Assembly: GCA_030527235.1 (NCBI GenBank)
Contig: JAUNBL010000019.1
Coordinates: 1-37,772, forward strand
Length of the DNA stretch: 37,772 nt
Reading direction: 5' to 3'
From: Clostridia bacterium
GTDB lineage: Bacteria > Bacillota > Clostridia > UMGS1883
Part shown: positions 1 through 37,772 of the stretch, in pieces
Layout: every line of letters begins with the position of its first letter
Numbering within the stretch: position 1 is the stretch's first letter
Position numbers and translations under genes: made by a program
Notes under the pieces: generated by a model
What the model saw: only the letters and a program-made list of their open reading frames with translations
What the model was told of the DNA's origin: nothing
The model's database searches: none

Positions 1-81
1 CACATTGAATTATTTTTTATTAAAAAATGGATCATATGTTTGACAACCGCAGAAAAATTCAATGCTTTTTTTCTAAAGTTA

Positions 82-110
82 TTGAAAATTTTTTTGAATA
101 CTGATATACT
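82..110 (+). promoter_or_regulatory. sigma-A-like promoter of the two-component operon
   Basis: TTGAAA (82-87), a 17-base spacer and TATACT (105-110) make a near-consensus housekeeping promoter. Transcription would start near 117, giving a leader of about 24 bases that carries the GGAGG ribosome site (129-133) of the response regulator. The first 80 bases of the window are AT-rich and hold no gene that I can see. Confidence 0.7.
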
Positions 111-140
111 TAAATAAATTGAATGTTTGGAGGCACGTAC

Positions 141-824
141 ATGAAAATACTGATTGTTGATGACGAAAAACTGCTCGTTAAGGGCATGAAATTCAACCTC
201 GAACAAGATGGCTATGTTGTTGAAAGCGCCTATGATGGAGAAGAGGCGCTCCGCATGGCGAGAGATAAGACTATTTCGTTGATTATTCTTGATTTAATGC
301 TGCCGGTTATAGACGGACTTACCGTTTGTCAAAAGGTTCGTGAGTTTTCCAATGTGCCTATAATTATGCTTACTGCGAAAACAGAGGACATGGATAAAAT
401 TCTCGGTCTCGAATACGGCGCCGATGATTATCTTACAAAGCCATTTAATATACTTGAGCTTAAAGCAAGAGTGAAGGCCATTTTACGCCGCAGTTCAAGT
501 GGAACGACAACCACTACAAAAACCAAACTTACTGTTGGAAGCATTGAGATTGATTACAATTTACGGCGCGCGATTATTAAAGGGGAAGCAGTAGAATTGA
601 CAGGCAAAGAATTTGACCTTTTGGATCTTTTCGCCTCTAACCCCGGGAAGGTATACTCGCGCGAAAGTTTGCTTGACATAATATGGGGCTATGATTATCC
701 CGGGGATATCAGAACAGTGGACGTGCATGTGCGCCGTTTGCGCGAGAAAATTGAACCTTCGGCGGCATCGCCTATATATATACTCACCAAATGGGGGGTA
801 GGTTATTATTTTAAGGAAAATTAA
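141..824 (+). CDS. OmpR/PhoB-family response regulator
   Basis: DNA-binding response regulator of 227 residues, the usual length of the family. The receiver domain (about 1-118) has the acidic pair D7-D8, the phospho-acceptor D51 in a DLMLP motif, T78 and K100 in the KPF motif. A winged-helix Trans_reg_C domain follows (about 130-227) with the typical VDVHVRRLREKIE recognition helix and the final GVGYYF. The start is placed at the ATG at 141, preceded at correct distance by GGAGG; an in-frame ATG at 123 lies upstream of that site and is not favoured. It is followed directly by its sensor kinase, whose reading frame runs into the end of this gene. The layout (regulator, kinase, GerMN lipoprotein) resembles cell-envelope systems of the PhoPR/WalRK kind, but the regulon cannot be read from sequence. 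Confidence 0.95.
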   Translation: MKILIVDDEKLLVKGMKFNLEQDGYVVESAYDGEEALRMARDKTISLIILDLMLPVIDGLTVCQKVREFSNVPIIMLTAKTEDMDKILGLEYGADDYLTKPFNILELKARVKAILRRSSSGTTTTTKTKLTVGSIEIDYNLRRAIIKGEAVELTGKEFDLLDLFASNPGKVYSRESLLDIIWGYDYPGDIRTVDVHVRRLREKIEPSAASPIYILTKWGVGYYFKEN

Positions 825-2235
825 AGCTGCTTTTTCCAGCATACGCTGGCAGCTTGTCGCAACATATTTTATAGTGATTTTCTTAACGCTCATTTTGATG
901 ACGGTGTATATAACGAATTCAATGAGCGACTATTCCATGCAGGAGAAAAAGATACAGGTTCTCACTCAGGCAAATGTCATTTCGGGTTATATAGCACAGT
1001 ATCAAGACTTAAGCGGAGAAACAATTTCTTTTCTTTTGCAGCAGCAACAGCTTTCCGCCGACACGCGTGTCCTCATGCTTGACAACGATGCCAAAGTTAC
1101 TTTTGACTCCAACGTGCAGAGTTCTTATGTCGGGAAAACGTTGATTAACACTATAGTCCTTGATGCACTGTCCGGTACTAACCAAACAGAGGAAATCCGC
1201 AACTCGGAGGGTGAGCTCATTGTAAACGCCGCTGTCCCGATAACAAAGGACAAAACCGTTGTCGGTGCAATTTATTTTCAAAGCAGCGCCTCCGACGTGA
1301 GTGATTACATGGGTCAGATGTCCGTGAATTTGCTCATTTTAGCAGTTTTGGCGAGTATACTTATAGGGGTAATAAGTTTTGTCATGTCTGGCATTATGAC
1401 AGAACCCATACGAAACCTTACCCAAAATCTGAAAAACCTCACTGAACAGGACCTGGATTATAAGCTCGAGGTCTCTTCCGGGGGTGAAATAGGCGAGCTC
1501 ATGGATTCATTTAACAAAATGATTGACAAACTGCGGCTGCAGGAAACAAAACGGCAGGAATTTGTGTCTAACGCTTCACATGAACTTAAAACGCCACTCA
1601 GTTCAATTAAACTAATTTCCGATTCTTTACTTCAGACGCCTGACGCACCGCGAGAAATGGTGGAAGAGTTTCTCAACGATATGAATGTAGAGGTCGATAG
1701 GCTTACCCGCATAATTAATAAGCTTTTAACTCTGACGAAAATGGATAATCAACAAAGCGTAAGCCGACTGGAATTTTCCGTTATGGACATTAACGCCATC
1801 GCGGCCAATGTTTTCAAAGCGCTTAAACCACTTGCAGCACAAAAAGGCGTTAATGTGACATTCAATGGCGAAGAGGGAATCTATTCCTTGGTAGAGCATG
1901 ACCGCCTATGGGAAGCAATTTATAATATCCTTGACAACAGTATTAAATACACAGAACAAGAAGGAACGGTTATGATGACTGTTCACCAGGATGAAAACTT
2001 TGCTGTTATTGAGGTTAACGATACCGGCATTGGGATAGCGTCAAGTGAATTATATAAAATTTTCGACCGTTTTTACCGTGTGGATAAAGCTCGCAGCAGA
2101 GAAACCGGTGGCACAGGTCTCGGACTTTCCATTGCACTTACGGCAGTGGAGCTTCACGGAGGCAACCTTCAGGTTGAAAGCAAAGAAGGCGTAGGCAGTA
2201 CATTCAAAATCACAATTCCTATCACACTAAAGTAA
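808..2235 (+). CDS. membrane sensor histidine kinase (start codon unclear)
   Basis: Partner kinase of the preceding regulator. Order: N-terminal membrane helix, extracytoplasmic sensor region, second helix (about LLILAVLASILIGVISFVM), HAMP linker, HisKA domain with the phospho-acceptor His in SHELKTPLSS (codon at 1579-1581), then the HATPase domain with N box (DNSIKYT), G1 (DTGIGI) and G2 (GGTGLGLS). The first ordinary start codon in frame is GTG at 874, but it would cut off a basic segment and half of the first membrane helix that the frame clearly encodes upstream (RKIKAAFSSIRWQLVATYFI). Between the in-frame stop at 799-801 and 874 there is no ATG, GTG, TTG or CTG. ATT at 808, five bases after GGTAGG, is the best remaining candidate and is used here; 874 is the conservative alternative. 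The gene would overlap the regulator by 17 bases. Function is sure, start is not. Confidence 0.9.
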   Translation: MLRKIKAAFSSIRWQLVATYFIVIFLTLILMTVYITNSMSDYSMQEKKIQVLTQANVISGYIAQYQDLSGETISFLLQQQQLSADTRVLMLDNDAKVTFDSNVQSSYVGKTLINTIVLDALSGTNQTEEIRNSEGELIVNAAVPITKDKTVVGAIYFQSSASDVSDYMGQMSVNLLILAVLASILIGVISFVMSGIMTEPIRNLTQNLKNLTEQDLDYKLEVSSGGEIGELMDSFNKMIDKLRLQETKRQEFVSNASHELKTPLSSIKLISDSLLQTPDAPREMVEEFLNDMNVEVDRLTRIINKLLTLTKMDNQQSVSRLEFSVMDINAIAANVFKALKPLAAQKGVNVTFNGEEGIYSLVEHDRLWEAIYNILDNSIKYTEQEGTVMMTVHQDENFAVIEVNDTGIGIASSELYKIFDRFYRVDKARSRETGGTGLGLSIALTAVELHGGNLQVESKEGVGSTFKITIPITLK

Positions 2236-2249
2236 AGAGGAGAGTCTAT

Positions 2250-3173
2250 ATGCTAAAACGCTGTTTAATTTTAATGTCTGTCTTAGTGTTTCTTTTCGCC
2301 TGTAATAAAGAGGATGCGGCGTATAACAATGGAATCTATAAAGTTTATTTTCGCGATTCACATGAAAACAAGCTTGTAGAGGAGACGCGTTTGCCGGAAG
2401 AAAAACCGACAAATGTAACTGACGCGGCAAAGTATGTTTTAGAGGAGATAATTGCCGGCCCGCAGCTTCTGGAAAACCAGGCGGTATTTCCAGAAGGCGT
2501 ACGGCTTCTTTCAGTTAATATCAGTGATGATAATCTTGCCACGGTGAATTTAAGCGAAGAAATTTACCATCTAAGCGGCACAGATGAACTCTTTGCGCGA
2601 TTTTCAATAGTAAATACTTTATGTGCACTGCCTGACATAAACAAGGTAGAACTTATGGTTAACGGTGAGAAAGCAGTGTCAGGGCAGACTAATAAGGAGA
2701 TTGGCGTACTCAGTCAAGCAGATATCGTATTTTCTCCGCAAACAACTGAGGTTTCTCAAACAACAGCCATAACACTTTATTTTCCCGATGAGGACGGCCG
2801 TCTGACTACGGAATTTCGCGAAGTTGAAACGCAGAATACACTTTCAATGGAAAAGACCGTTGTCACGGAGCTGCTCAAGGGGCCTAAGATGAGTTCACTA
2901 ACAACTGCCATACCGGCGGAGACAAAATTACTAAGCCTTGAAATTAGCGATATGGTTTGTTTTGTTAATTTTTCCGAAGACTTTGTTTCAAAATTTGTGG
3001 GAGGAAGCACATCAGCTATCGCCGCGGTTTTTTCGGTAGTTAATTCACTCACCGAGCTTGAGACTGTTGATAGCGTGCAATTTCTCATAGAGGGGAGACG
3101 GGGAGTTGAGTTCGGAGGCTTTGTGTTTGACGAGCCAATAGTCCGCAACGAAGGCCTTATTCCTAAGCGATAA
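2250..3173 (+). CDS. GerMN-domain lipoprotein
   Basis: Predicted secreted lipoprotein of 307 residues. A short signal peptide ends in a lipobox with the lipid-carrying Cys at residue 18 (VFLFAC). Two GerMN domains follow, about 29-145 and 170-295; each starts with a strand of the form YF.D..G.L..E.R and continues with an E.I..LL.GP helix-turn. GerMN domains occur in the germination/sporulation protein GerM and in other envelope proteins, where they are thought to mediate protein contacts. AGAGGAG sits 8 bases before the ATG. The gene follows the sensor kinase by 14 bases and is most likely co-transcribed, so it may act as an accessory or envelope sensor for that kinase (inference). No catalytic motif is visible. 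Confidence 0.85.
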   Translation: MLKRCLILMSVLVFLFACNKEDAAYNNGIYKVYFRDSHENKLVEETRLPEEKPTNVTDAAKYVLEEIIAGPQLLENQAVFPEGVRLLSVNISDDNLATVNLSEEIYHLSGTDELFARFSIVNTLCALPDINKVELMVNGEKAVSGQTNKEIGVLSQADIVFSPQTTEVSQTTAITLYFPDEDGRLTTEFREVETQNTLSMEKTVVTELLKGPKMSSLTTAIPAETKLLSLEISDMVCFVNFSEDFVSKFVGGSTSAIAAVFSVVNSLTELETVDSVQFLIEGRRGVEFGGFVFDEPIVRNEGLIPKR

Positions 3174-3180
3174 TACCGAG

Positions 3181-5055
3181 ATGAACCTTATAACTGTACA
3201 AAATATTTCCAAACATTTTGGTGCAAATGCGCTGTTCGAGAACGTTTCTTTTAATGTGGATGAAAATTCAAAAATAGGTTTTATCGGGGCGAACGGAGTG
3301 GGGAAGAGTACGCTGTTTGCTATTTTGAAAAATGAAATTGACTATGAAGGAAATATAATAAAACATAGCGCACTGAAAATCGGTTCCGTAGAGCAAATCC
3401 CGCATTATGAAGAGAGTACGACCGTATATGATTATACTTTGGAAGCATTTCGTGATTTGCTTGATTGCGAAATAAAACTTCACAATCTTCAAAAACAGCT
3501 TGAGGAAGAACCTTCAGAACTTGTGATTGCTCAGTTTGATAAAGTGCTCATGGACTTTACAAACAATGACGGAAATGTTTTTCGTGCTAAAACTCGTTCA
3601 ATGCTAATAGGTCTTGGCATTGAAGAACAAGCCTTGACACTCCCGATTTCTGTTTTGAGCGGCGGAGAAAAAACCAGAGTTATGCTCGCAAAAGCACTGC
3701 TCTCAAATGCCAATTTGCTTCTTTTGGACGAACCGACAAATCACCTTGATATTGCTTCTGCAACGTTTTTGGAAGGTGTTTTGCGTGACATTAAAAAGGC
3801 GTTTATCGTTATCAGCCACGACCGTTATTTTTTAGATAAGGTGACAAACTATACTATTGAATTAGAAAACAATTCTCTGCGTCAATACAAAGGCGCCTAC
3901 ACCGAATTTGTGGACAAAAAACGTGCAGAGCTTGAAACTAAGCGCAGGAAATACGAAAATATCGTTGCAGAAATTGAACGCATAGAGGGAATCATAACAC
4001 AGCAAAAACAATGGAATCAGGAACGGAATTACAAAATAATAGCAAATAAACAAAAATCTATTGACCGACTCAAAGAAGAGGCGCAAAAACCACAGCAGGA
4101 AGCACGGACTCTGAAATTCAAGTTCCCGAAAGCACAAGGCGGTGGAAACGAAGTCCTGACAGTTTATGAACTATCGAAGCGTTTTGAAGAGAGAGCTCTT
4201 TTTGAAAAAATTTCTTTCAAAGTTTATCGCGGGCAAAAGGTGTTCTTAATCGGGCCTAACGGCTCAGGCAAAACAACACTCCTTAACATTATTCTCGGCA
4301 AAGAAAAACCCGATTCCGGAAAAACTCAGTTAGGAAGCGACATTCACATTGCCACTTACGACCAAACTCAGAGCGATATTTCCTCGGAAAAAGACGTGTT
4401 AGATGAGGTATGGGATATGTATCCCAAGCTAACCCAAACAGAAATTCGCGGTGCGCTTGCAGCATTTTTGTTTACCGGCGATGACGTTTTCAAAAGTACT
4501 GCCATCTTATCCGGTGGGGAAAAAGCACGGCTGTCGCTGCTTATTCTGCTGATGCGCGGGGCGAACTTCCTGCTTTTGGACGAACCGACAAATCATCTCG
4601 ATATTTCTTCGCGTGAGGCGCTGGAGGATGCTCTTGAAGAGTATAACGGGACATTATTTGTGATAAGTCATGACCGATATCTCATAAACAAGCTTGCTGA
4701 TGTGATTTTTGTACTTGAAGGAACTTCGCTTAAAGAATATCATTCTACCTATGACGAATACATGGAAACTGTTTCTTTGAAAACACGAAAAGAGGAGACT
4801 GCGGCATCAAAAAACGAAACAGTGCTCGATTATAGATTAGAAAAAGAACGGCGCCGCGAGCAAAACTTGCTTGAAGGTAAGCGGCGCCGTGCAGAAGAAG
4901 AAATATATGCCATTGAAGAACAAATAAAATCGCTTGCCGCAGAACTGGAAAGCTGCGGAAGCGACTATATGAGAGCTGATGAACTTAGCAAAAGTATAAA
5001 TGAACTGCAAGAAAATCTTGAGGATTCCATCGCACGCTGGGAGAAACTCAATTAA
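3181..5055 (+). CDS. ABC-F family ATPase
   Basis: Soluble twin-ATPase protein of 624 residues without membrane segments, the hallmark of ABC-F translation factors and ribosome protection proteins. Domain 1 has Walker A GANGVGKST, signature LSGGEKTRV and Walker B LLLLDEPTNHLD; domain 2 has GPNGSGKTT, LSGGEKARL and LLLDEPTNHLD. Both have the ISHDRYF/L switch. The P-site tRNA interaction linker between them is charged and helical (about 235-310), and the last 75 residues form a Lys/Arg/Glu-rich coiled coil as in Uup/YdiF-like members. The ribosome site is weak (7-base gap after the GerMN stop). The stop codon ends one base before the stop codon of the convergent recombinase, leaving no room for a terminator. 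Whether it gives antibiotic resistance or is a housekeeping factor cannot be told. Confidence 0.93.
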   Translation: MNLITVQNISKHFGANALFENVSFNVDENSKIGFIGANGVGKSTLFAILKNEIDYEGNIIKHSALKIGSVEQIPHYEESTTVYDYTLEAFRDLLDCEIKLHNLQKQLEEEPSELVIAQFDKVLMDFTNNDGNVFRAKTRSMLIGLGIEEQALTLPISVLSGGEKTRVMLAKALLSNANLLLLDEPTNHLDIASATFLEGVLRDIKKAFIVISHDRYFLDKVTNYTIELENNSLRQYKGAYTEFVDKKRAELETKRRKYENIVAEIERIEGIITQQKQWNQERNYKIIANKQKSIDRLKEEAQKPQQEARTLKFKFPKAQGGGNEVLTVYELSKRFEERALFEKISFKVYRGQKVFLIGPNGSGKTTLLNIILGKEKPDSGKTQLGSDIHIATYDQTQSDISSEKDVLDEVWDMYPKLTQTEIRGALAAFLFTGDDVFKSTAILSGGEKARLSLLILLMRGANFLLLDEPTNHLDISSREALEDALEEYNGTLFVISHDRYLINKLADVIFVLEGTSLKEYHSTYDEYMETVSLKTRKEETAASKNETVLDYRLEKERRREQNLLEGKRRRAEEEIYAIEEQIKSLAAELESCGSDYMRADELSKSINELQENLEDSIARWEKLN

Positions 5056-6048
5056 TTATTCTTGTTCGTTTTTGGGTTTTTCATTTGCAAGCGGGTTCTT
5101 GTCTATCGCGTCGCGAAGCTGAGCCTCATCTACGTGTGTGTAAATCTGCGTGGTAGAAAGCTGCTCATGTCCGAGAATTTCCTGGAGCGCACGAACGTCT
5201 ACATTGCCGTGCTTATACATGAGTGTGGCGGCAGTATGGCGCAGCTTATGCGGTGAATACTTATGTATGTCAAGTCCGGCGCGGCTTAGACAGCGTTGCA
5301 CCATTTTATATACAGTGCTGTTGGAAATGCGCTGTTTTCGCTCACTCAAAAACAGCGCCTTGCGCTCAACTACACCATCCTTTGGTCGTACAGCCATGTA
5401 TGCCTCTATTGCTCGGCGACACGCATTATTGAGATAAATTGTGCGTTCTTTATTGCCTTTGCCGATAACGGTAAGGGTATCTTCTTTTATATCGTTAATA
5501 TTAATACCTACAAGCTCGCTCAAACGCATTCCGCAGTTCAAAAACAGCGTAATGATAGCGTAATCTCTTGTCGCGTACTCTCCGTCCACGCTTTCCAATA
5601 AATTCCTGCTCTCGTCAAGAGAAAGATAACGCGGTAATGCTTTGGGCAGCTTGGGAGGGTCAAGTTCTTTGGTTATATCAACCTCAAGAAGATGTGCTTT
5701 TACGGTCAGATAATTAAAAAAGGATTTCAAGGTAGAAACTTTGCGCGCCATTGAATTGGCGCTATTAGCGCGCTTACGTGAAACATACATTAAAAAATCG
5801 TATAGGTCGTCAATCGTAATGGAAGATATAAAATCTAAATTGATATCAGAAGTGTCTACAGAATTAAACTCATTAAAATCAGCTAAGTCACGGCGACATT
5901 TCATGTATCTGAAAAATGTTCGTAAATCATAATAATACTCTTGAACGGTTTTTTCAGACTTGCCGCGAATTCCAAGCAGATAGACCAAAAATCGCTTTGC
6001 AAGCGGAGGTATGTCACGGTATTCATCGCGTTCCTTATTGATGTTCAT
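5056..6048 (-). CDS. XerC/XerD-type tyrosine recombinase
   Basis: Site-specific recombinase of 330 residues. The N-terminal SAM-like core-binding domain (about 15-135) is followed by the catalytic domain with all expected residues: Arg in CGMRLSEL, Lys in GKGNKER, HKLRHT (His and second Arg), His in LGHEQLSTT, and the nucleophile Tyr in TQIYTHV. Length and motifs fit chromosomal Xer proteins that resolve dimers; integrases of mobile elements are usually less similar to this pattern, and nothing around it looks mobile. Three ATG codons follow each other; the third (6048) lies six bases after GGGGAGG and is chosen. It is the last gene of the long minus-strand operon, 61 bases after the YnbB-like gene, with a 13-bp hairpin in the gap. 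No dif-like site was recognised. Confidence 0.92.
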   Translation of the reverse strand: MNINKERDEYRDIPPLAKRFLVYLLGIRGKSEKTVQEYYYDLRTFFRYMKCRRDLADFNEFNSVDTSDINLDFISSITIDDLYDFLMYVSRKRANSANSMARKVSTLKSFFNYLTVKAHLLEVDITKELDPPKLPKALPRYLSLDESRNLLESVDGEYATRDYAIITLFLNCGMRLSELVGININDIKEDTLTVIGKGNKERTIYLNNACRRAIEAYMAVRPKDGVVERKALFLSERKQRISNSTVYKMVQRCLSRAGLDIHKYSPHKLRHTAATLMYKHGNVDVRALQEILGHEQLSTTQIYTHVDEAQLRDAIDKNPLANEKPKNEQE

Positions 6049-6068
6049 CATCATCCTCCCCGTCCCCA

Positions 6069-6098
6069 GATTCAACAAAATTTTTATTTTGTTGAATC
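6069..6098. other. 13-bp perfect inverted repeat between ynbB-like and xer genes
   Basis: GATTCAACAAAAT and its exact complement face each other around a 4-base loop. On the minus strand it lies in the 61-base spacer just before the GGGGAGG ribosome site of the recombinase gene and has no U-run after it, so it is better read as an intercistronic stem (mRNA stability, or reduced xer expression) or a protein-binding palindrome than as a minus-strand terminator. On the plus strand it is followed after 8 bases by a T6 run, a weak terminator shape. Confidence 0.6.
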
Positions 6099-6109
6099 AT
6101 GTGCATTTT

Positions 6110-7348
6110 TTACACTATACATTCTATACTCTCTGCCGCATACATGATGGCAATTTTTGCGCTTTCATAAGTAATGCCGCCTTGAACATATAGCACGTAA
6201 GGCTCTTTGATAGGTGCGTCCGCCGAAAGCTCGATACTGGCTCCGGATACAAATGTACCCGCAGCCATAATAACCTGGTGATTATAGCCGGGCATGTCCC
6301 AAGGTGTCGGAACCGCATAGCTGTCTATTGGAGATGCTTTTTGTATGCTTTGGCAAAAACGAATCATCTTGTCTTTATCGTCAAATTTTATTGCCTGAAC
6401 GATATCATTTCTTATATCATTCGGGCGCGGATTCACTTCATAACCTAATTTTTGCATAAGCGCTCCGCAAAACACTGCGGACTTCATCGCTTGCGCCACA
6501 ATATGCGGTGCCATAAAGAAACCTTGATACATCAGGCGGTTTTGATTTAGCGTTGCTCCACATTCCTTTCCTATTCCTGGTGTGGTTTGTCGCTGCGCCG
6601 CTAATTCTACAGCGTAATTTGTGCCGGCTATATATCCTCCGCTCTGCGCAAGTGAACCGCCACAGTTTTTTATCAGCGAACCGATGCATAAATCGGCGCC
6701 GACATCGGTAGGCTCTATCGTCTGTGTGAATTCGCCATAGCAGTTATCTACAATGCAGATAATATCACTTCTGATATTTTTAATCAGCGCTATAACTTCT
6801 CCAATCTCCTCGACACTGATTGACGGCCGCCAGTCATAGCCACGGGAGCGTTGCAAAATCACGGCTTTAATATCAGGTGTAAGCGTGTTTACAATTGCAT
6901 TTTTATCAATGTGTCCGCTTGCGAGCTCTGCATGGCGGTAACTTATGCCGAAATCACGTAAACTACCATTCCCGTCGCCGTGGATGACTTCGTCAAGAGT
7001 GTCATAGGGTTTTCCTGTCGCCGAAAAAAGAGTGTCCCCCGGACGTAAAACTCCAAACAGTGCTATCGTCAGCGCGTGAGTACCGTTTACAATATTGTGA
7101 CGTACAAGTGTGTTCTCGGCATGAAAAACATCAGCATAAACTTTTTCAAGGGTTTCTCTGCCAACATCGCTATAGCCGTAACCGGTAGTTCCGCTCAAGC
7201 AGTTCTCCCCTACACGGTTGTTTACAAATGCCGATAAAACCTTTGCCTGGTTTTTTTGCGCAATGTCATCTATGTATTTGAAAATTGGTGAAATCTCACT
7301 CTCACATTCTTGTGAGAGTGAGATTATTTTTTGTGAAATATCAAACAT
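6110..7348 (-). CDS. YnbB-like PLP-dependent protein (Met gamma-lyase / aluminium-resistance family)
   Basis: Fold-type I PLP protein of 412 residues, full length for the family named after methionine gamma-lyase or 'aluminium resistance protein' (PF06838; YnbB in Bacillus). Visible landmarks are the glycine-rich SGTTGYGYSD segment near 52-61, the cofactor-binding VNGTHAL loop near 88-94, DNCYGEF with Asp201, and the Schiff-base Lys227 in SLIKNCGG. The physiological reaction of the family is not settled. The gene starts two bases after the ACT gene stop and has no clear Shine-Dalgarno sequence, so translation probably depends on coupling. A perfect 14-bp hairpin lies in codons 9-19 (7292-7325). 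YnbB-like genes are often found near core Clostridia/Bacillus genes, so its place at the end of an aryl-acid operon may be fortuitous. Confidence 0.9.
   Translation of the reverse strand: MFDISQKIISLSQECESEISPIFKYIDDIAQKNQAKVLSAFVNNRVGENCLSGTTGYGYSDVGRETLEKVYADVFHAENTLVRHNIVNGTHALTIALFGVLRPGDTLFSATGKPYDTLDEVIHGDGNGSLRDFGISYRHAELASGHIDKNAIVNTLTPDIKAVILQRSRGYDWRPSISVEEIGEVIALIKNIRSDIICIVDNCYGEFTQTIEPTDVGADLCIGSLIKNCGGSLAQSGGYIAGTNYAVELAAQRQTTPGIGKECGATLNQNRLMYQGFFMAPHIVAQAMKSAVFCGALMQKLGYEVNPRPNDIRNDIVQAIKFDDKDKMIRFCQSIQKASPIDSYAVPTPWDMPGYNHQVIMAAGTFVSGASIELSADAPIKEPYVLYVQGGITYESAKIAIMYAAESIECIV
7292..7332 (+). terminator. 14-bp perfect hairpin plus T6 run, inside the start of the ynbB-like gene
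   Basis: AATCTCACTCTCAC (7292-7305) and its exact complement (7312-7325) enclose a 6-base loop. On the plus strand the stem is followed by A and T6 (7327-7332), the form of an intrinsic terminator, although no plus-strand gene ends near it. On the minus strand the same stem lies in codons 9-19 of the YnbB-like gene. It could stop antisense readthrough from the ABC-F operon, which has no terminator of its own, or control early translation of the sense gene. Confidence 0.55.
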
Positions 7349-7350
7349 GA

Positions 7351-7782
7351 TTAGAGATTATACGCTTCGGAAGCTTCAACAACGGTAACACCGTTTTTCT
7401 TAAACACTTCAACCGCTTTTTGAGGATTATCTACTCTCACAACCACAATGGCGCGGGAATCCTTTTTGCCTATAAATGCGTACATATATTCTATGTTCAT
7501 ATCCTCGTCAACCAGATACGCAAGCGCTTTATGAAGTTCTCCCGGTTTATCTGGTGCTGCAAAGGCACACACCTCCGTACACTTTACCGTAACTCCCGCT
7601 TCAGATAATGCTTTTTGTGCTTTGTCAGGGTCGTTTACAATTATGCGCAGTATTCCAAAATCAGTTGTATCTGCAATAGAAAGCGCAGACATATTAATAT
7701 TATTTTCCGCAAGAATTTTTGTAATCTGCATTAAACGCCCTTTTTTGTTTTCAACAAAAACCGAAAGTTGTTTAATTAACAT
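7351..7782 (-). CDS. tandem ACT-domain protein
   Basis: Small regulatory protein of 143 residues made of two ACT domains, about 1-68 and 70-140. The first begins IKQLSVFVENKKGRL, the second begins CAFAAPDKPGEL, both with the beta-strand plus glycine-turn that binds amino acids in this fold. No catalytic domain is attached. A strong AAGGAGG ribosome site precedes the ATG. Stand-alone ACT pairs of this kind are commonly found beside phenylacetate-CoA ligase and ior genes in Clostridia and archaea, where they are assumed to sense aromatic or other amino acids; the ligand here is unknown. It lies 14 bases after the first PaaK-type gene and 2 bases before the YnbB-like gene, inside the same operon. 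Confidence 0.9.
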   Translation of the reverse strand: MLIKQLSVFVENKKGRLMQITKILAENNINMSALSIADTTDFGILRIIVNDPDKAQKALSEAGVTVKCTEVCAFAAPDKPGELHKALAYLVDEDMNIEYMYAFIGKKDSRAIVVVRVDNPQKAVEVFKKNGVTVVEASEAYNL

Positions 7783-7796
7783 TTTTGCCTTCCTCC

Positions 7797-9104
7797 TTAA
7801 TACAAATTTCTTTTATCAATAATTCTCTTTGCTTTTCCTTCGCTGCGTTCTATGCTTTTTGGTTCTACAAGCGTAACTTTTGCGGCGATACCGAGCATGC
7901 TTTGTAATGCGGCGCGAATTTTTGCGGCAAGTGATTCCATTTTGCGAACCTCGTCGAAAAAATGAGAATCGGATATTTCAACTTGTACTTCAAGAGTGTC
8001 AAGCTGTCCGTCACGATCAACTATAAGCATATAGTGCGGTGAGGTCTCTCCCAGTTCCATCAGAACTTGTTCAATCTGTGAGGGGAATACATTAACGCCG
8101 CGAATAATAAGCATGTCGTCTGTTCTGCCGCACGGTTTTGACATTCTGACATGTGTCCTGCCGCACTCGCACTCATCGTAATTGAGCGAGGATACGTCAC
8201 GCGTGCGATAACGAATAAGGGGAAACGCCTCTTTGGAAAGACAAGAAAACACCAGTTCCCCGTTAGATTTTGCAGGTAAAACTTTTTCCGTGTCCGGGTC
8301 GATTATTTCAGGTACAAAATGGTCTTCCCAAACATGAAGTCCGCTTTTTTGGGAACAATCTACGGCAACACCTGGTCCCATTATCTCACTCAGACCGTAG
8401 ATATCGTGCGCGTCCAGCCGCAGCAATCGTTCAAGTTCTGCACGCATCCCTTCTGTCCACGGCTCTGCGCCAAATAAGCCGCCTTTAAGCTTGAATTCGG
8501 AAATATCTAACCCCATGTCTCGGATTGTTTCGCCTAAATATATTGCATATGAAGGTGTACAGCAAAGATGCGTTGCGCCGAAATCCTTTAAAAGCGTTAT
8601 TTGGCGCTTTGTGTTTCCGGAAGATGTGGGAACCGTTGAGGCACCAATTCGTTCACTGCCATAATGAGCGCCCATTCCACCTGTAAAAAGACCGTAACCG
8701 TAAGAAACCTGCACCATGCTTGTATTATCAGCGCCGGCAATGGTAAGCGCGCGCGCTACGCACTCTGCCCAAATTTCTATATCATGCGCAGTATATCCAA
8801 CAACAGTCTGCTTTCCTGTTGTTCCGCTTGAAGCATGTATACGCACAACTTCACTCATTGGAACGGCAAAAAGTCCGAAAGGATATGTTTCTCTTAGGTC
8901 CTGTTTAGTGGTAAACGGTAAATACTCCAAATCGTCAATGGTTTTAATATCTCCAGGCAGTATTCCCTTTTGCTGCATTTTTGCGCGATAGTACGGCACA
9001 TTTGTATACACTCTTTCAAGAGTACGTTTTAGTTTTTTTGATTGTAGCTCATGTATCTCATCGCGAGACATTTTTTCAGCCGCGGCATTCCAATATTTTT
9101 CCAT
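7797..9104 (-). CDS. phenylacetate-CoA ligase (PaaK family), copy nearer ACT
   Basis: Adenylate-forming ligase of 435 residues, the usual PaaK length. It joins an aryl-acetic acid to CoA with ATP cleaved to AMP and pyrophosphate. Seen motifs: phosphate-binding SSGTTGKQTVVGYT, the YGLSEIMGPG segment that contacts the adenine, YRTRDV, and a C-terminal AMP-binding subdomain beginning near GRTDDMLIIRGVNVFPSQIE. A GGAG ribosome site stands before the ATG. It lies between iorB and the ACT gene. A second ligase of the same family is encoded upstream of iorA, so the two may serve different aryl groups (for instance indole versus phenyl), which is inference. Substrate cannot be read from these motifs. 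Confidence 0.93.
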   Translation of the reverse strand: MEKYWNAAAEKMSRDEIHELQSKKLKRTLERVYTNVPYYRAKMQQKGILPGDIKTIDDLEYLPFTTKQDLRETYPFGLFAVPMSEVVRIHASSGTTGKQTVVGYTAHDIEIWAECVARALTIAGADNTSMVQVSYGYGLFTGGMGAHYGSERIGASTVPTSSGNTKRQITLLKDFGATHLCCTPSYAIYLGETIRDMGLDISEFKLKGGLFGAEPWTEGMRAELERLLRLDAHDIYGLSEIMGPGVAVDCSQKSGLHVWEDHFVPEIIDPDTEKVLPAKSNGELVFSCLSKEAFPLIRYRTRDVSSLNYDECECGRTHVRMSKPCGRTDDMLIIRGVNVFPSQIEQVLMELGETSPHYMLIVDRDGQLDTLEVQVEISDSHFFDEVRKMESLAAKIRAALQSMLGIAAKVTLVEPKSIERSEGKAKRIIDKRNLY

Positions 9105-9119
9105 TATTATCTCCTGCTT

Positions 9120-9692
9120 TCAAATTCCGTATCCCGCTTCAAACGCTCGAATATTAACATCTAAAAGCTTTGAAGGAACGGTTGCATTTATAGCATCAAG
9201 CCATTCACTCTTTGGAATGGCAGTATTTTTTGCAAGAACGCCTATGAGCGCAACGTTAGCCGCTTTCGCATTGCCCGCCTCCTGCGCAAGTCTAAGCGCA
9301 TTCAGCCCGAAGAAATCAATGCCTTTTTCTTTAATTTTATCCGAAATATTTTGCGGATATGTCCCCATCCCAAGAATAACAGGCATGGGGTTGATATTCT
9401 GTGTGTTGCATATCATTTTTCCGCCCGGTTTGAGATACTCCAGATAACGGTATGCCTCTAACTCTTCAAAGGCAAGAATAATATCCGCACAACCTTTATC
9501 AATAATGGGGGAAAATACCGATTCTCCGTATTTTACATAGGTTACTACGCTTCCGCCGCGCTGGCTCATGCCATGTACTTCGCTTACTTTTACGTCATAG
9601 CCGCTATCTTGGGCAACCCTGCCGAGAATTCGGCTTGTGAGGAGCGTCCCCTGTCCACCTACTCCTACAATCATAATACTTGTTGTGCTCAT
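9120..9692 (-). CDS. iorB: indolepyruvate:ferredoxin oxidoreductase, beta subunit
   Basis: Gamma-domain (POR_C family) subunit of 190 residues that pairs with IorA to interconvert aryl-pyruvates with aryl-acetyl-CoA, CO2 and reduced ferredoxin. It begins with the nucleotide-fold signature IMIVGVGGQGTLLTSRILG and continues with EVHGMSQRGGSV, both typical of IorB. An earlier in-frame ATG at 9722 exists, but it lies within iorA; the ATG at 9692, one base after the iorA TGA and preceded by AGGTGGG, gives the standard N-terminus and is chosen. Tight spacing to iorA implies translational coupling and equal subunit production. The downstream PaaK-type gene follows after 15 bases. Confidence 0.94.
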   Translation of the reverse strand: MSTTSIMIVGVGGQGTLLTSRILGRVAQDSGYDVKVSEVHGMSQRGGSVVTYVKYGESVFSPIIDKGCADIILAFEELEAYRYLEYLKPGGKMICNTQNINPMPVILGMGTYPQNISDKIKEKGIDFFGLNALRLAQEAGNAKAANVALIGVLAKNTAIPKSEWLDAINATVPSKLLDVNIRAFEAGYGI

Positions 9693-9693
9693 G

Positions 9694-11433
9694 TCACTCA
9701 CCCACCTTTTCAAGCGCGCCAAATTTACATAAATTTATGCACAGACCACATCCATTGCACTGCGTTTCATCCACAACAATTTGCGAATTTTTCAATGAAA
9801 TCGCGGGGCAGCCAAGCTTTAGGCACATCTTACAGTTTTTGCACTTGTCTGCATTTACTTGTGCCTTACCTGTGTAATGAACAGACTTTAAGAGTGCGCA
9901 TGGCCTCTGTGCAATTATAACAGACGGTTCTTCGGTCTCAGTTTCTTCGCGAACTATACGTTCAAAGTTGTCAATGTCGAATGGGTCTGCAATAACAATC
10001 CTGTCCACCCCAACGGCACGGCACAATAGCTCCAAGTCAACTTGTTTTGTAATTTCGCCCTTGATGGTCTTGCCAGTGGTGGGATTTTCCTGATGCCCGG
10101 TCATTCCGGTGATGGAATTATCAAGTATAATTACCGTGGAAGCGCCTTTATTATATACTATATCAATCAAACCGGTGATACCGCTGTGTATAAATGTCGA
10201 GTCTCCGAGAATGCTTACAGTCTTTTTTGAAAACTCGCGTCCTATTCCCTTTTCCATTCCATGACTCATTCCTATACTCGCACCCATGCAAACACATGCG
10301 TCAATGCTTTGAAGCGGTGCAAGTGCGCCAAGTGTATAGCAGCCAATGTCGCCATTTACAAGAAGTTTAAGCTTATTAAGAACGTAGTGAACGGCGCGAT
10401 GCGGGCAACCCACACACATAACCGGAGGTCTCCCCGGAGTAGGTTCATCGGGCGCTGCGGTTTTAGGTACGCCCTCTCCGAGCACTGTTTCACGTATCAT
10501 CTGTGCAGTGTACTCACCTTCTAATGTAAACGCTTTCTTGCCAATCAAATCAATTCCCAGCAGACGGCAATGTGTTTCAATAAAAGGGTCAAGCTCTTCT
10601 ATAACATATATCTTTTTAACTTTAGATGCAAATTTCAAAATCAGTTCTGACGGAAGAGGATTGACTATACCCAATTTAAGGTATGACGCATTTTCACCTA
10701 AAGCCTCTTTCGCATACTGATAAGTTATACCGGCGCAAATAATTCCGATATCGCGATTGTTGTATTCAATAGTATTAAGTGACGATGTTTCCGCAAACTG
10801 AGCCGCCTCAGCCATTCTCTTTTCAACCACAGTATGTCTTTTTTTTGCCATGGCGGGCATCATAACATATTTCCCGGCATCTTTGGTATAGCTTTTTGGC
10901 GTGTCGTCTGCTCTATCCCCTATTTGAACAAGACTTTGCGAATGTGAGACTCTCGTGCAAAGGCGCACCAAAACCGGCGTATCAAATTTTTCACTCAGGT
11001 CAAACGCCGCTTTTGTATATTCTTTACATTCCTCGCTATCCGACGGTTCAAGCATGATTACTTTAGCGGCTTTTGCGTGATTACGGCTGTCCTGCTCGTT
11101 TTGCGAAGAATGCATTCCTTGGTCGTCAGCCACGCATATAACCAACCCTCCGTTAACACCGGTATAACTCACGGTATAAAGCGGGTCGGCAGCAACGTTA
11201 AGTCCCACATGTTTCATGCATGACATGGCGCGTGCGCCGCCTATAGAAGCGCCGATGGAAACCTCAAGAGCAACTTTTTCGTTCGGCGCCCATTCACTGA
11301 ACACATCGTCATACTTTGCAATCTCTTCGGTTATTTCTGTACTCGGAGTCCCGGGATACGATGAAACAAGCCTTACTCCGGCTTCATATGCACCACGCGC
11401 AACGGCTTCGTTTCCAAGCATAAGTTTTTTCAT
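9694..11433 (-). CDS. iorA: indolepyruvate:ferredoxin oxidoreductase, alpha subunit
   Basis: Catalytic subunit of 579 residues, TPP- and iron-sulfur-dependent. N-terminal pyrimidine-binding domain with SYPGTPSTEITE, a middle domain, then a TPP-binding domain with GDIGCYTLG, the GDSTFIHSG metal site and DNSITGMTGHQ. The C-terminus carries two ferredoxin-like clusters: CKNCKMCLKLGCP and CNGCGLCINLCKFGAL. This order is diagnostic for IorA rather than pyruvate oxidoreductases. The enzyme oxidises indolepyruvate or phenylpyruvate to the aryl-acetyl-CoA, or runs in reverse to carboxylate it when ferredoxin is strongly reduced. GAAGGTGG stands 9 bases before the ATG. The gene is flanked by two PaaK-type ligases in one operon with iorB. 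Confidence 0.95.
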   Translation of the reverse strand: MKKLMLGNEAVARGAYEAGVRLVSSYPGTPSTEITEEIAKYDDVFSEWAPNEKVALEVSIGASIGGARAMSCMKHVGLNVAADPLYTVSYTGVNGGLVICVADDQGMHSSQNEQDSRNHAKAAKVIMLEPSDSEECKEYTKAAFDLSEKFDTPVLVRLCTRVSHSQSLVQIGDRADDTPKSYTKDAGKYVMMPAMAKKRHTVVEKRMAEAAQFAETSSLNTIEYNNRDIGIICAGITYQYAKEALGENASYLKLGIVNPLPSELILKFASKVKKIYVIEELDPFIETHCRLLGIDLIGKKAFTLEGEYTAQMIRETVLGEGVPKTAAPDEPTPGRPPVMCVGCPHRAVHYVLNKLKLLVNGDIGCYTLGALAPLQSIDACVCMGASIGMSHGMEKGIGREFSKKTVSILGDSTFIHSGITGLIDIVYNKGASTVIILDNSITGMTGHQENPTTGKTIKGEITKQVDLELLCRAVGVDRIVIADPFDIDNFERIVREETETEEPSVIIAQRPCALLKSVHYTGKAQVNADKCKNCKMCLKLGCPAISLKNSQIVVDETQCNGCGLCINLCKFGALEKVGE

Positions 11434-11448
11434 AGCGTATAACCACCT

Positions 11449-12750
11449 TCATTTATTGCGCATGTCTATAACATGCTTTGCTTTGCCTGCTGTTCTTTCA
11501 ATAGTCTGTGGATTCACAAGCGTTACCTTTGCGTCAATGCCAAGCACTGTTTTGAGTTTAGCCCTTACTGACGCGTTTAGCTGTTCAAGAGCGGTAAAGT
11601 TATCTAACAGAGATTCGTCCGTAAGCTCCACGCGAACCTCAAGGACATCGGCAAACGAGCTATTGCGCGTTACAACAAGCTGGTAGTGCGGTCCAACTCC
11701 TGGAATTGTAAGGAGAACCGTTTCCACTTGTGACGGAAATACGTTGACACCTTTGATTATCAGCATATCGTCGCTTCTGCCCTGTATTTTTTCCATCCTA
11801 AGCGAAGTTCTGCCGCATTTGCACGGCTCATCGATAAGACGAGTTATGTCTCTTGTCCTGTAACGAAGTATAGGCATCGCTTCTTTTGAAAGAGTCGTTA
11901 TTACCATTTCGCCCTTTTCACCATACGGTAGCACTTCTCCGGTATCTGGGTCAATAATTTCACAAAGGAAAAAGTCCTCGTTAATATGCTGGCCGCATTT
12001 CATATAGCATTCTCCCGACACACCCGGTCCACCGACCTCGGTAAGCCCGTAATTTTCCGTCACGAGAATGCCCCAACGCTCCTCTATCAGCTTGCGCATT
12101 TCCTCGGTATGTCCTTCTCCGCCGAACATTCCTACGCGAAGCTTGAAATCTTCCTTCGTATAGCCGAGCTTTTGCGCCACCTCGCTCAAATAAATAGCAT
12201 ATGAAGGTGTGCTGACCAAAAGCGTGGTGCCTAAATCCTTCATCATCATAAGCTGCTTTTCCGAGTTGCCGCTTGAGATTGGAATAACCATTGCACCGAG
12301 CCTGTCCAGCCCAAAATGCAGTCCAAGAGCGCCGGTAAAAAGGCCATAGCCAAACGAAATCTGCGCAATGTCCTCGTCGGTTACGCCGGCAGCGGCGGCA
12401 ATTCTGGCGATGCATTCCGCCCATGAATTAATATCATTTTTTGTATATCCTCCGACAATCGGCTTGCCTGTCGTTCCGCTTGAAGCGTGAATACGACGCA
12501 CCTCTTTTAGCGGCACGGCAAATAAACCGTACGGATAATTGTCTCTGAAGTCGGCCTTTGTTGTAAATGGCAGCTTTGCCGCATCGGCAAGCGTCTTGAT
12601 ATCCTCCGGCTTGACATTTAATGCGTCAAGCTTTTTTTGGTAAAACGGAACATTATCATAGCAGCGTTTTACCGTTTCTTGCAGCTTGCGTAACTGTATC
12701 TCTCTGATATCTGCGCGAGAAGCACATTCTATTTCTTTGTTCCAAATCAC
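11449..12750 (-). CDS. phenylacetate-CoA ligase (PaaK family), copy next to the symporter
   Basis: Second PaaK-family ligase, 433 residues. It has SSGTTGKPIVGGYT, ENYGLTEVGGPG, YRTRDITRL, and the C-terminal GRSDDMLIIKGVNVFPSQVE segment. It is clearly a paralogue of the ligase at 7797-9104 but differs throughout, so it is an old duplication or a separate acquisition rather than a recent copy. The start is a GTG whose four bases overlap the stop of the symporter gene (GTGA), a classic coupled junction. Its place between an SSS symporter and iorA suggests that it activates the transported acid (inference). ATP cost makes CoA synthesis, rather than ATP formation, the more natural direction for this family. 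Confidence 0.93.
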   Translation of the reverse strand: MIWNKEIECASRADIREIQLRKLQETVKRCYDNVPFYQKKLDALNVKPEDIKTLADAAKLPFTTKADFRDNYPYGLFAVPLKEVRRIHASSGTTGKPIVGGYTKNDINSWAECIARIAAAAGVTDEDIAQISFGYGLFTGALGLHFGLDRLGAMVIPISSGNSEKQLMMMKDLGTTLLVSTPSYAIYLSEVAQKLGYTKEDFKLRVGMFGGEGHTEEMRKLIEERWGILVTENYGLTEVGGPGVSGECYMKCGQHINEDFFLCEIIDPDTGEVLPYGEKGEMVITTLSKEAMPILRYRTRDITRLIDEPCKCGRTSLRMEKIQGRSDDMLIIKGVNVFPSQVETVLLTIPGVGPHYQLVVTRNSSFADVLEVRVELTDESLLDNFTALEQLNASVRAKLKTVLGIDAKVTLVNPQTIERTAGKAKHVIDMRNK

Positions 12751-14282
12751 ATTACTGCATCCCTTTCCGTAGAAATACTATTATTCTCAACCGGCGCCGT
12801 AAACGCGCTCACGAGCGGGACAATAATAAAAGATACTGCCATTGCCGCAACTCCTGAAATCGGTGCAAAGTTAAGTGCCGCTGAGAAATCATTAGTTATT
12901 GTTTTATATACAGTCAATCCCAAAACCACCAAAAATCCGCTTAAAAGACCGCACCATGCGCCTGCTCGGGATATCTTTTTTGAATATATTCCCCAAATGA
13001 ACGGTCCGATAAAACAACCTGATACTACGCCCCAGGAAAACGACATGATATTTACAATTACCGATATTTTCATAACCGCAAAAAGAAATGAAAATCCCAC
13101 AAATAAAAGACATAACGCTCTTGTCAGAATCATTTGTTTTCGTTTGTCATAATCCGGCTTGATAACCGGCAAAAGGTCTACAGATATCGAAGAAGCGCTT
13201 GTAAGCACCACAGAGGAAAGCGTTGACATAGATGCCGAAAGCAAAAGCAAAAGTATCAGCGCCAAAACCGCAGTTGTAAAAAGGTTGGTATCACCAAGCG
13301 CTGCCATGAGCGTATTGGGCACAACATAATCAACGCCGCCTTCCGGCAATGTGTTGTTAAGAAATATCCGTCCCAGGAAGCCGACGAAATACGCGCCTAT
13401 TCCAATTATAAGGGAAAAAAGAGTGGCGATTACCGTAGCGTAGCGGATGCTCTTTTCGTCTTTAATTGCGTAATATTTCCCTACCATTTGGGGAAGCCCC
13501 CATGTGCCAAAGCTTGTAAGTAAAATATTTGACGCGAGAAAACTCCATTTATTTCCGCCGAAAATGTCGGTAAGAGAGGAGACACCGTCATCTTCACCTA
13601 AAATGCGAATTTTCTCGATTGCGCCTCCGAGACCGCCAACAGATTGATGATTAAGCAAAATTCCCACCATCATTACGATACCAGCAATCATTACAATGCC
13701 CTGTACAAAATCGGTATGCGATGTCGCCACATATCCGCCTAAAACAAGATATATTGCGGAAAGTACTGCGATGAAAAGCATTATCACCCAAACTGGAACA
13801 TCCGGAAATATCACGTTAAACATGGAACCGAGTCCCTTATATACAGCAGCGGAATAGGGTACAAGAAACACAAAAATAATTACCGCCGCATAAATTTTCA
13901 TTGCCTGTGAAGAATACCGCGCCTCAAAAAACTCCGGCATCGTCTTGGCCCCGAGTTTATGCGTCAAACTGCGGGTTCTTTTTGCGAGCACCAGCCATGC
14001 TAACAGACAGCCGAGTACGGCGTTGCCTATCCCTATCCAAATTGAACCTATGCCGATATTCCACCCGTGGTTGCCTGCATAGCCCACAAAAATAACAGCC
14101 GAAAAGTAACTGGTACCGTACGCAAACGCCGACATCCACGGTCCAATACTCCTGCTGCCTAAAAGAAAGCCGTAAATATTTTTCGCCCTTTGTGATGTGT
14201 AAAGCCCGATACCAATCATCATCGCGCTGAAAAGAACAAGCGCGATAATCGTGACAGTCTGAACCTGCCCTAAATTTACCAT
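12747..14282 (-). CDS. sodium:solute symporter (SSS family)
   Basis: Membrane transporter of 511 residues with about 13 hydrophobic helices and the SSS (PF00474) pattern, including an N-terminal helix ending in LLGSRSIGPWMSAFAYGTSYFS and a YLVLGGYVATSHTDFVQG segment around helix 5. Members use the sodium gradient to import substrates as varied as proline, pantothenate and acetate; the phenylacetate permease of pseudomonads also belongs to this family, which suits a neighbour that encodes phenylacetate-CoA ligases. It is the first gene of the aryl-acid operon, 41 bases after the predicted -10 box, with TAGGAGAT before the ATG. The substrate is inferred from context only. Confidence 0.9.
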   Translation of the reverse strand: MVNLGQVQTVTIIALVLFSAMMIGIGLYTSQRAKNIYGFLLGSRSIGPWMSAFAYGTSYFSAVIFVGYAGNHGWNIGIGSIWIGIGNAVLGCLLAWLVLAKRTRSLTHKLGAKTMPEFFEARYSSQAMKIYAAVIIFVFLVPYSAAVYKGLGSMFNVIFPDVPVWVIMLFIAVLSAIYLVLGGYVATSHTDFVQGIVMIAGIVMMVGILLNHQSVGGLGGAIEKIRILGEDDGVSSLTDIFGGNKWSFLASNILLTSFGTWGLPQMVGKYYAIKDEKSIRYATVIATLFSLIIGIGAYFVGFLGRIFLNNTLPEGGVDYVVPNTLMAALGDTNLFTTAVLALILLLLLSASMSTLSSVVLTSASSISVDLLPVIKPDYDKRKQMILTRALCLLFVGFSFLFAVMKISVIVNIMSFSWGVVSGCFIGPFIWGIYSKKISRAGAWCGLLSGFLVVLGLTVYKTITNDFSAALNFAPISGVAAMAVSFIIVPLVSAFTAPVENNSISTERDAVM

Positions 14283-14322
14283 TATCTCCTACCATCCTTC
14301 CATTCTACAAAACTACTTATAT

Positions 14323-14351
14323 ACTATACACCTTATAGCCAGCGCTGTCAA
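14323..14351 (-). promoter_or_regulatory. consensus sigma-A promoter of the aryl-acid operon
   Basis: Read on the minus strand: TTGACA (14346-14351), a 17-base spacer and TATAGT (14323-14328). This is the best promoter in the window. Transcription would start near 14316 and give a leader of about 33 bases before the symporter ATG at 14282, too short for a riboswitch. Confidence 0.8.
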
Positions 14352-14515
14352 CAGAAAAATTGCGGAAAAATAAAATTTATCCGAGAGAGTCAGCTCCTGT
14401 TTGCGCAACACAGGAACAGATAATAATTACAGAAAATCTTAACTGAACAAAAGAGTAAGTAGCGCAACTACTGACTCTTGGGGCAATATGTGATTATTCG
14501 TAGGCATTATTTACA

Positions 14516-14555
14516 ACACAAACGGGCAACCATTGGCTGCCCGTTTGTGTTTTTG
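14516..14555. terminator. 13-bp hairpin, probable terminator of the secreted-protein gene
   Basis: ACACAAACGGGCA (14516-14528) and its exact complement (14538-14550) enclose a 9-base loop. On the plus strand the stem runs into a T5 stretch; on the minus strand, downstream of the 14608-17698 gene, the tail is less U-rich but the AT-rich base of the stem can serve. It probably ends minus-strand transcripts before the aryl-acid promoter. Confidence 0.6.
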
Positions 14556-14607
14556 CTGCCTTAAGCGGCAACGCTGCGTTGTTGTTGCTAATGCTTTCTA
14601 AAACTAT

Positions 14608-17600
14608 TTATATATTTCCCGAATTGCTCCCGCACAGCGGAAGCATAGATTCTGCACTTTGCCAGAGCATTACCTCAATTGTGCTTGCGCCATCCGTTGG
14701 CAGGCTTGCTGACGGTGCATAGGAGGCGCTTCCTGCGCTTATTTCACATTCCTTATTGATATCAAGTGATATGAGGCGCTTTCCATCCTCGGTATAAGCT
14801 GCAAAAAACAATGTGCCTGTTGTTGCACTCGGCGCTTTAATCGTCGCTGTTTGTGCAGATACGTCTACATTGGTGATGCTCAGCATCGATTTTTTAAATA
14901 CTATATTGCTGACTTCCGCCCTATCATCATATCTATCTACTGTAGAGTCCTTTGTATATGAAAAAGTTACAGTGTGTGAACCCTCGCTTATATCATAAGC
15001 TACGCTATCTGTCACATTGTTTCCGGAGGCTTCTAATAAGGTAGTGCCGTCAAGAATAACATAAAACTCATCAAAGCTGTGTTCACTTGAAACAAGATAA
15101 TCAAAGGATACCTCATATGTTTCTCCTGCAGGAACAACGACGCTGAAGTTCAAGCTTGTGCTATCGGAACCGGCTATCTTCTTTGAGCGGAACTTCTCCG
15201 GCGTTCCTGCTGTTGTATCTGCCGGAACTAAGCTCCAATCACCTGAAATGGCTGTAATTATGCCGTCGTCATCTGTCAGCACCTGAAGCTCTTTAACATA
15301 ATCCGATATTAAAACGAATTTTGCATAAAATACCTTGTCCCCCGTATCGGTTGCCGATATTTCCGTAACTGCCGAAGTCGTAAACTCAGCGTCCTCAAAC
15401 CAGCCCTCAAATACATAGTTGTCTTTTGTTGGGGCTACGGGAAGCGAAGCGCCCTCTCCCTCAATATAGCTTGTAATATTGTCGCCGTTCAAAACACCAC
15501 CGTTCAGTTGAAGCGTTACGTTATAAACTCTCAGAAACTTAGCGTAATATGTTTTATCTCCTGTTGTACCTATCGGCAAGCTTGTTACTGCGCTGCCAGA
15601 GAATTCGCCGTTTTCATACCAGCCTCTGAATACATAATTATCTAAGGTAACATCAGTCGGTAAAGTTATAGCTTCAGCCGGTGTGTAGCTTGTCAAATTT
15701 CCACTGTTTATTGTACCGCCGTTTGTTTCAAATGTTATGGAGTATGAACTGTAATCAAGCTGAATCTGTGTTGCATCATCTGCTTTTACAACAAATGTGA
15801 AATTCCCGTCAGCATCTCTGCTGATTACTGTTCCGTCATATGTAACACTGTCAAATTTATTACCTTCAAATGTCAGAGAAGTACCGGCTTTTGCGTAATA
15901 GACAGTGTCAAGCTTATTCTCTTGATAAGCAATGAGCATATAGACAGACGGATTTGCTTCGGTTGCCGGAATGATATTTGATGAAGTTACCGACCAGAAT
16001 CCGCTGTGTTCGGCAGTTGTGTTTTCGGTATTCAAAAGGTATGCCATTTGTAGAATTGATGGAATGCTTCCTGCACAATTGGTCACTGTTCCTGCCTGTG
16101 TCCCTACAACAGAACTGTCAGAATAGCAGTTAACAACCGTTCCTATTAAGCTTGATGTATCGTTCCTGTTATCGCCTACCAAATGACCCGCTCTGCCGTA
16201 TGCTGTAACAGTATTGCCAAATTCAGCGCAATTTCGGATTATTCCGCCATAGTTGCAGCCTGCAACAGCGCCGCCGATACGGTTTGACGCATCGACTCTT
16301 GAATTGTAAACAAAGCAATTTTCAATCAGACCGCCGATTAAAACCTGACCGCACAAAGCGCCGAAACGTCCGTCGATGTTCGGATAGGTATAAGCTGCGT
16401 TTTCTATTGTAAGATTTTTAATAGTTCCGCTCAGAGTCCCGACAAGTCCCGCTGTTACATTTGTCGCGCTTGCTGTTATTGTGAAATTCGATATTTTGTG
16501 GTATCCTCCGTCTATCACACCAAAGAATCCGCGCTCAGGTATTGTTGCGCTGTCATATATTAGGGTAGAGCTGGGCTGAATCGGGTCGATGGACTCGCCG
16601 CCAAGGTCAATATCTGACGTCAGTACAGCCTCCATAGTCGCATTCTGCGATGCCGCAGCTATAAAAGCCAACAGCTCTTCTTTTGTTGAAATATACACAA
16701 CAGGCGAAAATTCAGCTGCAACAGTAACTGAGCTGTCAACCATAGTAAATTCGCATGAATTACTTCCTGTTCTCTTCGTGTCAAGCTCGGCGCCTCCAGA
16801 ATCGGTAACCGTAAGCTTTGAACAATAATATCCCTCAGCAGGAATTGTATTTACTGTTATCGTAGCGCCGCCGGTCGCATAATCGTCGCTCAAAACTACA
16901 GAACCGTTTTCTGCCGGGCTTACAGCAACACCGTATAAAGCGGAAAATACAGGCGGCTCCGGAGTATATGTAGTCCCGGTCGTTACCACTCTGCCGAGAT
17001 ATACAATTCTTCCATCGCTGTCAGACCAGGTTCCTCTTTCTGTTTTACTAAATTCCCATATAAGCTTGTTGGCTCCTGTTCCTTCAAATTCAACCTTCTC
17101 CGACAGGATGGATTCATACGGATTTGCTGTCTCCGTGAAATTTCTTTCTATTTTCAGCACGTTGTTTATATAGAAACGTAAAATAAATTTTCCGTAGTTT
17201 GTGAAGCCCTGATTGACCGCCCAGTCAAACGCCGCTATGCATGGACCTGTCGCTGTAGATTCTGCCGTTGCGGTTATAGTTTTCGATGATGTGGAGACCG
17301 AGAATGTTGCATACAAGCCGTCCGTTCTACCGTAGTAGCCATTTTCGCTCTGTGATAAATCTGACATTTCAGTTGCGGAAACGTGCTCCATAAAATCCTC
17401 GGTGTCAATAATAGATGCAGAAACAATCACGTCGCCGCTCTCTGTACCGCTTAACTGTGCATATCCATCTGCCGGAGTTGATTCAAATGTTATCTTATCG
17501 CCGAGACTGATTTCGTCTCCATTTGAGAGGACGGTGTCACCTCTCCTTGCAACAAATGTTCCGTTTTCAACCGACTCAGGCAAAACTATGGTAAAGCTTT

Positions 17601-17698
17601 GCGTGCCTTCGGCGAAAACAATGCCGGAGACGCCGGATAAAATCACGCCGATTGCCAAAACAGTGCTAATCAGTTTTTTTTTTGGTTTTTCTTTTCAT
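14608..17698 (-). CDS. large secreted repeat protein, signal peptide out of frame by one base at A10
   Basis: Extracellular protein of about 1030 residues. From the N-terminus: signal peptide, a beta-rich region, a bacterial repeat-like segment (VSPAENGSVVLSDD), a GLUG-like beta-helix (FGVIDGGYHKISNFTI, then VAGCNYGGIIRNC), two InlB/Flg_new B-repeats (ETNGGTINSGN and QLNGGVLNGDN, each ending GDK.(Y/F)YAKF), a jelly-roll-like module, and a C-terminal module ending near VMLWQSAESMLPLCG. No LPXTG, SLH or dockerin is visible. The open frame starts at TTG 17658 in mid signal peptide. The natural start is ATG 17698 behind AAGGGAG, giving MKRKTKKK then LISTVLAIGV; that needs nine A residues, but ten are present (17674-17683 as T10 on the plus strand), so a stop follows. 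Phase variation, slippage or a sequence error are open. Likely adhesin or glycan-binding role. Confidence 0.8.
17674..17683 (-). repeat. A10 homopolymer in the signal-peptide codons
   Basis: Ten consecutive A on the coding (minus) strand, 15 bases after the ATG of the secreted repeat protein. One base fewer restores a complete signal peptide in frame with the remaining 1000 codons. Tracts of this length slip during replication and also during transcription, so the length may vary among cells or messages. Confidence 0.85.
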
Positions 17699-17752
17699 GT
17701 TTTTTCTCCCTTCAAAATTTGGGTAGTGCCAAACAGACACCCCCGCTTTTTA

Positions 17753-17771
17753 TTTTAACTATTCGTTAAAA
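17753..17771. promoter_or_regulatory. operator-like palindrome upstream of the secreted-protein gene
   Basis: TTTTAACTATTCGTTAAAA is a perfect 7-bp inverted repeat with a 5-base centre, in the 127-base gap between the GGDEF gene and the secreted-protein gene. It is AT-rich with no U-run and so resembles a dimeric repressor site more than a terminator. I found no convincing sigma-A promoter in the gap, so the gene may be read through from galT-galK or use another sigma factor. Confidence 0.35.
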
Positions 17772-17825
17772 CCATTGTTTTTGCGCTGTCTAAAATATAA
17801 TTGCGCGGAGATGATAAAATCGTTT

Positions 17826-19418
17826 TCAGCCGTTATTTTTGCGAAGTTTTTTTGTTTGCTTGTTGTCATACATATTTTCGTCCGCGCACTGCATAAGCCG
17901 AATTGTATTCCCCGTCTTTGAAAAAAGTGCATATCCTATTGAAAACTCAATTTTATATGGTGTTTTATGAATTTGAACAGCGGCTTGAAACTCGCTGTTT
18001 ATACTTGCAATCTTTTCCTCAACATCAAACACACAGCTGCACGGCATGAGAATCATAAATTCGTCTCCGCCCAACCTTGCGGCAAATTCGCCTTCGACAA
18101 TACAAGTTTTAAGCTTTTTCGCGGTCTGTGAAAGCAGTTCGTCACCGGCGTGGTGTCCATAAAAATCGTTCAGATGCTTAAAATCATCAAGATCAATAAA
18201 CAGTGCGGCAAAATCAGCATTGTTTTCATAATAGTTTTTCTCAAATTTGCCTAAAACATCAAAGAAAAACCTTCGGTTGGGAAGTGCTGTTAAAATGTCA
18301 TAGTTGGCCATGTAGTGATAATCTTCGGCGAGCTCTTTGTATTTCTTTTGCTCCGCTTCAAGCGCTTTTTGGACCTGTTTCTGTTTTGTGACATCTTGAC
18401 ACGACAAAATTATGCACACAAAGTTGCAATTCTTATCTGTAATAACAGACGAAGATAAAAGTACATCCTTAATTTCGCCATCTTTGCAAACCACTTGAGA
18501 CTCACTGTTCAATAAATTGTCGGTCGATAAAATCTTGTTAAAATCATCGCGCTGCAAAATGAAACTACTGATATTTGCACCGATGAGTTCACGGTCTTGG
18601 TGTGTCAACAAATTTTGAGCCGCGCGATTGCATTTCAAAACTTCGCCGAGCTCGTCGATAACAATGAGTGGATTATTGCTTGCTTTGAAAATGTCATCGG
18701 AGGAAATTACCAAATTAATATTAAAAACATCATAGTGGCAAACAATACCGAAATACCCCACGCCGAAAAGCGCAGTTCCAACACTCGCCAGCGCCGGCAA
18801 AATCGGATATGTAAGCGGTAAAACGATGTCAGCAGTAACGCCGAATAAAATGGTTATCATATCTAAGATAATGAACCCGATTGCAAGCTCACGTTTTAAC
18901 TTGTGTTTTACTGCCTTTGCCCATTTATAGAGCATGTAGAACGCAGCGCCGAAATAACTTATGAGATAAATGACATACACCCAAAGCCAAAAGGATGTAA
19001 CGGAATTCTGGTACGTCCAGCCCCACCCGTTCGCCGCAGGAATTATTTTTTGCGCCAAAGAAGTGGTTTCTCCGAAAAAGTTTCGGCAAATCAGCACAAC
19101 CATGGGCAGGAAAAACAAACACAACTTCCACCAGCAGCGGTAAAATTTATCTTTGTCAGTCAGCGCCAAAAAATAGAACGCGGTAATAGCGACAAATCCG
19201 CACCACCCAAATGACGCTAACTTGTGCCAAAAAAACGCCTCCTCGGCAGTCGGCGCCGCAAAAAAGAATGAATAACAAAATGACCACCATGCTAAACTGC
19301 TCAATACTGCGCATGCTGATATGTTCAGAACAGTCTTTCTTTCAACGGTCACAATCCAACCGGCGCCGATAAAAAAGGCCGTATATATAATGATAGAAAT
19401 AACGGACAAAACAGTCAT
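17826..19418 (-). CDS. 7TM-PAS-GGDEF diguanylate cyclase
   Basis: Membrane-bound c-di-GMP synthase of 530 residues. The first 210 residues form seven hydrophobic helices of the histidine-kinase N-terminal 7TM type, followed by a PAS domain (about 220-340, with VIDELGEVLKCNRAAQNLL), a short coiled coil (KQKQVQKALEAEQKKYKELAEDY broken in two here for brevity) and a GGDEF domain with intact RLGGDEF. The inhibitory RxxD site before the active site is not seen (the stretch reads VEGEFAAR), so product feedback may be missing. There is no EAL or HD-GYP partner. The ATG at 19418 follows GGAG at 9 bases; an ATG at 19433 has no ribosome site. It lies 37 bases after galK and 127 before the secreted protein. 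Confidence 0.9.
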   Translation of the reverse strand: MTVLSVISIIIYTAFFIGAGWIVTVERKTVLNISACAVLSSLAWWSFCYSFFFAAPTAEEAFFWHKLASFGWCGFVAITAFYFLALTDKDKFYRCWWKLCLFFLPMVVLICRNFFGETTSLAQKIIPAANGWGWTYQNSVTSFWLWVYVIYLISYFGAAFYMLYKWAKAVKHKLKRELAIGFIILDMITILFGVTADIVLPLTYPILPALASVGTALFGVGYFGIVCHYDVFNINLVISSDDIFKASNNPLIVIDELGEVLKCNRAAQNLLTHQDRELIGANISSFILQRDDFNKILSTDNLLNSESQVVCKDGEIKDVLLSSSVITDKNCNFVCIILSCQDVTKQKQVQKALEAEQKKYKELAEDYHYMANYDILTALPNRRFFFDVLGKFEKNYYENNADFAALFIDLDDFKHLNDFYGHHAGDELLSQTAKKLKTCIVEGEFAARLGGDEFMILMPCSCVFDVEEKIASINSEFQAAVQIHKTPYKIEFSIGYALFSKTGNTIRLMQCADENMYDNKQTKKLRKNNG

Positions 19419-19455
19419 ATTATAAATCTCCATACAACCATGACAAATATCGCAG

Positions 19456-20640
19456 CTACTTCACTTCGTGACCGCCATCGCCTATATCGTCAACATAAAA
19501 CGAAGCGTCATAGCCTATGCGTTCACGATAAGCATCACCGACATTTTTAATAAAACTCTCCACGGCAGCTTCTTGCACTATGGAAACTGTGCAGCCGCCA
19601 AAGCCTGCTCCCGTCATTCTTGAGCCAATGGTTCCATTTTGCTTACGCGCCTCTTCAACAAGCGTATCAAGTTCAATTCCCGTGACTTCGTAAAGGTCGC
19701 GCAGCGAATCGTGACTTTCATTCATTAGCTTTCCGAATTCTGAAATATCGCCGGCCTCAAGCGCTTTTACAGAACGAAGGACACGGTCATCTTCACTTAT
19801 AACGTGCTCTACCCTCTTGCGAACTACGGGATTTGTAATAAGGTTTTTATGCGCCTCAAACTCTGCAAGAGAAATGTCCCCTAAACAAGTTGCTCCGCAA
19901 AGCTCTTTTTTCAGCGCAACAAACCCTTCGTCACACTCTGCACGGCGTTCATTATACTTACTGTCAGCAAGGGAACGTTTTTTGTTAGTGTTTGCTATAA
20001 CGATTTTGCAGCCGTCCATTTTTAAGCCTACGAGCTTATAGCTCAAATCCTTGCAGTCAAGAAAAATGACATGGTTTTTTTTACCCATAGCAGAGGCAAA
20101 CTGGTCCATTATTCCGCAGTTTACTCCACAGTAATTATTTTCCGCACCCTGTCCGCAAAGCGCCATTTCAATCATGTTGAGCGGCTCCGTTATACCCTTT
20201 TTCTCATTGGAAAAAGTGGCAAAGGCAATCGCCGTTGCGACCTCTATTGCCGCCGAGGATGACAATCCGCCGCCGTGCGGTACGGTATCGTCAAACAACA
20301 GCTCGCAGCCAATAATTTCATAACCGCGTTTTTGCAGCTCTGCAGCAACACCAATCTGATAGTTGCCCCATTCAAGGTGTTTATAGTCCATGATTTTTGA
20401 AATGTCCGCTTCCACATAATCGGGTAAGTCAGTAGCGCGCATTTTGATAATACCATTATCTGTCACCCGTGCCGCAATGGTTGTACCCATAGTCAGTGCA
20501 GCTGGGAAAACAAAACCTCCGTTGTAATCCGTATGTTCTCCGATAAGGTTTACTCTGCCGGGGGAACGAAATATGCGGATGTCGCCGCCGCTCCCGCCGT
20601 AATGCTTTATGAAAAGTTCTTTAAGCTCTTTAATTTCCAT
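19456..20640 (-). CDS. galK: galactokinase
   Basis: GHMP-family kinase of 394 residues that phosphorylates galactose at C1 with ATP, first step of the Leloir pathway. Signature GRVNLIGEHTDYNGG near the N-terminus, ATP-binding GGGLSSSAAIEVA near residue 130, catalytic Asp in GIMDQFASAMG, and the C-terminal GSRMTGAGFGGCTV motif are all present. The ATG directly abuts the TAG of galT, with AAGGGG inside the end of galT as its ribosome site, so the two are translated together. The gene is complete and of standard length. galE and galM are not in the window. Confidence 0.97.
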   Translation of the reverse strand: MEIKELKELFIKHYGGSGGDIRIFRSPGRVNLIGEHTDYNGGFVFPAALTMGTTIAARVTDNGIIKMRATDLPDYVEADISKIMDYKHLEWGNYQIGVAAELQKRGYEIIGCELLFDDTVPHGGGLSSSAAIEVATAIAFATFSNEKKGITEPLNMIEMALCGQGAENNYCGVNCGIMDQFASAMGKKNHVIFLDCKDLSYKLVGLKMDGCKIVIANTNKKRSLADSKYNERRAECDEGFVALKKELCGATCLGDISLAEFEAHKNLITNPVVRKRVEHVISEDDRVLRSVKALEAGDISEFGKLMNESHDSLRDLYEVTGIELDTLVEEARKQNGTIGSRMTGAGFGGCTVSIVQEAAVESFIKNVGDAYRERIGYDASFYVDDIGDGGHEVK

Positions 20641-21621
20641 CTACTTATCCCCTTCCGTAAATCTCTTGTGTGCCGCGCGGAGTTCTTCGCTTGTTGTCTC
20701 CGGAGCGGTCGGATTGCAATGCGCCCATGCGCCGGTTTCACTTGACGCGTTAAACTTTTGCTTGTCGCGGCTTCGCATTGGCGGGAAAAATTCAATGTGG
20801 AAATGATAATAATCCGACGTATCCTCACAGTTGACCGGCGACTGATGCATACACATCATATACGGGAACGTGTAGCCGAACAAAGCATCAAGTGTTCCGG
20901 CCGTCTCGCGAACGGCACGCGCTAAATTATCACGTTCACGTTCGGTAAACTGCGCGAGATTTTGCTTGTGAGATTTGGACGCTATGTACATGCCATAAGG
21001 ATATTCGGAAAAGAATGGCAAAAATACGATAAAGTCCTCATTTTCAAAAATGACGCGCTTTTCAAATTTTTTCTCCTCTTCGAGCATATCACATATGAGG
21101 CAGCGATTTGTCTGTTCAAAATGTTCTTTGCAAGAGTCTAACTCCAGCTGCAGCTTTTTAGGAATAAAACTGTAACCATAGATTTGTCCGTGCGGATGCG
21201 GCATAGTCACACCCACAACTTCGCCTCTGTTTTCAAATATGAAGATATATTTAATCTTCTCGTCCTTCTTAAGCTCTGTGAAGCGCTCTGTCCATAAATC
21301 AACCAGTTTGCGGACATGTTCTGTCGGAAGTTCAGGAAGCGTTACCGTATGCTCCGGCGAATAGAGGATGACCTCGCATTTTCCATACGCTTCCGCTGTT
21401 TTATATATGCCGCGCGCTACATCATCTGGAACGGGAGGAATTTGGGACAGTGCGGGGAAATCGTTATCATACTTATAAACGTCAAAGCGCTTTGGAACTT
21501 TGTCGTTGTCTTCGCCCGGACAGAACGGACACCAATCTTTCGGCATCTGCGGTCTGTTTTGGCGATGTGAAGCAATCATTACCCAGTCTTTTGTCAAAGG
21601 ATGCCAGCGTAATTCAGCCAT
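20641..21621 (-). CDS. galT: galactose-1-phosphate uridylyltransferase
   Basis: Class I GalT of 326 residues, second Leloir enzyme: UDP-glucose plus galactose-1-phosphate to UDP-galactose plus glucose-1-phosphate. N-terminal WHPLTKDWVMIASHR is typical; CPFC near residue 30 forms part of the metal site; the active-site nucleophile lies in MPHPHGQIYGYSF; the late HFHIEFFPP motif is present. The start is the ATG at 21621 with AGGTG before it; a further ATG at 21657 precedes the ribosome site and lies in the promoter region. First gene of its transcript. Confidence 0.96.
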   Translation of the reverse strand: MAELRWHPLTKDWVMIASHRQNRPQMPKDWCPFCPGEDNDKVPKRFDVYKYDNDFPALSQIPPVPDDVARGIYKTAEAYGKCEVILYSPEHTVTLPELPTEHVRKLVDLWTERFTELKKDEKIKYIFIFENRGEVVGVTMPHPHGQIYGYSFIPKKLQLELDSCKEHFEQTNRCLICDMLEEEKKFEKRVIFENEDFIVFLPFFSEYPYGMYIASKSHKQNLAQFTERERDNLARAVRETAGTLDALFGYTFPYMMCMHQSPVNCEDTSDYYHFHIEFFPPMRSRDKQKFNASSETGAWAHCNPTAPETTSEELRAAHKRFTEGDK

Positions 21622-21665
21622 TAAAATCACCTCATGTAAAAAATATGTTTTTCTCAATGTATATA

Positions 21666-21694
21666 ATTATATATTCACACGCTTCAATCGTCAA
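21666..21694 (-). promoter_or_regulatory. sigma-A promoter of galT-galK
   Basis: On the minus strand TTGACG (21689-21694), a 17-base spacer and a perfect TATAAT (21666-21671). The -35 box overlaps the stop codon of the DUF4364 gene, so the gal genes have their own promoter although they lie on the same strand. No catabolite (cre) box could be recognised with confidence. Confidence 0.75.
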
Positions 21695-22224
21695 GAATTA
21701 TCTTGCAAAAGTGACGAAAGAATTTGCATGTAAACTCCATGCGGGTCTTTCTGAAAACTCTTACAGAGGCGTTTCCCCGTTTCATTGTCTGGTACGGCTA
21801 TTCTGAGACGAAAGGACTCAGCCCCGGCATCGTTTATAGACATTACCGCTGCGTATTCCGTTTCACTAATCTGTTCGCAATACGCAACGACGCTCTTTGC
21901 ATCGCGCACTTCTTTTGCCTTTTGTCGTGATGTCGCGTGCAACTCTTTTCGCACCGACATCGGAACACGCTCTCCGAAAAACTCCAGAGTCTCTTTCCCT
22001 TTCGCAGTAATAGAATACATTCTTAAATTATCATCAAAATAATATGTAACAAGACCTTTTTCCGCCAAATCAAACAAATAGTGCTGCACGTCAAAATACT
22101 CTGCGAACGAGTGTGAAATCACAATGTCCGTAATCAGCGCATTGGAGACAGGGATTATAAAATAGTCCAGCACACTCAATATTACGAGTTTGATATCTTC
22201 TTCTTCTTCAAAATGATATCCCAT
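21691..22224 (-). CDS. DUF4364 winged-helix protein
   Basis: Conserved Clostridia protein of 177 residues. The first 80 residues (DIKLVILSVLDYF, then YLFDLAEKGLVTYYFDD and YSITAKGKETLEFF) form a winged-helix fold of the PadR/MarR kind, as in DUF4364 (PF14277). The second half is alpha/beta and carries RLRIAVPDNETG. It has no known target; DNA binding is inferred from the fold. The ATG lacks a strong ribosome site. It is transcribed divergently from radA with an extended -10 promoter between them, and may be a regulator of neighbours, though this arrangement is common in the class and may mean nothing specific. Confidence 0.85.
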   Translation of the reverse strand: MGYHFEEEEDIKLVILSVLDYFIIPVSNALITDIVISHSFAEYFDVQHYLFDLAEKGLVTYYFDDNLRMYSITAKGKETLEFFGERVPMSVRKELHATSRQKAKEVRDAKSVVAYCEQISETEYAAVMSINDAGAESFRLRIAVPDNETGKRLCKSFQKDPHGVYMQILSSLLQDNS

Positions 22225-22259
22225 AGGTACACAACCTTACATAAAAATCATTGTAATTT

Positions 22260-22268
22260 ATTATAGCA
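22260..22268 (-). promoter_or_regulatory. extended -10 promoter of the DUF4364 gene
   Basis: On the minus strand TGCTATAAT is a perfect -10 box with the extended TGn element, about 36 bases before the ATG. No good -35 box is placed at 16-18 bases, which extended -10 promoters do not need. Confidence 0.55.
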
Positions 22269-22306
22269 CGTTTTTGAATATAAAGCTACAATTTTTTTCA
22301 TTTCCC

Positions 22307-22335
22307 TTGAATTTTGTACTGCGGTTTGATAAAAT
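22307..22335 (+). promoter_or_regulatory. sigma-A promoter of radA
   Basis: TTGAAT (22307-22312), 17 bases, TAAAAT (22330-22335). The predicted start near 22342 is immediately before the AGAGGTGA ribosome site, so the leader is only about 14 bases. Confidence 0.65.
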
Positions 22336-22355
22336 AAAAAGCAGAGGTGATTCAT

Positions 22356-23708
22356 TTGAAACGCACCGCAACTTTTATATGCCGCGAATGCGGCTACGAA
22401 ACAGTAAAATGGCTTGGCAAATGTCCCTCCTGCGGTGAATGGAATACATTTGACGAAATCACTGTACAGAGTGCGCCTAGGACGCAGCAAGCCGCATTTC
22501 ATTCACTTACCCCTGTCAATATCAGAGATATAGATACACAAAGCGGAGAACGTGTTACAACACAGAGCGAGGAATTTGACCGCGTTTTAGGCGGCGGAAT
22601 AGTTCCCGGTTCTCTTGTGCTGTGCTGTGGCGAGCCCGGCATAGGAAAGTCTACTTTTTTACTCCAGGTTTCCTCCGAACTCTCCGAGACTAAGAAGGTT
22701 CTCTATATTTCGGGCGAGGAGTCCGCCTCGCAACTCCGGCTGAGGGCCAACAGGCTCAATATGTTAGGGAACAGCTTGTTTGTAGCAAATGAGACCAACT
22801 TGGAAGTCATTGCCCAGACCATTCTTGAATCAGAAGCGGCGTATGTTATTATAGACTCTATCCAAACTCTTTACTCCCCGCGCCTCACGTCTGCTCCGGG
22901 CAGTGTGAGTCAGGTGCGCGAATGCACACTGCGTTTTATGCAGATGGCAAACGACAACGCCATAACTTTCTTTATTGTGGGACATGTAACAAAAGAAGGC
23001 GCTATTGCGGGACCGCGAGTTTTAGAGCACATGGTTGACTGCGTGCTCTATTTTGAGGGCGAGAGACAGCAGAGCTATCGTATTTTGCGCGCTGTGAAAA
23101 ATCGTTTCGGATCGACAAATGAAATTGGTGTTTTTGAGATGACGGACAAGGGGCTTGTCGATGTGCCCAATCCTTCGCTCATGCTTCTTTCCGGCCGCCC
23201 GATAGACGTCCCGGGCAGTGCGATTGTTTGCTCCATTGAGGGTACACGTCCTGTTTTAGCGGAAGTGCAAGGGTTGGTTGCGTCAAGCCCGCTTGCCATT
23301 CCGCGACGAATGTCGAGCGGTGTGGATGTAAACCGTTCACTGCTCATAATAGCTATTTTGGAAAAAAGAGGCGGATTACCGCTTGCCAATCAGGACGTGT
23401 ATATTAACGTTACAGGCGGCATAAGAATTACGGAACCGGCTGTGGACATGGCAATTGCGGCGGCGCTTATTTCTTCTGCTGCCCAAAAACCGCTTCCATG
23501 TGAGATGGCGTTTTTCGGTGAAATAGGCCTTACCGGTGAAATCAGAACTGTATCACAAGCACAACGGAGGCTTGACGAGGCAAAGAAAATGGGGTTTACA
23601 AAATGTATGCTGCCGTTTGATTCTCTCGGCGCTATCGAGAGAACTGACGCAATGGAAATAGTGTCTGTGAAAAATATTGCAGACGCCAAGAAATATATAT
23701 TAGGATGA
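22356..23708 (+). CDS. radA: DNA repair protein RadA
   Basis: RecA-like branch-migration helicase of 450 residues. N-terminal zinc finger FICRECGYETVKWLGKCPSCGEWNTF with all four cysteines, ATPase core with Walker A GEPGIGKST and the RadA-specific KNRFGSTNEIG motif, and a C-terminal Lon-protease-like domain (GGIRITEPAVDMAIAAAL). The chosen TTG at 22356 is seven bases after GAGGTGA and gives MKRTATFICREC; a GTG at 22347 overlaps the ribosome site and is less likely. Its TGA overlaps the ATG of the SLH-M15 gene by four bases. Confidence 0.96.
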   Translation: MKRTATFICRECGYETVKWLGKCPSCGEWNTFDEITVQSAPRTQQAAFHSLTPVNIRDIDTQSGERVTTQSEEFDRVLGGGIVPGSLVLCCGEPGIGKSTFLLQVSSELSETKKVLYISGEESASQLRLRANRLNMLGNSLFVANETNLEVIAQTILESEAAYVIIDSIQTLYSPRLTSAPGSVSQVRECTLRFMQMANDNAITFFIVGHVTKEGAIAGPRVLEHMVDCVLYFEGERQQSYRILRAVKNRFGSTNEIGVFEMTDKGLVDVPNPSLMLLSGRPIDVPGSAIVCSIEGTRPVLAEVQGLVASSPLAIPRRMSSGVDVNRSLLIIAILEKRGGLPLANQDVYINVTGGIRITEPAVDMAIAAALISSAAQKPLPCEMAFFGEIGLTGEIRTVSQAQRRLDEAKKMGFTKCMLPFDSLGAIERTDAMEIVSVKNIADAKKYILG

Positions 23709-24907
23709 AAAAGCTGATTGTTTTAATTCTTGTAACTGCAATTTCCTTGCATGTGTATGCTCTTGACAATTCTACCATCAGTTCATGGGCGGAAAGCGAA
23801 ATCACTCTTGCGCTGGATTACAAATTGCTCAAAGACGTAAACGCTTTCTCTGACTATGGAGCGCAGATTACGAGGCTGCAAATGTGCGGTCTTATTGTTG
23901 ATACTTACGAATTGATGAGGGGGAAACCCTGCGGTGAGCCTGTAGCGGAAAACATCTTCACTGACACCAATGACCGCCGTGTACTTCAGGCGGCAGAGCT
24001 GAAAATTGTTTTTGGAGACCAGTTTGGAGCTTTTGAGCCGTTGCGGGTAATTACACGCGAAGAGGCGGCGGTTATGCTTACTCGCCTGCTCAACATGTGC
24101 GATATCGACTGTGAACTTGATATTGTGGATGTAGAGGATACCTTGGGCGAATATCTTGATGCGGATTTGGTTTCTTACTGGGCAATAAACGACATTGCTT
24201 TTATGATACGAAGCGGCTACATGGTTGGAACGGACATGCGAATTCTCTCACCCAAGGGTAATATTACAATTGAGCAGTCCGTAATTCTACTCACACGGGT
24301 TTACCTGAAAAACAACCCCGAATTCTCGTTTGACGGCGAGGAGATTATCGCGGATTTACCGCCCGAGGTTTCAAACGAAATCATTCTTCCGCGTGCTGAC
24401 GACGGCACCTATGCAACGAATAACCGCGCAGAGATTTTTACCGAAGGCGAAATAACAAGCCGCGAGGAAGCAGAAGCGCAAATGGTGGAAATTGTTATTG
24501 ATGTTTGGAATATAGACGCAAACGGCGAGAAGTACCCTGCAAAGCGCTATATCACAGTACACAAAAACATGGCGGCGCGCTTCCAGGCTGTTTTCGATGA
24601 GATTTTTAACGGTCCTGAGAAATTCCCCATTAAAAATGTCGGTGGTTTTTCATGGCGCACAGGTCGCCTTACACGCCTTTCCGAACACAATACGGGAACT
24701 GCAGTTGATATTAACTGGGAGGAAAACTACTGTATTTACAGTGATGGCTCTATCGTCGGAAAATATTATAAGCCCGGCGAGGATCCGTATTCTATAGTTC
24801 GCGGAGGCGATGTGTGGAACGCGTTTGTAAAATACGGCTTTACCTGGGGCGGCGATGCATGGCGGAAAACGCGTGACTATATGCATTTTTCCTACTTTGG
24901 AACTTGA
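23705..24907 (+). CDS. SLH-anchored M15 peptidoglycan peptidase
   Basis: Secreted cell-wall enzyme of 400 residues. Signal peptide 1-20 (MKKLIVLILVTAISLHVYA), then three SLH repeats (about 25-75, 85-140 and 145-205; ITR, ITREEA and ITIEQS are their third-helix marks) which in other proteins bind pyruvylated wall polymer. After a Pro/Glu-rich linker comes an M15 (VanY/CwlK-like) domain with the zinc residues in LSEHNTGTAVDIN and the last His in RDYMHFSYFG, preceded by FTWGGD. It probably cleaves D-Ala-D-Ala or another peptide cross-link at the surface. Three SLH repeats imply an SLH-type cell envelope in this organism. Coupled to radA by an ATGA overlap, although the functions are unrelated. 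Confidence 0.9.
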   Translation: MKKLIVLILVTAISLHVYALDNSTISSWAESEITLALDYKLLKDVNAFSDYGAQITRLQMCGLIVDTYELMRGKPCGEPVAENIFTDTNDRRVLQAAELKIVFGDQFGAFEPLRVITREEAAVMLTRLLNMCDIDCELDIVDVEDTLGEYLDADLVSYWAINDIAFMIRSGYMVGTDMRILSPKGNITIEQSVILLTRVYLKNNPEFSFDGEEIIADLPPEVSNEIILPRADDGTYATNNRAEIFTEGEITSREEAEAQMVEIVIDVWNIDANGEKYPAKRYITVHKNMAARFQAVFDEIFNGPEKFPIKNVGGFSWRTGRLTRLSEHNTGTAVDINWEENYCIYSDGSIVGKYYKPGEDPYSIVRGGDVWNAFVKYGFTWGGDAWRKTRDYMHFSYFGT

Positions 24908-24916
24908 GGTGTGATG

Positions 24917-25636
24917 ATGAAAACAGTGTTGATTACAGGCGCTGCTAAAGGCATTGGCGCGGCTACGGCAAGGCTTTTTGACAAAAATGGATACGCTGTT
25001 GCGATAACATATCTCACTTCCGCAGGGGAAGCAGAAACGCTTTGCGCCAAACTGACCAATGCCCGCGCTTACCTATGCGACATATCAAACCCTGCCACAG
25101 CACGCAAAACGGTGGACGCTGTTGTTTCAGATTTTGGCTCAATAGACATATGCGTGAATAATGCCGCGGTATCGCATTATGGACTTTTAAGCGACATGAG
25201 CGACGAAGACGTAAAACGTATTTTGGACGTTAATGTTTTTGGCACCCTTAATATAATACGCGCAGTACAGCAGTATATGGTTTCAAGGAAGAGCGGCGTC
25301 ATAACAAACATTTCCTCAATATGGGGAATTACCGGTGCGTCATGCGAAGTTCTCTACAGCACGGCAAAAGCGGCTATCATCGGACTCACAAAGGCGCTTG
25401 CCAAAGAGCTTGGACCTTCCGGGATTCGTGTTAACGCAGTTGCTCCGGGATTCGTGAAAACAGATATGACGCGTGGTTTCTCGGATGAGGATGTGGCAGC
25501 CTTTTGTGCCGAAACTCCGCTCGGCCGCATTGCTCTTCCGGAGGAAATTGCAGAGGCAGTTTACTTTATATCATCTTCAAAGGCAAACTTTGTAACCGGT
25601 CAAGTGATAAGTCCCAACGGCGGAGTTGTTATGTAG
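24917..25636 (+). CDS. short-chain dehydrogenase/reductase (FabG-like)
   Basis: Classical SDR of 239 residues. It has TGAAKGIG for the cofactor, NNAAVSHYG, the catalytic Ser in SSIWGITGA and the YSTAK Tyr-Lys pair, then PGFVKTDMT and the C-terminal NFVTGQVISPNGG. The length and ending are those of 3-oxoacyl-ACP reductases, but no other fatty-acid genes are nearby, so the substrate is open. Acidic residues after the second strand that would fix NADH preference are not clear. GAGGTG lies six bases before the ATG at 24917; ATG 24914 and GTG 24911 are in-frame alternatives. Nine bases follow the stop of the M15 gene, so co-transcription is likely. Confidence 0.88.
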   Translation: MKTVLITGAAKGIGAATARLFDKNGYAVAITYLTSAGEAETLCAKLTNARAYLCDISNPATARKTVDAVVSDFGSIDICVNNAAVSHYGLLSDMSDEDVKRILDVNVFGTLNIIRAVQQYMVSRKSGVITNISSIWGITGASCEVLYSTAKAAIIGLTKALAKELGPSGIRVNAVAPGFVKTDMTRGFSDEDVAAFCAETPLGRIALPEEIAEAVYFISSSKANFVTGQVISPNGGVVM

Positions 25637-25645
25637 CACAAAAAC

Positions 25646-25724
25646 AGTCCTCCTACATACTATGTTAGTGGAGTCTTTAGGCTCACAAGCCCGGATAACC
25701 CGGATAACAAGTATAAGGAGGACT
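25646..25724 (+). promoter_or_regulatory. leader able to sequester the ribosome site of the Cys-rich gene
   Basis: AGTCCTCCT at 25646-25654 is exactly complementary to AGGAGGACT at 25716-25724, which contains the Shine-Dalgarno sequence of the next gene (ATG 25732). Flanking ACATAC and GTATA can extend the helix with a bulge. Between the arms are a short GGCT/AGCC hairpin and a tandem 9-base repeat. The pairing would close the site unless an anti-structure or an effector opens it. Confidence 0.45.
25690..25707 (+). repeat. tandem 9-base repeat CCCGGATAA x2
   Basis: CCCGGATAA occurs twice in a row within the leader of the Cys-rich gene, between the two arms of the putative ribosome-site helix. 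Could be a protein-binding site or part of the RNA fold. Confidence 0.6.
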
Positions 25725-25731
25725 ATTTTAT

Positions 25732-26556
25732 ATGACCGACGAAACCATTACCAGCTCCTTCGGCTGTAAGGATAAGGTGTGTATACAAACAGACCAGGTG
25801 TACGACTCTTGCCGCAGTAAGGAATGTATAGAGTGTCTGCGCGTATATATGACCGAAACCGGCCAGGAAATTATTGACCGTGCGCTGGATGTTAAATGTA
25901 AAAAGAGTGAGATAATTTGGGTTTTCAGCGACGTGGAACGTCTGCCTTTTAACAGCGGATATTATACGGTGGATTTGAATTTCTTCTTCAAAATCACGCT
26001 GGAAGTGTTTACGGGTATCAACCGCCCGGTAACCGTTGAAGGATTGGCAACGTTTGAGAAAAAGGTCGTGCTGTTTGGCAGTGAGGGCAGCGCGAAAATA
26101 TTTACATCAAAATTCAAAGAGGACGCCTTCGATGCGCAGCTTTGGCAGAAGACCAATATGCCGAAAGCCGTTGTTGAAGTGGTGGACCCGATTTGTTTAG
26201 GCGCGAAGCTTTCAGACATAAATGACCACTGCTGCCGCTACGCAGATGAGGATTTGGACGTTTGTAATATACCCGATTGTATCAGGCGTGTATTTGACGA
26301 CCGAATTATAGGCTGCCGCGAGCAAGGCAGACGCGTGTTTGTAACTATAGGCCTTTTCTCTATTGTTAGATTGGAGCGCAATGTGCAGCTGCTTATACCG
26401 GCGTATGACTTTTGTATCCCAGATAAAGAGTGCGTAGCCTCAACCGAAGATGACCCATGCAATCTGTTTGAAAAAATTTCGTTCCCCGTGGATGAATTTT
26501 TCCCGCCTCAGTCTCCGGAATGCTTTGACCAGTGCGACAACCCTTGCAGTGAATAG
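25732..26556 (+). CDS. conserved Cys-rich protein of unknown function
   Basis: Protein of 274 residues that I do not recognise with certainty. No signal peptide or membrane helix. It has about 17 cysteines, concentrated at both ends: CKDKVCIQTDQVYDSC and CIECLRVY near the start, CCRY, CNIPDC, CRE in the middle, and CDQCDN..C at the end. A central beta-rich part (GYYTVDLNFFFKITLEVF, then VEGLATFEKKVVLFG) recalls the repeated domains of spore-coat and morphogenetic proteins of Clostridia. A cytoplasmic protein with this many Cys in an anaerobe fits a mother-cell spore-coat or metal-binding protein; both are inference. Strong AAGGAGGA ribosome site, possibly hidden by the leader. It is followed by a strong bidirectional terminator. 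Confidence 0.8.
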   Translation: MTDETITSSFGCKDKVCIQTDQVYDSCRSKECIECLRVYMTETGQEIIDRALDVKCKKSEIIWVFSDVERLPFNSGYYTVDLNFFFKITLEVFTGINRPVTVEGLATFEKKVVLFGSEGSAKIFTSKFKEDAFDAQLWQKTNMPKAVVEVVDPICLGAKLSDINDHCCRYADEDLDVCNIPDCIRRVFDDRIIGCREQGRRVFVTIGLFSIVRLERNVQLLIPAYDFCIPDKECVASTEDDPCNLFEKISFPVDEFFPPQSPECFDQCDNPCSE

Positions 26557-26634
26557 AAAAAAGCTACATTAAAGCGCCTGTGCTAAAAGGCCATGTGTGC
26601 CTGCGGGCGGGTCCATAAAAATAATATAGATTAT

Positions 26635-26674
26635 AAAGCTGCGGCGCCCGCAATTAAGTTGGCGCCGCAGCTTT
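26635..26674. terminator. bidirectional 14-bp GC-rich terminator hairpin
   Basis: AAAGCTGCGGCGCC (26635-26648) and its exact complement (26661-26674) around a 12-base loop, between the convergent Cys-rich and DUF1015 genes. The A/T at the stem base serves as the tail in both directions; T-rich sequence follows on the minus strand. The remaining bases 26557-26634 show nothing else I can support. Confidence 0.7.
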
Positions 26675-26684
26675 GTGGAGTTGG

Positions 26685-27968
26685 CTAAAACTTATTCATA
26701 ACTATACCTGTAATAAGCTTAGGATAAAAGTATGTCGATTTCTGCGGCATCTTCTCATTTATGAGAGAAACATCTTTTATTTGGCTTATTTTTGTGGCGT
26801 TAAGCATGAACGCGCATTGGAATTTACCGCTTCTGACACCAGCTATCGCTTCGTCAAAGTCACGTGTATAAGTAAGATTTATCTGCTGCGCCATGTTCGC
26901 CTTATCAATTCCCAAATTACGCTCTAAAATAAGTGTGTGCAAAACACTGACATCAAGCGTTTTATACTCCCTGGTTTTATCCGGCAGCGCTTCGTCCATT
27001 GCAGAAGGGTTTTTGAGTGTTATAATATAATAGTAGTCTTTGCCGGTATACAGCGCGTATGCGTTTTTGTCAGCATGTGCTGCAAGGGTCGAAAAAATTG
27101 TGGAGGAATCCGCCGATACCTTTTCCACACGGAAATTATCCTGCATTTTATCAACAAGCTCCGCTTCGTTAAACGCCGGCAAATCACGCACAAGCCGATG
27201 CGTTGGGAAAACAGCAAGCCCTTTATCTTCCATTTCGACAAGGAACATCATACAATAATTAGCGCTCTCGCTTAAACCATTAATTTCGTGCAGGTAATTG
27301 CGGTAATTGAGCGCCGTTTCATAGCGATGGTGGCCGTCGGCAATAAAGAGCTGTTTGTCGGCAAAAGCGTCTGTAATTCTTTTTGTTTCTTCAGGCTCCT
27401 TAATTATCCAAAGATTCTGTGTCAAATTATCAAAAGACTTAAAGCTTATATCAGGCTTTCTTTCGCTCAAGCGTTTGATTGCCGCAGGAAGCGCCATGGA
27501 AGGGTCAGAATAAAGCGAGTAAATTTGGCTGAAATTACAATTCGTAGCCTTCATCAAATTAAACCTGTCTGTTTTTGCTTTGGAAAGGGTTTCCTCGTGT
27601 GGTAAAACAACTCTTTTTGAAAATTCAACTAACTCCACCCTGCCTATTATACCTTTTAGGGAAAGTGTTTCACCGTTATTCTCAAAAATTTCTTCATAAA
27701 TGTAAAACGCATCGGCTTCTTCAACTTTAAGCGTTCCGTCCGCCAGCCAATCCGAGAGAAACTGCGCGGCGCGTGTATAGCGGTTATCAGAATCGCTGTC
27801 TTGGTCAAACACTTTACCATATTCAAGCCGGATTACATTATGCTCGCTTTTTTGGTAAAATGCATCTTGCTCAGAGGGGGAAATAATATCGTACGGCGGA
27901 GTAGTAACGTTCGACAGCTGAGACTCATCAGAATAGCGCAGTGCCTTAAAGGGAACAACTTTTGCCAT
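26685..27968 (-). CDS. DUF1015 family protein
   Basis: Cytoplasmic protein of 427 residues. N-terminus VVPFKALRYS, then TTPPYDIIS, and the family hallmark FIADGHHRYETALNY near residue 210-224, match DUF1015 (PF06245). The DGHHR motif recalls the nucleotide-binding signature of ParB/sulfiredoxin-fold proteins, some of which are serine kinases, so a small-molecule kinase role is an inference. No serine-pathway gene is adjacent. The ATG follows GAGGTG at about six bases and a good sigma-A promoter is 53 bases further upstream. Transcribed alone. Confidence 0.85.
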   Translation of the reverse strand: MAKVVPFKALRYSDESQLSNVTTPPYDIISPSEQDAFYQKSEHNVIRLEYGKVFDQDSDSDNRYTRAAQFLSDWLADGTLKVEEADAFYIYEEIFENNGETLSLKGIIGRVELVEFSKRVVLPHEETLSKAKTDRFNLMKATNCNFSQIYSLYSDPSMALPAAIKRLSERKPDISFKSFDNLTQNLWIIKEPEETKRITDAFADKQLFIADGHHRYETALNYRNYLHEINGLSESANYCMMFLVEMEDKGLAVFPTHRLVRDLPAFNEAELVDKMQDNFRVEKVSADSSTIFSTLAAHADKNAYALYTGKDYYYIITLKNPSAMDEALPDKTREYKTLDVSVLHTLILERNLGIDKANMAQQINLTYTRDFDEAIAGVRSGKFQCAFMLNATKISQIKDVSLINEKMPQKSTYFYPKLITGIVMNKF

Positions 27969-28020
27969 ATAAACACCTCATATTCATAATTTAACGTAGC
28001 ACATCATTTGTACATTTAAT

Positions 28021-28049
28021 ATCATACCATGTTTTTGCTCAAACTTCAA
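28021..28049 (-). promoter_or_regulatory. sigma-A promoter of the DUF1015 gene
   Basis: On the minus strand TTGAAG (28044-28049), 17 bases, TATGAT (28021-28026). The leader is about 45 bases. The interval 27969-28160 between the divergent genes shows no other supported element; a plus-strand promoter for the PRC gene was not recognised. Confidence 0.6.
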
Positions 28050-28160
28050 GTAGGACTAATGAAGAATTTTTAATTATAAAATTTAGGAACGGCAGGTAAT
28101 ATTTCCTTGAATGATATTAAGCAAAGGTGCAGATATTATATGCAGACGGAGGTGGAGCAG

Positions 28161-28691
28161 ATGAAAAATGCGTTTTGTTCCATAAAGGGTCGAAACGTAT
28201 ACAATGTTGAGAATGAGAAGCTCGTCGGACGACTTTCCGATATACTTCTTTACCCATCTTCTGAGAAATTGTTCGGGATTATCTGCACAAATGAAAATAT
28301 ACTGTATAAGCATAGACTCTTTCGTGCAGGTAAAATCCTTTCTGTAACCGAGAGCAGAATTAATGTCATCGGCCACGGAGAGCGATTTGTAAGAGTTCTT
28401 CCTTGCGAAGAAAAAGCTCGAAGCTGCAGCACTCTTACCCACGGTTTCAAGGTCGTTTCACGTGCGGGAAAAACTCTCGGATATGTAAAAGATATTACTC
28501 TTGACTTTGAAATTGGACAGCTTTCCGAACTTGAGGTGGGCGTTTCTCTTGCCGAAGATTTGCTCTACGGTCGCAAAAGCGTTAACGCCGAAGGCGTTAT
28601 CAGCTTTTGCGACAACCGTCTGATTATAAATGAAGAAAGCTTAAAAAATAAGAAGCTTTCCGGAATACAAAACTTATTGAAACGGAGATAG
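28161..28691 (+). CDS. tandem PRC-barrel protein
   Basis: Protein of 176 residues with two PRC-barrel domains, about 5-80 (VYNVENEKLVGRLSDILLYP) and 95-165 (FKVVSRAGKTLGYVKDITLDFEIG). PRC-barrels are small beta-barrels in RimM, in reaction-centre H subunits and in sporulation proteins such as YlmC/YmxH. The start is ATG 28161, six bases after GGAGGTG; an in-frame ATG at 28140 lies before this site. Followed after 5 bases by a 59-residue gene and a permease, an arrangement seen in Clostridia and Bacillus. Precise role unknown; membrane-related scaffolding or sporulation is likely (inference). Confidence 0.82.
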   Translation: MKNAFCSIKGRNVYNVENEKLVGRLSDILLYPSSEKLFGIICTNENILYKHRLFRAGKILSVTESRINVIGHGERFVRVLPCEEKARSCSTLTHGFKVVSRAGKTLGYVKDITLDFEIGQLSELEVGVSLAEDLLYGRKSVNAEGVISFCDNRLIINEESLKNKKLSGIQNLLKRR

Positions 28692-28696
28692 TTATT

Positions 28697-28876
28697 ATGC
28701 AGAGAGGAAATGGTTTTTCAAAAGGGCTCATAACAGGTATTGTTGTCGGAGGTGTGGCGGGAATGCTTGTGGATCCGATGAAGGACCGTGAGAGCAATAA
28801 AATGCGTCACGGAGTAGGCGCTGTATTTCGCGGCATGGGAAACATTATAGACAGCCTTGCGGAAATGAGGAAGTAA
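28697..28876 (+). CDS. 59-residue YtxH-like small membrane protein
   Basis: Short gene encoding 59 residues, beginning MQRGNGFSKG and with a glycine-rich hydrophobic helix (LITGIVVGGVAGMLV) followed by a charged amphipathic tail ending AEMRK. This is the plan of YtxH-type proteins, small and membrane-inserted. A GGAG site precedes the ATG by nine bases. The TAA stop shares its last base with the ATG of the permease (TAATG), so it is translated with it. The tight fit, coding-like composition and conserved form all support a real gene. Confidence 0.75.
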   Translation: MQRGNGFSKGLITGIVVGGVAGMLVDPMKDRESNKMRHGVGAVFRGMGNIIDSLAEMRK

Positions 28877-29811
28877 TGGGCAAACGCGAGGAAATTACCG
28901 TAAACGTAGTGTTTTTAGGTTGTTTGATTTTAATGTTCGTGTCGCTTGCTTTCCCGATAAGCCGTGCCGTCGCCGCTCCATTGATGGGCGGCGCGCTTTT
29001 ATATCTGTTTGCAAAACCGTTCGTTGTTTTTTTTGCGCGTTTCAAAATTCCCTACTGCGTATCGGTTATTAGTTTTTATGTACTCTTACTCGCAGCTTTG
29101 ATTGCAGTCATAGTCTTTCTCTTCCCTCTTGCTGCTGAAGCGCTTAATGCGGTAATAGAAATGCTTCCGGAGAGAATTGAAGAGTATTTCAACTCACAAA
29201 ATTTATTCAGCAGTATTCTTGACGGAGGCGGAAGCATAGCCAGATGTGCAGGTGATATTGCCATAGCTGCAGTTCTTTCCTTTTATTTCCTGCGCGATAG
29301 CCGAAAAATTTCCAAGATGTGGGCGGGAATTATACCGCTTCGTTATCAGAAGTGTACTTTTGAGCTTTTTAACTCTCTGCGGGATTCAGTGACGGCATTT
29401 TTTCGCGGTCAAAGCTTGCTTTGCATTATTCTCGCCGTCCTTGAAAGCATAATGCTGCTTGCGTTTAAAATACCGTATGCGGTTTTACTGGGTATCATTG
29501 GAGGGCTGCTCGATATTATTCCCTATTTCGGAGCCACTTTAGGGTTTGTTCCAATTTGTGTAGTGACATTTTTATTTGCGCGGGAAAAAATCATTTATAT
29601 TGCAACGGCATTTGTAATCATACAGCTTGTTGAAGGTTCAATTCTTGCTCCGCGCATATCCTCGGCAAGCGTAGGGTTAAGTCCGATAAGCGTAATAATT
29701 GCCCTTATTATCGGTTCTGCGTTTGCATCGTTCTGGGGGATGCTGCTCTCAGTGCCTTTTGCCGCAGTTGCGGCGGTTTCACTAAAAAAACTGTTTCGTG
29801 CGCTGGTCTAA
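28876..29811 (+). CDS. AI-2E / YtvI family permease
   Basis: Membrane protein of 311 residues, somewhat short for PF01594 (about 350). It has about seven to eight hydrophobic segments, the amphipathic ALNAVIEMLPERIEEY region between early helices, and the conserved end LAPRISSASVGLSPISVIIALIIGSA split by helix breaks. The family includes autoinducer-2 exporters, sodium-proton antiporters and the sporulation protein YtvI; which of these applies is unknown. Coupled by a one-base TAATG overlap to the small YtxH-like protein, last gene of a three-gene unit, with a weak terminator hairpin 30 bases downstream. Confidence 0.87.
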   Translation: MGKREEITVNVVFLGCLILMFVSLAFPISRAVAAPLMGGALLYLFAKPFVVFFARFKIPYCVSVISFYVLLLAALIAVIVFLFPLAAEALNAVIEMLPERIEEYFNSQNLFSSILDGGGSIARCAGDIAIAAVLSFYFLRDSRKISKMWAGIIPLRYQKCTFELFNSLRDSVTAFFRGQSLLCIILAVLESIMLLAFKIPYAVLLGIIGGLLDIIPYFGATLGFVPICVVTFLFAREKIIYIATAFVIIQLVEGSILAPRISSASVGLSPISVIIALIIGSAFASFWGMLLSVPFAAVAAVSLKKLFRALV

Positions 29812-29840
29812 AAAGCACAAACTACGGAACATTATTTGCC

Positions 29841-29861
29841 GCAGCGTCCGCAGCTGCTTTT
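29841..29861 (+). terminator. weak intrinsic terminator after the permease gene
   Basis: GCAGC (29841-29845) pairs with GCTGC (29853-29857) over a 7-base loop and runs into T4. Short but correctly placed 30 bases after the stop and before the fhs promoter. Confidence 0.4.
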
Positions 29862-29893
29862 CATAAATTAACAATTATTATGTCAGAAAACGC

Positions 29894-29922
29894 TTGAAAG
29901 AAATGCAGCGTTGTGATAAACT
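29894..29922 (+). promoter_or_regulatory. sigma-A promoter of fhs
   Basis: TTGAAA (29894-29899), 17 bases, TAAACT (29917-29922). Transcription would begin near 29929, just before the CGGAGG ribosome site of fhs. Confidence 0.6.
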
Positions 29923-29947
29923 ATATAAAAACATACGGAGGATATAG

Positions 29948-31615
29948 ATGCTTAAAGATATACAAATAGCTCAAAACGCGGTGATGCTGCCGATAAACGC
30001 CATTGCCGCCCGAATAGGTTTTTCAGAGGATGATATTATCCCTTACGGCAGATACAAGGCGAAAATTTCAGCGCAGGCGCTTGCGCGTTTGAACAACAAT
30101 AAAAAAGGGAAGCTAATTCTAACTACGGCGATTAATCCCACTCCTGCCGGAGAGGGCAAAACAACTACAACCGTTGGCTTAGGTCAGGCACTGACCCGCA
30201 TGGGAAAAAACGCTGTCATAGCTTTGCGGGAACCATCTCTCGGCCCCGTAATGGGGATTAAAGGCGGTGCCGCCGGAGGTGGTTATTCTCAGGTCGTCCC
30301 TATGGAGGATATAAATCTGCATTTTACCGGCGATATACATGCAGTAACCGCAGCGAACAACCTGCTTGCTGCGTTGATTGACAATCACTTACATCATGGC
30401 AACTCACTGGGAATTGATTCGCGAAAAATTGTGTTTAAGCGAGTTATGGACATAAACGACCGCGCGCTTCGTGAGGTTGTCGTAGGCCTTGGCAGTATGG
30501 CAAATGGTTTTGTGCGGCAGGATTCTTTTATGATTACCGTAGCCAGCGAGGTTATGGCGTGCCTGTGCCTTGCCAACGATCTTAACGAGCTGAAAGAAAG
30601 GCTTGCGCGTATAGTCGTCGCGTATGATTTTAATGATAAGCCAATTACAGCAGCTGATTTGAAGGCAGAGGGCGCAATGGCGCTTTTGCTTAAAGATGCA
30701 GTTCTTCCTAACCTGGTACAAACGCTTGAAAACACACCTTGTTTTATTCACGGAGGTCCTTTTGCCAATATTGCTCATGGGTGCAACAGTATCATTGCCA
30801 CTAAAACGGCTCTTTGTGTTGCTGATTACGCGATTACAGAGGCGGGGTTCGGCGCGGATTTGGGCGCAGAAAAGTTTTTCGATATTACTTGCCGCGCGGC
30901 AAATCTTAAGCCTGACGCAGCGGTGCTTGTGGCAACCTGCCGTGCACTTAAGTACAATGGCGGCGTGGCAAAAAAAGACGTTGCGGCACCCAATCTTGCC
31001 GCGCTTATAAAAGGGCTTCCCAACATTGAAAAACATATTGAGAACATACGCAAATTCGCTGTTCCGCTTGTTGTGGCGCTTAACCTTTTTCCGGAAGACA
31101 GCGAAGAAGAAATTGCCGCAGTACGTGAATTCTGCAAAGATAAAGGAGTTAAGTGCGCTGTTTCCGAAGTCTTTGCAAAGGGCGGCGCGGGCGGAATGGA
31201 GCTGGCCGTTGCCGTGCTCGATGTACTTGACGAGGAAAGTCATTTTACTCCCATCTATGCCCTTGAAGGCAGTTACTACGATAAATTTGAAGTTATTGCA
31301 AAAGAGATTTACGGCGCTGAAGGAGTGGATTTTCTCCCTTCGGCAAAAAAGGCAATAAATAGTATCGTTGCCGAAGGCTACGATAATCTGCCGATATGTA
31401 CTGCGAAAACGCAGTACTCTTTATCGGACGACCCTGCGCTTTTGGGTAGGCCAAAAGGTTTCAGAATTACCGTTCGCGACGCTTATGTGAACGCCGGAGC
31501 AGGTTTCGTGGTTATGCTTACTGGAAATATAATGACAATGCCGGGACTTCCCAGGCAAAGCGCAGCGGAAAACATGGATGTAGACGGCAGCGGCAACATA
31601 ACCGGACTTTTCTGA
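29948..31615 (+). CDS. fhs: formate-tetrahydrofolate ligase
   Basis: ATP-dependent enzyme of 555 residues, the standard length, making 10-formyl-THF from formate and THF. The P-loop-like [14 protein letters not shown] near residue 65-78, [23 protein letters not shown] in two parts near 95-115, [17 protein letters not shown] and MPGLPR at the C-terminus are all diagnostic. In anaerobes it feeds purine, fMet and serine synthesis, or the methyl branch of the Wood-Ljungdahl path; no other gene of that path is here, so no claim is made. CGGAGG precedes the ATG. The tsaE gene follows after 16 bases and the whole block to the esterase may be one transcript. Confidence 0.97.
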
Positions 31616-31631
31616 TAAGGTGGCTATTTTA

Positions 31632-32066
31632 TTGAGAAAATACATTTCAGCTTCCGTTGAGGAGACAGAAAACATTGCATATGAAATCGCAAAAACTGTT
31701 TCTGCGCCGCAAGTAATCTGTTTGATAGGAGAACTCGGAGCCGGAAAAACAGCGTTTGCGAGAGGTTTTGTCCGCGCATTTGGCATTAATAAAGGCGTAT
31801 GCTCTCCAACATTTACGATTATGCACCGCTACGAAGGTGAGAAAACCATTGACCACTATGACCTTTACCGTATTAATTCCGTGGAGGAATTAGAGGAGAC
31901 CGGATTTTTCGAGCAGATAGAGCATAATATTTCTCTTGTTGAATGGGCAGACATGTTTCTTAACAATATGCCGAGCGAAAGCATCTTTATCCGAATAACA
32001 AAAGGTGAGCGTGATGACGACAGAATAATTACAAGGAGTGACAAAAATGATGACGCTTGCAGTTGA
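31632..32066 (+). CDS. tsaE: tRNA t6A biosynthesis ATPase TsaE
   Basis: Small P-loop ATPase of 144 residues, partner of TsaB and TsaD in making threonylcarbamoyl-adenosine at tRNA position 37. Walker A GELGAGKTAF, the switch-like SPTFTIMHRYEG, HYDLYRI and LVEWAD are all family marks. The start is taken as TTG 31632, eight bases after AAGGTGG; GTG 31620 overlaps that site. Its last 20 bases overlap tsaB. The usual tsaB-rimI-tsaD order is not followed further downstream. Confidence 0.93.
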   Translation: MRKYISASVEETENIAYEIAKTVSAPQVICLIGELGAGKTAFARGFVRAFGINKGVCSPTFTIMHRYEGEKTIDHYDLYRINSVEELEETGFFEQIEHNISLVEWADMFLNNMPSESIFIRITKGERDDDRIITRSDKNDDACS

Positions 32067-32730
32067 CACATCGGCTCTTACGGCTTCCGTTGCAATCACC
32101 GATGGTGAAAAAATCCTGTGCGAGCTTTCATTTACAACTGCTCTCACCCACTCCGAAACGCTTATGCCAATGATTGATTTTGCCCTTTCGGGGACAAAGC
32201 TGACATGCGCAGACATAGATGTATTTGCATTCGCCGGCGGACCGGGTTCGTTCACTGGTCTTCGTATAGGCGCGGCAACGATTAAAGGTCTTGCGCGCGG
32301 TGCGGGGAAACCGATTGTTGGGGTATCTACTTTAGAGGCGCTTGCATATAATGTGATGCGCGACGGCTTTACCATCGCTCCAATTATGGACGCAAGGCGA
32401 GGTGAAGTATACTGCGCGCTCTATAGGTTTAACAATGGAAGTATAGAATGCCTAAGACAGCCAGATGCAACGGCGCTTGAGATGTTTGTGCGTGATATCG
32501 ACGGCGAAGCAATCTTTGTTGGCGACGCTGTAGATGTATATAAAAATAGAATATCTTCCCTGTTGGACAAGCGAGCAATTTTTGCACCTCAAAACTCGCT
32601 TTTGCAGAGAGCCTCATCAGTTGCAATGGCAGCAACCGGTAAAAAACCGCTTGAAGATGCACAGCTTGTTTATCTGCGGAAATCACAGGCTGAGCGTGAA
32701 TATGCGTTTAAGGAGACGAATTTGAAATGA
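32047..32730 (+). CDS. tsaB: tRNA t6A biosynthesis protein TsaB
   Basis: Pseudo-ASKHA protein of 227 residues that binds TsaD and supports t6A formation. It starts MMTLAVDTSALTASVAI and has the FAGGPGSFTGLRIGAATIKGLA segment (about 66-86) and MDARRGEVYCALY typical of TsaB. The shortened ATPase fold lacks the metal-binding HxxxH of TsaD. The ATG at 32047 follows AAGGAGTG at six bases and lies inside the end of tsaE, coupling the two. The stop overlaps rpiB by ATGA. tsaD is not in the window and must be elsewhere if the path is complete. Confidence 0.94.
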   Translation: MMTLAVDTSALTASVAITDGEKILCELSFTTALTHSETLMPMIDFALSGTKLTCADIDVFAFAGGPGSFTGLRIGAATIKGLARGAGKPIVGVSTLEALAYNVMRDGFTIAPIMDARRGEVYCALYRFNNGSIECLRQPDATALEMFVRDIDGEAIFVGDAVDVYKNRISSLLDKRAIFAPQNSLLQRASSVAMAATGKKPLEDAQLVYLRKSQAEREYAFKETNLK

Positions 32731-33179
32731 ACATTGTCATTGCTTCGGACCACGGCGGGTACACTCTTAAAACACAGCTTGCGGAATATCTGTCTAAAAA
32801 AGGCGAGAACGTTATTGATGTCGGGACATATTCCGATGTGTCATGTGATTACCCCGACTTTGCACAAAAGGCCTGCGCGCTTGTTCTTTCAAAGGAAGCG
32901 GACTTTGCGATTTTGCTGTGCGGCACAGGGATAGGCATCTCAATCGCCGCAAATAAAATTCCAAAAATCCGATGCGCAGTTTGCAGCAACGTCGAAACGG
33001 CACGCTTGGCCAAAGAACACAACAACGCAAATGCCATAGCCCTCGGCGGCCGCATTGTAAAATTTAATGAAGCTAAGGAAATTGTTGATACATATATGTC
33101 GGCAAGTTTTGCCGGCGGAAGGCATCAAGTAAGACTGGATAAAATTCTATCTATAGAAGAAAGGCAGTGGAAAATATGA
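32727..33179 (+). CDS. rpiB: ribose-5-phosphate isomerase B
   Basis: RpiB/LacAB-family sugar-phosphate isomerase of 150 residues converting ribose-5-phosphate and ribulose-5-phosphate. ASDHGGYTLK at the start, the CGTGIGISIAANK phosphate loop with the catalytic Cys (about 65-78), and HNNANAIALGGR are present. Together with the neighbours it is a housekeeping gene in a compact block, each junction an ATGA overlap. A specific sugar other than ribose cannot be excluded but the motif set is that of plain RpiB. Confidence 0.95.
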   Translation: MNIVIASDHGGYTLKTQLAEYLSKKGENVIDVGTYSDVSCDYPDFAQKACALVLSKEADFAILLCGTGIGISIAANKIPKIRCAVCSNVETARLAKEHNNANAIALGGRIVKFNEAKEIVDTYMSASFAGGRHQVRLDKILSIEERQWKI

Positions 33180-33634
33180 GATGCCCTTTTTGCGCACATG
33201 GGGACAGCAAAGTTGTGGATTCTCGTCCTACTGAGGACGGAAACGCCATAAGAAGGCGCCGCGAATGTATTTCTTGTGAAAAGAGATTTACCACATATGA
33301 GAAGATTGAAATTATCCCGGTTATGGTAATCAAAAAGGATGGCAGGCGCGAGGTATTTAACCGCGACAAGATAATGCGCGGTGTCATTACCGCTTGCGAA
33401 AAACGCCCAGTCCCTATGGAAGCTATTGAAGCGCTTGTATGCCAAGTCGAAAACGAATTTCAGAATTCTCTCGAAAAAGAAATTTCTTCGGAGAAAATCG
33501 GCGAACGTGTCATGAACAGCTTAAAAACTCTTGACGAGGTTGCTTATGTCAGATTTGCATCGGTTTACCGGCAGTTTAAGGATATCAATACCTTCATTGC
33601 CGAGGTGAACAAACTATTAACAGATAAGGATTGA
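33176..33634 (+). CDS. nrdR: transcriptional repressor NrdR
   Basis: Repressor of ribonucleotide reductase genes, 152 residues, the standard length. The N-terminal zinc ribbon has CPFC near residue 3 and CISC near residue 31, with KVVDSRPTEDG between; an ATP-cone domain follows (VIKKDGRREVFNRDKIMRG at about 50-68) and senses dATP/ATP. The start is the ATG that overlaps the rpiB stop (ATGA); an ATG nine bases earlier is in frame but would add three residues not seen in the family. No nrd genes or NrdR boxes were recognised within the window. Confidence 0.96.
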   Translation: MRCPFCAHGDSKVVDSRPTEDGNAIRRRRECISCEKRFTTYEKIEIIPVMVIKKDGRREVFNRDKIMRGVITACEKRPVPMEAIEALVCQVENEFQNSLEKEISSEKIGERVMNSLKTLDEVAYVRFASVYRQFKDINTFIAEVNKLLTDKD

Positions 33635-33641
33635 TAAGTAA

Positions 33642-34388
33642 ATGGCTGTATTGAACTGCTCATACAGGAGCGTCGCGCTTGAAAAGAACACTATGCTTAA
33701 CGTCATATTGCCCGATGTACGTGAGGCGGGTGTGAAAATACGCGCTCTTTATCTTTTGCACGGGTATACGGATGACTATTCGGCATGGATGACATATACT
33801 TCTATCGGACGTTACGTTAGAGACGAAAACATAGCGGTAATTATGCCGGATGCGCAAAAGAGCTTTTATGCCGATATGTATTACGGCGACAATTACTATA
33901 CTTATATTTCAAAAGAACTTCCGCATTGGTGCGAAGCGCAGTTCAATATTTCCTGCGACAGGAACGAGCGTTATATTGCAGGGCTTTCAATGGGCGGCTA
34001 CGGAGCGCTTAAGATAGGATTGTCCAACATTGATTCATATAGGGCGATAGGCGCGTTTTCACCGGCTTGCAATGTTAAAAACATACAGCAAAGTCACGAG
34101 CTGCTGCACACGGCGATAATGGGACCGGGTGTGGACTCTGTGGGCAGCGATGCGGACTTATATAAGCTTTGTGAAAATGCCGAAAACGCCGGCAAAATGC
34201 CGCTTGAAATTTACCACTGGTGCGGCAGTGACGATTTTATGATAGAAGATAACCGTGAATTTGCCGCGTATATGAGAAATAAATCATTTTGCAATTACAC
34301 CTTTTGCGAGACTGACGGCGACCATTCGTGGGTTTATTGGGACAGAGAGGTTGAAAAATTCATTGGCATTATTAAAAAATTGAACTAA
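33642..34388 (+). CDS. alpha/beta-hydrolase esterase (EstA / FrmB-like)
   Basis: Serine esterase of 248 residues related to tributyrin esterase EstA and S-formylglutathione hydrolase. The nucleophile is Ser116 in GLSMGGYGAL; the acid is in CGSDDFM near 210 and the His in TDGDHSWVYW near 227. LLHGYTDDYSAWM supplies the oxyanion side. There is no signal peptide, so it acts inside the cell; it may remove acetyl or other short acyl groups from imported carbohydrates (inference). Separated from nrdR by seven bases and closed by a strong terminator, it is the last gene of the fhs block. Confidence 0.85.
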   Translation: MAVLNCSYRSVALEKNTMLNVILPDVREAGVKIRALYLLHGYTDDYSAWMTYTSIGRYVRDENIAVIMPDAQKSFYADMYYGDNYYTYISKELPHWCEAQFNISCDRNERYIAGLSMGGYGALKIGLSNIDSYRAIGAFSPACNVKNIQQSHELLHTAIMGPGVDSVGSDADLYKLCENAENAGKMPLEIYHWCGSDDFMIEDNREFAAYMRNKSFCNYTFCETDGDHSWVYWDREVEKFIGIIKKLN

Positions 34389-34449
34389 AGTCTGTAACTG
34401 CCCAATTTTCCGATAACAGAAAAACCGAGAAGTAGTTTTCAAACTGTTA

Positions 34450-34487
34450 AAAAAGCCACCCAAACCGAGAGATAAGGGTGGCTTTTT
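34450..34487. terminator. bidirectional terminator between esterase and GH127 gene
   Basis: AAAAAGCCACCC (34450-34461) and GGGTGGCTTTTT (34476-34487) pair perfectly over 12 bp with a 14-base loop. U5 follows the GC-rich core in both directions. It ends the plus-strand fhs block and the convergent GH127 gene. Confidence 0.85.
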
Positions 34488-34534
34488 ATAATGAATGTAC
34501 TTAACAGTGTAATATCCCGACAAAGTATATGTCT

Positions 34535-37500
34535 TCAATCTGCCGCCGTAATGGAATTTTCGTACCATACAAGCAGTTTGGCGCCGAGATTTGGTATAAG
34601 CTCTGCATCAAAGCTTTTAATCTCGTTTTTTTCAAATGTTTCAGTTCGCTTATCAACGGCTTGCAAAATATTTTCTCCATCGTGAGAGGCAATATAGATG
34701 TCATAGACCGCTTCAGCGGCACTTAAAATATTAAAGAAAAGTTTGTCGCTCGTTTTTGCCGTGTAAACGACCTTCGCATCCCCCGCCGTCGCTTCAAAGT
34801 TCCATACATTAAAAAGTCCTGCGGCAACGCCGTTTCCTCCCCTTACGCATACTTTAGATATATCGCTTACCTCCGGCGCATCGCTTCTAAAGGCAAAATC
34901 TTCTGCGAGAAGAGTGGTTATGCCGCCTTCATCACTCACAAAGACAGAATATTTCTTGTTGGGCACATCGAGCGCAACAGTTATAATGTAGGTTTTATTT
35001 GTTGTATAATAAATCGTATTTGTCGCACCGAATGCACTGCCGTTTCTTGCATCCATAGTGCCATCGGGTTTTATTCTGATAACCATGCTGAAATTGGTAA
35101 ACGCATTGGGATTAACATCGGAGCCTGCAAAGCCTACCAGCCCATCACTTAGCGCGTTCGCCGAAAGAGAATAGCTGAAAATCGCTCTTTTTTCATATTT
35201 GCCAATGTTGTAGGTGGTATAGTTGTTTGAGGATGCCCATGCATCGTCAGTATCGGCAACACCCGCCTCGTGCGCTGCCCAGACTATCGAACGGCCGCCT
35301 CTGTTAAGGCGTGCGTAATTCGGTATTGCAGTCAGCTCAATTTCTTCAAGACCTGTCGATGTTTTTTTCTTTGCCTTACCTTGAATTAGTGTAACGCCCT
35401 CCAATACAGAGGCATCATAGCGCGTGGTGAGTGTTGAATCATCATCAATGACAACGCTCCCGATGCTGTAGACGCTGTTATCTACATCCTCTAAATTATA
35501 TACTATAGGTCCGCGCGCAAGCGCCACTCTCCCATTATCCGCCTCAATGCGCGGGTCTGCATAAATGCGCTTTATCTCCATAGGGAAATCGAGCGAGATA
35601 TAGTCTCCGGCGCTCCAAATGCGTTTAATCACCACATACCCATTTTCGGTGGGATACGTCTCTGCCGCACCGTTCACATCAACTGTGTAAATATCACTGC
35701 TGTGTGAAAAGGTATACAGACTTGTCTCTTCAAATTTCGGTACACGAAGCTTTATTGTAAAATCCTTGTCAGCGGACGGGTTTACGATTATTTTTGTATT
35801 TGCTCTCCATGGGTAGTCTGTTTGCTGAACTATTTCAACATCGGTGCCGGCTATACCCGAAAGCTTCACCGTGCTTCCGGCAAGCATGTTTATGTAAAGC
35901 GTATCCTCGCCCTCCGTTGAATACATCAACTGCGGGAGTGAAAGTATTGTTCGGGGGATGTTGCCCACGCAGCAAGGACAAACGTGCCACGAATACCGAC
36001 TCCAATTTGCATCAAGTTCGTTTTGATAGTAAAAACTCTCTCCTTCCAAGGAAACCGCACCGAGAACTACATTATACATTTGACGCTCAAGATTATCTAT
36101 GTAGCGTGAGTCATGAAAGGCATTATTCATTCTATTGTTCCAAAATACCATTCCGCAGCTTGCACATGACTCGTTATAAGACTTGTTCGGAAGTACATAA
36201 TTGTCAGTGAATCCCTCATTTGAAGCAATTGAGCCTATACCGCCGGTAATATACATTTTGTGATTAACAGTGCTGTCCCAAAGTCGTTTGACCGCATTGT
36301 AATATATATTGTTTTTCTTTTCCATCGCAATATCGGTCATTGCGGAATAAAGATAGGTTGCTCTTACAGCATGGCCGACAGCTTCGCTCTGCTCGGTTGC
36401 GGAAAGATGACTTTGATCGTATTCGCTGCCGTTGCCGCGCGCATCGCAGAGGAACTGCGCAAGCTCAATATATTTATCGCCCTTTTGCGAGCCTTCTCTT
36501 TCGTTCACAAATCTTCCCAGACGCACAAGCGCCATCTCCATTCCCTCGTGACCATCGTACCAAAACTTTTTGGGCGGCGCGCCTATTGTGCTCACCCAAA
36601 GATCTGCGCATTTAACAGCGGCATTATACAGGCGCGTGTCGTTAAAATCGGTTAAGGCATAGTGTGCCAGTGCCGCTTCGATAAAATAACCCATCACATA
36701 GCCTTCATGGTCTGTTTTCACGCTCCAACGCTGTTTATTGTTAAGTGTGTAATTTGTATTAAGGTAGCCGTCGCTCTCTTGTGCCGACAAAACTATCGGT
36801 ATCCATCTTTCAAGCTCTCTTTTGATGTTCACCTGCGCAGCCGTAATTTCAGCGTCACCGTCAGCATCAATGGTAAGGGCAAGACACATCGCTTCAATGG
36901 TATTGTGCGTGTAGGCGTTAGCCCACGGGTCTTGATTTGGTACACTATATTGACCGCCGGCAAGTTTTTGACCTGCATTTTCAAACGCAGCTATGCCGTA
37001 TTCCAGGGTATTAAGCTCATCGATACAATGCGGAATCCATTTTGTTATCATTCTTTTTACTTGACTTTTCCAAAACGCACTTTGTATCTTCACATCGTTC
37101 GTATATGCATTTTTTAGTGGAGTGAGAAAAGCGAGTTCGTTTTTACCCATCATATTAAAAACCTCTGTTTCCGTAAGCGCGCAGTCAAAAATCTGCGCGC
37201 TTGTTACAGTCCCGTTAAAATTTCTGCCTTGACCAAACGGGTCTGCGCCAATTATTACAGGCGAATCTGTAAGCGTGAGAGGCTCACGCTCGCGCTGTGC
37301 CGCCAATTCACCGTTTATATATATTTTTTGCATATGTCCGTCCCAAGTGTTGATTATAAAATAGTCGTTATCCTTAGGATAAGATGGTGCAGTTTCTCCA
37401 TCGTTGGCATAAAAGCCATACTCGAAAGAGTTTGCCGCACTGTTGTAATAGATGAAGTTTCCGCTGTTTTTGCTTGCGCTGCCCCAGCCAATAATTCCGT

Positions 37501-37723
37501 TTCCGTAATCGTCCTTGGCATTTGCACCCACATTCACCTTTACGGCAATGGTGAAGGGTGCATTTCCGACTATGCCTATGTTTGTTTCGGATTCAACCGT
37601 ACTGCTGCCCGAGAATACATATGGGCCGCCAGTCCAAATCGGTTCTGCCGCGCTCGCCTTTATGCCATATAGAAATATAACTCCGAAAATGGTACAGAAA
37701 ATGGCAAACAAAGTTACTTTCAT
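34535..37723 (-). CDS. secreted GH127 (DUF1680) glycosidase with LamG-like modules
   Basis: Extracellular enzyme of about 1062 residues, likely a beta-L-arabinofuranosidase. Signal peptide MKVTLFAIFCTIFGVIFL ending ASAA; a LamG/concanavalin-like domain (about 25-190); the GH127 (alpha/alpha)6 barrel and beta modules (about 195-800); a second sugar-binding-like sandwich (about 820-965); and a C-terminal module ending KLLVWYENSITAAD. The Zn-thiolate active site of GH127 is complete: the acid/base Glu in SNEGFTDNY, Glu and Cys of YNESCASCG (about 36155-36185), and the Cys triplet of HVCPCCVGN (about 35955-35985), the middle Cys being the expected nucleophile. ATG 37723 fits the signal peptide; ATG 37735 directly follows AAAGGA and is an alternative. 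It is transcribed alone and fits release of arabinose from plant or glycoprotein glycans. Confidence 0.85.
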   Translation of the reverse strand: MKVTLFAIFCTIFGVIFLYGIKASAAEPIWTGGPYVFSGSSTVESETNIGIVGNAPFTIAVKVNVGANAKDDYGNGIIGWGSASKNSGNFIYYNSAANSFEYGFYANDGETAPSYPKDNDYFIINTWDGHMQKIYINGELAAQREREPLTLTDSPVIIGADPFGQGRNFNGTVTSAQIFDCALTETEVFNMMGKNELAFLTPLKNAYTNDVKIQSAFWKSQVKRMITKWIPHCIDELNTLEYGIAAFENAGQKLAGGQYSVPNQDPWANAYTHNTIEAMCLALTIDADGDAEITAAQVNIKRELERWIPIVLSAQESDGYLNTNYTLNNKQRWSVKTDHEGYVMGYFIEAALAHYALTDFNDTRLYNAAVKCADLWVSTIGAPPKKFWYDGHEGMEMALVRLGRFVNEREGSQKGDKYIELAQFLCDARGNGSEYDQSHLSATEQSEAVGHAVRATYLYSAMTDIAMEKKNNIYYNAVKRLWDSTVNHKMYITGGIGSIASNEGFTDNYVLPNKSYNESCASCGMVFWNNRMNNAFHDSRYIDNLERQMYNVVLGAVSLEGESFYYQNELDANWSRYSWHVCPCCVGNIPRTILSLPQLMYSTEGEDTLYINMLAGSTVKLSGIAGTDVEIVQQTDYPWRANTKIIVNPSADKDFTIKLRVPKFEETSLYTFSHSSDIYTVDVNGAAETYPTENGYVVIKRIWSAGDYISLDFPMEIKRIYADPRIEADNGRVALARGPIVYNLEDVDNSVYSIGSVVIDDDSTLTTRYDASVLEGVTLIQGKAKKKTSTGLEEIELTAIPNYARLNRGGRSIVWAAHEAGVADTDDAWASSNNYTTYNIGKYEKRAIFSYSLSANALSDGLVGFAGSDVNPNAFTNFSMVIRIKPDGTMDARNGSAFGATNTIYYTTNKTYIITVALDVPNKKYSVFVSDEGGITTLLAEDFAFRSDAPEVSDISKVCVRGGNGVAAGLFNVWNFEATAGDAKVVYTAKTSDKLFFNILSAAEAVYDIYIASHDGENILQAVDKRTETFEKNEIKSFDAELIPNLGAKLLVWYENSITAAD

Positions 37724-37772
37724 TTTTATGACCATTCCTTTCCGCTGCGCTACAAGGCACAAAAGGGATATG

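Follow-up and report, generated by a model that had tools for sequence, protein, structure and literature searches.

The window analysed here, a 37,772-nucleotide stretch of one Clostridia assembly, contains a single homopolymer of at least nine bases: ten T on the forward strand (A10 on the reverse strand) at positions 17674–17683. On the reverse strand, a ribosome-binding site, AAGGGAG (17706–17712), stands 7 nt 5′ of a start codon (17696–17698; ATG 17698), and translation of the assembled sequence from this ATG gives the short frame MKRKTKKKTD, which ends at a TAG stop (17668–17666; whole frame 17666–17698). The tract, which lies in the lysine-rich n-region of a putative signal peptide, is one of four runs of ten or more A in the 2.09 Mb assembly. 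One base out of register, a long frame opens at the base directly 3′ of the tract and stays open for 1021 codons (17673–14608, reverse strand). It begins with the hydrophobic core of a signal peptide, LISTVLAIGVILSGVSGIVFA, and a VFA cleavage site, both read by eye, and continues for about 1,000 residues as a predicted secreted protein (P0001; 1021 residues, zero internal stops). The computed chance of such an open frame in random sequence of the same composition is about 4e-28, and the remaining two frames over the same stretch contain 68 and 74 stops. Since the long frame is intact over all 1021 codons, the break is either recent or not real.

When tract lengths of 7–13 were tried, lengths 9 and 12 joined ATG 17698 to the long frame and lengths 7, 8, 10, 11 and 13 failed; A11 leads to an immediate stop, and the out-of-frame neighbouring lengths terminate within two codons. 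These results bear out the preliminary description, which held that A10 puts the signal peptide exactly one base off: the tract, ATG 17698, AAGGGAG and the short frame were all confirmed. It had further proposed that nine A would restore the frame, and length 9 indeed enters the signal peptide and the 1021-codon frame; its third claim, a stop two codons past MKRKTKKK with ten A, agrees with the assembled reading of MKRKTKKKTD followed by TAG.

A sequence scan upstream of and within the tract found no ATG, GTG or TTG that could serve the long frame, which is closed upstream by a TGA overlapping the start codon (A-TGA). No standard start could therefore bypass the tract except the first TTG of the long frame (17656–17658, reverse strand; TTG 17658). 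The long protein is highly unlikely to be made from this TTG, or from the rare starts CTG 17673 or ATT 17670, with the short frame arising by accident. A mechanical reading does begin the long open reading frame at TTG 17658, but that codon has no ribosome site upstream and would forfeit the basic n-region, whereas the sole good ribosome site belongs to ATG 17698, and the upstream portion of the long frame is shut by the same TGA.

The predicted exported protein and its surroundings

By matches above curated cut-offs, P0001 is assigned to the InlB B-repeat (Listeria–Bacteroides repeat) proteins. Pfam reports two Flg_new/List_Bact_rpt stretches together with Flg_new_2, a divergent InlB B-repeat; PF09479 scores 93.8 bits against a cut-off of 27, and the NCBIfam model TIGR02543 scores 60.9 bits against 20.95. 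The two repeats cover approximately residues 643–787 (15313–15747, reverse strand; best PF09479 match at residues 717–785), and homologous stretches from other genomes align at about residues 641–790. N-terminal to the repeats, residues 330–540 or so look like a β-helix, as suggested by the repeat pattern GGLIENCFV ... GGIIRNCAEF, and residues 342–538 share 46% identity with a 2081-codon frame of a family member. Neither Pfam nor NCBIfam detected a wall anchor domain, and Pfam detected no internalin leucine-rich repeats. The signal peptide seen by eye and the InlB-type repeats would fit a surface or secreted product, but an anchor domain was not found.

The C-terminal 75 residues of P0001 recur in further proteins of the same genome, including a secreted protein on another contig (G000:C36). 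This common C-terminal domain (P0001 residues 941–1015; G000:C36:318-500), with a motif resembling VMLW-S--SM-P, occurs in several proteins of the genome and the family and carries no Pfam name. Searches of 60 related genomes, GTDB-based contigs, viral contigs and plasmids returned no full-length relative or orthologue of P0001, the matches being to repeats or partial domains, and no solved structure matched it in sequence.

Directly upstream, on the same strand as the gene, lies a gene for a membrane PAS–GGDEF diguanylate cyclase (17826–19433). Rfam gave no match in the leader, and no c-di-GMP riboswitch was found with it between the cyclase and the gene. The leader folds no better than shuffled sequences, and a scan for promoters and terminators returned results close to chance. 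An inverted repeat in the leader, TTTTAAC-N5-GTTAAAA (17752–17772), is a candidate operator; its core, TTTAACN5GTTAAA, has no second occurrence in the assembly. On the forward strand, a G+C-rich hairpin followed by a T-rich stretch (17721–17756) resembles a terminator for a transcript antisense to the gene start; on the reverse strand the same hairpin falls shortly 5′ of the ribosome site. Close to the window end is a large secreted GH127-type protein (34535–37762), whose best NCBIfam match, aceric acid hydrolase, is well under the cut-off.

Length and frame of poly-A tracts

The presence of an A10 tract is itself no more than chance, and the surprise lies in the frame only, one base off in an otherwise long and intact gene. 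Shuffles of the window predict 4.73 A9 matches, against 2 observed, which overlap. Within the window 67% of lysine codons are AAA, giving a probability of about 0.30 that three consecutive lysines are encoded as AAA three times; read in this way, the tract is the product of three AAA lysine codons in the predicted basic n-region. Pattern searches of the 2.09 Mb assembly, with a few stretches inspected, counted 139 A8, 14 A9 and 4 A10+ runs, a steep fall that agrees with a published report that coding regions avoid runs of nine (PMC1088944). The excess of long homopolymers expected of a contingency genome was thus absent, the window falling below its shuffle expectation and A9 and A10+ runs being few genome-wide; such an excess is a supporting feature of phase variation and is not strictly needed for a single locus. 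Nothing in the genome suggests that homopolymers are kept as switches.

Two of the eight coding A9/A10 tracts in this genome are off by one base: the tract studied here (L004) and L015. The other six (L003, L006, L009, L011, L012 and L016) are in frame, L003 being another A10, and 30 sampled A8 loci yielded zero convincing frame breaks. The apparent one-base break in L015 (also L128; G000:C93:17891-17901) occurs at an A9 in a gene with a good ribosome site whose protein begins MKDKNFDYGDY. About 245–250 open codons follow the tract; the protein has no signal peptide, is apparently non-secreted and belongs to no known family. No homologues of L015 were found in 60 relatives, and the off-frame call is one of reading frame alone. 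The other genes of the window include no obvious broken gene, and their Pfam matches are near full length. Together with the in-frame A10 of L003, these whole genes argue against a general homopolymer problem in the assembly.

Across 391 Clostridia genomes, the frame was kept at about 24 start-proximal A10+ tracts followed by long frames, with one clear exception; this count covers the fetched start-proximal A10+ cases, with four further matches left aside. The exception (L077; G056:C3:129901-129959) is a DUF2383/ferritin-like gene with a start-proximal A10 one base off and likewise an A-TGA geometry at its start. The present genome has more off-frame tracts (2 of 8, compared with 1 of about 30), but the excess does not reach significance (Fisher p = 0.11). 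Several other candidates were rejected on re-examination. L056/L092, an A10 tract with a signal peptide, is in frame; L059 (A9, genome G009) lies, by eye, inside a longer frame, and its ATG is false; L082 is served by a separate ribosome site and ATG located 3′ of the tract; and L084 offers a second, in-frame ATG.

Readings of the off-frame tract

The A10 is probably a single, non-programmed slip, either an assembly error or a recent mutation, and the gene is otherwise intact. The locus would then be an unremarkable gene whose product is large and Sec-exported, with the in-frame state as the functional one. Its run of AAA lysine codons would encode the basic n-region of the signal peptide and so create a homopolymer of the length class in which slippage becomes frequent, and the tenth A would stem from an error in the reads or in the assembly consensus, or from a recent replication slippage in the sampled population, in neither case a slip under selection. 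A cell truly carrying A10 would make the 10-residue peptide and little or none of the exported protein. In favour of such a slip, it is the longest tract class of this genome alone that shows frame breaks, as the A8 and A9/A10 counts indicate. Against it, the assembly shows no general weakness in homopolymers, the excess over other Clostridia genomes falls short of significance and the second case, L015, is known from its reading frame alone. A literature search on homopolymer errors in metagenome assemblies returned nothing useful.

In an evolved phase-variation system, replication slippage in a selected A run would toggle the exported protein on at in-frame lengths and off at all others; this reading is considered unlikely. 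The anatomy resembles known cases: the length of a coding 5′ poly-A tract decides which frame is read, the out-of-frame state ends at once, and the product is predicted to be secreted and carries InlB-type repeats. A clean switch of the gene would follow from replication slippage, as it does in Mycoplasma hominis vaa, Listeria inlA, Bacillus subtilis swrA and the pilins of Bifidobacterium breve (PMC524362, PMC2831843, PMC9187656). However, long tracts are not in excess in the genome, lysine codons suffice to explain the tract length, start-proximal A10+ tracts across Clostridia are nearly always in frame, and no orthologue of P0001 was found in the collections searched. The other broken tracts, L015 and the G056 DUF2383 gene, do not look like surface-protein genes, which speaks for a generic slip over a surface-specific switch. 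The tract counts, the second off-by-one gene and the survey of the class lean away from a switch, which is no more likely than an error in the assembly. The fuller claim, that selection maintains a genuine poly-A switch in the signal peptide of this InlB-repeat protein, in a clostridial lineage not yet cultured, and that both neighbouring frames give a clean off state, is quite unlikely to hold.

Three described switches offer the closest comparisons. In Listeria monocytogenes inlA, a one-base change in a 5′ poly-A tract likewise reduces a large exported protein to a product of about ten residues (an 8-residue product is reported); its tract, in contrast, is A6/A7, and for it strain data exist and mutation rates have been measured (PMC2831843), whereas the present one is an A10 from one assembly, and P0001 is without internalin leucine-rich repeats or a wall anchor by Pfam. 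M. hominis vaa also has poly-A at the 5′ end of a surface protein gene with neighbouring lengths out of frame, being on at 8 A and off at 7 or 9; its variation and the link to adherence have been demonstrated (PMC524362), whereas the present gene is known from one assembly. In the B. breve sortase-pilus switch, a homopolymer lies between the Sec-signal start and the main pilin frame and the assembled genome is in the off state, as here, but the tract is of G, the product is a sortase pilus and the variation was measured by maximum depth sequencing (PMC9187656).

A real and stable A10 could also be read through by RNA polymerase slippage, programmed or tolerated, so that a minority of transcripts in a mixed mRNA pool would make the exported protein; this is very unlikely. 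The run exceeds eight A and the frame beyond it is intact after a one-base shift. Nine-A runs are prone to slippage in many bacteria, with Thermus dnaX as the model (PMC1088944), and endosymbiont genes with off-by-one A runs that are otherwise intact are thought to be rescued by transcriptional slippage (PMC3017870). Rescue here, however, requires the loss of one A or the gain of two, and a +1 product terminates immediately. In homopolymer transcripts measured in Escherichia coli and Buchnera, single insertions dominate and deletions are rare (PMC5574713), so the dominant direction of slippage does not restore the frame; ribosomal −1 slippage on the run reads AAC TGA and stops too. Rescue of a true A10 would thus be weak. 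The poly-A frameshifts of Blochmannia and Buchnera resemble the present case in that an otherwise intact gene is put off by one at a single A run, but they occur in very AT-rich genomes whose coding A9+ tracts number over 100 (PMC3017870, PMC1088944), whereas the window is 44% GC and the present genome has about 8 such tracts.

If the tract truly varies, an uncultured Clostridia lineage would join the bacteria that switch exported proteins through a 5′ homopolymer, a known kind of system. If it does not, a lone out-of-frame tract in one assembly should not count as a switch, and lysine-rich signal peptides encoded by AAA codons would be spots of chance frame loss in assemblies and genomes.
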